Source: Periconia sp. R9002 (lineage: Eukaryota > Ascomycota > Dothideomycetes > Pleosporales > Periconiaceae). From it: a stretch of DNA of 64,000 bases. The notes below the pieces were generated by a model. The model was not told where the DNA came from. It searched no databases and saw only the letters and a program-made list of their open reading frames with translations. The position numbers and the translations under genes were made by a program. This document shows, piece after piece, positions 1-64,000 of this stretch. The stretch is taken from positions 186,001-250,000 of the forward strand of contig JAMAHW010000036.1 of NCBI GenBank assembly GCA_023627715.1, given 5' to 3'. The stretch's first letter is position 1, and every line of letters begins with the position of its first letter.

Positions 1-254
1 TTATACGAGAAGCGGCGACGACGGTATGGCATGCGAGCGGCTCTGTAAAGATGGGAAAGGCCGAAGACGGGCTCGCCTGTGTTGATTCCCGTTTTAGGGT
101 GCGAGGCATCGAAGGGCTTCGTGTAGCAGACTGTAGCGTGTGCCCTTTGGTCACGAATAATCATACGCAGGCGACAGCTTACCTTGTGGGACAGAAGGCA
201 GCAGCCACGCTCATTACTGAATATGACCTTGGAAAGGCGAGTTCGAAGCTGTAA
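1..254 (+). CDS. GMC-family FAD oxidoreductase, C-terminal fragment (runs in from the left)
   Basis: Only the last 83 codons are inside the window; the frame is open from base 3 to the stop at 252-254. The fragment carries the two C-terminal signatures of glucose-methanol-choline oxidoreductases. One is WHASGSVKMG, the family HxxGT/SxxMG motif holding the first active-site His. The other is RVADCSVCPLVTNNHTQAT, where the NH pair supplies the second catalytic His/Asn position, followed by the usual helix VGQKAAATLI. Known members oxidise alcohols, sugars or aryl alcohols with FAD. The substrate and any secretion signal cannot be judged from this end, and no intron is visible in the fragment. 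Family assignment is firm; subfamily is unknown. Confidence 0.9.
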   Translation, partial: IREAATTVWHASGSVKMGKAEDGLACVDSRFRVRGIEGLRVADCSVCPLVTNNHTQATAYLVGQKAAATLITEYDLGKASSKL

Positions 255-1074
255 GCATGGGGCTTTAGATCAATCCATGATGGTTGGGCATTGTCTCGAC
301 AACTAAGGTCAGTGGAGCTTCCAATAATTCGCAAGCAAGGGTAGCTTGTGTCAGGGCGGTGCGACTTGGAAACTGAGGAAATGAAAGGCGATGTGATTCA
401 AGGAAGGTGACGGAGCTGGGGAAGAAGACGGGGTCCCTGCGCGTTGCTGGGCCAAAAGGTGTCGCTTATTTGTTGTAGGCGGCGGTGGTGAGGCCATGTA
501 CATAGTGAGATGCGTACCTACCTAGCCATACAAACTTGGTCAGAACCATCATCTGCAAACATACACACAACAAAAACAGCGCATCATCAAATTCGAGTGC
601 GATCGTGAATTATTATCGATCCGGTGCATCCCGCAAGTAAAGTGCAGTCGAAACAGGCTGGGCAGCGACGGAGAGAAAAAGGCGTGGCAGGTACCCCAAC
701 CACCTCCCAGCCATTCGTGCATGTAGACGAAGCTGAGTAGACTATTTCCTCTCCCCAATCCCAAATACCACTACTGCACACTTACTTACCACCAAAATAC
801 TTTTCGAGATATTGCTGTTCCCTCGCTGACCGAGTTGCGACGGGACTCTTCTCCCCACGGTCGCTTCCACTCAACTGAGAGGGTATCAGAAGCTATATCG
901 CTATCACCAGCGAATCACCTCTCGACATTACCCCGCCTACCCGTCCATTACCTGTACATCGTACCCTCGCTCACCGCTCAACAACTTGGCTTGCACTTCG
1001 CCGTCAGTCTCTCTTACACGCTCATTACGCTGCGCTCCTCCTAATTCCCTTCCAGCAGACAACCAAGTTCCATC
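255..1074. other. Intergenic: GMC 3' side and promoter/leader of the Cys-rich membrane protein
   Basis: No credible gene. It holds the 3' flank of the GMC gene, a TACCTACCTA element at 515-524 (a motif recurring in promoter-type intervals of this window), and from about 690 a pyrimidine-rich leader typical of fungal 5' UTRs. Short open frames here have no recognisable features. Confidence 0.6.
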
Positions 1075-2259
1075 ATGTGGGGTTCTAAAGCTCCTGCAGC
1101 TGCCCTTACCGGTTTGCTCGCCTTTGCCTTGATCCCCGTCGTCGCCGCCAAACCCTACCCCGTTGAAGAGACCCCCGAGCTACAGAATGCGACCCAACTG
1201 GAGCGGAGGCAGAAGGCTTGTGGCCAAGGTTTCACCGTCTGCGGCTGGTACGGCAACATTTGCTGTTCAAGCTCAGAGGTTTGCACCACCAACGCGAACA
1301 ACGAAGCCATTTGCGCAGCCGGCGCAGGAGGAGCCAACAACAATGGTCAATGGACCTTCATCACTACTTACTATACTGCAACCGACTTGGTGACCCGCAC
1401 TTCAGTCTACAGCAGCTTCATTGGCGGCGGCGCTACGCCAGCGGGTGCTACGCCCCAGCCTACAGCAAGCTGTACTGCTTCCCAGTCTGGATGCGGCTCG
1501 ACTTGCTGTGATGGAGGATATTATTGCTTTGCGCCGGGTGTTTGCAAGCCTGCCGCAGGATCAACACCTGGAGCCTCCGGTATCGTAAACCCGTCTGCGC
1601 CGTTACGTCCTACGAGCTCCACGCTGATCGTGATCACAGCCACCGGCTCTCCAACGACCACAGTCCCCTTTACCACGCCCATTCCCACCGGCGCGAGCGG
1701 ACAACCCGTGGAGCAAGGCGGGGGAGGAGGCCTGAGTGGTGGTGCCATTGCCGGTATCGTCATTGGTGTCATTGCTGGTATCATCCTCCTACTGCTCATC
1801 TGCTTCTACTGCTGCGCCAAGGCCGCATTCGACAGCGTCCTGGCCATCTTTGGTTTGGGCGGCAGGAGAAGGAGGAAGCATGAGGAGTCGACGTACATTG
1901 AAGAACACCACCGTCACGGAAGCGCGGCTGCTGGGGGTGGTCGTTGGTATGGCCAGGGTTCGTCCCGTCCATCTCGTCCACCCAAGGAGAAGAAGAGTAG
2001 TGGCATGGGTAACCTGCTTGGTGTAGGTGCTGGTCTCGCTGGTCTTGCAGCTGTGCTGGGCATGAAGCGGAAGCACGATCAGAGACACGATGAAAAGACC
2101 GACATCAGCTCGTCTTACTATTCTTATAGTGACTACACGAGCACAAGTAAGTCGCAATCATAATACCCGTCGCATCGCCAGTTACTAACCAATAACTCAG
2201 GCAGCGCAAGCTCTGATGACCGACGGACTCGAAACACACGTCATTCGTCACGTCGCTGA
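1075..2259 (+). CDS. Single-pass membrane protein with signal peptide and two Cys-rich modules
   Basis: Function not recognised. Two exons, 1075-2146 and 2201-2259; the 54-nt intron (GTAAGT ... TACTAAC ... CAG) replaces an early in-frame stop and adds a Ser/Arg-rich tail ending SSRR. The protein of about 376 residues starts with a hydrophobic signal peptide (residues 1-26, ending VVAA). It has a first Cys module (about 48-80) containing an adjacent Cys pair, and a second module (about 132-157) of the form CGSTCCDGGYYC. A Ser/Thr/Pro stalk follows, then one TM helix (about 223-245) running into FYCC and a basic RRRRK stop-transfer stretch. The cytosolic tail is rich in His, Gly, Ser and Tyr. 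The layout is that of a type I plasma-membrane protein with an extracellular disulfide domain, such as a wall sensor or adhesin, but no named family is evident. Confidence 0.85.
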
Positions 2260-3087
2260 AAGAAAACCCGCCTCTCCTTCTTTTCGTGTACAAAAAGTTT
2301 CGCTAGCATCCGGCGATGGATTGGGAGATCCCTACTCGTCCCGGCATATGGAGGTTTCTAGTCTTTCTTCTTCCTTTTCTCTTTAAATGGCGTTTTGGCG
2401 ATGAATGGGGTATAATTATGCGGTAATGATGGGACCGACAACGGAAGGAACGTTCTGTATGAGACGAATAGCGAGGTATGAAATTTTGGACGAGACTTGT
2501 AAATAACGGGGCATGGGTACAAACAGTAGTTTGGGTTGCAGACAGAGGATTATAAATACGACAACAAATTTGCCTTCGGGCTGCGCCTGCAACAGCTCAC
2601 CCAGAACCGGGGACGTGATGTAAAGAGTAGAAAAGATTGTAGGATACCAGGGGTCCTCCACACTTGCTGATGGGCGCCTGGAGGAGAGAAGGCGCCAAGA
2701 GCCAAAGTCATGCGCTAGCTCGTTTCGAAGCTCATAGCCATCCACGCCTGCACGCCACTTTGCTATGACAAACCGTTAGGTACATAACTACATCTTCGCT
2801 AGCTCGTTACCTGACCTGCTTGCTTGACTTCACTTCTTCCGTCCCCATCCACCTCTGACCACGCTCTATATACCCGTCCTTTCACAGGCATCGACTTCTC
2901 TCCAACGCTTTTCCTTCTCGTAGTGACCATCTACGTCAGCCTGCCATCCTAGCGCCCCGCAGACGACCCCTCCAACCGTTCCGCTCGCGACCAGCAACGC
3001 GGTAAAGGCTGCACAACCGCCGGCAAACTGGGGAAGAGAAGGTGTTCAGCTTCCGGTGAAGACCAGGAAGGTCCACACAAGAAAACC
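2260..3087. other. Intergenic: 3' UTR of the membrane protein and UBA1 promoter/leader
   Basis: No gene supported. A TATATA sequence lies at 2867-2872, about 220 nt before the proposed UBA1 start, followed by a C/T-rich leader. The element GCTAGCTCGTT occurs twice (around 2713 and 2797). The longest open frame here, on the minus strand, has no ATG. Confidence 0.5.
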
Positions 3088-6000
3088 ATGGCGGTATGTA
3101 GCTTGTTACCCTTCAAAATCGTTTACCTACTAGGTTCTGTGTATTTGTAAACACTTTGGTGGTTGCACGCCACACCTGTCACATCTCTCTGTCAACAACC
3201 CACAGCACCGTTTGTGTACGTTTGTGTATACATTTGCTGATAGAATTTGGAAGGAAAAGGACACCATGCAAATAGATAGTCCCGCTGCCGCCGCGGAGCA
3301 GCTCAAAAACAAGGATGGCGAGATCGACGAGTCGTTGTACAGCAGGCAGCTCTACGTGCTGGGTCACGAGGCCATGAAGCGCATGGGTTCCTCCAACGTC
3401 TTGGTTGCAGGTCTCCGTGGCTTGGGTGTTGAAATAGCAAAGAACATCGCCCTTGCCGGTGTCAAGTTTTTGACTCTCTACGACCCTAAGCCCGCTGTTC
3501 TCGCAGATCTTTCGTCGCAATTCTTCCTGCACCCCGAAGATGTTGGCAAACCACGCGCCACTGTCACCGTGCCTCGTGTCTCGGAGCTCAACCCTTACAC
3601 TCCCGTTCAGGAATACACCGGAAGCGATCTGACTTCGGACCTGTCTAAGTTGAAACAGTTCCAGGTCGTTGTCTTGACAGACACTCCATTAAAGGATCAG
3701 ATCAAAATTGCCGATTATTGTCACGACAAAGGTATCTATGTAGTCATCACAGACACATACGGTCTCTTTGGCACCATTTTCACCGACTTTGGCAAGAACT
3801 TCACCGTTGGTGATCCCACCGGAGAGAACGTGAATAGCGGTATCATCGCAGGAATCGATCAGGACGGACTGGTGTCCGCGCATGATGAGACACGCCATGG
3901 TCTGGAAGACGGCGATTTTGTGACTTTCACCGAGGTCAAGGGAATGGAGGGTCTTAACGGATGCGCTCCTCGTAAAATCCAGGTCAAGGGACCGTACACG
4001 TTCTCCATTGGCGATGTCTCCGGACTGGGTGAATACGCAGGGGGCGGCCAATATGTTCAGGTCAAGATGCCCAAGATTATTGACTTTGAGCCCTTTAGCG
4101 CACAACTCAAGAACCCAACACACCTGATTTCGGATTTCGCCAAGTTCGACCGTCCCCAACAGTTACATATCGGCGTTCAAGCTCTACATGCTTTTGCTGA
4201 AAGCCACAACGGAGAATTCCCTCGCCCTCATCACGAGGCTGATGCCGCTGAAGTGCTTAAGCTCGCGCAGAACTTTGCCGGGCAGGGCGAAGACAAGGTC
4301 GAGCTGGACGAGAAACTCCTCAAGGAACTCAGTTATCAAGCTCGAGGAGATCTGAGCCCTATCGCGGCTTTCTTCGGTGGTATGGCAGCTCAAGAGGTGT
4401 TGAAGTCGGTCTCTGGTAAATTCCATCCCATCGTCCAGTTCCTATACTTCGACTCGCTAGAGTCGTTGCCTACATCTGTTACTCGTTCGGAGGAACAGTG
4501 CGCCCCCATCAACTCTCGATACGATGGTCAAATCGCCGTCCTTGGAAAGGAGTATCAGGAGAAGCTGGGCAATATTAAGGAATTTCTGGTCGGTGCAGGT
4601 GCTATTGGATGCGAAATGCTGAAGAATTGGGCCATGATGGGTCTGGGTGTTGGTCCCAAGGGCCAGATCTGGGTCACTGACAACGATCAAATCGAGAAGA
4701 GCAACCTGAATCGCCAGTTCTTGTTTAGGCCAGCAGACGTAGGCAAACTCAAGAGTGACGCTGCAGCGAAGGCTGTACAGGCCATGAACCCTGACCTGAA
4801 CGGCAAAATTGTCTCCCTACAAGACAAGGTTGGTCCGGAGACGGAGCACATTTTCAACGAGAAATTTTGGGAAAACCTGGACGCAGTCACGAACGCACTG
4901 GACAATGTGGAGGCCCGAACGTACGTTGACCGACGTTGTGTATTCTTCCGCAAGCCGCTTCTTGATAGCGGCACACTTGGTACCAAGGGCAACACTCAGG
5001 TCGTCCTACCACACCTCACTGAATCTTATTCATCGTCGCAAGACCCACCAGAAAAGTCATTCCCAATGTGCACGCTGAGGAGTTTCCCCAACCGTATTGA
5101 GCACACAATTGCTTGGGCGCGAGAGATGTTCGACACGTTTTTCGTCAAGAGCCCCGAAATCGTGAACCTTTATTTGACCCAACCAGACTATCTCGGTGCT
5201 TCTTTGAAGCAATCTGGAAACGAGAAGCAGACATTGGAGACCCTCCAGGCTTTCTTGGTGACTGAGAAGCCTCTGACTTTCGATGATTGTATTATCTGGG
5301 CTCGTCAGCAGTTTGAGAAGAGCTACAACCACGCTATTGCTCAGTTGCTGTACAACTTCCCGAAAGACTCCACAACGGGGTCCGGTCAGCTATTCTGGTC
5401 GGGACCAAAGCGCGCACCTGACCCAGCGAAATTTGATCCTTCGAACTCTACGCATTTCACTTTCGTGGAAGCCGCGGCAATCCTTCACGCCTTCAATTAT
5501 GGCATCACCCCTCCGAACGTCGGCAAAGATCACTACATCAAAGTCATGGATGATATGATCATTACTGACTTCAAGCCGGACCCTTCGGTAAAGATTCAGG
5601 CCAATGACTCCGATCCTGACCCCAATGCCCAGCAAGGCGGCGGAGATGACAATGCAGCCTTGAACAAAATTATCGAGTCGCTACCTCCGCCCAAATCCCT
5701 TGCTGGCTTCAAGCTCCAGCCTGTGGAGTTTGAGAAGGACGATGATACTAACCATCACATTGATTTCATCGCAGCAGCCAGTAATTTGCGCGCTGAGAAC
5801 TACAAAATCGAGCCTGCAGACAAGCACAAGACGAAATTCATTGCTGGCAAGATCATTCCTGCTATTGCTACCACTACTGCTCTGGTCACTGGTTTGGTGA
5901 ACCTCGAGTTGTACAAGATCCTCGACGGCAAGACAGATATCGAGCAGTACAAGAATGGCTTCGTCAACCTTGCTTTGCCCTTCTTCGGTTTCAGTGAGCC

Positions 6001-6413
6001 CATCGCCAGCCCCAAGGGTAAGTACATCGGCAAAGAAGGGCAGGAAGTTCAAATCGACCGCCTGTGGGATCGTTTCGAGGTCGACGATATCACCCTACAA
6101 GAGTTCATCGATTACTTTGAAGAAAAGGGTCTCAGCATTCAGATGGTCAGCTCTGGTGTGAGTCTTTTGTATGCTTCGTTCTATCCACCTTCGAAGCTTA
6201 AGGATAGATTGCCTCTGAAGTAAGTCTCCTGCGTAGTCTCTCGATTGAAAAACAGTATGCTTACACACTTACAGGATGAGCAAGCTTGTAGAATTCATCA
6301 GCAAGAAGCCGGTACCGGAACATCAGAAGAATGTCATCTTTGAAGTGACAGCAGAGGATTCCACAGAGGAGGATGTTGAGATTCCCTATGTGATGGTAAA
6401 GTTGGACAAGTGA
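3088..6413 (+). CDS. UBA1: Ubiquitin-activating enzyme E1
   Basis: E1 adenylates the ubiquitin C-terminus with ATP and carries it as a thioester for transfer to E2 enzymes, in cytosol and nucleus. Proposed exons are 3088-3093, 3254-6219 and 6275-6413, giving 1036 aa, the normal E1 size. Exon 1 is just ATG GCG before a 160-nt intron (GTATGT ... GCTGAT ... AAG), which gives an N-terminus [10 protein letters not shown] as expected in fungi; starting at the in-frame ATG at 3266 is the fallback. Two ThiF/Rossmann repeats are visible, around [14 protein letters not shown] and [14 protein letters not shown]. The catalytic Cys sits in [11 protein letters not shown], residue about 608. The last intron (6220-6274) restores the C-terminal ubiquitin-fold end [12 protein letters not shown]. 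Identity is very secure; only the extreme N-terminus is uncertain. Confidence 0.96.
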
Positions 6414-6745
6414 AAAAGCAAAGGCTGAGCTTGATTTGATGGCAACGCATCGATGGAACGATGTGCATTCCAATGATAAGAGTATATGAAATAGACGATC
6501 AACTCGGGGTGCATTAATACATCACTCCATTTGAATTATCACAATTGTTAAAAAATTATGGCTATCCTCACCGACGTGTAACTGGCATGAAGTGCTCCAC
6601 ACTAGACAGTTCCGAGCTCGGAATCTAGTGGGGTGATTGCCGTCTGCCAAGGCTGGAAAGTGGCGGCATTGATTTCCAATCTACCATTTCCCATTTTCTC
6701 GATGAGCTTCTCTCGTTCCGGACACTCACAACCCACATAGGCGCA
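6414..6745. other. Intergenic: UBA1 3' UTR and NBP35 promoter
   Basis: A 332-base spacer between two co-directional genes. It is A/T-rich after the UBA1 stop and pyrimidine-rich just before the NBP35 ATG. Nothing else is seen. Confidence 0.5.
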
Positions 6746-7825
6746 ATGGCACCTTTAATGGAAGAACCGACACAAGTCGATCTCGACGCTCCTCTCAAGA
6801 ATGCGCCAAAACTGGTCGCACCAGAACCAGGTACATACCCCGTTCCGCCATGTAGCAAACTCACAGGACTAATCAACCCCATAGAACACTGCCCTGGCCC
6901 CGAATCCACACAAGCAGGTGTCGCAGACTCCTGTGCAGGATGTCCCAATCAGAAAATCTGCGCCTCCGCCCCAAAAGGCCCCGACCCAGACATCCCTCTC
7001 ATAACGGACCGCCTCTCCTCCGTGCGGCACAAGATCCTTGTCCTCTCTGGCAAAGGCGGCGTTGGTAAATCCACATTCAGCACGCTGCTCTCCTTTGCCT
7101 TCGCATCGAATCCCTCCCTTACCATCGGGCTCATGGACACGGATATCTGCGGCCCTAGCATCCCGAAGATGTTCGGGGTCGAGGACGAGACGATACATGT
7201 CAGTGGCGAGGGGTGGGAGCCTGTGTGGGTGCAAGACAACCTGGGCGTCATGAGCGTGCAGTTTATGCTGCCAAACCGCGACGACGCTGTCATTTGGCGT
7301 GGCGCCAAAAAGAACGGTCTCATCAAGAAGTTCCTGAGCGAGGTCCGCTGGGGGGACACCGACGTACTGGTCGTTGACACACCGCCCGGAACCTCCGACG
7401 AACATTTATCAGTGAATTCGTTTCTCAAGACCAGTGGCGTCGATGGTGCAGTTCTCGTCTGCACACCGCAGGAAGTCGCACTGCTGGACGTGCGCAAGGA
7501 GATCGATTTTTGCCGCAAGGCGAAGATCCCTATACTGGGTCTCGTGGAAAACATGAGTGGCTTCGTCTGTCCTGGGTGTAGGCACGAGAGCCAAATTTTC
7601 CGCGCGAGCACGGGTGGCGGGCGCAAGTTGGCTGAAGATGAAGGAATTCCATTTCTCGGTAGCGTGCCGTTGGATCCTAGGATCGGCCAAGCGTGCGATT
7701 ACGGGGAGAGTTTCCTCGATGCGTTTCCCGAGAGCCCGGCCTGTGCGGCGATCAAGGGGGTTGTGCGCAGGGTTGGGCAGGAGATGGGGATTAAGGGTGA
7801 CATTTTGGGAGAAGAGGGCTCGTGA
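6746..7825 (+). CDS. NBP35: Cytosolic Fe-S cluster assembly P-loop ATPase NBP35
   Basis: NBP35 works with Cfd1 as the scaffold of the cytosolic iron-sulfur assembly pathway, building 4Fe-4S clusters for cytosolic and nuclear proteins. The frame is open throughout 6746-7825, but bases 6831-6884 are almost certainly a 54-nt in-frame intron (GTACAT ... GACTAAT ... ATAG). Removing it joins [12 protein letters not shown], the conserved family sequence, and gives 341 aa. The N-terminal ferredoxin-like Cys cluster follows (HCPGP ... [10 protein letters not shown]). The deviant Walker A is [11 protein letters not shown], and the C-terminal bridging pair is in [11 protein letters not shown]. The start ATG follows the leader bases CGCA. 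If unspliced, the protein would gain 18 residues including an extra Cys just before the cluster. Confidence 0.96.
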
Positions 7826-8119
7826 GGGTCATGTTTTGGTTCGGGGGATGCCGTTGTCATCTTTCTTTGCATATGGTTACGGATACGGTTTTTGCATATG
7901 GGCGGCGTTTTCCTATGAATATTCAGCGTTTTATCTTTATTGCATGTACATGAACACATTCATCATCTTAGAAGCATACGAATGAGTTATGAAGGGATGA
8001 TATCGAAGATCAAGAATTACTACCTGCATAATTCTACAACATTCTCTGCCACAAAACACTCATTACTCACACTTGTGATACGCTCTTTCACACTCTCGCC
8101 TCCCTAGAGAAACCCCACA

Positions 8120-10484
8120 TCAACACCTCTCAAAAACCCTGTACAACCCTCTCAAATTCGCCACCTCCAAGAACCCCTTCAACAACCCCCTCGTGCCCAC
8201 CATTCTAGCCTTACAAGCGGGTAAGATGACATCCTCCAGCGCCTTCCTAACCCTCGCTCTCCTTTTGGCAATCTCCGGGTCCTCCTCTTCTTGTACATCC
8301 GCTTCCTGCTCCCTATCCTCCGCTCCATCCTGTTTGTGAGGCAACGACGGAGGCAAAGGCAAACTCTCCGGCGTATAAAACGCCGCAAGCTCTCTAAGAA
8401 ACGACTGGAAACACTCCTTCTCCGACTCCCAATCGACATACGGTCCCAGCCGCAGCAGGAACCCGGGGAGTTTAGCTAGAGAGGGCGTGTACCCTTTGAC
8501 GAGGAGGGGTATCGTGCAGAGGAGACCGTCCGGCGTGATGTCCATGCTGAAATACTCGGAAATGAGCGCTCTCCTATCGACTAGCTTCTCATAAACGCTG
8601 TCCACCACTTCGTCCCAATCCACCATTTCGGTATCTTCCTCGGCGGAGGAAGCATTGTTGGCATTCTCGAGTTTCTGCTGTTCCTGCTGTGCGCCGATGT
8701 GCAGGAGCTCGCGGAGATTGAGCGGGTTGTTGAAGCGGATGGCGCCGTAGAAGGAGAAGTCGGTGAGCGCGACTTGGTAGAAGTATTCGTTGCAGAGCAT
8801 GCCGTAGTCGACGAGGAAGAGCTTGATGCCGCCCTGGATAGCGACGATGCGCTTCTGCTCGTCTACGATGCCGACGAAGGTGTGTGTGGCGATGATGTCG
8901 GTGAGTTCGTTGTGCATTGCCTCGCGGACTTCGGTGCGGAGCTCTTTGATCGACGAAAGGCGGCAAACTCCCGGTTCTTTGCCGACGACTTCGTATTCTT
9001 GGTCTGAGTCGTCTTGGAAGTCTGTATGTCGGTCGCTGTCCGTAGATGGGTGGGTTTGGAGCATAGACGTGATTTTGCGGACAGAAGAGTCGGTTCGGAC
9101 GAGGTTGTTTTCGTAGGGCTTTTTCGTTGTGGTTTTAGAGGGCGCTTTGCCGGTGCTACGATCAGGTCTGGATGCAGTCGTGGATGGCGTGCTAGGTGCG
9201 GTCGGTTTCATGGGAGTGGCGAAGGGAATTTTTGGATTGTTGGAAAGAAGGGATTGGGTCATGAATGAACGGCTTGTATCGACTTTACTCAAACCGGTAC
9301 AAATTTCTTCGCAGATGAGGGCAATGATTTCATCTTCGTTGAGAAAATGGACTTCTCGCTTCGTTGGGTGGACGTTGACATCTACACGTTGCGGTTCTAT
9401 GTCCAGGCTTAAATACACAAAAGGATGACCTCCCTTAGGGAGAAAAGTGGCGTATGTCTGTTCGATCTTCTTTTTAATCGCTTGTGATTCCACAGAACGA
9501 TGGTTGATGAAAAGAAGCAGGGTGGTACGTTTGACGCTGTAGTTGGCATTGCTGATCCAGCCATCACATTTGAAGCCCCATCTATCGTTTTCCGCTCTCA
9601 AGTGAACGAGTTCGTTGGCAAGGGCGCTACCATGGATCTGCCGAATACGGTCAACAGTATTAGCAGCAACAGGAACAGTGATGTCTGTCGCAGAACCGCC
9701 ATGTTTCTTGCAAGAGAAGGCAACGCCTGAGCAATGAACTGCGTATCTTCCAACAAGATCAAGAATCTTGGCATATTCTTCACTGGGGGAGCGAAAGGCC
9801 CGCCGTCTAGATGGAACGTTGTAGAAAAGATCTTCAACCTGGAGACTGATCAGTTACAAGAAGCACAATGATTCATCAAGTGACGTACTGTTATCTGAGT
9901 TCCAGGTCGCCCAGCGATGGGCTTGGGCTCAGCACTCTGGCCTGGTTTGGGACTGGCGAGCTTCCCATCCGCATAATAGGCTCTCCAAGCGCAACTCGAT
10001 TCTTTCGTTCTCGTTGTCACACTCAAATGAGCAATATGACTTATGCTCGCCAGCGCTTCACCACGAAAGCCGTACGTGCCGATGGAGCTGAGATCCTCAA
10101 AAGATTTCAATTTGGAGGTTGTGAAACGCTCACAAAGTATTGGCATATCTTCTTTCTAGCGGAGTGTCAGCAAGAAACGGAACACCTGAGTGGCCTCATG
10201 AGACTTGCATCTATACCATGCCCGTTATCGGTAATTTGGAGCAACTTCAACCCTCCGTCCTTAATCACTACCTCTAGTCCAGTCGAGCCGGCATCCACGG
10301 CGTTTTCGATCAACTCTTTCAGAGCATGCACTGGTGCTACAATGATTTCGCCCGCAGCAATCTTGTTCACGACATCTTGCGCGAGCGCTTTTATGCGTCG
10401 CGGCGCGGGAAGGGGCAGAGCTTCGTCACCTTTCCGTTTTGTGCCGCGGGGCGAAGAAGGTGTGATTTCCATAGAATCAGTCAT
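8120..10484 (-). CDS. MLH1: DNA mismatch repair protein MLH1
   Basis: MutL homolog that pairs with Pms1 (and Mlh3) to couple mismatch recognition to excision, in the nucleus. Three exons, 10484-10209, 10155-9889 and 9838-8120, encode 753 aa. The GHKL ATPase motifs are intact: [11 protein letters not shown] (motif I), DNGHGI (motif II) and [10 protein letters not shown] (motif III). The transducer domain follows ([15 protein letters not shown]). The protein ends in the invariant FERC, which contributes to the Pms1 endonuclease site. Intron 1 (10208-10156) uses a GC donor, GCAAGT, with a CTGAC branch and TAG acceptor; only this choice gives the conserved [16 protein letters not shown] join. Intron 2 (9888-9839, GTACGT ... 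CAG) gives [14 protein letters not shown]. It is convergent with NBP35, with 294 bases between stops. Confidence 0.97.
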
Positions 10485-10907
10485 CGTCGCACCAAGGATG
10501 TTGACAGTTAATCATTTAGAAAATTATGGTTTAACAAACCTTGGATGACGGCGATAGCTGGTATGCGGCGACTACGGAAAGAGTGTGGCGCCAGCGACGC
10601 GAACACGGTTTTACGTGGTCACGTGTGAGCTAAGTGCTGTCGTACTTGGTACTAGTGCCAACATTGAAATCACCCCACATATTGATGTCTGCATCCATCT
10701 TCATAGTATGTGTATCAATACTTCTTGCATTAAAATTCCCCACCTCAGAGTTCATTGCAGCTACGCTTCATGGTCCTATCTTCTCACATCATATCTCAGA
10801 CTGTTCACGCCACATGTGCAGCTCGCTACCAGCACTTGAGCCTGCCAAGTTCGTGACATAAATCCTACAACCAACCTTCAGCCTTCTGGTACGAATGTTA
10901 AGTCACG
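10485..10907. other. Divergent promoter between MLH1 and the F-box-like gene
   Basis: A 423-base shared upstream interval; no coding frame with recognisable content and no obvious TATA box. Nothing further seen. Confidence 0.5.
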
Positions 10908-11867
10908 ATGTATAAACCTCCAGTCACACCACGATATGCCCAGGGGACTGTAGCCTCAAACGCGAAACGCAGTCCAAAACGGCAATCTCGTCGTAGCTCT
11001 ACTCTTCCAGAGATTGACCTCAACACGGTAGCCATACGTCCTGCGGACCCCGCAAAAATATGCCCTCTAGCAATGTTACCGGCAGAGATACGCCTACTCA
11101 TTTATAATTACGTGCTTCCGCAAGGGCCTCTTCCCATCAGTGTCATGGCGACCCCTAACAGGTGGCCTGCAATAACCCGCGTCTCCAGACTAATCCGCAG
11201 AGAAGCCGCCCACCATTTCTACACTCAGACCTCTTTTGAAGCCTACATCTTCTTTTTCAAGACGCACCCATCCAATTGGATCAGCTGTGTCTCGAAAATA
11301 GACCTCGATTCCTTGGCGCAGAACCGTAATATGACCATGCTGATTCCCTGTTTCCCAATCTCCTGGAGTCCATCATGGGACCAAACCAAGAACTTTGGCA
11401 ACATCTACAACGTCGGTCCCAAACGCTGTCAAGCACATTTTTCAACTTTCTGTACATTAGCTACATGGTGGTTGCAATGCGGACAGCGTTCTATGCGAAA
11501 TATTGACTGGAAATTCAAGGTTGAGGAGATGCATGACATACATAACCGATACTTTTTGTCAAGAAGTTCAACTGAATTTGTTTGGATTTGGTTGTTTGAA
11601 ACTATGAGTACGATTGCACTGCCCTGTGTACAACGCAATTGGATTAGATCAATCGACAAAAAGTCAATGAAAAAACCAGCGTTGGGAATGCTTGGAGCGT
11701 TGGATCGGGAGTTTAAGCAAAGGCACTCCATCGCAAAAGAGAAAGCTCTCAGTTCGTGGTTACTCACGACAGATCAGCGCGCAGCGCGCGAGTTGGACGA
11801 GAACAAAAGAGAGGACGAGTGGAATACACGGGTTCAACTGCTAAGGAGGCATCTGCAGAAATGGTAG
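10908..11867 (+). CDS. F-box-like fungal protein of unknown target
   Basis: A single exon encodes 319 aa from an ATG at 10908. After a basic, low-complexity N-terminus (about 1-50) comes LPAEIRLLIYNYVLPQGPL, then a second helix ALLRVNRQIRREA-like segment (here ITRVSRLIRREAAHHFYTQT). This pattern is shared by a very large class of ascomycete proteins with degenerate F-box-like domains. True F-box proteins recruit substrates to SCF ubiquitin ligases through Skp1; many members of this fungal class have never been tested. The rest of the protein has no motif I recognise. The gene is diverged from MLH1 and is probably accessory rather than core. Confidence 0.75.
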   Translation: MYKPPVTPRYAQGTVASNAKRSPKRQSRRSSTLPEIDLNTVAIRPADPAKICPLAMLPAEIRLLIYNYVLPQGPLPISVMATPNRWPAITRVSRLIRREAAHHFYTQTSFEAYIFFFKTHPSNWISCVSKIDLDSLAQNRNMTMLIPCFPISWSPSWDQTKNFGNIYNVGPKRCQAHFSTFCTLATWWLQCGQRSMRNIDWKFKVEEMHDIHNRYFLSRSSTEFVWIWLFETMSTIALPCVQRNWIRSIDKKSMKKPALGMLGALDREFKQRHSIAKEKALSSWLLTTDQRAARELDENKREDEWNTRVQLLRRHLQKW

Positions 11868-12422
11868 TAGGCGCGAAAAGAACGGCGAATGTACTCTTGG
11901 TAATATTTGTGACGTGCGGTGATGGATTTACTCAAGCAATAAAAGTCGGATTTTCCCAAATCTTCAAATGTTCACAGGGTCCACCAACCAGTCAGGAGTC
12001 TTTGTTTTTCAATGTTAGCGCTGCTCATACCAGCGAGATCTCCAACCAAGCACACCAAGCAGCCGCTCTTTGAGCTTACTACACTCTATACATTAAAGTT
12101 AAAGAAAGTTGTGTCTTTTTAGTCGTCGATCACAGACTGGACAAGAAACAACGATCTAAACAAAGTGTAAACGTCACGATTTGTCTTTCATCAACAACCT
12201 ACGTCATACACTAGGAAAAAATGCACAGGGGTCTGTACGCTCCGGCAACGCAATAAAGAGACTCAAGCAAAATGTCGTGTTGATTTAGCATCATATTTTC
12301 CTCGTTTTTAAGAATTCTTCTGCGCTTGGGTCTAGAGTTTGTACAGGTCGATGCCCTATTTGACGCCCAAAACATCCACAGGACATTAACAGTGAAGGCC
12401 CACCGACAACACTACAAGAAAC
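11868..12422. other. Intergenic, nothing recognised
   Basis: A 555-base spacer between the F-box-like gene and the SNG1-like gene, both on plus. It is A/T-rich in the middle. No RNA gene or repeat is seen. Confidence 0.4.
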
Positions 12423-14117
12423 ATGGGGACCGACAGTGAAAATGGGAAGCCTCACGAAGATTCACAACCAGGTCCCGTCGGTTTCTGGGACCCGTCCCTG
12501 AATCAAATTCGGAAGCGCGCATTTGTGAAATGGATCATCACCACCGCGATACTGATGGCATTCATACTGAGCGTACTATCCATCTACTGGGGCGTCTTTT
12601 TCGAGGTGCAGAACCGCTTGCCCAACCTGCTAGTCTACGTTGTAGATTTTGACGGACAAGCACCATACAATACGAACACACCCTTGGTGGGGCCTACCAT
12701 TACGCAGATGACAGAGCAAATGGTCAACGCTGAGCAGCCGACGCTGGGCTTTGAAATTCGATCTCCGGCGGAATTCAATAATGACCCACTCCATGTCAGA
12801 CAAGCTGTATACAACTTCGATGCATGGGCCGCCATTATTATCAATCCTAACGCGACCTCGCTTCTTTACTCTGCTGTTGAAAACGGGAATGCGTCGTACG
12901 ATCCTCTGGGTGCTTGTCAACTCGTATATCAAGACTCACGAGACGACACTAACTGGTATGTCTTTCCTGATGTTATCCTAAACCTTGTAGAATCATACGC
13001 TGATTTCATACCGCGCCTCTAGGTTCGACTTCATACTGCCAATCCTCAGCACATACATGACTGAAGCACAAAGCATGGTGGGCCGACAATGGGCCCAAAC
13101 CGCACTCCAACAAGCATCTTCCAACCCTACGATCCTAGCAAACATGCAATCCGTACCCCAAGCTTTGAACCCAGCTATTGGCTTCTCAGAATACAACCTA
13201 CGACCCTTGTTCCCGTACACGACAATCCCAGCCGTCAGTATCGGCCTCATCTATCTCATCATCATCTCCTTCTTCTCCTTTTCTTTTTATCTCCCCATTC
13301 ACATGCAATATGTGAATCCGAAGGGGCATCCTCCACTTAAGTTTTGGCAGCTGATCATTTGGCGCTGGTGCGCGACGATGGCGGCATATATCTTCCTCTC
13401 GCTCGCGTATTCGTTCATCTCGTTTGCGATGCAAATCAATTTTACGACGACGAATCCGGTCACCTCCGAGACGCAGGTAACGCGGATGGAGGACAGAAAT
13501 CCTGTTGTATGTTATTGAGACACCATGTGGGGTTGCGTTTTGAGGCATTGATCATGTATCGCGACCTCCCTGCATGAATTTCGCTGACTTTTTACTCGCA
13601 ATATAGGCGTACGGCCATGGCACGTTCCCAGTCTACTGGATGCTCAACTTTTGGGGTATGGTTGCGTTGGGACTGGCGTGCGAGAACGTAGCTATGATTG
13701 TGGGGCAGCCGTGGATGGGCATGTGGTTGATCTTCTGGGTTATTACGAATGTTTCGACATCGTTCTATGATATTGAGATCGCACCGGAATTTTATCGTTG
13801 GGGCTATGCTTGGCCTTTGCATTCTGGTAAGTCCTCTTTCCTCAAGAGCATGGGTATTGCGGCATCGCTGATTCTTATCTTGTGGATAGTTGTCGAGGGG
13901 AGCAGGCACATATTGTTTGACCTACACTCTCGCATTGGATTGGACTTTGGTATCTTAATTGCTTGGGGAGCTGTGAATACGCTCTTCTTTCCTTTTTGCT
14001 GCTGGTTCCAGCGTAAGTTAAGACTAGTTCTTATTCTTCTTGGGTCGTAATATTGACATCTCGTTCACAGGTTGGAAAACACAGAGGGGCATCCACGAGT
14101 ACTGGCCGATGGAGTGA
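12423..14117 (+). CDS. SNG1/DUF3533-type six-TM membrane protein
   Basis: Homolog of yeast Sng1 (nitrosoguanidine resistance), a plasma-membrane protein family tied to drug resistance and phospholipid asymmetry; the molecular activity is not established. Five exons, 12423-12955, 13023-13506, 13607-13826, 13890-14012 and 14071-14117, encode 468 aa. The third intron (13827-13889, 63 nt) is in frame and stop-free, so it could be mistaken for coding sequence; splicing it joins AWPLHS to VVEGSRHIL as expected. One TM lies near residues 37-60, then a long extracytoplasmic loop, then five TMs in the second half. The block NVSTSFYDIEIAPEFYRWGYAWP is characteristic; an AYGHGTFPVYWML segment precedes it. 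The stop is 78 bases from that of the convergent PEP-mutase-like gene. Confidence 0.92.
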
Positions 14118-14195
14118 TCTTCGAATATGTAGCGAACGAAGTATATCACTTTCTCAATCCGCTAATCTACACAATATACTCAATCGCACACCCCC

Positions 14196-15020
14196 TCACA
14201 ACATCACAGTGTCTTTCTCAACAGGCTCTCCCCTATAAATCTTCTCCGCCTCCTCTGCTACTGCTCCAATTGTCTTCATCATAATCTGCGGACCCACGCT
14301 GATCCTCGCTACCCCGATGTCCTTTAACTCCTCCACTCCCAAACCACCGGTGCGAACTCTCGCCATACTGACATTCAACCGACCTCCCAGTTCCTTCGTG
14401 GCCTGTTCCACTTCCGCAGTCCGCATACCAGGCCTCGCCCTCCCGCCCCAGATAAACACTGTCGTAGCGCCCGCAGCGAGATAACGCTTCCCGCGCGCAA
14501 TAGCTTCGTCGATGCTCGCGCCTACGAGCAACGCGTCGGTTCGAGCGTTGATTACAAAATCTGGAACACCAAGTTTGGCTGCTGTGCGAAGCGCGAGCTC
14601 GACACGCGACACCGCTTCGTCGACATCGTAAAGCTCGTTTCGCTCGCGTGAAAAGTCTTCGAGGTTGCAGCCGACGGCGCCGAGCTCAATCAACTTGCTC
14701 ACGCCACCTTGCAGCTCTGCGCCGTATCCATCTTGAAGGTCAGCCGTGAGCGGTTTGTTGTACGCTGCGGCTACTTTTGCAACGCCTCTAATGGCGTGTA
14801 GGTTATCGGCAAGCGTGAGCTCCTGATCTTCGACACCTGCGGCGCCTGCGACGGCGTATGACGCCGTTGCAAGGGCTTTGGTAGAGGGCAGTGCTGCGAT
14901 GGCCTTGGCTGATAAACCGTCCCATACATTAGCTAGAATGAGGGGATTTCCATGCTCGTGGAGAGATTTCAAGTATTGAGCACGAACATTCTGGGCTTCC
15001 ATGACGGCAGCGGTGCTCAT
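14196..15020 (-). CDS. PEP-mutase / isocitrate-lyase superfamily enzyme
   Basis: A C-C bond lyase or phosphonomutase-type (beta/alpha)8 barrel of the COG2513 kind. From the first ATG (15020) it is 274 aa. Metal- and carboxylate-binding signatures are present: LTADLQDGYG, GCNLEDFS and INARTDALL. The isocitrate lyase KKCGH motif is absent, so it is not a glyoxylate-cycle isocitrate lyase. Related fungal enzymes act on oxaloacetate, methylisocitrate-like substrates or phosphonates; the substrate here is unknown. The frame stays open for 72 codons upstream of this ATG without another ATG, and that stretch looks like a mitochondrial presequence (see findings). A TATAAA on the minus strand at 15269-15264 fits a transcript starting near the beginning of that open stretch. 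Confidence 0.9.
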   Translation of the reverse strand: MSTAAVMEAQNVRAQYLKSLHEHGNPLILANVWDGLSAKAIAALPSTKALATASYAVAGAAGVEDQELTLADNLHAIRGVAKVAAAYNKPLTADLQDGYGAELQGGVSKLIELGAVGCNLEDFSRERNELYDVDEAVSRVELALRTAAKLGVPDFVINARTDALLVGASIDEAIARGKRYLAAGATTVFIWGGRARPGMRTAEVEQATKELGGRLNVSMARVRTGGLGVEELKDIGVARISVGPQIMMKTIGAVAEEAEKIYRGEPVEKDTVML

Positions 15021-15263
15021 CTCTCTCGCTCTAAGACCTTGGTGTCGTTGTGAGCGATAGAAGAACGTGGCGCTTCTTTTGGCGATGGTGGATTGGAACC
15101 GGACGCTGGATGATAACAATAATGGCGTTGAATTTACTGAGTTTACCGTAAACGATTTTAACGAAACAGTTCGATCGATCGTTGTTTTCGAGAAGGAAGA
15201 GACACGAGAAGCAAGTTTCGACGCTGTCTTTGGAAATTAGCTTTGAAGATAGAACCTCGAGCC

Positions 15264-15269
15264 TTTATA
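15264..15269 (-). promoter_or_regulatory. Candidate TATA box of the PEP-mutase-like gene
   Basis: TATAAA on the minus strand, about 245 nt before the first ATG of the gene at 14196-15020 and about 30 nt before the frame upstream of that ATG opens (15236). Position and sequence are right for a TATA box; no expression evidence. Confidence 0.4.
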
Positions 15270-16098
15270 CACTCAGTCTCCTCCAAAAAACATACATATC
15301 CTCGCCTTAACGATGAGTCAAAAACATACCTTGCCATGACTAACAACGCCAACACTGCACCCGAACATCTTGAATTTCTAATCTTTGCTGTCGTGTTTGT
15401 TCACGATTCTTTGCGTGAGCTGTGAGACAGATAACCCGAACCGAGTCGCCGTATGGCAGAGCTTTGGAATTGACCACTCAGGAGCGGGTCATGGTAACCG
15501 ACGGGGACTGGGCGCTGAGCTGCCCCCACAAATATTGTGTCATCCTGGACAGAAGCCGAGACTTGACAGCAAGGCAACAACCGATACGAGGAATGCGCTT
15601 GACAATAGGGCGGACTTCGTAACTGGACGTTTACGATATTCGGTAGTTCTGGTGGGTGGCTTGCACCGGTACCTCACGGACACAGCAGAGAAGGGGATGA
15701 ATCATGGATTGAGTTGATTTGCATTGAACTAACAAGGAAACGCACGAGATCTACTCGTCGATAGAGTGCTCCACCAAGACTCCGAGCAAGATCAATGGAA
15801 TAACGAGACAGTTGAAAGAGAAATTGGTATCTGATCGCCCGAGATTGTCCATTCAAATGGACTGCATAGCTGTAACTGCAGGCTGCATCTCAAATTCAAG
15901 TAATTTGAGCGCTGTAGCAGCAACTAGAAAAAAGGGTATCGAAAAGGGGTATCGTACTTGGAAGAGCATGCCATTCCTTCACGGTGTCCGTGAAGGTCTT
16001 TTTTCTGAAATTTGATTTTGTTTCTTGCGCCGTCATTCTTGCGGTATCGTTCTGGACAGAGTCGAGCGTAAATCCAGGCGGTGATTTCTATCGTACAA
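15270..16098. other. Gene-free interval with stacked hairpins
   Basis: About 830 bases with no protein-coding gene I can support. The right-hand part contains three strong inverted repeats, the last followed by a T6 run (separate entry). The far right end is probably the 3' UTR of the minus-strand gene at 16099-17362. Confidence 0.5.
15847..16004 (+). ncRNA. Candidate structured RNA: hairpins ending in a stem-loop plus T6
   Basis: Three stems read directly: 15847-15862 (7 bp, arms GTCCATT/AATGGAC), 15889-15909 (8 bp, CTCAAATT/AATTTGAG, 5-nt loop) and 15976-15996 (9 bp perfect, CCTTCACGG/CCGTGAAGG, loop TGT). The last stem is followed by TCTTTTTT at 15997-16004. The T run is a valid RNA polymerase III stop. 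No A/B box or known RNA family is recognised, so this is a candidate only; it could instead be 3' UTR structure of a neighbour. Confidence 0.3.
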
Positions 16099-17362
16099 CT
16101 ATAGGTCGGGATCTTCTTCGATAACAGGTAAGGGCTCAGGCAAGAAGGCACGAAGTTGTTTCATTCGGTTCCGGCAGTGGATGACAAAAATTGCGATGGC
16201 AAGCGAATTCCACACATCGTAGCCCTCTTGACCGAAGTTGAAAATCGCAATCGTGCGCAAGGTCGGTGTCCCGTTCTTTGACTGGGTCGGCGGCACATAG
16301 CTAACAAAAGCCATTACAGTGTAGGATGCGATCACGCCGTAGAGTGTAGGTGGATCTTCCGGTGCTGGGGAACCAGTTGCAGTATTCATTGCGTGGGTGT
16401 ACAACGCATCGCGCCAGAGAGCGTGCAGCTTACCGAGCTTCTTAAGCATCTTGTGTTCGCTCACGGCGGGCGCTGTGTTCATGTTGGATACTACCACGCG
16501 AAACAGGGATATGTTTTTCCACGTGCGGTCGATCTCAACATCCTTCAAAGCCCAACGATTGTATTTCTGTATCGCGGCACCAATGTGAAATTCAGGCGTA
16601 CGCATAGGCGCTTTTGTGGATATAGCATCACGAGCAAGACCTCCGACTGTAAAGAGTTCTTCGAGAGCATGTTGAGCTGATGAATAAGTCAGCCGAGTCT
16701 ATGACTAAATGAAAAGATGGATACACACCTCGGAAATCACTCCCACTATCTGGTTTGATGAAGGCTATATTGTCATTGAGAGTGAAAAGGTCCCAGGGTA
16801 AACTCTCAAAGTCTTTTGCCCAACCCTGCGGCATGAGTGGTTCGAAGCCACGCATGTTCAGTTTCTGGAATAAAAAGACTGCGTCCTCTGGCCAGCCTGC
16901 TTCACGTAACTCGCGACCCTGAACTTCCTGTCTCACTCTCTCCCTCTGTACATCAGTCTTCTTGCGCTGCTCCAGAAATTCACTATCATCCGCCAAAACA
17001 GTATCCTCATTCGCGTCCCAAGCATCGTCGACGGAGCCACCAATCGGCGACTCCTCTACTGACGCCCGAATAACATCGTCACTTTCGTATTCCATGGCTG
17101 GCTCAACGGAAGGAGCAGGCTGGACGGACATTGGAGGCGACGGAGGCAGCATTACAGCGTCGGTCGCGTCGGCGGCGTGCGAAGAACCCGGTGTCGCTAT
17201 CTGGTCATTCCATTGCGCAACTTTGGTGTCTGCCGCTGGACTCGACGTGGCCCGAGGGCGGACGGGTGCCGGCGCTTTGAAAGGCTTATCGCGACGCTTT
17301 TGGGTTTTCCGGGGGCTGATGAAATCCCAGACGCGCCCAGTAACCTCACGAAACGTAACCAT
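16099..17362 (-). CDS. Unrecognised conserved-looking protein
   Basis: I do not recognise this protein. Two exons, 17362-16729 and 16676-16099, joined across a 52-nt intron (GTGTGT ... GGCTGAC ... CAG, phase 1), encode 403 aa. The first 35 residues are basic (PRKTQKRRDKPFK). Residues about 36-140 are low-complexity Pro/Ala/Ser then acidic. From about 140 on it looks folded: a charged helix (LEQRKKTDVQRERVRQEVQ), the segment PEDAVFLFQKLNMRGFEPLMP with PWDLF, and a mixed C-terminal half with Trp and aromatic residues. It ends PVIEEDPDL. A hydrophobic stretch SLAIAIFVIHCRNRM is too weak to call a TM helix. The clean splice join and continuous composition argue that it is a real gene. Confidence 0.8.
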
Positions 17363-17864
17363 GGTGAGACAGGACGCGGAATGTTTGGGCTGTGTAGTGC
17401 GCCCCCTAAGGGGAGATATGGCCGGAAGGAAATGGAGAAGTAGGACTCGACGCGGACAATACGCGCAGGGCCGCTATGCTGTGCGATTGTCGAGGTCCCG
17501 TGTAGCGGTCGTAGAAAAGTAGGCGCCGATTCGAAGACTGCTGTCGGAGCAAGCTCTCACGAGAGCATGACAGAGTTGGTGTGTGCAGGTCACTTCATTG
17601 TTCTTAGTTGGGTCAAAGAGAGTGAGGGTGATGGTGAGACCCCTGTCTGTTGTTGTGGCTTGGCCACCTGCACTAGGAAGGAGCCGTTTATGCCCGTGGT
17701 GGTGGGGTGCACAATCTTATCTGATCATCGCAAATTTTAGGAAACAACCCCCGCCAATCTACCCGCAGAACTGAACGCATCAATCATTTTTTGCCCGTCA
17801 ACTCTTCCGTATCCAAGCTTCACCTCGTTGATTTTCGACACATCCTTCAACTCACGAGTAGATA
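17363..17864. other. Divergent promoter: unrecognised gene / DOHH
   Basis: A 502-base interval between two divergent start codons. No gene, repeat or clear promoter element noticed. Confidence 0.4.
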
Positions 17865-18907
17865 ATGGCAGCTTCTGAAGCCGTCGAACAGGATAGCCAA
17901 GTGCAGACACTTCGTAACATCCTCACGTCCGAACAAGAACCGCTTGCTCGCCGCTTCCGGGCTCTTTTCTCTCTCAAATATGTCGCGTCACTGAAGCCGC
18001 CGACCCAACAGACGGTGCCTGCAATCGAGGCTATTGCCGCTGCTTTTACCTCGCCTTCTGCACTGCTAAAGCACGAGCTTGCGTACTGTCTCGGCCAATC
18101 TCGTAATGAGGCTGCGGTGGAACCACTACGACATGTCTTGGAAGATAAGACCGAGGACACCATGTGTAGACACGAGGCAGCAGAGGCTCTGGGGGCTCTA
18201 GGCGACAAAGGCAGTCTCGCCTTGCTGAAGCAACTGAGAGATAGTGCACAAGAGCCTGACGAAGTAAGAGAAACGTGCCAAATCGCGGTAGACAGGATAG
18301 AGTGGGAACATAGCCAGCAAAAGGAACTGCTGAAGCAAAGGTGACACAATGAGCATTATATTTGAGGCCATGTTACTGACCCAGAAGCAGCGACTTCGCC
18401 TCAATTGATCCGGCGCCACCCCTCGCACAAACCTCCGAAAAACCCTCTATACCTCAACTCGAAAAGACATTGCTTGATACCGAGCTCAACCTTTTCCAGC
18501 GCTATCGAGCCATGTTCGCATTAAGAGACCTTGCCTCGCCCCCAGATCTTCCAACCGCCGTGGCTGCTGTTCAGGCCTTGGCTCGGGGTTTTGAGGATCC
18601 CTCAGCGCTTTTTCGCCACGAGATTGCCTTTGTGTTCGGACAATTGTCGCATCCAGCATCCATCCCCAGTCTTGTCGAGACTTTGAGCAACACCAAGGAA
18701 CAAAGCATGGTGCGCCACGAGGCTGCGGAAGCACTTGGAAGTATGGGTGATGAGGACGGGGTGGAGGATACGCTCAAGAAATTCTTGAACGATCCAGAAC
18801 AGGTCGTACGAGATAGCGTGATTGTCGCACTTGATATGGCGGAATTCGAGAAGAACGGCGAGGTAGAATACGCAATTGTGCCCCAGGCTCAAGCGGTCAC
18901 CGCATAA
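17865..18907 (+). CDS. LIA1: Deoxyhypusine hydroxylase
   Basis: It completes hypusine formation on translation factor eIF5A by hydroxylating the deoxyhypusine side chain with a di-iron centre, in the cytosol. Two exons, 17865-18340 and 18391-18907, encode 330 aa, matching the family (about 325). The 50-nt intron has a weak donor GTGACA, a TTACTGAC branch and CAG end. The protein is built from HEAT-like repeats and has all four iron-binding His-Glu pairs: KHELAYCLG (His70-Glu71), [10 protein letters not shown] (103-104), [10 protein letters not shown] and [10 protein letters not shown]. The two halves mirror each other, as expected. It is convergent with RPA12, 85 bases stop to stop. The symbol follows the yeast ortholog. 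Confidence 0.97.
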
Positions 18908-18992
18908 AAGATAGGTCGAGCTGTTAGTGCATGGTAGGGCGTTTTGGTTATACAGGATTGGAATGAATAAAAGAATCGATTTCGTCTGCAGC

Positions 18993-19471
18993 TCAGTTGT
19001 TTTCGTTCCATCTGTAAGATACTGGTCAGCAAGCTGGAGAAAGCAACATCTGAAATTAGACTCACTTGTGTCCGCATTCACACTCGTAGAAGACGGTGGA
19101 GCCTTCGTCCGCGCTGCGGAGTTGTAGTGTGTAGTAACGAACCTCCTCCCGGCCACACTTTTCACACGTCTGATTGACGATGGCATGGGTCTGCATGTCG
19201 TCTTCGGTGACGGTTTGCACCTCGGATCGCTTCGCACGCAATGCAGAGGGGAATGCGGTAGGCTTGGAATGCGTTTCGATAACCTTGGACGATGTGTCTT
19301 AAACGTAATTGTCAGCCTATGCATATGGCAATCGATGTTCCAGGAGGGTGATGTACCTTTGCATTGTGCGCCGCATACACGGCAAGTCAGAATAGCATTT
19401 TGTTTGCCGCCGCCGCCGTCCAGCAAGTTACCACAATCTGTGCAAAAGACGAGAGAGCCGATTGCTGCCAT
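18993..19471 (-). CDS. RPA12: RNA polymerase I subunit A12.2
   Basis: Small zinc-ribbon subunit of RNA polymerase I that supports rRNA transcript cleavage and termination in the nucleolus. Three exons, 19471-19357, 19297-19066 and 19011-18993, encode 121 aa. The last exon is only 19 nt and gives the typical end GHKWNENN. The N-terminal ribbon has CTDCG and CRVCG. The C-terminal TFIIS-like ribbon starts CEKCG and has the catalytic acidic hairpin [11 protein letters not shown]. Its final metal pair reads YECECG, that is CxC where CxxC is usual. Both introns have good CTGAC branches and AG ends. Identification is secure from architecture and length. Confidence 0.94.
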
Positions 19472-19913
19472 TTTTGAGAAAATCTAGAACCCTGATACAG
19501 ACTGTGCAGGTGGTGGCTGGTCAAGTATTCCAAGGCGACAGAGTTGATTTCAATGCAATGCAAGCAGTTGGAAAAGTTTAGCGGGCATTGTCAAGAACGA
19601 ATGATATGACCTAGGCCCAGAACGGTAAGGCGGCTGCGACTTACCAAACGCCAAATCACGGGAGACCGCATTCGCGCATAACGCATCCCGCATCCCGACC
19701 ATATGTACGAATTGTTGTTGCGACGAAAACGCGAGCTATCACTGTTTGCTTGCACTCCTGTGTGTCGCGTAAAGATGATAACCTGGCGATGTTAACGAAG
19801 ACTGTATCCGTGATACACTTTTACCGGCTGCTCTGCATGAACTGCCTTCGAATTCCCTCGAGCAGCGATCCGTTAACGCCTCATCCAAAGCATCCCAACT
19901 AAAAGCGAACAAC
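19472..19913. other. Divergent promoter RPA12/SCC2
   Basis: A 442-base shared upstream interval. A short direct repeat of CGCATCCCG-type sequence occurs near 19686-19700. No gene seen. Confidence 0.45.
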
Positions 19914-22900
19914 ATGGCGGCCTTCGACACCAACAACACCAACAACTGGCACAATGGTAATGGAGGAAGAGTACTGCCATTCCGGCCACCTCCCACTGTG
20001 GACGAGGCGCTGCCGTATTCTCCCTTCACCTCGGTGGTGCCATTTTCTCCCGGTGAGCAATCATCTTTTACTTACAACACCCTCTACCATACCCTCTTTT
20101 ACTTCGTTATGATGAGCTAATAGACCACTGGCAGATATAATTCCATATCCCATCGCCGAGCCACCCACTCCTCCAACTACGCTTTCACAAGACCAACAGA
20201 ACGCCGCCAACAAAGCTGTGGGAATCTTGAACAGCGAGTTGGAGGGTCCTTCGTCTACTGCCCAACATCTCGAGGATACTTTCCGCGATCTTCGTAATCT
20301 ACTCGGGAATCCGTTGGATATGACGGAGTTGTAAGTACGACCAGCCAAACAAGTTTGGTACTATCATTCACATTGTTCCAGTCGCTTCAAAACCACGTCG
20401 CAGCTCGTTACACCTCCTCCAGATAGTCCATCTGGTCTCTCCAATGGCAGCGCTCCTACTAAACCTGCTACTCTCAGCCCTTTTGCAAGAATGCTTCTCA
20501 AACAGAGTAATGTTCATTATCAACGCAAGTACATGCTCCCGTTTCCATTGACGTACCCTAACAATAAGCAGCCACAGGCGCTCAACCTCCTGCACAAACG
20601 AAAATAAGATCAGAGCCAAGCGTCAACTCTCAGCAAGCAACACCGCGGCCAGCAGCTCAAACACCCTCGCAGCAAGTGCAGCCGTCTTCAAACCGTATGC
20701 CTCATATACAGAACGGCGTTCATCAATCGTCTTCTGTCACGCCGACCCCTTCCGTCAGCAGTCAGGGTCCTCGCTCAGGGCCAGCGGTGATTATCAAGCC
20801 ATTGGGACCGAATTCTCGCCGGGAAGAATACCTCAGATATGACAATTTACCGGCAGAAGACCATTCGGTAGAACAGAAACATGAAAGTGCTCTTGCTGCG
20901 CTAATGCCACAAGAACGTGAAATCGTCGAACAGAAGATCGAACGACTGCATAAAATCACAAAGAGATTGCATGCTCAGAGAGAGAATGATCATGATTCTG
21001 AAGACTTTGAACAACTATCGTGCCTTGATTCCGATGTAACCGTAATGCGGCCAGCTACTCTCGACCGATTATATGATAGAGTCATGTCGGTACAGGCTAC
21101 TGGTTGTTTCGCATCCGTTTCCGTGGACACCATAAAACTGATCCATACGCTTTGTGAGCCTTCCATTACTGCACTAGATCAGTCATCGCTGTTCAACCAA
21201 ATGGAGCTGGAGGCTTGGTCCAACAATATTCGAATAACAGAGTCCGGACTGAAGGCTTGCAAATTAGTTCTTACCACTATGTTGGAAGGGCCCGAGGACC
21301 GACGAGTCACCCCTGAGGACCTCGTGATTACCGTTGTCGATGCATTGAAACGAGTGATTCAATCCTGTATTCTCCCTGTGCTAGAGTCTAGACGCAGCGG
21401 CGAGAATGCAGAGCTCTTTAACCACGCGTCTAGCCTCAGGGACAAGCTGAAACTGATAATTCTCTCATGCACCAGCGTATTGAAGATTCTCGCTCCTCTA
21501 ATAAGCAAAATGTCGCTCACCCACAACGCGGTAAATCCCATTGAATATCTCGCACTGGCTTTACTTGTTCAGCAAAACAGCGATTCTGAGAAAGACTCGG
21601 TGTTTGGTTTACAGAAGTATGAAGCCTTACGGCAGGCAGCTATGGAAGTCCTGACGCAAGTGTTCGCCGCCCATGCCAACCATCAACATTCCATAACTAC
21701 AGAGATTCTCAACAATCTCGAAAAACTTCCCGACAAAGGCACCAATGCGAGACAATTCAAGTCGGTACGGGACCCGCCCATTATGACAGTCTCTGCACTA
21801 TTTATGCGCTTCGTACAAGTCGCATCCACGAACCAGCATAATCAGCACAAGCAACGCGCAGCATCCCCTGAAGAGGATGAGTCTGCGGATGACGATGAAA
21901 GCGACTATGATTCGGAAACCCCATCTAAAAAGAAAAAGGCAAAGAAATCGCAGTCGATCGGGAATATGTCCGCGAGGTCGCTTGCGCAACTACTAACAAG
22001 CAACGCCAGAGCCATCGCTGGTCGAATCGCATCCGTATTGACTGAGAGGGCTATGAACGTTTCGAAATCCGGGGACAAGCCTTTCCGGAATCTGCTGGAC
22101 ATGTTTGTTGAAGATTTCTGCAACGTTCTTGGATCACCCGAGTGGCCTGCTGCTACTGTGCTATTACAGCAGCTGCTCCGATGCATGATAGGCATCCTGA
22201 ACTCAGGAAACAATAAAGATATGGCCCTCACTATGATGGGATCAATGGGCTCCGGTATTATTGACTTCAAACTTCGCTTGAAACGCTTGAAACGAGAGCT
22301 TGAGATCGCGCCATCTGATCTTTCCTCCAAACTAGACCAATTGACGGACGATGCTCTAGACAAAGGGATCGAGAAGAAAGATTTACTCGGACCCAATGGT
22401 CCTTATCGAATAGTCATCGAGTCCCTACCCGATTATCTCAAAGTCGACGCAATTCAAGCTGATCCTCATCTTCTTTCTGTACAAGGCTGTTATGTTACCT
22501 TCTGGCTAGACGAAGTGGCGCAACATCTTCAACCCAAAGGTGATGATGGCATTGCAAACGACAGAGGTTTGGGTGAACTACAAGGCCGTCTGGAGACCAT
22601 GTTCATGGACTCCAAGTGGCTGTCCAGAGAGTACAAGTTTCAAAACGTCTCCGAAATGCAAAGCCGACTTGCCGCCGGTCTTATCACTCTCCATGACGCT
22701 TTCTGTCAATACCTTGATAAGATTGTCAATACTATGATTCATTACACTCGGGAAAATGCAGCTACGCTCAAGTCAAAAGCTATCAAAAACATTGCGTCTT
22801 TCTTGGACAAAGATGCCCAAACCATTCCCCAACAGCTGATCATGGGTGTCATCAGTCTGCTTCGCGATAACTCACCTCTCGTTCGAGCAGATGCCGTCGC

Positions 22901-25619
22901 ACTAATTGCTAAATGCTGGGAAGGTAATCCTGCCCATGAACGTCACTATCTATCCGGGATTCTCAGTCTGACCACCGATCCTTCGAATGGTCCCAAAAAG
23001 AAGGCCATTGATCTTTTGAAGAAAGTATATCAGATGACTTCGTCCGGTGACCATAAGCTGAGCATAGTGGCTTCCCTACTGCTGCCGTCTCAAGACCACG
23101 AGAAGGCCATTTCCGATATGTCTCGCCAGGCTCTTGAGGATATATGGCTGACACCACTTCCTGGAAACGCCAAAACCGACGAGAGTGTTGCCAAACTCAA
23201 ACGCGTCGAGCGTGCTTCTCTGCTAGTACAGACAGTGCGACGCATCCAGGGTCAGAACGCGCACCTCGAGGCTTTTGAGAAACTCTTTACAACAGCTTTG
23301 GCTAGCCAGTCTGCGAACGTGGCTAACAATGTTCGCATATGTACTGATATGGTTTCAGACTTGGTTGAAGGTGTGATTAGCCCAGACTTATTGGCCGCGG
23401 GGTGTTCACAGGAGCATGTCCTCCAAACATTGAGCATCTTAGCAAGGGTCTGCCCGAAGCTGTTCAGCGCCAACCAGCTTCAGTTGCTGAAACTATACGT
23501 GAGGAATCCTGGCACTATTGATGAACTCAATATTCTGCGACCCACGGTCACTATATTCCGATTCGTTCTTCCCTGCATCCCAAATCTGCAGAAGGAGTTT
23601 GCGGACGAAGTGTGGTCACTCTTGAGCAAAGTCATTTCCAAGCTTGCGTCTTGGGTAGCCCGAGGTAATCCAGGGGGGAAAGAGACTTTACGTGACGTTG
23701 TTCACTGTTCCTGGATGATTAGTCCTTTGGCCACAATGGGTGTTCACAAGATGATACAGGTAGTATCTTCTACAGTCACCCAACTCCAACCGCTTTCGTC
23801 GGTCTCAAAAGAAGAGATCGAGCAAGCAAAGGGTAAGATCGTATCCTACCTTATCCTAGTCGGTACATTTGGGAAAGTCTGCAGCTTTGAGGATGAATAT
23901 GCCGACGTGTTCCGAGCTGCAATCGCGAAAAAGGCCAGGGCAGAAGTGAACGCTAAAAAGACCACCGAAGAACGCGTGAAGAACCTTCTCAAACCTGGAA
24001 CCATAGCACCATCTGTTCTTTTACTTGAGGCGGTACGACCTTTTACCAAACAGATGTGGGAGATGGCTATTCGTGACCATGCGCTATCCAGCATGGGCGA
24101 AATTTGCCAAGGGTCACCCGCATTGTTCCGGCGAAAAGACGTTGAGACGACTTTTAAATTAGTCTTCAAGAATGACGTTATTTCACTCAAGCGGATCGCT
24201 TTAACCCAATTCCACGATTTCTTCATTCGAGCTGAGCGACGTCCTAACGGCGATGATGGTGCACCTCGCAGCCAACAAGCCCCTAACAGTAATCTTCGAC
24301 TGGGCACTACATTTGTAGCTGGTGATAACCAAGTCACGACTAACTACCTCGCTCGTACATTCCTCTCGGAAGTTGTTGAGATTGCACTCAAGACGGAGGG
24401 AGAACTCGCTCTATTGGCAACCAACATAATCACCAGCGTGAATCGTCAGGGTCTAGTACATCCCAAAGAGTGTGGTGCTGCGCTTATTGCTTTGGGGACG
24501 TCGCCTAATACCCAAATCGCCCAAGCTGCATCCATCGAACATAAGAAGATCCATGATGCTCATGAATCCATGTTTGAAAAAGAGTACATGGCTGCAGTGA
24601 AAATGGCATTCGATTATCAACGGGAGGTCTATGATGATTCACACGGGATGAATGCGTCTTACAAGCCCAAATTACTCCAAGCGTTCAGTATCGTGAAGGG
24701 TGGAAACAGAAAGACGCTGAAGAAATTTCTTGACAATTTCTGTAAGCAGATTGATTTCGACCTAGCCAAATTGGAGGATCCGGAAGTGGGACAAACTGCA
24801 CTTTTATATGCACGATTCTGCCTCGAAAATTTGGCCTTGTTCGACGTATCCAAACTTGAAGATGTCGCGATCATAACCAATTCTCTTGAGAATATAGTCA
24901 TGAAACTCACCGGGCCTTCTGTGGGTATTGCGATTGACACGGAGATGTCAAAAATCGTAGCGCCACATGCTCCACCTGCCGTTGTCCAGGAATCATTGCC
25001 AGCCCAGCCAGCCCAATCAACCGAAGCCGAAGCCACACTTCTTCCTACCGCTCCCGTTACTTCTGAACCTAACTCTGCACTACCCCTCCCTGCACCCGAT
25101 GCTCAAGAAGGACGGTCTGGTGTCTCTGAAGCGCGGCTTTTACAACTCGCTCGAGCGTGCATGATTCTCCTTATGATGTGGGAAACTCGAAGTTTTATTC
25201 GAAGGGCATACAACTTGCACAATCAGTCTGGTCGTATTCAACACAAAGACTATCAAAAACCAGTTTCGCGGAACAATTTTGCATCTGGCAAAGATCTTTG
25301 GGAACGTCTAGATGCAATTTTCAACTCTCTCGAGAGCTCTGAAGCAATGGTGAAGCGTTGCCACGAGTTTTCTGAATTGCTCGAGGTGGATAAAGACGCA
25401 CGTTTCGGCGACGAAGAAGACGATGGGGAGGACGAGACAGGCTATATGACACCGGATGAAGTAGGTGAAGAGAACCAAACGATGCCTACCAGCGGCCGCG
25501 GTAGGAAGAGGAAGTCAAGCGCAACGTCTGCGAACACGCCCAAGAAGAGAGGTCGACCTAGCGGATCTAAGAGCGGGAAACGCAACTCCAGAACTCCCGA
25601 TACAGATGATTGGAACTAA
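19914..25619 (+). CDS. SCC2: Cohesin loading factor Scc2/Mis4 (NIPBL)
   Basis: With Scc4 it loads cohesin onto chromatin and drives its ATPase, in the nucleus. Four exons, 19914-20052, 20135-20330, 20382-20524 and 20572-25619, encode 1841 aa, normal for fungal Scc2. The N-terminal 200 residues are disordered and Pro/Ser/Gln-rich, the region that binds Scc4 in relatives. An acidic/basic linker (about residue 415) follows, then a long HEAT-repeat hook. The C-terminal Nipped-B block includes TSPNTQIAQAASIEHKKIH. The tail has an acidic segment, then a nuclear-signal-like KKRGRPSGSKSGKR. Intron 3 (20525-20571) fits only a GC donor, GCAAGT, with CTAAC and CAG. A second CAG six bases downstream (ending 20577) is also in phase, so residues at this join are uncertain. 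Confidence 0.96.
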
Positions 25620-26248
25620 TACATTGGTGGAGCTACTTGAGATTGAAGGAGTTTAATCATTATCGAGATATCTGCATAGTGGCATGGCATAGCAGGATCA
25701 TCAGGGAGCATTCCGCGCGTACATATACATGCATTAACGGCGTTGGGGACTGTAATATAGCTACGTGATGAATACCCGTAGGGAGGACAGAAAGGTGGAT
25801 TTGGTGTTTGCAACACCTTCTCTAGATATGAGGTTTATGATATCCTCAGGCGAACAGCCTACGAAGTCATCATTGGAACGACACATACTTCTACCAAATA
25901 CATAATGATTATTGCAGACTATTCGAAATTACAGTGTAGATTGCTTCCTGTCTTGTCATTGCACGGTACAGAGGAAGATTTGACAAGATGAAATGAATCT
26001 TAAATTTGTAGCCTCATACATATCTTTTTCCCCCATACAACTAAATGTAAAATAGGCAGTATTACCTTCTAGAGCTATGAATTGCTCATATATGAGGCAT
26101 TTTTATGTTAGGTAGATTATCGAATTCTACAAAGCACGAGAGAAAGCTGCGGCGCGGCTTGGCACTAAACCCCGCCACACACCCCACACTTCCAACATCT
26201 GAACTTTCATTCCGCGCAGACAACCTCTGGAACAAACAATCGCCAGCC
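25620..26248. other. Intergenic: SCC2 3' UTR and TYW1 promoter
   Basis: 629 bases, A/T-rich, between two co-directional genes. No RNA gene or repeat found. C-rich sequence near 26165-26195 lies just before the TYW1 start. Confidence 0.45.
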
Positions 26249-28734
26249 ATGACTTCGAAGGGGTCATTAGACCAACTGCCAGCTGGTAATTGTAATTGAA
26301 ACCTAGACGAAATCGAGGCTAACTTTCGGCAGAACTTCTCCTAATATGGCATACTCATCGAGTACCCATTTTACTGTCGGCTGTATCCTTCGCTGCCTTG
26401 GTACATCTTACCATTTATTTGCGCGCCAAAAGAACCAAGATATCAAGGTCACCGGCACCTTCTTCTCCGATTGAGAAAGCAGATATCAAGCTACGCCCCG
26501 AATGGTTGCCGGAGAATACAACCTTGGTTACTCCCGAATTGAATCATGACAACCATGCTGAAGATATCATTGTTGTACCGGAAGCACAGATCGCAAAGGG
26601 GAAGAGAGGACCCAAAACAGTGAAGGGAAAAAGAAAAACTTCAAAGAAATCGCAAGCGCCGGCTTCAAGTTTCGATCACAAGGTCGATAAAATACAACCA
26701 ATCGTCTTCTTCCAATCGCTAGCCGGAGCAACGGAGCGTTACGCTTCTGTGTTTGGAAAGGTTTTGACAGAATGGACCTTGGGATGTGATCAGGCGTCGT
26801 CTTTCCTACAACCGCAAATTCACGATCTCTCTTATATTGAATACGACGATTACTTTATCACTCTGCCCAAGACCGAAGAAGGCATCAAGCACTTCTACAT
26901 CATACTCATTCCTTCCTACAACATCGACACCGTGCTCAGCACGTTCCTCGAAAACCTTCAAGAAACACACAATGATTTCCGAATCGATACATCGCCATTG
27001 AGCGGATTACTCGGATACTCAGTTTTTGGTTTCGGCGACAAGGAGGGATGGCCAACAGAGGAAGAGGGCTTCTGCAGTCAGGCAAGAGAAGTCGACAAAT
27101 GGATGGCGAGGTTGACCGGCAGGAAAAGGGCGTACCCGCTTGGCATGGGAGATGTGAAGAGCGATGCTGAAGAGCGACTTGTGGAATGGAGAGTTGGTGT
27201 TCAAGAAGCCCTCGTCGAGATCGCGGAGGGGCGAGGATTGGGAGAAGGAGTACCAGGCAGTGGAGATCCAGCTGAGAGTGACGAGGAAGATGTCGAGGCT
27301 GCGGAATACAGTGACAGCGAAGGCAGTAGCCCCAGCGGCAATCGCTTAAAGAAGAATGCTCGTGTGGATGAGATTGAAGATTTGGGTTCCATGGTGGATC
27401 CTTCTTCCACGAGTTCCCCTATACCCATCGACTTCACAAACTACAAATCCGACACCAAACCGGCCAAAGCAGCTCCAGCTCCAAAGGAAATGGTCCCCAC
27501 GACTTCTCCAACCCATGCCGCTCTTACCAAGCAAGGCTATACAATCATTGGAAGCCACTCAGGCGTGAAGATCTGCCGGTGGACAAAATCCGCGCTTCGC
27601 GGCCGAGGTTCCTGCTACAAATACTCATTCTACGGCATCGCGTCGCACCTCTGCATGGAAGCCACTCCATCTCTCTCCTGCTCCAACAAATGTGTCTTCT
27701 GCTGGCGCCACGGCACCAACCCAGTGGGCACGACATGGCGCTGGGTCACCGACGCGCCCGACCTCATCTTCGACGGCATCACAACGGCACACTACAAAAA
27801 GATCAAGATGATGAAAGGCGTCCCCGGTGTCCGAGCAGAGCGCTTCGCCGAAGCCATGCAAATCAGACACTGCGCCCTCTCTCTCGTCGGCGAACCCATC
27901 TTCTACCCACACATCAACGAGCTCCTCTCCATCATGCACAAGAACCGCATCTCGACCTTCCTCGTCTGCAACGCGCAGCACCCCGCACAGCTCGCTTCCC
28001 TGATCCCCGTCACGCAGCTCTACGTCTCCATCGACGCGTCCAACAAGGACTCGCTGCGCAAAATCGACCGCCCGCTGCACCGCGACTTCTGGGAGCGCTT
28101 CTGCGCTTGCCTCGACATCCTTCGCCACCGCCGCTTCGAGCAGCGCACCGTGTTCCGCCTGACCCTTGTCAAAGGCTTCAACATGGCCGACGAAGTCCGC
28201 GGGTACGCCGACCTCGTCGAGCGCGCACTCCCCGGTTTCGTCGAAGTCAAGGGCGTCACGTACTGCGGCACCAGCGCCGCAGGCTCCGCCGGACTGACCA
28301 TGCAGAACGTCCCCTTTTACGAGGAAGTCGCTGCCTTTGTCACCGCGCTCGCCGAGGAACTGCGCAATCGCGGGCTCACGTACGGCATCGCCGCCGAGCA
28401 CGCGCACTCGTGCTGCGTCCTGCTCGCAGATAGCACGCGGTTCAAGCGCGACGGCAAGTGGGCTACTCGCATCGACTTTGAGCGTTTCTACGACTTGTAC
28501 GAGGGTAAAGTGCAAGGCACGCGTGTAGATGAGAAGGGGGAGGTTATTGGGTGGAGGCCGGAGGATTACGTGGGGATGGAGACGCCTGAGTGGGCTTTGT
28601 GGGGGAATGGAGGGTTTGATCCTAGGGATCAGAGGGTGTGGAGGAAGGGGAAGGGGAAGAAGGATGAAGAGAAGAAAACAGAGAAGAACGAGGGGGAGGT
28701 CGAAGGTGAGACTGTTAGGCTGGTGGAGATCTAA
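26249..28734 (+). CDS. TYW1: tRNA 4-demethylwyosine synthase TYW1
   Basis: Radical-SAM enzyme that condenses N1-methylguanosine-37 of tRNA-Phe with pyruvate-derived carbons, the second step of wybutosine synthesis. Proposed exons are 26249-26285 and 26333-28734 (812 aa). The 47-nt intron (GTAATT ... GGCTAAC ... GCAG) is inferred because the main frame has no ATG upstream. Splicing supplies MTSKGSLDQLPAELLL and a single TM anchor (about residues 22-40), matching the membrane anchor of yeast Tyw1. A flavodoxin-like domain begins at IVFFQSLAGATERYA. The radical-SAM cluster is CSNKCVFC (Cys462, 466, 469). The C-terminus is Lys/Glu-rich. The second half has markedly C-ending codons compared with the first. 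Identity is secure; the first exon is an inference. Confidence 0.95.
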
Positions 28735-29096
28735 GGGTTGAGGTGTGTTTAAGTTGCGTGTGTTGTTGCTGAATTTTGATCATTTTGGTCTTCTTGTACA
28801 TACCTAGAAAAGTGAAAAGTCATATTTGCGAATCCACTCGTATGAAACATTTTCCGATAGAAATCATGATTGGCATTTGCTTTGTGTAAACGCCTTTCTA
28901 GTACCAAGTAAAAGAAGGTAATATGCACCATAGAAAATAATTGTAGGATTGTTTGAATTTTTCATGCTAAGAAAAAAAGAGATAACGCATGATACAAGAA
29001 GGCTATGTAGGGAACAAAAAGTTGTCGAAACGCCAGAAAATGAATCCGCCGCCACCCATGCTTGACATCTACTTTACCCCATTTTCCCACCTTGGT
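28735..29096. other. Convergent 3' interval TYW1/MET5
   Basis: 362 A/T-rich bases between two stop codons, holding both 3' UTRs. Nothing else seen. Confidence 0.5.
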
Positions 29097-32000
29097 CTAC
29101 TCTCCATCAGACTCGTCTTCCGCAGTCTAAAGTCACGTTAGCATTCACTCGATCAGAGCAAAATCAGATAGAACTTACGTTGTCATGGAAGTTCGTTCCA
29201 TGGGTTGTCTCATTGATGTATCCAGCACGGATGACAAAGTCACCAAAGTGTTCACCTTCCTGGCGGTCCTTGGCATAGTGTTTGATCAAGCCGCGCATAA
29301 TCTCCAGAATCTCGTCTTCCTTGATGGAGCTTCTGTACAGTTTGTTCAGACGCTGCCCGTGATACCCACCGCCGAGGTACATGTTGTAGGCACCGTACGC
29401 CTTACCAACAAAGGCGACCTCAGCGAGCCAAGGACGTGCACAACCGTTAGGGCAACCTGTCATACGCATAACGATGCTATCCTGGCGCAGACCGGCTTCT
29501 TCAAGAGTACCCTCGAGCTTGGTGATGAGTTCGGGGAGGTAGCGCTCTGATTCAGCCATGGCAAGACCACAGGTGGGGAAGGCAACACAAGCGGAACTAG
29601 AAAGACGCATAGCGGAGAACTCAGTGTTGTCCAATTTGTACTTCTTGAGAAGCTCCTTCACACCGGGTAGATCTTCGTCTGCAACGTTGGAAAGGATCAA
29701 GTGCTGATTGCCAGTGAGGCGGTACTCAGCTTTGTCCTTGAGGATCTTGGAAAGTTCGACCAGGCCAGTCTTCATGGGAAAGTCTGCCGTATCCTCAATA
29801 CGTCCGTTTTCAATGAAGAAGGTGAAGTGATTGAGGCCATGCTCATCCTTTTGCCAGCCGAAAGTATCGATGTTGGAGTCAAACTTAAAAGGCTTGGGGT
29901 CTGCGAAATGTTGGCCCCAAAGCTCCTCGACCTTGCCGCGGAAAACGTCGATACCCATGTCGTCAATGGTGTACTTAAGTCGGGCGTGTTTTCGGTTCTT
30001 CCGGTCGCCATTGTCACGTTGTACGAGCATAATCTTCTCACATACAATATGAGCCTGGTCGGCAGCGACATAACCAAACATGCTACCGGTCCGTGGGTAT
30101 GTTTTCTTGTTGTTGTGCGTCACACCCATACCACCACCAGCAAGGATATTGAATCCCTCAAGATGGCCGTTCTTTCCTTTGATTGCGATGAGACCGACAT
30201 CATGTGCGTAAACATCCGTATCGTTGTGCGGGGGGATTGCGATCGTGATTTTAAACTTTCGGGGAAGGTAGGTGGGTCCATACAAAGGTTCGTGGTCTTG
30301 CACAGCTTCGCCAGCAACCTTGCGCTTCTCTTTGGTTTCATCATCTTCAAGCCAAATTTCATGATAGGCCGATGTAGATGGAAGCAGGTGATCACTGATC
30401 TTTTGAGACACAGCATGCACCTCTTTATGGAAACCAGAGTGCTCAGGAAGAGAACTACACATGACGTTTCGGTTGATGTCACCGCAAGCCGCAATGGTTG
30501 TCATAAGAGCCTTGTTGATACTCTGCATAGCAGGCTTAAGCTTGCCCTTAACGACGCCATGGAACTGGAAGGTTTGACGAGTAGTGAGCTTCATTGTCTG
30601 GTTTCCAAGCTTAGTACTAATCTCGTCCATTTGGAGCCACTGCTTTGGCGTAGCAACACCACCAGGCAATCGGCATCGGATCATGAAAGAGTAAGCAGGC
30701 TCCAGACCCTGAGCTTTACGTTCGTCGCGAAGATCACGGTCATCTTGCATATATGTACCATGGAATTTGGTGAGCTGTTGATCGCTGGCTGATATGGCGC
30801 CCGTCGTCGTATCTTTCAAACCTTCTTCAATGGTACCACGGAGATAGTTGGATGCAATCTTGATATCCTCATTTGTGATTGGTGGTGGCTCATCGGGAAT
30901 GCCCTCGACCTTATCGACACCGAGTGCTTGCCAAAGTTTAGGCTCCCAATCTGCGTATGCTGTTTGGTATGAATCGGGATCCTGATCATCTCCTAGACCG
31001 ACATCCACCAATGCTTTACCACCGAGAGTCAGAAGTCGGGCGTGGAGATCTTTTCCGGGCTTGTTGTAATAGATCTTGTCCTCCTTGCGCGGCCAGTAAT
31101 GGCTGTCACCTAGACCGAAAACGGCGAAGTTCACAGTAGCAAGATCGAGATCAGTCGAATCTTTGACGGTTTCCCAGAATGTTCGACCGTTCTGAGGGAA
31201 CTCTCCTTGACCAGCTACACTTGTAAGAAGAATGACGTTCTGTTCCCCGGCAAGGTCTTCAAGCGGGTAGTCATCCATAGCCATACAGATAGTCTTGAGA
31301 CCGCGAGCTTTTCCACGACGTGCGAGGCGCTTGGCAAGGTTCTCAGCATTGCCGTTATCTGAAGCGAAGAGCACAGTCATTGGATCTCCAGCGAGTCCTT
31401 CAAGAAGCTTGCTATACGCATCCTTGGCTTTCCTCTTCTGGAGTTGTCTGACTTCAGTGCCGTAAGAGCCCGAGAGGTTGGCAGAGAAATCCGGATGCCT
31501 CTTCATCAACTGGGACATATAGTTGTCACGCCTAAGGAACTCTTCCAATTCACTCTTGATGCGTTCGGAATCAAGTTGGAAATTGGGCTCACCCTTCTCG
31601 TCACCTCGTGGATCCCATCGGTACAATGGCCAATACCCAACGTCAACCGCCTTCTTGGTTTCCTGGAGAACGGTGAGAGGAGAATCAGTCTCCTTCTCAT
31701 ATGGCAGGTAGGCAAGGACTACGGAAGGACCGTCGAACTTGTCAGCCTCGATCATGGCCTCTAGTACCTGAGTGTATGAACTGTACACAGCTACAGAAGC
31801 AACATAAGCGTTGCCGAAGTTCATAGCATAAAGGCCAATGTCCTTCTTGCGTCTTGCAGCATCTGCAGCTGCCCTTTCGGAGTATGGTTGGGAATCGATG
31901 ATGAGCATGTTAACGTTCTCGCCAGATGCAAGAACGTGGTGTACACCAGAATTTCCCAAGTCATAGGCCCACGCGTCGGATCCAACAAGCCAAGGAGACT

Positions 32001-33873
32001 CCTTGAAGAAAAGTTTCTTTGAGCTAAGTAAGTCATTTGCGGCGGAAGATCCATCATTGCTCAATCGAGAAATAACCTCGGGCGCCAGCGTGTTCGCCTT
32101 GGTGCTATCGTGGGCATCGAGAGCCCACTTGGCTAGCCATTCAAGAGGGGCCTTGGTAACAAAACTGTTGCTCTTAGATGCTGCTCGAGCTTCCTCGATG
32201 AAACGGTTGCGGTGATCTTTCCGAGCGATGAGAGAACCGAAACCATATTCTGGGCTAGAAGAGATATGGTTTGAGACACCGGCATGCTGCTGGCCTAACT
32301 GATTTGCGATGAGAAGTTTGTCGCCAAAGACTTGGTCCAAGATCTTCACGTACGCGTTTTCCAAAGCTGGCTTTTCCAGTTTAACATCCTGAGGCTGTGG
32401 GCCGTCTAGGTTTCCAACCTGCAAGTTCTGCACAGGAGATTCGCTTGTCAGGTTTTGGAAAACGCCTCGCAATGCCTGCGCCACGGTCTTCTCATCGATA
32501 TATCCTAGCTGGTATCCAACAATCATGGGTGAGTTGCCTCCGCTCGACTTGAGGGACATCAACAAGTCCAACAGGAGTGGGCCCCATCTGGTTGTCTTTC
32601 GACGAACTTGTTCAAGAACACCTATCCGCTTGATGGAAGGAGGGAGCAAGGGGGCGAGTGAAGCACCCAACCAAGGACGGTACATCCTCGCGGTGATGAT
32701 GCCCGCATTTGCGTAAGTCTCGGATTCCTCCACATTATCAATCTCTTTAGCGAACAAGGCCGTATCGGCGCCGAACATGAACAGAGCGGCGTTTGCATTT
32801 GCGGGGCCGGTGTATTCGAAAGCATCGTACGAGCGGCCAGTAGCTTCTTTGATATCAGCCCATATCTGGGAGGCAAAGCGGTAAATGTCCTCTGATGAAA
32901 CAGGTTTGGAGGCCAAAGACTCTACAGTCGTGGCTGAAGATGCAGATTGGCCACTTGCTGTGCTCGACTCACGCCTGGAGGAACTGGAGGTCGAATTTGC
33001 CCTTGTGCTGGTCCTTTCCGGTATCGAGAGGGTTCCTGCATTGCCAACAGAGGGAACAGAGGCGGCCGGTGTTCCGCTGCTCACACCCGCCTGGCTGCGG
33101 GCAAGAGTGACGGTTGCACTACGGCCATCGTCTGCATAAATAGACGTTTCCTCCGATGTCGTCCTCTGGAAGGTAGCAGCAGCATCAAGATCGAGAACAT
33201 TTTTAACCAACTCCTGGTCTTCTTGTGGAGCTTCCTTTTCAAAGGATATCGCACTTGGGTCGAAGAAATGAATCACGCCCTTGCCCGATTTGATAGCCAA
33301 AGCATGAGCAGTCAATGCAATGTCCTGAGCTTGCTGTATAGATTCTGACTGAATGAAGGTGAATCCGCACTGCCTTATTGAGGTGATTGTGGAAAAATCG
33401 GGGAAGCCGGCGGGCTGTACCGATACGTGGATAACGACGGGGTATTGTGCGAGCTTGTAGAGGTGGGGTATCGACTTGACGAGAATGGACGAGGAGGTGG
33501 TCACGGAGGTAAGTTTGCCAGCGCGTATGGGGGTGAAGCATGAGAGAAGCGGATCAGCATTCTCCTGTACAGCAAGCACCTCTGGTTGCTGCTTTGCAAC
33601 AATGCTAGGGGCATTGTTCCGCTCGAGTTGACGAAGAGGTTCCGAGAACTCGGAAGGAGTGGCCAGGGAGGGCTGGACAGAGATGATCACATCACTGGCA
33701 AGGTGAGCGATGCGGGCCACTGCATCAAAAGGTCAGTAACGAAAGAAATATGCGGTGCGTCCCTCGGAGATGGTTCGCAGATGGAGGGGTCCGGGGTAGA
33801 CGAGGGGCACAAAGCAGGGCGGGGGATCAAGGGCGAACATACCAGCCTCTCCAGCAGTGGTAAGGGAACCCAT
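29097..33873 (-). CDS. MET5: Sulfite reductase (NADPH) beta subunit, siroheme protein
   Basis: It reduces sulfite to sulfide in the assimilatory pathway to cysteine and methionine, paired with the Met10 flavoprotein. Three exons, 33873-33843, 33719-29179 and 29126-29097, give 1533 aa. Exon 1 (31 nt) supplies MGSLTTAGEA before VARIAHLASDV; the 123-nt intron ends TTACTGACC ... GCAG. The last exon is 30 nt and adds TAEDESDGE. Domain order is a pyruvate:ferredoxin-oxidoreductase-like N-terminal half, a flavodoxin-like domain (starting near VLFASDNGNAENLAKRLA), then the sulfite reductase repeats. The 4Fe-4S/siroheme ligands are intact as C-x5-C (ACVAFPTCG) and C-x3-C (GCPNGC, Cys1433 and 1437). 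This composite layout is normal for fungal MET5. Confidence 0.96.
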
Positions 33874-34632
33874 AGCTGCAATTGATGTGCTATGAGAGGA
33901 ATGGAGAAGGAGAGGAGCAAGCGGTTGAAGTAGTCGACCGCATCGGCATCTAAAGTATAATGAGTGCGGCAGCGGCAACTACATTTTTTCTTTAAAGGCG
34001 TTTGGAGATCTGCCGAATGAGAGCATTCCGATATCGCGTCATCTTAGACCTCGCTCGTGACCCAATCAAATTGCGTCCTTTTGTCATAGACCCTCTCCCA
34101 TCATTTAATGATTACGGTTGCCAGACGCGCTCTACAAACACTTTTTGTGCGTGTCGAGGCATCTAGACGGTCGGAGTGGAGCGTTTTGCCATTGGCTTTT
34201 TCGTGTGGCCATGTGCACTGCATGACTGTTTCTTTGTCAACACCATTCATTCCCATGACGGTTTTCCTTAGTTGCATGCATACGTGCCTACCTACATATC
34301 AACTTTGAATATATATACACAAGTTACATGTTACATACATCCATGGATGGAATTGAACAGCCCAATGACCACGTGACGGCAGAGGATCCAGTCATCCACG
34401 CACGGATGGATGCGGAGCTAGATGCAGGGTTGATACGAAATTGCCGATATCGATAACCCCCCTCCCCCCCCGACGGCAACCTTCACCTGTCCTTACGGCT
34501 CACGCTACGCCACAGCGCCCTGCCTGCATGATGCTTCCCAGCTCCTCGTCCTCGACCTGACCCAAATTAAATTGACTAGACTTTTCGTCTTGCGTCTCAT
34601 GTCGAATCTCTCGACGTTGCTGCTGCTGCGCA
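33874..34632. other. Divergent promoter MET5/FAD1
   Basis: 759 bases. It holds a TGCCTACCTACAT element (34285-34297), an A/T-rich stretch around 34300-34330, and a C-tract (CCCCCCTCCCCCCCCC, near 34457-34472). No coding or RNA gene recognised. Confidence 0.5.
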
Positions 34633-35597
34633 ATGACCGCTGGAGATCCATCTGCTCGCGACGTTGACGTGCCCGCCTCTCCCCTCGTCCAACCTACCCC
34701 ACTACCCTTCCCCGACCTTTGCGCCAGAATCCACGTCCGCGTAGACGCCTTTTTAAACCAGAACCATGCCTCCGAGAGGCTGAAGAGCTTGCAAGCCCAA
34801 ACCCAAATATCTCTTCAAGTCATAGCCGACGCTCTGGAGCGCTACCAGTACGCATGCCCAAAGTCCATACATGACACCTGTCTCCATAGCTTACCGACCT
34901 TTGCAGACTGTCAGAACTCTCACTTGCATACAATGGCGGAAAAGACTGCCTCGTACTCTTGATTCTCTATCTCTGCGCCCTCCACAAGAAAGGCCTCACA
35001 CCCGCCGACCCCAACGCCCATCCCGATACAGCCATCAAATGCGTCTACATACAAGCGAAGCATCCGTTCAAAGAGGTCGAGGACTTCGTTGAATCGAGTG
35101 TGAAGCTGTATTCTCTTTCTTTACTGGAATATGCGAAGCCCATGAAGGCTGCCTTCGCCGATTATCTGCATGATACACCCAGCGTCAAAGCAATATTCGT
35201 GGGCACACGGCGGACCGATCCGCATGGAGAGCATTTGACGCATTTTGATCCTACAGATCATGGTTGGCCTGCTTTCATGCGCATACACCCTGTTATAGAT
35301 TGGCATTATGTAGACATTTGGACGGTATGTTTCGACCCTGTCAGCGACCTACTTTGCTAATGAGTATAGTTCATTCGTCACCTCAACATTCCCTATTGTG
35401 AACTGTACGACCGTGGATATACATCGCTAGGTGGTACCGACGATACACAGCCAAACCCTGCACTGGTTGAAAAGTCTCCAGAGAGCTCCGCGAACGGATC
35501 CACAAATGGCACAGCGACGGCTAATGCCACTTCTCACTTTAGGCCCGCATATGAATTAGTAGATGATGATGAAGAACGCTTGGGGAGAGATAGATAA
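34633..35597 (+). CDS. FAD1: FAD synthetase (FMN adenylyltransferase)
   Basis: It makes FAD from FMN and ATP in the cytosol, supplying flavoenzymes such as those around it. Three exons, 34633-34847, 34907-35324 and 35370-35597, encode 286 aa. The PAPS-reductase-like fold is marked by the pyrophosphate loop LAYNGGKDCLVLLIL, completed by the first splice join (ERYQ-LSELSLAYN). It continues with GTRRTDPHGEHLTHFDPTD and HPVIDWHYVDIW. After the second intron comes LYDRGYTSLGGTDDTQPNP, which contacts the flavin side in yeast Fad1. The second intron is 45 nt, the shortest well-supported one in the window. The C-terminal 50 residues are a Ser/Asn/Thr linker and an acidic end. Confidence 0.96.
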
Positions 35598-36089
35598 ACC
35601 CACACGCGTACCCGGCAGACTTCGAAGATATGTAGATATCGACATTTTATCATTCATATGTAGGCTTTAGACAATACATCAGCTTAGACTATGATTGAAT
35701 TCGTCCTTCAGTGCCGAAGTACTACTACAAGGTTTGAATGAAGCCAGCATACATATGTACCTTCCGATTTGAGGGAGCCTGCCCCTCTGTAGATTCCAAT
35801 ATCATACTTCATATTGCTTATCTATATCTACTAGTAACTAAACAGAACCAGTCCATGCAGCTATTGGCAGTCTGAGTACCTCGTTCCCTGAAACCTGGGG
35901 TAAATGCACGGACCATGTGGCGCGTCATCGTGATCAGTTCGTCTGGAGCAACTCGAGCTTCAGCTGAAATGTCATGAAGCTCAGGTCTTTGAGATGTTGT
36001 TGTACTGTCAGGCCAATAACCGATTCTCTTGGTAGATTTGATGTGACGCGGGCTCTGATCTTATCGCAATTGCCTCTTCTGTCGGCGCC
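35598..36089. other. Intergenic: FAD1 3' UTR and MFS promoter
   Basis: 492 A/T-rich bases. No additional gene, repeat or RNA recognised. Confidence 0.4.
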
Positions 36090-38069
36090 ATGCACCCGAC
36101 TGCCTCTTCCAACGCAAACAACAATTCTCGCAGGCCTCTGTCGTCGGCCCGTTCCCCGCATACTTCACCTCAGATACCTGGTCTTGACGGCATTGAAGAT
36201 GCACTCGAACTACAATCGATAGCACCTATTGAGGACACATTGAGGGACAATGGCGCTAGACTACACAACCAATCTACAGAGAATGTCAGTCTGTTGCCCA
36301 ATGCTAGACGCTTCTCTGTAGGATCAGCACAAAGCGAGGAAATTTATACTCCAGAAGAGGAGAAGAGGGTACTCAGAATATTGGACCGGCGCTTAGTGCT
36401 GTTCATGGCTCTCCTTTATTGTCTGAGCTTCTTAGATCGGTCGAGTGAGTGTGCTGTTCATCTCACTGTCAATGCAGGTCCAAACCAAAGAGAAAACAAA
36501 GACTATCTAGGGACAATGTTTCGTGGAGATGTATACTAAACCCATCTAGATATCGGCAATGCCAAAATCGCAGGTCTAACCCAAGATCTTGATCTCACCT
36601 CGGAACAATACGAGTGGCTCCTATGGGCTTTCTATATCACATATAGTATGTGGTATCATTTTCTGGCCATTAAAATTTGCATGCTCACGCATAAAAGTTG
36701 CATTTGAATGGATGGCTCTCATGTATCGCTTGGTCCCCCCACATATCTACATCTCAATATGTATTCTATCGTGGGGTATCATAGCATCACTGCAAGCCAT
36801 TGCCACTCGTTTTGAATTCCTACTTCTCCTTCGCCTCTTGTTGGGAGTGGGAGAAGCAGCGTTCGGGCCCGGAGTTCCGTTTTATCTATCTTTCTTCTTC
36901 CGTCGCGATGAGCTGGCATTTAGGACCGGGCTATTTATCTCTGCGAGCCCACTTTCAGCGTCATTTGCAGGCGTCCTGGCTTGGTTGATCACCAAGGTTG
37001 GTCAAAGTGGGCCGATCAGACCGTGGAGATTGCTGTTCTTGATTGAGGGGTTTCCAAGTTTGCTGGTCGCTGTCTGGGCATGGGATTTTGTGCCAGACTC
37101 GCCCGGCAAAGCAACATGGTTGACGAGCAGACAACAGCAGATTGCTGTGCGGAGACTGAGACAGGAGAACGGATCCAACGGCGAAGTCCACACTGACGAG
37201 AAAGAATACTCATCATTCAGGAAGAGGCAAAGTGTAAATTTTCGCGAAGTGCTTGAAGCTCTAAAAGACCCCAAGTCTTATCTAACTGCTGTAAGTATTG
37301 TTCCGTCTCATCACTGCGAGACTTAGGAAAGATTGAGGGGGCGGTTAACCTTTGTAAACATCCCATACTATGCATTAAGGGCCTCCCTCATGTTGGTGGA
37401 TAATTCTGACAATCCCTACAGTTCATGTTTTTTAGCTGTAATGTAGCGTTCAGCAGCATGCCCGTATTCCTACCAAGCATCATCCAAGACATGGGTCACC
37501 AATCAATTACTGCGCAAGCGTTATGCGCACCCCCCTATTTCTTTGCGTTTGCCGTCGTTCTCGTTACTGCATACTATTCCGACCGCTTAAGATCCCGCTC
37601 AACCTTCATTATCCTCCATTCCGTTATGGCCACGCTTGGGTACGGCACCATAGCCCTATGCGGCTATTATCAATTTCCCAGTGTCTGGATCCGTTATTTC
37701 GCATTGTTCCCCGCTACAGCAGGCTTCTTCTCTGCAGTCACGATCATCATCACGTGGACCATCAACAACCAGGAGAGCGATAGCAAAAAAGGCGCCGGTA
37801 TCGCCATCATGAATATTATAGGACAAATGGGCCCGCTGCTGGGGACCAGCATCTTTCCTAATGAAGATGGGCCGTATTATGTCAAGGGTATGACAATCTG
37901 TGCCGGGTTCATGCTTTTGGTCGGGGTGCTTGCCGGAATTCTGCGGTTTGCACTTTTGAGAGAGAATAAACGGAATGAACAAAAAAGACGAATAGAGTTC
38001 ACTGGCATCCCGTTGGAGGATAGGATCGTGGCTGCAGAGGAACGGAAGGCTTTCAAATTCATGATCTAA
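36090..38069 (+). CDS. MFS permease, Dal5/anion:cation symporter type
   Basis: Plasma-membrane uptake carrier of the fungal allantoate/vitamin permease group, which moves organic anions with protons; the substrate is unknown. Four exons, 36090-36444, 36550-36645, 36698-37290 and 37422-38069, encode 563 aa. The family landmark LDRRLVLFMALLYCLSFLDR joins across intron 1 to SNIGNAKIAGL. The other landmark is LRLLLGVGEAAFGPGVPFYLS in TM4, then RRDELAFRTGLFISASPL. Hydrophobic segments fit 12 TMs with a long central cytosolic loop (about residues 300-345). The N-terminal 110 residues are a disordered cytosolic tail. Introns of 105, 52 and 131 nt all restore family sequence. Confidence 0.93.
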
Positions 38070-38330
38070 CGAATGGTACATGTATGTACCAATGTAGTCA
38101 GATGGCTACGCATACTATGCCTCGCCCGAAAAAGCTCGATAAACCGGCGGTGTAACTAGTTCGCATGTCAAAAAGTCCAATGTGGAGCCTGCTACCACCA
38201 TGCTAGAACATGTCGCTTCTACGGAGCCAATGCGGAAATTCACCGCCCACACGAAATGCCCACCAACTCGACATGTGTACATTGATAAATTGAACAAACG
38301 ATCGGATCGACATCAATTCGATTGGTTCGG

Positions 38331-38342
38331 TGGTGTAGTTGG
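38331..38342 (+). promoter_or_regulatory. Pol III A box of tRNA-Val
   Basis: TGGTGTAGTTGG matches the TRGYNNANNNGG consensus and covers tRNA bases 8-19. It lies upstream of the 55-nt insert, so it is undisturbed. Confidence 0.8.
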
Positions 38343-38349
38343 TTATCAC

Positions 38350-38404
38350 GTACGGTGCTCTCCTGGAAAACAGTCCATCAAAACTTTACTAACAATGAGT
38401 CCAG
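38350..38404 (+). other. 55-nt spliceosomal-type insert inside tRNA-Val
   Basis: It begins GTACGG, contains a perfect TACTAAC at 38387-38393 (branch A at 38392) and ends TCCAG, 12 nt after the branch A. Length, donor and branch spacing match mRNA introns in the same window. It interrupts the tRNA exactly between bases 25 and 26. It contains no T4 run, so it would not stop Pol III. The inverted arms CCTGGA (38362-38367) and TCCAGG (38400-38405) could pair. Confidence 0.75.
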
Positions 38405-38416
38405 GTCAGTCTAACA

Positions 38417-38428
38417 TTCTCGTTAGAA
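38417..38428 (+). other. Canonical 12-nt tRNA intron at position 37/38
   Basis: TTCTCGTTAGAA follows base 37. Its GTTAG can pair with CTAAC of the anticodon loop, the standard anticodon-intron helix used by the tRNA splicing endonuclease. Confidence 0.85.
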
Positions 38429-38441
38429 CACTGAAGGTCCC

Positions 38442-38452
38442 GAGTTCAAACC
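38442..38452 (+). promoter_or_regulatory. Pol III B box of tRNA-Val
   Basis: GAGTTCAAACC closely fits the GGTTCRANNCC consensus in the T arm. The insert stretches the A-to-B box gap to about 100 nt, which Pol III genes generally tolerate. Confidence 0.8.
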
Positions 38453-38496
38453 TCGGCTGAATCATCATGAATTCAAGTGTCTGCTGTGGCACAATC

Positions 38497-38501
38497 TTTT
38501 T
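38497..38501 (+). terminator. Pol III T5 terminator
   Basis: TTTTT 33 nt after the tRNA 3' end; a second T5 follows at 38506-38510. Confidence 0.65.
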
Positions 38502-39083
38502 GCCATTTTTGAGAGCATCTTTTTGGGGATGGCCGTGCGTTGTGTGGTGGGTCGATGGATAATCATTGGAATGGTTAAACATGTGAAATATGGAATTTCG
38601 ATGTTGTTCGCTACATGGAGTGACAACTGGCAAGTTAAAGATTTTAGGTCACTGTTATTACAGTACTTTCCCATCGACAGAGTAGTGTATTCGACCGTAG
38701 AAAATTTTTCAATGTTAAACGTCGCCTACGTGTACACTTGCATCAATGATGCATTCAAATGTTGATGTGAGATTGGTTAGTGTCACGTGACAGATATTGA
38801 CGCACGCCAAGTCCCCTTAAGCGGTAAAGCGCAAGATCACCCATCATTCACAACATGCACCTGAACATCCGGAGAATCAAATCCTCTAGTTCTAATGCCT
38901 GGAGCAACAAGAAACCCACATTTTGCCTTATTGTGATATCGGTTATTTGACTGATGAGTACTTGAAGCGTCAGTTAAACTCATAGAGTTAGGGGCAAGCA
39001 CTGTACAACTACTGCAAGCTCCCAAAACAATGGTCATGCGCTCAGAACTTGGATGAACCCCTAGTTCACTTGCCACCGTAACC
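38502..39083. other. Intergenic: tRNA downstream and FIG4 promoter
   Basis: About 580 bases, A/T-rich at first. A minus-strand open frame overlaps its right end and the FIG4 start but is not supported as a gene. No second tRNA found. Confidence 0.45.
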
Positions 39084-42000
39084 ATGGAAAACTCACGGCA
39101 CAAATCTGAAGGCAGCGAGCGGCCTAGCTCGATATCTAGTTCTTCCCACAAGGCCAGTTCGGTGGACAATTCACTAGAAAAGGGAAATGACACCGACCAA
39201 GCTTCAACGGCCGTTGGAAGTCCTGAGCTCGGTCCAAAGTACAACGTTCCCGTGGCTGAATTCAAGCCAGAATCTGACGTGGAGAAGCTGCCGGGAATAC
39301 CCCGGGGAGATACGGAAGAAATAGCATTCTCTGGTGAAGAAGAAAACACGGCGGTCCCAATATCTTTCCAGAGATCGTCAAGTCCGGCCGCCATGCAGAA
39401 GAATAGAGGGGCTAGCTATGAAACAGTCGGCGATGGCGGAATCAACAGGATGCACAAATTTTCCCTCTACGAAACGAGTACCCGGTTCTACCTGGTGGGA
39501 GCAGATAGCATGGACAAGCACTATCGAGTTTTGAAGATCGATCGAACTGCACCCCCTGGGATACTAAGCATCTTCGAGGATGATATTGTGTACGACAAAC
39601 GGGAAATGAGTCTACTTCTGAATACTATTGATGACGGCAACAAGCATACCGGAGGAATGAGATTCAAATGCAGCACCTGGGGCCTTCTTGGCTTCATCCG
39701 CTTCACAGAAGCCTACTATATGCTGCTTATTACCAAGAGAGCGCAGGTGGCCATGATAGGAGGCCACTACATATATCAAGTGGACGGTACAGAGTTGGTC
39801 CCGCTTACAACTGGAGCAACATCACGGTTCCAGAAAGACCGGAATCCAGATGAAGCAAGATTTCTCAGCATTCTCACTAACATTGACCTGACGCGTTTCT
39901 TTTATTTCAGCTATTCTTACAATATTACGCGAAGTCTCCAGCAAAACATTATTCGTGAGAGAGAAGCGCTCAATGAAGGCCGTCCGCACCCTAACCGCGA
40001 CTTCCAAGACATGTTCGTATGGAACCACTTTCTTCTTGAACCAGCCAAGAAGACACTCAAGAATGTGTATGACTGGTGTCACCCCATCATACATGGTTCG
40101 GTCGATCAATCATCCCTCGACGTCTTTGGTAGAAGAATATATATTACACTTCTGGCGCGGCGGTCAAGATATTTTGCTGGAGCGCGATTCCTCAAACGGG
40201 GAATAAATGATTCGGGATATGTCGCCAACGACGTGGAGACAGAACAGATCGTTTCTGAGGCACTCACCACTTCTTTTCACGCACCGGGTCCACGGCTGTT
40301 CTCTAATCCGGGCTTCTCATCATATGTACAGCATCGAGGGAGCATTCCACTGCATTGGACCCAAGATAATAGCGGGGTGTCCTACAAGCCTGATATCGAC
40401 CTCAATCTTCCGGATCCTTTCTTCACTGCCGCAGCTCTGCATTTCGACAATCTCTTCGAAAGATACGGAGCACCGGTGTATGTGCTAAATCTCATAAAAC
40501 AACGGGAACGGACACCACGAGAGTCTAAGCTCCTTTACGAGTACAAACACGCCGTTGATTACCTCAACCAGTCACTACCCAAGGATAAGAAGATCATATA
40601 TGAAGCATTTGATATGGCAAGGGCTTCAAAGACCCGTGGTCAAGACGTCATTGGTACATTGGAGCATTTGGCTGAGAAAGTCATTCGGCAAACGGGATTC
40701 TTTCACAATGGCGACAATGAGATCGGTGCACCTCAGGTGCAAAATGGCGTGGCGCGTACTAATTGCATTGACTGCCTCGATCGAACCAACGCCGCGCAGT
40801 TTGTTATTGCGAAGCGTGCACTTGGCCGACAACTTCAAGCCCTCGGTGTGATCTCAGGAAATACCGTGGAGTATGATACAGATTGTGTTGATAACTTCAC
40901 ACACATGTTTCATAACCATGGAGATGCAATAGCTATGCAGTATGGAGGTTCACATCTCGTCAACACAATGGCTACATATCGAAAAATCAATCAGTGGCAG
41001 AGTAGCTCTCGAGATATGGTAGAGAGCTTCAAACGTTACTATCACAACTCCTTCCTTGACTCGCAACGCCAAGAAGCTTACAACCTTTTCCTTGGATACT
41101 ATACCTTCCAGAAAGATGGACCCATGCTGTGGGACCTTACCACAGATTACTACCTTCACCACGGAGATCCACGTAAATATTTGGAGAAGCCTCGAAGAAA
41201 TTATATACAGTGGTATAGCCCAAACAACCTTGAACCCCGCTCCCTCCCGCCCCTAGAGAGGCAAATCCAACTTTCACGGAATAGAGTCGATAACGCAGAC
41301 GACTATTGGCTGGAATACTATCGCCCGCTTGCGGTTACGTCTTTCCTCAAGGTGTATGCGTTTCGTCTGAATTGCCCACCTATCCATCAGAAGGACACAT
41401 CGTATCCAACTCGTCAACAAAACGCATCCCCGTTTGTAGTTCGCAAGAAGCAACAAGATCAGATTTCGCCTGGAAAAGAGGATCGTAAGCAATCAAGAAA
41501 AGGAGTGACGATTCTCGATCCGGTCAGCGAGAGCGATTCTCGAAAGAGCAGCATGATCTCTCGCCGCCACAAGAGCATGCAGCTGCACATACCGGAAATT
41601 GGGTCACCTGTGAAGCAATCAATCCTTCGCGACACAGCTTTTGACTCTCAAGTGCCCAACTCGGCCCCAGCGACCACGAGACACTTTCCGTCCCTGTCCA
41701 ATTCTTCGTCCACAGGACTAGCGTCCAACTTTGGTTACGAAGGCTTTCGACCCGCCGATAAAGCCCTCGTCCACTTGTGGACCCTCGCCCAGTTCCACGA
41801 CAACAGCATTAACCCGACCGTAACTAGTGCGGAAGAAGAAGAATACTACCGCTACATCGAGCATCCCCTCAATCTGCCTCTGGTGGTGAGCTCGGAAACA
41901 CCCGTAGCAGACGACCCCACAGCGCAGGAGTTCCAAGAGTATCTCAATATGACCGACGGCACCAATGTGCAGCAAGCATATCAAGACACGACCGAAACCT

Positions 42001-42500
42001 CGTCGCTGCAAGACTCACTCAAAGACTTCACATTTGTCCAACTCGACACCGCGTCCATCCGCTCCTCCAACAACAACGCAGGCATGGGACCCCGGCCAAC
42101 CACGTCCTCTTCCGCCCTTGGATACCCACTCACGCCCTTCTCGCACCCCTCTGCACACCACCACAACGCGCTGTACAACCCGTACCCGTACAACAACAAC
42201 CCCGAATACCTCCAAGTCGCCCAGCAGCAGCAGCACTCGCTGTACGCCGAAAGCATCCGCGAAGACGCCGAGACGCTCGAGCCCCCAGCAGGCACGGGGG
42301 CGGGCAAGTTCCAGACGTCGGCCGAGGATATCGAGGAGTTCAATGAGTTTTTGAAGATCAAGGACAATCCGTTGGATGTCGAGGAGGCGGATGGCGGGAA
42401 GAAGAGGTACAAGGCGTATCGGCAGTGGTTGCGCGGCAAGAGTTTCTTCAAGCAGAGCAAGGTCGATCCTGAGTGGCAGAATCAGCTGCCTATGCGATAG
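39084..42500 (+). CDS. FIG4: SAC-domain phosphoinositide phosphatase FIG4
   Basis: It dephosphorylates PI(3,5)P2 on the vacuole/late endosome and also stabilises the Fab1-Vac14 kinase complex. A single exon encodes 1138 aa from an ATG in the context ACCATGG. Residues 1-110 are disordered. The Sac N-domain begins HKFSLYETSTRFYLVG, as in Fig4. The catalytic CX5R(T) loop is RTNCIDCLDRTNAAQ at about residue 555-570. The C-terminal third has low-complexity Ser, His, Pro, Asn and Gln stretches, then ends in a conserved-looking charged block (EEFNEFLKIKDNP ... KRYKAYRQWLRGKSFFK). It is longer than yeast Fig4 (about 880), the excess being in disordered parts. The stop codon abuts a tandem repeat. Confidence 0.96.
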   Translation: MENSRHKSEGSERPSSISSSSHKASSVDNSLEKGNDTDQASTAVGSPELGPKYNVPVAEFKPESDVEKLPGIPRGDTEEIAFSGEEENTAVPISFQRSSSPAAMQKNRGASYETVGDGGINRMHKFSLYETSTRFYLVGADSMDKHYRVLKIDRTAPPGILSIFEDDIVYDKREMSLLLNTIDDGNKHTGGMRFKCSTWGLLGFIRFTEAYYMLLITKRAQVAMIGGHYIYQVDGTELVPLTTGATSRFQKDRNPDEARFLSILTNIDLTRFFYFSYSYNITRSLQQNIIREREALNEGRPHPNRDFQDMFVWNHFLLEPAKKTLKNVYDWCHPIIHGSVDQSSLDVFGRRIYITLLARRSRYFAGARFLKRGINDSGYVANDVETEQIVSEALTTSFHAPGPRLFSNPGFSSYVQHRGSIPLHWTQDNSGVSYKPDIDLNLPDPFFTAAALHFDNLFERYGAPVYVLNLIKQRERTPRESKLLYEYKHAVDYLNQSLPKDKKIIYEAFDMARASKTRGQDVIGTLEHLAEKVIRQTGFFHNGDNEIGAPQVQNGVARTNCIDCLDRTNAAQFVIAKRALGRQLQALGVISGNTVEYDTDCVDNFTHMFHNHGDAIAMQYGGSHLVNTMATYRKINQWQSSSRDMVESFKRYYHNSFLDSQRQEAYNLFLGYYTFQKDGPMLWDLTTDYYLHHGDPRKYLEKPRRNYIQWYSPNNLEPRSLPPLERQIQLSRNRVDNADDYWLEYYRPLAVTSFLKVYAFRLNCPPIHQKDTSYPTRQQNASPFVVRKKQQDQISPGKEDRKQSRKGVTILDPVSESDSRKSSMISRRHKSMQLHIPEIGSPVKQSILRDTAFDSQVPNSAPATTRHFPSLSNSSSTGLASNFGYEGFRPADKALVHLWTLAQFHDNSINPTVTSAEEEEYYRYIEHPLNLPLVVSSETPVADDPTAQEFQEYLNMTDGTNVQQAYQDTTETSSLQDSLKDFTFVQLDTASIRSSNNNAGMGPRPTTSSSALGYPLTPFSHPSAHHHNALYNPYPYNNNPEYLQVAQQQQHSLYAESIREDAETLEPPAGTGAGKFQTSAEDIEEFNEFLKIKDNPLDVEEADGGKKRYKAYRQWLRGKSFFKQSKVDPEWQNQLPMR

Positions 42501-42640
42501 GCTGCTTTTGACATTTTTATTTGGTGAAGGGAGTTGTTTTTCCTACGAGTGACTCCTCGTCGGGCTGCTTTTAACATTTTTATCAGGGGGGTTTTGTTTT
42601 TCCTATAGGGGTCTTCTCGTCGGGCTGCATTTTTTTTGAC
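42501..42640 (+). repeat. Imperfect 60-63 bp tandem repeat after FIG4 stop
   Basis: GCTGC-starting units begin at 42501, 42564 and 42624, each followed by a T run and, in the first two, ACATTTTTAT, then GTTTTTCCTA and CTCGTCGG. Two full copies plus a partial third. It lies in the presumed FIG4 3' UTR. Confidence 0.7.
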
Positions 42641-43253
42641 GCTGGTTTGCATGGTTTTATTCAATAGAGTGTCACGTTGTTATTGTTTGGGGATGTGGCG
42701 TTTAGGAGTGGGAGTTAGGTGACGGCATAGAATGGAATTCTAAAAATGCACCTGTTTAATCATATGAAGACATTACGTGCCAAGCGATATTGCCCTGTCA
42801 GAATTCTGTTATACAGTAGACTATTAGATGTGTACTATTAGATATACATTCCATGATGAGATACATGAATCAAGCACGGCTTTCCTTGAACCCGGCTAGG
42901 TATCTGAAATGCCCAGCGAGCATTAATTCACACCAATTATATAGGTATATCCCCGGGCCTCCATAGATCATACATGCATAGCATTATAGCCGGACAGGCC
43001 CCATGTTTACTCGCTTGGAGTCAAACACACTGGCGTTTTTCCTGCCGCCAAAGATCCAATTATCTCAGACAGGCCTGGTTCGCAATAGAATGAATGTGTC
43101 CCCACGGTTCAAGGTCAACGAGATGGGCCTGCAGAGCACTCGCAGGCGTCCATCATCTTTCGAAAAATGATCCAGCATATGTAGATGATGAATGAAATCG
43201 TCTTTCACACCATCGTATACGAAGGGTGGCAAAGACGAGGACAAGGAGACCAT
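42641..43253. other. Convergent 3' interval after FIG4
   Basis: About 610 A/T-rich bases between FIG4 and the minus-strand membrane protein. No gene seen. Confidence 0.45.
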
Positions 43254-45620
43254 TCAACCATCCTCGCTGTCCTCCTTCAACAATGGTTTTTTCTCCTCAG
43301 AATCACCCAACTCTTCTCTTTCCCCCCTTTCCCCCTTCTCCCAGTCGTCCCTATACTGGCTCAACCCTGCATAAACCCCGTTCTTCACAATGTCTCCAAC
43401 TTCGGGCTCGGCGCCAAAGCAGCAATGTCCGACGACGCCAAACGGTCCTTCCCTGGGATTCTCCTCCTTCAGCACACCAAACCTCATCTTCGTCTCGGTG
43501 AGCTCCTTAGGGAACGGGTCACCGCCTAGACACGCGCCGACGGAGAGCTGGTCGAGCGTCGGGTTGCGCGTAGTAACCATGATGCGTGAGAACAAGGTAT
43601 CAGACGCGACGCCATTTTGGAAGATGGACCATGCGCCCACAATGAGGGAGCACAGCGTGATAAAGACAGCGAACGCATACCCGATCCATAGGCCGTGGCG
43701 ATGGTACACGAAGACGTTGACATAGCGAGATTTCACGCAGGGAACGCTTGTGTTATCACGGACGGTGAGGAAGGGCTCCGAGAGGAGTGTGAGTAGTATG
43801 TCTTCGAAAACCTCGGGGACTTTGTTTTGCAGGTCTTCTATTGGGTATGAGGTTGCCGGGTCCATTAGTCGGGATTCGGATAAGTCAGACTTAGTAACTT
43901 TGAACGTGGAAATAAGTATTTGACCCCGAATGAAATTGCGGAAGAGGGCGCCAAGGGCATGGTAGGTCGCCGTGTATTTGTAATTTTGCCTGTCAATTGG
44001 TCTAATAAAATTGGATTCCGGGCTGGCAGTATACTTGCTGCTGTTAGAGGAGTCCATAGTGAGGTTCGTGTCGATTATCGGACGAAGGAAATCACGTTGT
44101 TTCCGGTTGTGCGTTTGAACAGTATCGTTGTAAGTAAGCTCAAACGTGTAGTTGGTTTCGTGCGCTACGCATTTGAAAATCTTTGGCTCATGGACATTGA
44201 CCCATTTCTTCGCATAGGGCGAATCAGGGGGATATGGCCTCGAGGTGTTGACGGAGTGTCCTATCCAAAGCACCGGCTCGGATTGGAAGACGCCAAGCCA
44301 TGGTGGGTATGGAGGTCCTTTGACGGGAATGCCGTGCTCGTCTGTCTCAACCTGTGGGTTCATGTAATCATTCAGGTCGGTACTGGCATAGTAAGTCATG
44401 TTTCCCTGGGGTGCCAGCATACTGTAGTTGAAAGGCGCCTTAGCGGAAGGGTCGTTGGGCTCTGCAACGTTGTCGCATTTGTATCCAGGTGCTAAGAAGT
44501 TAATGGAGTAGGTGCAGTTCCATCGCTCCCCGCACGTTGTCAGGGACGCCCGAGGGTCGAATGCTGGCTTTTTCAAGTAGACAGCCGTGATAGCCAGGCG
44601 CTTTGCGTTTTTGGAGGGCTGATCATAATAATCAAACCAACCATCCTTTTTGCCATCGATATCCGTAGTATTCCAGAAGACCAGCGATGAACCGGCGTAT
44701 GTATCTTCACGACGAAAATCGTGCATGGCTTCCCGAGTGAAATTCAATGTAGGCACATTGTCGCATTGGGTAGCATTGGACCATTCACGAACTTCGGAAG
44801 TTAGAGCCGATGGAGCCACGACAGACGCAAGCGGCAGCAGCCTGATTTATCAGTCAGTCTTCTCGTGACATGGAGCATGTACCATGGACGCTTACCAACT
44901 GCACACGGCCAAAAATGTTGCTAACTTTCCCAATGATATCATTTCCCAGTTCCAAAAAGCAGTAAGATCTTCGGTTGCAGAAAATAATCCATCAATGGCT
45001 CGTAACGTCATGGCCTTTTGCCTGAAAGTGCGCCATATGCGTTGTCGGTAGCATAATACAACGCAGCCGACCAATGTACTTTTGACGAAGAAAGCCAGGG
45101 CGGTACCATATCTGTTTTTCAACAATTGATCCTCTGCCGGCTGTCCGTCCAAACTGACGTAAAAAAAGTGGTGGCCCACTGCGGCCATTATGCCAGCCAC
45201 GAACAAGACTATTGCTATCGCCGGAGTAGCCCAATGTATATGCCACTGAGCCAGCTCGCCTGCTCTTCTGTCCAGTAAACGCTGTGTGGCTGCATCTTGT
45301 GTTTTGTACTGGCTCAATGATGAGAGGGAATATAACGAGTTGCCTGCGGTCTGTGGATTAAATGCCCCGGTATCCCCAACAGGCGCATACTGGCCGCCGT
45401 TCTGCCCCAAGCCCCGCGATGCTGGACCAAAGCCGATTGCTGGACTCTCGGGCGGAGATATGTCTGGAGAACCGGACCGACGATAGTTGTGGGAACTGGA
45501 TAGATCCACAGACTGTCTAGGGAAATTGGAGAGGGGAATGGGTTCCCGGGGCTCATGGTAGGGATCGTATGGGTCGACGAAGGGATTCGGAGAGGCGGAT
45601 GGGTTGGTATTGGATGCCAT
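43254..45620 (-). CDS. Large N-glycosylatable multi-pass membrane protein, function unknown
   Basis: Two exons, 45620-44896 and 44841-43254 (54-nt intron, GTAAGC ... GACTGAT ... CAG, phase 2), encode 770 aa. The ATG at 45620 begins MASNTNPSASPNPFVDP; the frame continues upstream but without ATG. The N-terminal 115 residues are Pro/Ser-rich and cytosolic-like. Three TM segments follow in the next 140 residues. A roughly 370-residue loop carries about a dozen N-x-S/T sites (NATQ, NFTR, NTTD, NCTY, NYSM, NYTF and others) and Cys. A final TM (HGLWIGYAFAVFITLCSLIV) leads to a cytosolic tail ending in Lys/Glu. Similar ascomycete proteins carry automatic labels such as formylmethionine deformylase-like, but no deformylase metal motif is visible here. 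Confidence 0.85.
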
Positions 45621-47071
45621 GAAGTAGCGGGTGGCCGGGCGGGCGGTTGCTACTGCCAATTGTGGGCTTGATGCGGGGAAGATTGGAAGGTGTAGTTGGC
45701 GCACATAGAAGTACCTATATTAGCTGTGTAACGATGGTTGAGATTGAATGAGCGAAAAGGGAGTCTGTGAGACTCGAGGGCAGCTCTCTCAGCAGTATCA
45801 ATGCAAGCTGATGAGTACCCGAAAGTGCCGCATCAGAGGATCAATTAGGATCCAAAGATGCACAGAAGAGAGGCACAGAGAGGCAGCTTTGGGGCTGAGC
45901 AATAATAAGCAAGCGCATGCAAGATGGTGGTTGATGAGTTGGTGCTCGTGTCTGGATGGGCGCGCCCAGGCCAGGCGCCTCGGGAGCGTCGAGCGTTGTA
46001 TAAGCACTAGAGCCTCATTGGGACCATGGCTCGAGTCATGGAGATGAAGTTTTGTCGACTCCAATGAGACTCTGCTGTCTTGATCGTCTCGGAGTCGTTC
46101 ATGTTGCGTGAGGCCAAGATCAAGGGCGGTGGGGGATTGTAGGTTTAAGTTTGCGACAGCTGCGATGCAGTCACCACGATCGATGACTCGCCCCACTCGC
46201 TCGCACATGGGAGACAAAAAAGCGGGACGACCCCCGTCAGCAAGCTACCTACATGCCTACCTAGTAGAAGAGGCAGTTATTCGTTATTGTACATTAGGTA
46301 CCCGTGGATAGTTATTCTAGTTTGGCGTACTACCAAACCAAATTTCATTCGCGTTGCCCATCGTAATGGCTATTGGTGACCATCCTTGGATGTGTGAGCC
46401 ATCTGAGTAGTCAATACTTCTACCACCATGCATGTAGAACAGCATCTAGATCCAAACTCGAACAAGACGACCAGCGACAGACTGTGGCAGGCTTATAGGC
46501 CGGTGACAATTCATGCAAAACGAATCTAACCTTCCAAAAGCCTATGCAGAGAGTACATATCATATGGACATACCCAAGTACATATGATATTCATATTACG
46601 CTTCTGGACTTGGCCGAGTCGTCTCCGAGCCTCCTCCGAGAACGAGGCAACTTGCACATCTGCTTATTGATCATTGCTGCTTGCACTCCCAAACAAGCAA
46701 TTCTTTCTAGCTTCACACGTAGAACGACATTCAGTAAACAGGCATTCCCCCAATGCTTGAAAGACATTGGCTAACTGCCGTGCATCTCTGACCGGCTTAG
46801 AAATGAAGGTACGACATAGCTGCTTCGTGATTGCGTCACGACAACGACCCCACATCACAGCTACCTAGAGGTAGTTACATGTACAAAAGGGCCCGCAGCA
46901 ATGCCTCGGAAGCCAGAAACAGCAGAAAACAGCCAGAAATTTCCACGCCGTTAAACTAGCCACAACAAGAAATTTATATATTTCGTTGCTCGCCCCTCCT
47001 CCAGTGCTTCTTGAATCCATACATACCTATTCACATTTTCAATAAGAATCTTCATTAGTTATCGATTCACA
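45621..47071. other. Divergent promoter interval
   Basis: 1451 bases upstream of both the membrane-protein gene and the reductase gene. It contains CTACCTACATGCCTACCTAG at 46245-46264 and the inverted repeat CTACCTAGAGGTAG at 46861-46874. No gene or RNA recognised. Confidence 0.5.
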
Positions 47072-48374
47072 ATGGCACCTTCATCTTTCAAAAAATGGAC
47101 TGTGGAGGGAAAAAATGGCTTCGACTCACTCAAGTTCCACGAGAAAGCCTCTCTCCCCCAGTTGGGCGATCATGACATTCTGGTCAAACGTGAGTGCTTC
47201 TCAATTGCGTCGTTGGCGATAGACTCATCATTGACTTCTTGTAACAGTTCACGCTGCTTCGTTGAATTTCCGCGATCTCGCCATCCCCAATGTATGTCAA
47301 CCTGAGTACTAAAGACGACAAAATGAGATCACGCAAAACAAATACTGACCCAATCTCTTTTCTTAGGGCAAATATCCCTTCCCCATCAAAGACGGTGTGG
47401 TTCCTGGATCCGACGGTGCAGGCATCGTTGAGAGTGTAGGTCCTCGCGTGACGCGTTTCAAGCAGGGCGACAAGGTGGTTACGCTCTTCAACCAGGGTCA
47501 TCTCGGCGGTGACATTGACAGCGCTGCCCTCAAAACCGGTCTCGGGGGTGTCATCGATGGCACACTTGCCGAATATGGTGTCTTCGACGAGAACGGTCTT
47601 GTTGCCGCGCCATCCAACCTGGACCTTGTCGAAGCCAGCACACTTTCCTGCGCAGCGTTGACCGCATGGAACGCGCTCTATGGATTAGAAAGCCGTCCTC
47701 TGAAACCTGGACAGACGGTCCTTACCCAGGGAACAGGAGGTGTATCCATTTTCGCCCTGCAATTCGCAAAGGCCGCTGGAGCCAAAGTCATCGCCACGAC
47801 CTCTTCGGCTGAGAAAGCGGAGACGTTGAAGAAGCTTGGAGCTGATCACGTGAGTGAGGTTCTCGTGAATGTATAAATGACCGTCTAAGTATAATACTAA
47901 CTACGAAATCTCTGGAACAGGTCATCAACTACAAAGAGACCCCCAACTGGGGTGAAGAAGCCAAGAAACTTACCCCCAATGGCAAGGGTGTCGGTGCGTC
48001 GTTCTCATCTACATGATTCTTCGCCAGCGACTAATCCGATTCTAGAACACGTCGTCGAGGTTGGTGGACCTACCACTATGGCCCAGTCTTTGAAAGCCAT
48101 CGCCATGGAGGGTGTGATCAGCATCATCGGTTTCATCGGCGGCTTCAGCAAGGACCAACCCTCATTCCTCGACTGCCTAAGCAACTTGTGCACTGTCCGT
48201 GGTCTGCTCGTCGGATCGCGTCTTCAGTTCGAAGATATGAACCGCGCCATCGAGGCCAACAACATCCACCCCGTTGTTGACAAGAAGAAGTTTGCGCTCA
48301 CCGAGCTCAAGGATGCGTACCAGTACATGTGGGACCAGAAGCACTTTGGTAAACTGGTTGTAACGATGGAGTAG
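47072..48374 (+). CDS. Medium-chain NAD(P)-dependent alcohol dehydrogenase/quinone-oxidoreductase-like
   Basis: Five exons, 47072-47189, 47248-47291, 47367-47849, 47921-47993 and 48046-48374, encode 348 aa. The N-terminal GroES-like fold includes the join LVKLHAASLNFRDLAIPN and VVPGSDGAGIVESVG. The Rossmann domain has the nucleotide loop QGTGGVSIFALQFAKAAGAK, with ATTSSAEK after beta-2. The catalytic and structural zinc ligands of classical alcohol dehydrogenases are absent, placing it with zinc-independent quinone-oxidoreductase-like members. The physiological substrate is unknown and the protein is presumably cytosolic. All four introns (58, 75, 71 and 52 nt) have GT-AG ends and restore frame. 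It is convergent with ULP1. Confidence 0.92.
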
Positions 48375-49339
48375 ATTCAATGTTTGTATGAATTGCGTAG
48401 CATGGCTGTCCTGTGTAGTATGTCCTAAATCATCTTGTGAATCAATATTCCAATTGCTTGGCGTGGTGTTCAACCAATCTTGATCTCCCTAGAATATTGA
48501 GTGTATGTATAGATGATGCGCGCCGCTGTTTTTCGTGACACATTGACTTACATCGCAGTCGTCACACGGCGACGGGTGCATCTTGAGGGTCTTAGGCCAA
48601 ATAGGGGAATACAATGACCTACACATGATGTTAATATCAAAACCTCACCCTTGAACAAAGTTAATAAGTGTCATCTGCATCAGTGCCGACTTGGTGCTTA
48701 CGAGGTATATTGCAGCGAAGTGCGGCATACTATGTAGGGTTAGGTCTACTAACACACAACATCTGGTGACGTACAGATTATTTCCTTACAGATGCAGGCA
48801 TGGAAACACGGTGCTCCAAATGCAACACAGAAATTCACGGCGGTATTGCATGAGGCGAACATATCAAACGAATGACTTGAATTAACCGTTTAACTAGACC
48901 TCACAGCCATTTGCGGCCGGTTCCCTTTAAAATGTCCCATTTACCCAAACCGAACGCCATGCCAAATCAGACCCGACCACCCAGGGGTATATGTCATCAA
49001 TCGTTATGGAAAGACGCCATGCTATGCAGCTTTTTACCGGAATGCCAAAGAACAACTCCCACGGGAGAAGAAAAACCCAAAACCCAAAACAAGGAAACTC
49101 CATGAAAAACCCAATTAAAAAAAGAGCAGGGACAAACACCACCCAGATGAAGCAAAGACAAAGCCATAGAGTAAACAAACAGTAAGAAGCAGGAGAAAAA
49201 CCACCCAACCGATAAAGAGGAAAAGCCATAACCCAACCAAAAAAGCAAAACAAGTGGGGTAATCGCATATTCGAAAAGAGCAAGGCAATGCCACGAAAAT
49301 CAAAGAAAAAAAAACCAGGAGAAGAAAGGGTCCTGACTA
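48375..49339. other. Convergent 3' interval with a strand-skewed A/C-rich block
   Basis: 965 bases with no gene. From about 49040 to 49320 the plus strand is strongly A- and C-rich and poor in T, including repeated AAAACCC units near 49073-49090. This makes the ULP1 3' UTR (minus strand) U/G-rich and creates a spurious hydrophobic open frame. Confidence 0.5.
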
Positions 49340-51868
49340 CTAATCAAGCTCGCCAGTTGGCTCGCCGGCCAAGAGGGTGATGGCAATGCGACGTCGAGCA
49401 TCCATCATACCGTCCACACAAATGACACGGTTGTGTTCCTCGCCGCGGACTAAGACGAGGGCGTTGAGGAGAGTAAATACACCACAATCACTAGCATTGT
49501 CCTGCTGGATGCTCTGCTGTGTTGGTTCGACTGTCCACTCGCTGGGCACATAAAGATCACCAAGCACCTCCGGAAGCGCTTCAAGGATCTTGCTGGTAAC
49601 TTCATGCATTGGGTAGCTGAGTGAATCGAGATATACTATGCGCTTTTCTTGGGGCTTAATAGCTGCGAGACGCCAGTGAGCCTGGTGACAGATGGGTAGC
49701 AGAATCAGTCTGGCTTTAAGGAAATTTCGACCTAGGAGGTTCTTTTTGGAAAACCATCGTTTGAGTCCAGCAGGATTTTGTTTGTACCAATAGGAGGACA
49801 TCACATCGATGGAAGGGCCGGACGTGGTGTGCTTGTAGCCCTTGTAACCTTCTGCATCCCAGAAGAAATGAACAAGAATGGCGAGGTATTCATTGATAAT
49901 TTCATCGTTGAGCCAACCCATAGGGCTGCCATTGAACAAGGAAGGAAGCAGTCGAGAGAAATCATGCGCTTTAAGTGAAGCGCGTCCAAGGCCCCGAGAC
50001 TCGGTCAGCGTGGCTTCGGGTTGCTTGCCCTCATCGCATTCTTTGGACTTGGCCTTGAGTATTGCCTCTTCTTCGTCTGTCAAGGATGAAATAAGAGGCG
50101 GAGTCACTGGAACAGCTGGGGCGGGAGGTGGAGCCTTTGCAGATGTAGAAGCGATATCCTCGAGTTGAAGACTAGCTTTAAATCCTTGCAACAGATCCTC
50201 GGCCAGCTCGCGAGAAATGATGCTCTCATCCAACGCACTGTCGCCGTGACCATCGTTTTTAGTATGTGGGTTCTCGATTGAGGAAGTTGTATGAGGGTAG
50301 CTTTGATTAAGAGACGATTCCTCGGGATCATCATCGAAGTCTGAGGAGGGACCATCGGGATCATCATCAAAGTCTGAGGAGGGACCATCAGGGTCATCAT
50401 CAAAGTCTGAGGAGGGACCATCAGGATCTTCGCCTAACTCAGAGGCATAGTCATTCAAGTCGTGTCCAAGGTTTTGATTAGGAGGTTCGGAGATGTCATT
50501 TACGGATTCGGTAAAGTAGTTCGCATCGGCGTCATTTGCGCCAGCAGCGTGGACAGGAGTGGTTGAGATATCGATGGCGTTGTTGTAGTCAACATGAACA
50601 GCGTTGTCAGATGGAACGGCATCGGAATTAAGTAAGATCATTGGGGCTGTGTTTGCAAGCGCCGTCTCAAAATCGTGTCCTTGCTTCAACTCTTCAAGGA
50701 ACGAATCTTGCATCTCAGCAGTGGTGCTGTCGATAAAAAAGGACTTAGTGTGCGCGAAATCTGCAAAATTGACTGATTTCTTGGCACGTGGGGTAAGAGC
50801 ATCGGGGAGCTCGGATAAATCGTTCTCGAAAGCCTCCTCGGGACCAGATGCAGCAGTGATAGGTCCAAATTGAGCAACAAACAGGGGGTTTGTGCCTGTT
50901 TGAGCCTGGGGGGAATTGATAGTAGGAGCGCTCGCATTTAGCTTCATGCCGGCAATTCTCTCTTTGTACGACTTAGACAATGTATGCATACTTTCAGGAG
51001 ATCGGGCTGGTAGAGCTGCGAAGTTATCGCACTCTTTATTCATTCGGCGGACACTCTGAGGAGTGAGCATCTTTCGGACTTTCCTGCCCTCGGGAGAAGG
51101 CGTGGATGTATGATTGTTGTTGGAGGGAGACGATTTCGGCTCGAAGATGTTATCAGCGATGAAAGGATCATCTGCGCCAGTCACCTCATCGGACGTCCAA
51201 ATATCAGGGCTGCCAATTGGGGGTTGTGAATAGTGTTTTCGGCGGTTGATAACGCTTGATTGCATCGAGACGCGACGGGTAGGAGTAGCAAAGGCACGTC
51301 TGCTGGCGAGCTTGGATGGTGACGGCGAATTATTCGCTGCACGGCGGCCAGCTTCCCATGCTTCTTGTGTAGTAGGTGTGGAAGCGCACTCTGGAGAGCA
51401 ATCGAATCCATCGAGGTTGTTTTGCAAAGGGCTCTTTGTATAGTTTTTGTATATAGGTCGTTTGACATGGTCGTCGGAGTCAATCTCCATAAGTGTATCA
51501 TCGATCGTGTCGACAAAAGTATTGTCAAGGGCATCCAACTCGACGATTCTCTTCTTAAATGGACGAAGGCCATTGGGCTGTATAATTGGTTCCACTTTAT
51601 AACGGCGAGGTGTGATATATTGTTTTAGACGGTTGATCGGCTGCGCAAATAAGCTTAGTAGTTTGCGCACAGCAGCCCTGGTCACAGCCCTGGTCACAAT
51701 GTCCAGAGTTGATTCGGGTAAATGAAGTTCATAAACCCCAGAAGGAGAATGCGGGTACGCGCCAGGGAAAATACGCGGAGGAGTTTCAGTGGGTGAGGAA
51801 TAATCCTGCCGTCTTGTAAGCTTCCAGGTGCTAGGAGGACGCGGCACGGTGCAAGCATACCTCGCCAT
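49340..51868 (-). CDS. ULP1: SUMO-specific cysteine protease (C48, Ulp1-like)
   Basis: It matures SUMO and removes it from targets, usually at nuclear pores. A single exon encodes 842 aa. The catalytic domain is C-terminal (about residues 640-842), as in Ulp1 rather than Ulp2. It starts at WLNDEIINEYLAIL, with His731 (CHQAHWRL), Asp748 (YLDSL), Gln789 and Cys795 (QDNASDCGVF). The long N-terminal part is disordered and acidic in the middle. It contains three near-identical 11-residue repeats (DPDGPSSDFDD) encoded by a 33-bp tandem repeat. Residues 60-90 hold a helix (TRAVTRAAVRKLLSLFAQ) that may be the pore-targeting region. The ATG at 51868 is the first in frame. Confidence 0.94.
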   Translation of the reverse strand: MARYACTVPRPPSTWKLTRRQDYSSPTETPPRIFPGAYPHSPSGVYELHLPESTLDIVTRAVTRAAVRKLLSLFAQPINRLKQYITPRRYKVEPIIQPNGLRPFKKRIVELDALDNTFVDTIDDTLMEIDSDDHVKRPIYKNYTKSPLQNNLDGFDCSPECASTPTTQEAWEAGRRAANNSPSPSKLASRRAFATPTRRVSMQSSVINRRKHYSQPPIGSPDIWTSDEVTGADDPFIADNIFEPKSSPSNNNHTSTPSPEGRKVRKMLTPQSVRRMNKECDNFAALPARSPESMHTLSKSYKERIAGMKLNASAPTINSPQAQTGTNPLFVAQFGPITAASGPEEAFENDLSELPDALTPRAKKSVNFADFAHTKSFFIDSTTAEMQDSFLEELKQGHDFETALANTAPMILLNSDAVPSDNAVHVDYNNAIDISTTPVHAAGANDADANYFTESVNDISEPPNQNLGHDLNDYASELGEDPDGPSSDFDDDPDGPSSDFDDDPDGPSSDFDDDPEESSLNQSYPHTTSSIENPHTKNDGHGDSALDESIISRELAEDLLQGFKASLQLEDIASTSAKAPPPAPAVPVTPPLISSLTDEEEAILKAKSKECDEGKQPEATLTESRGLGRASLKAHDFSRLLPSLFNGSPMGWLNDEIINEYLAILVHFFWDAEGYKGYKHTTSGPSIDVMSSYWYKQNPAGLKRWFSKKNLLGRNFLKARLILLPICHQAHWRLAAIKPQEKRIVYLDSLSYPMHEVTSKILEALPEVLGDLYVPSEWTVEPTQQSIQQDNASDCGVFTLLNALVLVRGEEHNRVICVDGMMDARRRIAITLLAGEPTGELD
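50324..50431 (-). repeat. 33-bp coding minisatellite in ULP1
   Basis: Units begin at 50340, 50373 and 50406 on the plus strand (TCTGAGGAGGGACCATC...), with a degenerate half unit to the left. Spacing is exactly 33 bp, so the reading frame is kept. Confidence 0.85.
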
Positions 51869-53436
51869 GCTCCGCAGAGCAGCGACGCTTGACTCCGTGC
51901 ATTCTGATGCTTCAGAATACAGGCACAGTAATTAGGCTACGAAGATAGCAATTGCTGTGGTGGTGGTTGCTCGTAGCAGGCGTGCAAGTGGGGTGGCGGG
52001 GAAAGGAAGGAGTCGCGTCGAGAGGCGCGACCTTGAGCTATCGGGCAGGCGCCAAGACCGGAGCTCGGCTTCTGACCCCCGGCTTGGCGAACATCAGTTT
52101 GCATACAGTCCCTGCAGCCCTATGGATGTGGTCGGCAAGCATCCGACGCTGCAGTGCAAATTAGGCTTATTTTATTTTTGACACCTCATTGGGTGTGATT
52201 GTAGTTGATAGATCTCACTGAATTATGTCCAAAAATTCTACTACTCCATCCTGAGGCGGCAGTCCGTCCTGAAAACAACGCACCCTCTGAGCGTAGAATG
52301 TGTACGAGCAGCACTTGAGTTTCCACGCGAGTATAAGTTTAAGTTACCTTGAGATCTGCTTTGACCGCAAAAATGATTGGGTTGCCTGTGTACGATATTT
52401 GTGTAGTTACGGCACACTGATGTGTGAATATAATGAAGTCAGTGTTATTTCTCAAAGGAATATACCACGATACAATACATTTGCAAACAGTTGGTTAAGA
52501 CGGGTACCTAGACTGAATGCTTTTTATTTGACAAACTGAATCTCGAGGTTTTTCAGGAACACGAGTTGTGACAGCTTTGTTTTTGGCCTTGGATTCTACC
52601 TGAACCCGTTCATACATATTCTGGGAATTCGAGCTACACTATGCCATTTTACATACTTTAGAACTTTTATTGCCATCTATCTCTCCTCGAGTTTATCATG
52701 CATATCTAATCACAATGTCGTATGAGCCGAATCGAAAGTTGTAAGCTTCCGTCGTTTTCAAAACCCGATGCAGTGCATTTCGTGAATATCTTAGTATCGC
52801 ATTATATCGAAATACAGTATCATGAGCACGATAATACATTTATGCTATACACGATATGAGAACCGCAACTGTTGAATATCGTGAATAGATTGGAGTATCA
52901 TGGGAATTGCTTCTTTCTCTAGTTCTGGAGTCATCCATGCTCCGGCTACTCTTAGACTCGCAGGGTAACATTCTAGCCAAGTCCTTTCTTGGAGTCATAA
53001 TGCGGGGTAGATGAATCAATGCACAGGGTGGACAGCAAATCTAAAAACCGAAGCCGGCAGACAACTACAGGGGAACCTGTCTCAGTCCGTTCAGCGTTTG
53101 CAAATCATTGATAACAATTGCGACGCGGAAGAACGTTTCTCCGACCCCTTCTCCGCTAAGCCTGGAAGGAACACCCGCTTCCAAGCGTCGTCACGATACA
53201 TTCTTCTCTATACAACCTCTACCCCGCCTCTATTGCCTTGCTAAACGCGACACACCACTGTTTACATTTTTCTTCCCGCCGAGCACCCGCTCGAATCTCA
53301 CGCACAGACCGAAGCATCCTCGAAACACCCCTAACCCTTTCTGAAGGGCCGAGAAATTGACCCCTCGCACGACAGCTGCCCACCACAACAACCAACCCCT
53401 TCATCGGCAGAACATCAGCACCGCACAGATCGCAGC
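51869..53436. other. Long divergent intergenic interval, partly AT-rich
   Basis: 1568 bases between ULP1 and the PP2A gene. Bases about 52160-52990 are A/T-rich with several TATCG/CGATA words around 52790-52900. The last 200 bases are the pyrimidine-rich leader of the PP2A gene. No gene supported. Confidence 0.5.
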
Positions 53437-54688
53437 ATGGATACAAACATGGAAGATGTCAAGACAGAGCCAATGCAGCTGTCATCTGTACCTGCCACAG
53501 AACCGACCACGATTCCTACCCTCGATGGCTGGATTGAGAGTTTGATGAACTGCAAGCAGTTGGCGGAGAGCGATGTGCAGAGGCTGTGCGATAAGGTATC
53601 CAGGAATCTCTCCAAGGGGCACATGGTACGCAGATATACTGACAGGTCATTCACCCCCAGGCACGCGAGGTTTTACAAGAGGAGTCGAATGTACAGCCTG
53701 TGGTAAGTAGCGCCGCCCTTTTGACAGCCCAGGGCTCATTAGAATACAGAAATGTCCTGTTACGGTCTGTGGTGACATACACGGCCAATTTCACGACCTC
53801 ATGGAGCTGTTCAAGATTGGCGGCCCTAACCCCGATACAAACTACTTGTTCATGGGTAAGCTCGCCCAATGTAATTAGGGTGTGGTCAGTTCACTAAATC
53901 CGCGCAGGCGATTATGTCGACCGTGGCTACTTCTCCGTTGAGACTGTAACTCTTCTTGTCGCCCTTAAGATTAGATACCCTCAGCGCATTACGATTCTAC
54001 GCGGCAATCACGAATCCCGTCAAATTACGCAGGTGTACGGTTTTTACGATGAGTGTCTACGCAAGTACGGAAATGCCAACGTCTGGAAGTATTTCACCGA
54101 CCTTTTCGACTACCTCCCACTCACTGCCTTGATCGACAACCAGATCTTTTGTCTTCATGGTGGATTGTCTCCCAGCATTGACACTTTGGATAACATCCGA
54201 GCTCTCGATCGGATACAAGAAGTTCCGCATGAAGGGCCTATGTGTGATCTGCTCTGGTCCGACCCTGATGACCGCTGTGGCTGGGGTATCTCTCCTCGTG
54301 GTGCCGGTTACACGTTCGGGCAAGATATTTCGGAAGCTTTCAATCACAATAACGGGTTAACGCTGGTGGCACGAGCGCATCAACTTGTGATGGAAGGTTA
54401 CAATTGGTCCCAGGATAGGAACGTGGTGACCATATTCTCTGGTATGTGCCGCACATACTGTATACAACAAGCGACTAACATGTGCTAGCACCCAACTACT
54501 GCTATAGGTGTGGTAATCAAGCTGCGATTATGGAGATTGACGAACATCTGAAATACACATTGTGAGTATCCTGCACCGTGACGGTAGTCACAAACAAGGC
54601 TAACGGTTTTCACAGCTTGCAGTTTGACCCTTGCCCGCGTGCCGGAGAACCCATGGTCTCGCGCAGAACCCCCGACTATTTCCTGTAG
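53437..54688 (+). CDS. Protein phosphatase 2A catalytic subunit
   Basis: Ser/Thr phosphatase of the PP2A holoenzyme, acting in cell cycle, septation and signalling. Six exons, 53437-53595, 53661-53702, 53750-53855, 53908-54441, 54489-54561 and 54616-54688, encode 328 aa. Joins give [18 protein letters not shown] and [17 protein letters not shown]. Metal-site motifs GDIHG, GDYVDRG and RGNHES are intact. The C-terminus is TPDYFL, the PP2A methyl-Leu tail, which separates it from PP4, PP6 and PPG1. For intron 1 the donor at 53596 (GTATCC) is chosen over a GTACGC at 53626 because it restores the family sequence; the later donor would give a 35-nt intron and ten extra residues. Ortholog of yeast PPH21/22. 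Confidence 0.96.
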
Positions 54689-55273
54689 GCGGTATCGGTT
54701 GCGGAATCCAATTACATATGCATAATAGAAGGGGATTGCATAACAGTGCCCCACGATTTTTAATGCCACCACCAGTACGTCCTGGAAAAGATACAATACC
54801 GGGTGGAGTGCATTTGGAGGCACCGCAAAGTCGGTTGGGCAATGGCTGCACTAGAAACACGACCATGATATGACATAGCCCGAATAAAGACTGTTACCCG
54901 GGATTGAACTCATGTGCAAAGGGTGCGCCAGTATCTACAAATCTTTGACTACCTACATAGGTACCTATGTAATCATCTTGCCGTGCTTGCCCGCTTTTTG
55001 ACTGTGATTGTTAAGGCCACGATGGTTCTTTTCGCGTTGAATTGATACGAGCGATTCTCTTTATGTTTGCAGTTCCTTGTTTTAGGCGTGCGTTGCGTTG
55101 GTAGAGGAGAGGGGGATCCAAAAGCGACCTTGCCTATATAGGAATACTAAGTGAGAGAGCGTGTTACGCGTTCTGGGTTTGTTTAGACGCGCTCCCCCCC
55201 GCGTCCAGCAAAATTCATCAACTCTCAGACAGACACTCTCTAGGTATTAGCAACACCCCTTCCTTCGCCTGCC
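54689..55273. other. Intergenic: PP2A 3' UTR and MCM6 promoter
   Basis: 585 bases with an 18-bp palindrome (next entry) and C-runs just before the MCM6 start. A T-arm-like sequence near 54896-54913 is not part of a foldable tRNA. Confidence 0.5.
54954..54971. promoter_or_regulatory. 18-bp perfect palindrome upstream of MCM6
   Basis: TACATAGGTACCTATGTA is its own reverse complement and sits about 300 nt before the MCM6 ATG, overlapping a CTACCTACATAG element. It is a possible dimeric regulator site; no factor is known. Confidence 0.4.
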
Positions 55274-58200
55274 ATGTCTTCCCTGTTAGATGCTGCCCTT
55301 AACTCAGACGCCGCGCCTACTCCCTCCAGCGATGCCGGAAACCTGGGATCAGCACGCATGCGCTCTTCCTCCCGCCCTCTGCCACCCCCATCCGAAAGCG
55401 CTGCGCCCCAAAGCGATAACGAAGGGGTATTCCGTGACGATGAGGTTGTGGGTGCAAGACCAGCTGGACGAAGGCCTTTGGGACCACGAGCAGACATACC
55501 AAAGGTGACCGACGTGACCGGAGAAACGCTATCTCTTCGGTTTCAGGAGTTTCTAGAGGGGTGCGTGATATGCCTGTGAACTCCTCGCATGGCTGCGTAC
55601 GCTGACGAGACACTAGATACACCGAGGATCCAACGTCTTCGGCACTTCCTATATCGAGCGGCGTTCCCATCACTGACAAGTATTATATCGCACAAATACG
55701 GGGCATGAGGTTGTTCAGCCTTTCAACCTTATATGTTGACTACACGCATTTGCAACGGCACGAAGATGGAATTCTTGCAACAGCCATTGCCAGTGAATAC
55801 TACCGATTTCTTCCATACATGGTCAAGGCTCTTCATAACCTCATTGCCAAGTACGAGCCACGGTATTTCAGAGAGCACCGTCAGCCCACGTCAACCACCT
55901 CCGTTACCGCAGATACTGCAGAGAATCAATCTTCCAGCCTGAACGAGAAGACATCAAATCAACAAACAGACAAACTTTTTACATTGGCTTTCTACAATCT
56001 CCCGCTAATATCGCGTATTCGTCAACTGCGAACAAATTCCGTGGGTAGACTCTTGTCCATTTCAGGCACCGCGACGCGTACCTCCGAAGTGCGTCCTGAA
56101 CTTTCAATTGCCACCTTCATCTGCGAAGCCTGCAACACTGTAGTTCCCAATATCGAACAAACATTTAAATATACAGAACCTACACAATGCCCCAACACAA
56201 CCTGCATGAATCGGGAAGGATGGCGATTGGACATCAGACAGTCCACTTTTGTCGATTGGCAAAAGGTCCGCATTCAAGAGAACAGTTCCGAAATTCCTAC
56301 AGGCAGTATGCCCCGCACAATGGATGTCATTCTACGGGGCGAAATGGTGGACCGAGCCAAAGCTGGTGAAAAGTGTATCTTTACTGGAACTGTAATAGTC
56401 ATTCCAGACGTCAGCCAGTTCAGAGTACCTGGCGTCCGGCCTCAAGCAACAAGGGATAACTCGAATGCTTCCCGGGGAAATGATGTTGGCGGGTCTGGAG
56501 TCAGCGGTCTCAAAGCACTCGGTGTCCGCGACTTGACCTACCGCATGTCATTCCTAGCTTGCATGGTTACACCGGATATTTCCACTCCAGGCCAGCCCTC
56601 GAATCATCATATGACAGGCCAAGCAGGAAACATTCTCACTTCACTCAACCAGGTACAGGCGATAGAAACTGCTGCAACTGGCGAGGATGCGCAAACAGAA
56701 TATCTTCAAACTCTTACCCCGGCCGAGATCCAGGATCTCAAGGACATGGTACACAGGCCAAACATTTTCATGCGACTAGTGGATTCGATAGCTCCTACGG
56801 TGTATGGACATCAAGTGATCAAAAAGGGTCTCCTTCTGCAGTTGATGGGTGGTGTGTCCAAAGAGACACCAGAGGGCATGGCTCTCCGTGGTGACATCAA
56901 CATCTGCATTGTCGGCGATCCATCCACATCGAAGTCTCAATTCTTGAAATACATCTGTAGCTTTCTCCCTCGCGCTGTTTACACCTCTGGAAAGGCATCA
57001 TCAGCAGCTGGTCTTACAGCCGCCGTGGTCAAAGACGAAGAGACGGGCGAGTTCACTATCGAAGCAGGAGCTCTTATGTTGGCAGACAACGGCATCTGTG
57101 CCATTGACGAATTCGACAAAATGGATATAGCCGACCAAGTTGCCATTCACGAAGCTATGGAACAGCAAACTATATCTATTGCGAAAGCCGGTATCCAAGC
57201 TACCTTGAATGCACGCACTTCCATCCTGGCCGCTGCGAATCCCGTTGGTGGGCGTTATAATCGCAAAACCACCCTCAGAGCCAATGTCAATATGTCGGCA
57301 CCGATCATGTCACGTTTCGATCTCTTTTTTGTAGTCTTGGACGAGTGTGACGAGGACGTCGATCGCCATCTTGCCGAACACATTGTGGGACTCCACAAAG
57401 ACCGCGACGAAGCCATCGAGCCTGAGTTTAGTACCGAACAACTCCAACGCTACATACGATTTGCACGTACTTTTAGACCCGAGTTCACCGACGAAGCGAA
57501 GGAAACACTGGTAGAGAAGTACAAGGAGCTTCGTGCTGATGATGCCCAGGGGGGCATTGGACGGAACAGCTACAGGATTACAGTTCGACAGCTAGAAAGC
57601 ATGATCCGTCTCAGTGAGGCCATCGCAAAGGCAAATTGCGTGAGCGAAATCACACCGGAATTTGTCAAGGAAGCCTACAACCTGCTGCGGCAATCTATTA
57701 TCAGCGTCGAAAAGGATGACGTGGAAGTCGAGGATGAGGATGAGGAGGCGGCTATGGCTGCCGCCGCCGCCGCAGCAGAGGCTCAAGGCGGCGATGCGCC
57801 TATGGATGATGGTTCAGCGCCCGCTGCTGGTGATGACCGTGCTAGGACAGCCAGTAGGACACCAGCTCCCTCCGCTGCGGCTGCTCCACAGCGCGAGAAA
57901 ACCAGAATCACACATGACAAGTACGTAGCGATGCGTAATGCGTTTGTCAGACGTGTCAACGAAGACCAGAGCACAACCGAGGACGGCGTGGAGGAAGAAG
58001 AGCTCTTGGTTTGGTACCTGGAGCAGAAGGAAAGCGAAATGGAGACGCAGGAAGACCTCAACAACGAGAGAGCGTTGGCGAAGAAGGTGTTGAAGAAAGT
58101 CTGCAAGGTATGTTAACGTGTACATACGGGCACTTTAATGCTGTCATTGTATGAGACGAAGCTAACACTAAATAATAGGAGCAATACCTCATGCAAATAC

Positions 58201-58301
58201 GCGGCGAAGGTCTTGCAGATGACCAGGGACAAGGCGCTCAAGAAGCCGCAAGGGTGGTTTATGTCCTGCATCCCAACTGTCCAGTGGAGGATATTGTTTA
58301 A
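55274..58301 (+). CDS. MCM6: DNA replication licensing helicase subunit MCM6
   Basis: Subunit of the MCM2-7 hexamer that unwinds origins and travels with the fork. Three exons, 55274-55560, 55617-58107 and 58179-58301, encode 966 aa. The N-terminal zinc finger is C-x2-C-x18-C-x4-C (CEACN ... CPNTTC). Next comes the MCM6-type DVSQFRVPGVRP. Walker A is GDPSTSKSQFLKY (Gly529), Walker B CAIDEFDKMD, and the arginine finger SRFDLFFVV. An acidic then poly-Ala linker precedes the C-terminal winged-helix region. The last exon ends ARVVYVLHPNCPVEDIV. The first 75 residues are Ser/Pro-rich with possible kinase sites. It is convergent with GID8. Confidence 0.97.
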
Positions 58302-58726
58302 GATTTATGAATGACCTAGATGCGGTTTAATGAGCAACAATATCATGCTACGAGTTTAACTGGATTCACAATGTCAGGGTATGGCGTTTCGGCGATCACA
58401 CGGAGCTTGCATAGTTAGAGAGACGTTTATCAGACGTGAGGGTGAGAGCGAGTACGGTGCTTGAGATCAGTTTCTGCATCATGGTATCTTAGTACCAGAC
58501 ACCATCAGAATGCATGTACAAGCAATGAAATGAATCAATGAATTTCTATGTCGTGTGGTATCATATTATATCGTCAATGGCATTACTCCTGAGACCCGAG
58601 AAAGTGTTCCAACCAAATCACCCACTGTGTAATGATAAAGCCATGCAATCCAAACTCCAAAATATGAACAGAGTGCAGTACTCCACTGAATTCCCATTGC
58701 GCGGGATAATCACCCGTGAGAATATA
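58302..58726. other. Convergent 3' interval MCM6/GID8
   Basis: 425 A/T-rich bases between two stop codons. Nothing else recognised. Confidence 0.45.
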
Positions 58727-59938
58727 TTACTGTACCATGATGTCCTCGCCATTACCGTTAGTGTGAGAAGTGACAGCGTCATCGGCAGTTTGCAAACCAA
58801 GAGGCAGAGATGGTGGAAGTTCCTTCTCTGCCTCCCTGGCCTTCGCCTCTGCCCACAGTCGCAGACGGATAAGCTGTCGCATCCGAGCCTCGCCACGTGT
58901 ACCCATACTGGTGAGTATGGCTTCGCTTACTTTGCTAGCCACTTCCCGACGGAGGCTTGGCTTGATGAGTTCTTCTAGTTCAGGTTCAAGTTTATCGCTG
59001 GGAAGGAAGATTAAGAGAGTCATGGCGAGCTCGAGGTCTTTGAGGAATTCAGGATTTGTAGCAGCACGAGGGGCCAGTTGTGAAGAAGCGAAATTGAGCA
59101 CAGGCGTAATGTCGCCCGTGGCAGAGGAGGTACAATTACGAATGAGTTCTATGAGTTGAACACGCAGCAAGGCGAAGTGAAGGGCTGGGTCTGTGTCCAA
59201 GATCTGTATGCAATCAATGGTCAGCAAGGTTACAAAACTGCATGTTTAAGATAAGACAGAACTGTTTTTGCGATCATACTGAGGACTGAAGGTTTGATTA
59301 TCATCCTTGCACGAATGCTATGCGTGGTGCATGAAACTGATTATAATCCTGCAAAGAAAGAGAATGGAACAATGTATCCAACGTACCTGGGGGTTAAGGT
59401 CATTGATCTTGTTGATAGCGGTATCAATATCGCCAGCATGAATGGCTCCGCGTATTTCAACTCGGGTTTGGATTGACTCCTCTTCGAGTGGTAGTTGGAT
59501 ATTTGCTTCTTTTGCAAAGTTCTCAGCCGCCCGCGGATAACCTTCGCTAACGAGATAGTCCATAATGACGAAATTGATGTCCCTGCGGAGAGTACAAGTC
59601 AGCGTGTTGCTTCTAATGCTTTTCATTTTCCAATATGAAAGCACAAAGCGAGCAGTGCAAGCTTTTAAGATCAGTCTAACAAGTAATATATGCTCCACAT
59701 GTTGTTTCGGAGAGATTCCCACTTGATATTTTGTCTCATCACAAGAGGAATATAGCAGAAGAGAGCTGCTAACAGAACAAGGATTGATGACTTACGACTT
59801 GGATACCTTGACTTCGTCGATCTTCCTTTGGAAGGAATGTTGTGTCGGCGTAGCCACCGACACTGAGACGGTTGAAGAGCTCTGCAAACATCAGTTAGCC
59901 AGTGCGGGGGTAGGTCATGTTCTGTGGAAACATACCAT
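58727..59938 (-). CDS. GID8: GID/CTLH ubiquitin ligase subunit GID8
   Basis: Scaffold subunit of the GID (CTLH) E3 ligase that degrades gluconeogenic enzymes on glucose. Four exons, 59938-59936, 59881-59796, 59582-59387 and 59203-58727, encode 253 aa. The first coding exon is the ATG alone: the stretch before it in frame has a stop and no other ATG, and the 54-nt intron (GTATGT ... AACTGAT ... GCAG) links it to SSSTVSVSVATPTQ. Introns 2 and 3 are long for this genome (213 and 183 nt). LisH is at DINFVIMDYLVSEGYPRAAE, then CTLH (IQTRVEIRGAIHAGDIDTAI), then CRA with PSLRREVASKVSEAIL. The length and ending MVQ fit fungal GID8. Confidence 0.95.
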
Positions 59939-60296
59939 GATGGTCTTCAATGTCTCATCGGATTTCCATGGGTCAATGAAATCAACAGTTCTGTTGCCTA
60001 CATATGCTGGGGGTGCCGCGCAAACTTTGCAAGCGGGTGGAGGAAGTGAAGGTTGAAAGCTTCGACGAAAAGAAGGTCAAGCTCTTTAGCGAAACATGGT
60101 CCGTGCGTGATGACATAAGCCGCAGATATTCCGAGGCTTACATCTCACCGGTTTCACTGGTGAATTGTGGGCTCATGTTTTTTAATTTCGTCTCTCTCGA
60201 GACCGTTTTGGCATAATCACAAACCTCAGGCTATGTCCGTTATGTGGTAGTGGTTGAAATCGTCCAGTTATCCTACTCAAGCAAATACTCGCGAAC
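59939..60296. other. Shared divergent promoter GID8/URK1
   Basis: 358 bases between two divergent start codons; it must also hold both 5' UTRs. No clear element noticed. Confidence 0.5.
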
Positions 60297-61754
60297 ATGA
60301 GCTCAGAAATGCCTCGGACGCACTACTCTCCGCCGTGGGGAAATGCGAGTATTATTGGTGTTGCAGGAAGCTCAGGATCTGGAAAGACATCATTGGCCTT
60401 GGCCATTGTGGCTTCTCTCAATCTCCCGTGGGTTGTAATTTTATCTATGGTGCGATCGCTCAGAAGGGGAAAAGGTCACGTGGGATTTACTAACAGCGCG
60501 GAAGGACTCATTCTACAAGCCCTTGACTCCTGAGCAGTCCAAAGCCGCATTCCGAAATGAGTTCGATTTTGATTCACCTGAGGCCATCGACTTCGACGTA
60601 CTAGTGGACCGGCTGCGCGATATCAAGAACGGGTATTTGCATACACCGACTCATGAATTTATATACTACAGACCCTGGCTAACATGTAGTCTAGCAAAGT
60701 TGCTGAAGTCCCCGTCTACTCCTTTGAGAAACATGCTAGGCTAGAGCAAACCACTACCATATATTCACCTCATGTCTTAATCTTGGAGGGCATATTCGCT
60801 CTGCACGATAAACGAGTCCTGGACATGTTAGATCTTAAAATTTTTGCGGAAGCAGACGCTGACTTATGCCTCTCGAGAAGATTAGTTCGGGATGTCAAAG
60901 AGCGTGGACGTGATATTGAAGGCTGCATTAAGCAATGGTTCGGCTTTGTGAAGCCGAATTTCTACAAGTATGTCGCTCCTCAGCGTGAGATTGCCGACTT
61001 GATCGTTCCTAGAGGGATTGAAAACAAAGTTGCGATTTCCATGGTTTCTTCGCAGATTCAAAGTACACTTGCGCTCAAGTCTTCACAACATCAGTTGGAA
61101 CTTTTACGTCTCGGAAAGATCGCGGAGAACGCTCCACTTAGTTCCCATGCACTGGTTCTGGAGCAGACAAAGCAGGTCAAGGCGATACATACTCTGCTCA
61201 TGGATCCGACCACCGACAGGGAAGAATTTATATTTTATTTCGATCGAATTGTAGGATTGTGTGTGGAGAAGGCTGTAGACTTCCTTCCTTTCACCCCATT
61301 CAGCGTCACAACACCACAACAATATACCTACGCGGGCTTGAAGAAAACAGCGGAGATATGTGCCGTGGTCATCCTACGCGGAGGATCTGCATTAGAGACT
61401 GGGCTCCGACGTAACATTCCGGACTGTCGGACCGGCCGCATACTCATACAAACCAATTACAGAACTGGCGAGCCCGAGCTTCACTACAGAGCGCTGCCAG
61501 CAAATATTGCAGAGCACGGCCTAGTTCTAGTGCTTGATCCGCAAATGAGTTCCGGTGCAGCGGCACTGATGTCCGTCAAAGTGCTCGTGGATCATGGTGT
61601 ACCAGAGGACAGGATCGTCTTTGTGACATACATAGCAGGTCGGGTAGGTGTGAACCGAGTGTTACAGGTTTTCCCTGGCGTAAGATGCGTAATTGCGAGG
61701 ATGGGCGACGACATGGAGAGCCGGTGGGTTGAGACCAGATATCTTGGTTGTTGA
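60297..61754 (+). CDS. URK1: Uridine kinase with UPRTase-like C-terminal domain
   Basis: Pyrimidine salvage: phosphorylates uridine or cytidine with ATP or GTP. Three exons, 60297-60449, 60505-60632 and 60695-61754, encode 446 aa. The kinase domain has GVAGSSGSGKTSLA (P-loop) and the spliced SMDSFYKPLTPEQ, then FDFDSPEAIDFDVL. The second join gives DIKNGKVAEVPVYSF. The lid region includes RRLVRDVKERGRDIEGCI. Intron 1 has two AGs after TACTAAC; the second (ending 60504) is required for frame. The C-terminal about 220 residues resemble uracil phosphoribosyltransferase, but the PRPP loop reads LDPQMSSGAAA instead of the usual DPxxATGGS/T, so it is probably regulatory or inactive. It is convergent with PPG1 (127 bases between stops). 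Confidence 0.95.
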
Positions 61755-61881
61755 ACGTGCGGATACATTGTACATATGAACGCATGACGCGAAACAACAG
61801 CATATATCACAACAGGGAGCAGAGCTCTCACGGTTTAGTAGATATTGTGAATTCATTGCTACATGGTTCCAAAGTGGGGTA

Positions 61882-62964
61882 TCATAGGAAATACTCTGTG
61901 GTGACTTGATTCCCTTGCTGCTGCTGTTGCTCTGCCCGATGAATATCGTTGTCCGGGCTTGCGTCGAATACGTTGAAGAAGCGTTCACCGGTGTCACTAA
62001 CCTCCAGAACACTAGCCATATTCCCACAGCGATAGCAATAGTTGGGTGCACTCCATACGGTACTCAGGCGATCGTCGTAGAGAACCTGGAAGCCTTCCTG
62101 GCATAGCTGGTGCGCTCGTAATATATGGGACATGGCGTTAACTTCGAGGAATTTCTTGACCACCTGGGCACCGAAGGTGTAGCCTGCTCCTCGCGGACTA
62201 AGCGAGAATTCATCTCTTTCGGGATCTGGGTCACTCCACACTAAATCCGCCATTGGCCCTTCGTGAGGTATCTCTCTAAAACGGTCTATGATCTTGATTT
62301 GATCGATGGAGTGTATTGATGGGGAGAGACCGCCGTGGACGCAGAAAATCTGATCGTTGATGACGACGGAGAGGGTAAGAAAATCAAACATGTCGGTAAA
62401 ATAATGCCATACGTTGGCGTTGCCGTATTTGCGAGAGCATTCGGTGTAAAACCCGTACGATTGTGTCACACCACGAGACTCGTGATTGCCGCGGATCAGG
62501 TGGACTCGGTCCGGGTAGCGAAGTTTGAGGCACACGAGCAGTGATATGGTTTCGACAGAGAACAGCCCGCGATCAACGTAGTCGCCTGCCGGAGAGGATA
62601 CCGTTAGTCATTATGTCACCAAACATGGATGCTCAGAGCGGCGGCTTACCCAGGAACAGATAATTGGTGTCGGGACAAGGGCCCCCGATTTTGAATATTT
62701 CGATCATGTCAAAGAACTGTCCATGTATATCGCCAACAACGGTGACGGGGGCTCTGATGTGGACCACGTTGCTCTCCTTCATCAGTAGCTCCTTCGTTTT
62801 TGCGCATATTGCCTCAATGACGGACTCGGCCAGCAGTTCCTTCTTGTATAATCGCGATATGCACTCATCCAGGTCGACGGTAGCTACACAAGGTCAGTGA
62901 CTTGGTCCCCTGAGCTTTCCAAGTCCTCCGCCACTTAGAGGAACTCACACGGAAGACCGGGCAT
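61882..62964 (-). CDS. PPG1: PP2A-like Ser/Thr phosphatase PPG1
   Basis: Catalytic subunit of the PP2A-like PPG1 group, linked in yeasts to the Far/STRIPAK complex and glycogen control. Three exons, 62964-62949, 62883-62650 and 62585-61882, encode 317 aa. The first exon is 16 nt (MPGLP plus one base), and the 65-nt intron has CACTGACC and TAG. Motifs [19 protein letters not shown] and RGNHESRGV are intact. The PPG1 assignment rests on [38 protein letters not shown] and [11 protein letters not shown], which match Ppg1 rather than Sit4, PP4 or PP2A. It ends with a poly-Gln stretch and EYFL. Yeast Ppg1 has a longer, less regular tail. Confidence 0.94.
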
Positions 62965-63848
62965 GGTTAAATGTGTAGAGGTAGGTGTAGCAGTGTATCA
63001 TGCATTCGCTGTGCGTATGGCGTGTGGCTGCGGCTCAGGGCGCGGAGTCTAGACTGGACATGAGCAGATGGCGATATCGAACAATCATCCTCGGAGTAGC
63101 ATCGAGACGAGTCGTGCGTGGAGAGAGGAGGGGGAGAATGGATGTCAGTGACTGATTACGCAGGCAGAGTGGAAAAGGTTGGTCTGGTCTGTTTGTCATT
63201 GCTTGCTCCCGCGCCACAGACCCCATTCCGAGCTAGCTCGTGGGCCTGGTCCTATCACAGCTAGCGTCCAATCTCTCCAGTCAGGTAAACTTGTGTACCT
63301 GCCTACCTACAATGTCCAACTGTGGGCAACTTTTTTTTTTCTCGGCCTTTTTCAATTGCACTTCGTTTCCTGCACGTTAGTGAATGGTGCCCAGATTTGT
63401 CCGCTATTGATTGTGTGCCTCATTTTTGCTGCCTCTTTTACGGGGTTTCCTTCGCTCTTGAGCACATCTTTCTTACTTGCTGTTTTATTTAATAACTCAG
63501 GTACAAACAACGACGCTTGCTGCCTCTTTCCGCTCATCGCATACTCCTCTCCAGCCGTTCCTCCCAATCACGTTTAGTAATTTCACACAGCCTGTCATGC
63601 CCATTGATGCGCAACAAGGACTTTCACTGCATTGAGACACCTAGCTCTCTACCTGGACGAACTGTTGAGCTTCCTGTCCACTAGAACCAGGACTAGCACG
63701 TGCATCTAACTCGCTCCCTCCTCGTACCGGTTCCTTTCCTTTCTGTTGGTTTATTTTCTTCCAGTCAGACCATTTCCTTTCCAAAACACTGGACTGTCGA
63801 ATTCTAAACCTCTTATAATTCCCAACCGTCGAATCCCTACGAGGGGGC
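62965..63848. other. Divergent promoter PPG1 / right-end gene
   Basis: 884 bases. It contains GTACCTGCCTACCTAC at 63295-63310, a T11 run near 63331, and a long pyrimidine-rich leader (about 63330-63840) before the right-end ATG. No gene supported within. Confidence 0.5.
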
Positions 63849-64000
63849 ATGTCGTGGAGCGGACCCGTTGCTGGTGCTGCACCATACCAGCAGCCTCAAT
63901 ATGCCAGCGTTCAGCCTATTTGGAGCCAACCCCAAACCTATCAACATAGTCAGCAACTATCCCATGGTCAAACCCCCGGGAGCCACTTGTCTCCTCTATC
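63849..64000 (+). CDS. N-terminus of a Gln/Pro-rich protein (runs off the right end)
   Basis: An ATG at 63849 opens a frame that stays open to the window edge (50 codons). It starts MSWSGPVAGAAPYQQPQYA and is rich in Gln, Pro, Ser, Tyr and His, a disordered N-terminus as seen in transcription or RNA-binding proteins. The long pyrimidine-rich leader supports a real start. The family cannot be assigned from this piece. Confidence 0.6.
   Translation, partial: MSWSGPVAGAAPYQQPQYASVQPIWSQPQTYQHSQQLSHGQTPGSHLSPL

Follow-up and report, generated by a model that had tools for sequence, protein, structure and literature searches.

Spliceosomal-type introns in nuclear tRNA genes of Periconia sp. R9002, including every tRNA-Tyr gene found

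Seven of the 87 nuclear tRNA genes of Periconia sp. R9002 that were read and could be classified carry, at five different sites other than 37/38, an insert with the signals of an mRNA intron. All three tRNA-Tyr(GTA) genes found belong to this set. Every cytosolic tRNA-Tyr of the fungus probably starts as an RNA polymerase III (Pol III) transcript that the spliceosome must process before the tRNA endonuclease does, so that two unrelated machines act on one 75-nt molecule. Another of the seven is a tRNA-Val(AAC) gene of the window, by which we mean the whole 64,000-nt stretch of DNA analyzed (contig JAMAHW010000036.1). Judged from its sequence, the Val precursor is probably a Pol III transcript from which the spliceosome cuts a U2-type intron and the tRNA endonuclease takes a 12-nt intron at position 37/38.

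The Val gene occupies 38324..38464 of the forward strand, to which all coordinates in this paragraph refer, and its insert falls between tRNA bases 25 and 26. The first piece of the tRNA body (bases 1-25, 38324..38349) is delimited by alignment to four insert-free copies of the gene. The spliceosomal-type intron of 55 nt that follows (38350..38404) has the form GT..TACTAAC..AG and is missing from those four sisters. It opens with the 5' splice site GTACGG (38350..38355), the weakest among the seven inserts, contains the branch-site motif TACTAAC (38387..38393; branch A at 38392, 12 nt from the final G) and closes with the 3' splice site CAG (38402..38404; intron end CCAG). The second piece of the body (bases 26-37, 38405..38416) holds the anticodon AAC (38413-38415), and the third (bases 38-73, 38429..38464) lies beyond the ordinary 37/38 intron, TTCTCGTTAGAA, of 12 nt (38417..38428). 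Read through, the gene consists of GGTTCGGTGGTGTAGTTGGTTATCAC, then GTACGG..TACTAAC..CCAG, then GTCAGTCTAACA, then TTCTCGTTAGAA, and finally CACTGAAGG..CTGAATCA. Box A, TGGTGTAGTTGG (38331..38342), is unbroken and matches at 12 of 12 positions the sequence TRGYNNARNNGG, which we take to be the box A consensus. Box B, AGTTCAAACCT (38443..38453), is also unbroken and scores 7/11 against GGTTCGANTCC, the presumed box B consensus, a score equal to that of 4 of the 80 other genes. The likely Pol III terminator, TTTTT (38497..38501), begins 32 nt past the body; a run of at least five T residues starts within 40 nt in 75 of the 79 other genes whose flanks are complete. No TATA[AT] element was found upstream of the Val gene, as is also the case for 16 of those 79 genes.

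When the genome was searched with positions 38300-38500, four further tRNA-Val(AAC) genes were found (contigs C60, C2, C5 and C13), which supplies the copy number that the preliminary description of this DNA had asked for; all four lack the 55-nt insert. In each of them TTATCAC and GTCAGTC, the sequences flanking the insert, are continuous, which sets the ends of the insertion independently of any folding. The spliceosomal-type and the normal 37/38 intron that the preliminary description had placed together in this one tRNA gene are hence both present, and its letters and coordinates for the 55-nt insert between bases 25 and 26 (GTACGG, TACTAAC and a CAG end 12 nt past the branch A) agree with ours. 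Over 74 bases the body differs from those of the four sisters by 0, 0, 2 and 2 residues; its identity at 74 of 74 positions with two insert-free genes, once both introns are removed, bears out the claim of an undecayed body. The further claim of a fully paired tRNA-Val held for the cloverleaf, which is complete, but not for the pairing, as the D stem has three of four pairs, the same as in the other four Val genes. The 37/38 intron of the window gene differs from the introns of all four sisters, yet its site and the motif GTTAG, which could pair with the anticodon arm, are retained in all five Val genes. The insert itself gave no second match in its own genome with the 38300-38500 query, and so does not show the several near-identical copies characteristic of an introner-like element.

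The Val gene lies between an MFS gene and a SAC gene (36090-42500). The latter encodes a SAC-domain phosphatase (39084-42500) sharing 85% identity with a protein of Periconia digitata. In several SAC proteins of Pleosporales the annotation places an MFS domain (PF07690) on the same chain; the MFS-SAC neighborhood therefore appears to be conserved, and such chains may have arisen by fusion of gene models.

A search for other tRNA genes with such inserts at non-37/38 sites, also proposed in the preliminary description, gave six more in the same genome. The sequence searched comprised 42.9 Mb in 267 contigs, the assembly size published in the portion of PMC10483032 available to us being 44.55 Mb. 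A tRNA family search gave 59 matches, 14 of them on contig C137, and because it scored only 63 of 1247 candidates, more genes were placed by T-arm patterns. The first pattern matched 218 places, and part of a set of 100 of these was read; the second matched 80 places, all of which were read (the reversed pattern matched 35). Further loci came from DNA queries and fetched regions; a DNA query of nine yeast tRNAs gave no match. Contig C137 was taken as mitochondrial owing to its tRNA density and kept apart, and with C137 handled separately a mitochondrial origin of the matches was rejected. Genes were called with a purpose-written cloverleaf scorer since ARAGORN, given the spliced variants, overlooked the Tyr genes and one Arg gene and read Trp wrongly. 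The scorer tested GT..YTRAY..AG candidates no longer than about 135 nt at 171 loci on both strands (1401 records including the unspliced ones), and in 3-kb loci the candidate introns tested were those of the central 600 bases.

By these means 80 distinct nuclear tRNA genes were complete without removal of any mRNA-type sequence, and 65 of the 80 have a 37/38 intron of 8-62 nt. Besides the Val gene, those with an mRNA-type insert are two Arg(CCT) genes, one at C21:171737 interrupted at 53/54 and one on C33 interrupted at 11/12, a Trp(CCA) gene at C21:96310 interrupted in the D loop at 19/20, and the three Tyr(GTA) genes at C1:1247140, C18:331019 and C18:354214, all interrupted at 63/64. Exact GT..AG removal converts each of the seven into a complete tRNA (acceptor stem 7/7, D stem 3-4/4, anticodon stem 4-5/5 and T stem 5/5 pairs), and six of the seven also have an ordinary 37/38 intron. 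At the 171 loci, on both strands, no other nuclear tRNA was completed by removal of a candidate intron. Several apparent completions were dropped: L014 and L015 (one place) and L030 were mitochondrial, in L039 (twice) and L148 the removal affected only the last three bases of an already complete gene, and L080 and L083 duplicated L066. Outside the 87 stand tRNA-like loci that the scorer did not accept: L137 (41.7 bits against the Rfam tRNA model), L149 (labeled Pro(cgg) by ARAGORN), L151, L158, two ARAGORN hits in L105 and a second hit in L053 at a contig end. In L158 tandem repeats separate the strands of the anticodon stem. Three Phe genes, four Lys(CTT) genes and one Cys gene were placed and left out of the reading, and neither a Leu(TAA) nor an Ile(TAT) isoacceptor was present among the tRNA genes sampled.

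The seven inserts are uniformly short (55, 50, 54, 58, 58, 51 and 55 nt; range 50-58). All begin with GT and end with AG, the starts being GTAAGT in four, GTGAGT in two and GTACGG in Val (GTRAGT in 6 of 7) and the ends CAG, AAG or TAG. A branch motif of the form CTRAY is present in all seven (CTAAC in four, CTAAT in two and CTGAC in one), with 10-12 nt from the branch A to the intron end, a distance within the range of 6-36 nt given in PMC5832005. When the inserts were shuffled, GT..AG ends together with a CTRAY at 6-25 nt from the end arose in 0.026% of trials. Ordinary tRNA introns differ from the inserts in site, 37/38, and in their ends, as none of the 65 in the other genes begins with GT and ends with AG. 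Given these signals, the inserts are best explained as U2-type spliceosomal introns. The nine mRNA introns called in the window, a small set, are 47-103 nt long with similar signals and 8-28 nt between branch A and intron end. They were called by a codon-usage heuristic at a threshold of 15 (a reversed control gave 2 calls at 14 and 0 at 16), three earlier attempts having given none, two or too loose a set. The likeness of the Val insert to nearby mRNA introns, which the preliminary description had called indistinguishable, therefore holds for the signals in general but not for GTACGG, which is absent from the nine, although it fits GTRNGN. For comparison, an alcohol dehydrogenase-like gene, in which two further introns were read by eye, has a forward-strand intron at 47850..47920 of the form GTGAGT..TACTAAC..ACAG. 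This intron (47844-47925) and the Val insert (38344-38408) share the exon context ATCAC before and GTCA after the intron, probably by chance; the coincidence would be of interest if introns move by reverse splicing.

The tRNA-Tyr genes provide the strongest argument that the inserts are removed. Cytosolic tRNA-Tyr is indispensable to a living fungus, and whole-assembly searches found three Tyr(GTA) genes, all interrupted at the same site. A mature Tyr query aligned only to these three genes, in each over bases 1-66 and no further, and the Tyr T-arm string occurred only in them among the 80 T-arm pattern matches. The joined 3' half, AGTTCGATTCTGGGAGCGGAG, was absent at up to three mismatches from the 42.9 Mb searched of the 44.55 Mb published. 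For a tRNA that the fungus needs and whose genes were all found interrupted, the simplest reading is that the insert is removed. The three bodies are identical over 75 nt, and both the 63/64 and the 37/38 introns have diverged in length and letters, the former all keeping GTRAGTTCATC, a CTRAY branch motif and an ATAG end followed by GG. The Tyr loci (L114, L134 and L135) also share a leader hairpin of 6-7 bp about 4 bases before base 1, the letters of which differ while the pairing is the same. For Arg(CCT), queries with both mature sequences found only the two genes interrupted at different sites. A doubtful further candidate is L151, which ARAGORN labels Arg(cct) and gives an intron in an odd position; if a 37/38 intron is assumed instead, the anticodon becomes AAC, for which reason L151 was excluded from the Arg(CCT) set. 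That doubt makes the Arg(CCT) argument weaker than the Tyr argument, and wobble reading could substitute for tRNA-Arg(CCU). The necessity argument does not apply to Trp and Val since insert-free genes exist, one for Trp (L123) and four for Val. The sequences thus support a functional reading for the class of inserts, most strongly through Tyr, and the spliceosome is likely to be needed to make these tRNAs in this fungus.

We propose that Pol III would transcribe a pre-tRNA containing both introns, as the TATA element, boxes A and B and the T-run suggest. U1 and U2 snRNPs would then bind the GT and branch signals, and a normal spliceosome would join the tRNA body through a lariat. The folded body would next be measured by the TSEN endonuclease, which would excise the 37/38 intron, and the ends would be trimmed by RNase P and tRNase Z. 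The spliceosome is placed ahead of end trimming and TSEN because those enzymes read the folded body, which inserts at 25/26, 53/54 and 63/64 would likely disturb. In line with a disturbed fold, the Rfam tRNA model skips four of the six other insert-bearing genes at E 0.5 (the three Tyr genes and Arg(CCT) on C33). The inserts themselves may have been acquired in this lineage by the ordinary process of spliceosomal intron gain and be tolerated because splicing removes them.

Splicing by the spliceosome normally goes with Pol II, and the inserted tRNAs could instead be made as Pol II transcripts, capped and spliced like mRNAs, from which RNase P and tRNase Z would then free the tRNAs. This we consider a poor prospect given the anatomy of the genes. 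In all seven a run of at least five T residues starts 3-32 nt past the body; TATA[AT] precedes six (all except Val) and 63 of 79 other genes with full flanks, and both boxes are unbroken in five. Six of the seven keep box A intact; the exception, which would suit Pol II, is the Arg(CCT) gene on C33, in which the intron splits box A and the best score is 9/11, as against 10-11 in all 80 uninterrupted genes. Box B is likewise unbroken in 6 of 7, and the insert at 53/54 of the C21 Arg(CCT) gene rebuilds it, with AG on one side of the junction and TTCGAGTCC on the other (10/11 across the junction). These T-runs, TATA elements and largely uninterrupted boxes make Pol III plus spliceosome the better fit of the two functional routes that the preliminary description had offered, and Pol II the lesser. 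A Pol III transcript is moreover no bar to splicing, as the accessible part of PMC10484740 describes U6 as a Pol III RNA that can be spliced. TTTT occurs in none of the seven inserts, but this is weak evidence because 69-91% of shuffles also lack it and 9 of the 80 uninterrupted tRNA genes contain it. Another explanation takes the inserts for non-canonical bulge-helix-bulge introns, of the kind that the tRNA endonuclease cuts in red algae and nucleomorphs, and draws on the occurrence in archaea and some algae of introns at 25/26, 53/54 and other sites (PMC4090602, in part). It leaves GT..CTRAY..AG in 7 of 7 inserts unexplained and seems very unlikely. The pair sums of a bulge-helix-bulge layout, a poorly separating and hence weak structural test, were near random for the inserts (3-6 of 10, mean 5.4, against 5.0 for random sequence and 6.7 for 63 ordinary 37/38 introns). 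That one draft assembly is the sole source might suggest an assembly or chimera artefact, but such an error is hardly credible at seven places on five contigs with precise ends that complete a tRNA, the Tyr introns having diverged with their signals retained.

The preliminary description had also weighed function against a gain that killed one gene copy. For the class of inserts the functional reading is favored, as six more genes carry them and no uninterrupted Tyr(GTA) gene was found; for the Val copy the dead-gene option is weakened but remains because of the four intact tRNA-Val(AAC) genes, which also make this copy likely dispensable. It may have gained its intron as one of five redundant copies and died, even in a genome that splices its Tyr and Arg(CCT) introns, a fate with which its lack of TATA[AT], late T-run and GTACGG splice site would agree. 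We regard this as unlikely, though the least so of the alternatives, for a gene with a 74-nt body unchanged relative to two copies, a 37/38 intron that diverged while GTTAG was kept, a perfect TACTAAC branch site and an intron of a kind found in six other tRNA genes of the genome. Spliceosomal removal from a Pol III transcript remains our preferred reading for the Val gene also, if less securely than for Tyr.

Other Pol III-type RNAs of the genome were compared. All 31 of the 5S matches listed are 120-122 bases long (47 of 2181 candidates scored). For U6, with 47 of 2504 candidates scored, the five matches listed cover 69-103 bases, so these five have no intron-sized gap. The single match to RNase P RNA covers 368 bases, the model having 301 positions. 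About 230 bases from the main U6 gene lies a second, shorter U6-like match on the opposite strand (L068, 1207-1275 and 1501-1600). Six loci (L116, L125, L126, L127, L128 and L130) have Pol III-like units composed of TATATA, a strong hairpin, GCTAAY..AG, a box-B-like AAGTTCGAATC and a T-run. This family had no match in Rfam at E 0.5; it may be a further RNA whose 3' splice site is of the mRNA type.

U6 is itself a spliceosome component, and its intron is thought to have come from reverse splicing near the catalytic core. The U6 introns of Schizosaccharomyces pombe and other fungi are the closest parallel, a short structured Pol III RNA split by a normal mRNA-type intron (PMC10484740, in the part available), whereas here the hosts are tRNAs, the sites are five and a second intron type is present alongside. 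According to the sections of PMC5832005 at hand, most Pezizomycotina examined have U3 snoRNA genes with GT-AG introns and RCTRAY branch sites, which resemble the present inserts in lying within a non-coding RNA; among small structured RNAs, those sections give U3 and U6 as the sole ones for which frequent interruption is known, whereas the hosts here are tRNAs. Spliceosomal introns also interrupt nuclear rRNA genes of lichens and other ascomycetes, and the lichen introns are removed even once placed in yeast rDNA (PMC8527467, in part); there too the host is not a Pol II RNA, but it is a Pol I rRNA rather than a Pol III tRNA. Archaea, Cyanidioschyzon and nucleomorphs have tRNA introns in the D arm, in the T arm and at 25/26, often beside a 37/38 intron, and the accessible text of PMC4090602, in which the word 'spliceosome' has 0 occurrences, ascribes them to the tRNA endonuclease and motifs like the bulge-helix-bulge, unlike the GT..AG inserts of Periconia. 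The parts of PMC11782384 and PMC11889510 available hold no nuclear tRNA case, and the term 'tRNA' is absent from that of the latter. Searches of open-licence papers turned up no account of a nuclear tRNA gene with a spliceosomal intron. In kind, the Periconia inserts are spliceosomal introns in a non-coding Pol III RNA, as in U6, with a tRNA host and a second intron type for which we found no precedent in print.

Standard gene finders pass over much of this class. In the window no tRNA was seen by ARAGORN without introns or by Rfam at gathering scores, and the four genes skipped by the Rfam model also went unreported by ARAGORN with introns allowed, so annotations may lack real tRNA genes. According to the part of PMC8450103 available, the archaeal search of tRNAscan-SE includes an analysis of non-canonical introns. 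A model made with 16 mature tRNAs from this genome still sees most of the interrupted genes, giving unspliced scores of 44.2 bits for the window Val gene, 32.6-33.4 for Tyr, 32.8 for Arg(CCT) on C33 and 17.8 for Trp, as against 63.6-64.6 bits for the four other Val genes.

As ARAGORN and Rfam are blind to the Tyr genes, arrangements of this type are possibly widespread and unseen. tRNA splicing has until now been credited to a separate tRNA-splicing enzyme, and an essential tRNA-Tyr for which no uninterrupted gene was found would be an exception. Such genes would offer a natural system in which to learn how the spliceosome finds a Pol III transcript that has neither the Pol II tail nor a cap, what sets the order of two splicing machines on a single small RNA, and by what route spliceosomal introns reach new genes. 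If our reading is true, translation in a eukaryote would depend on the spliceosome at the level of tRNA.
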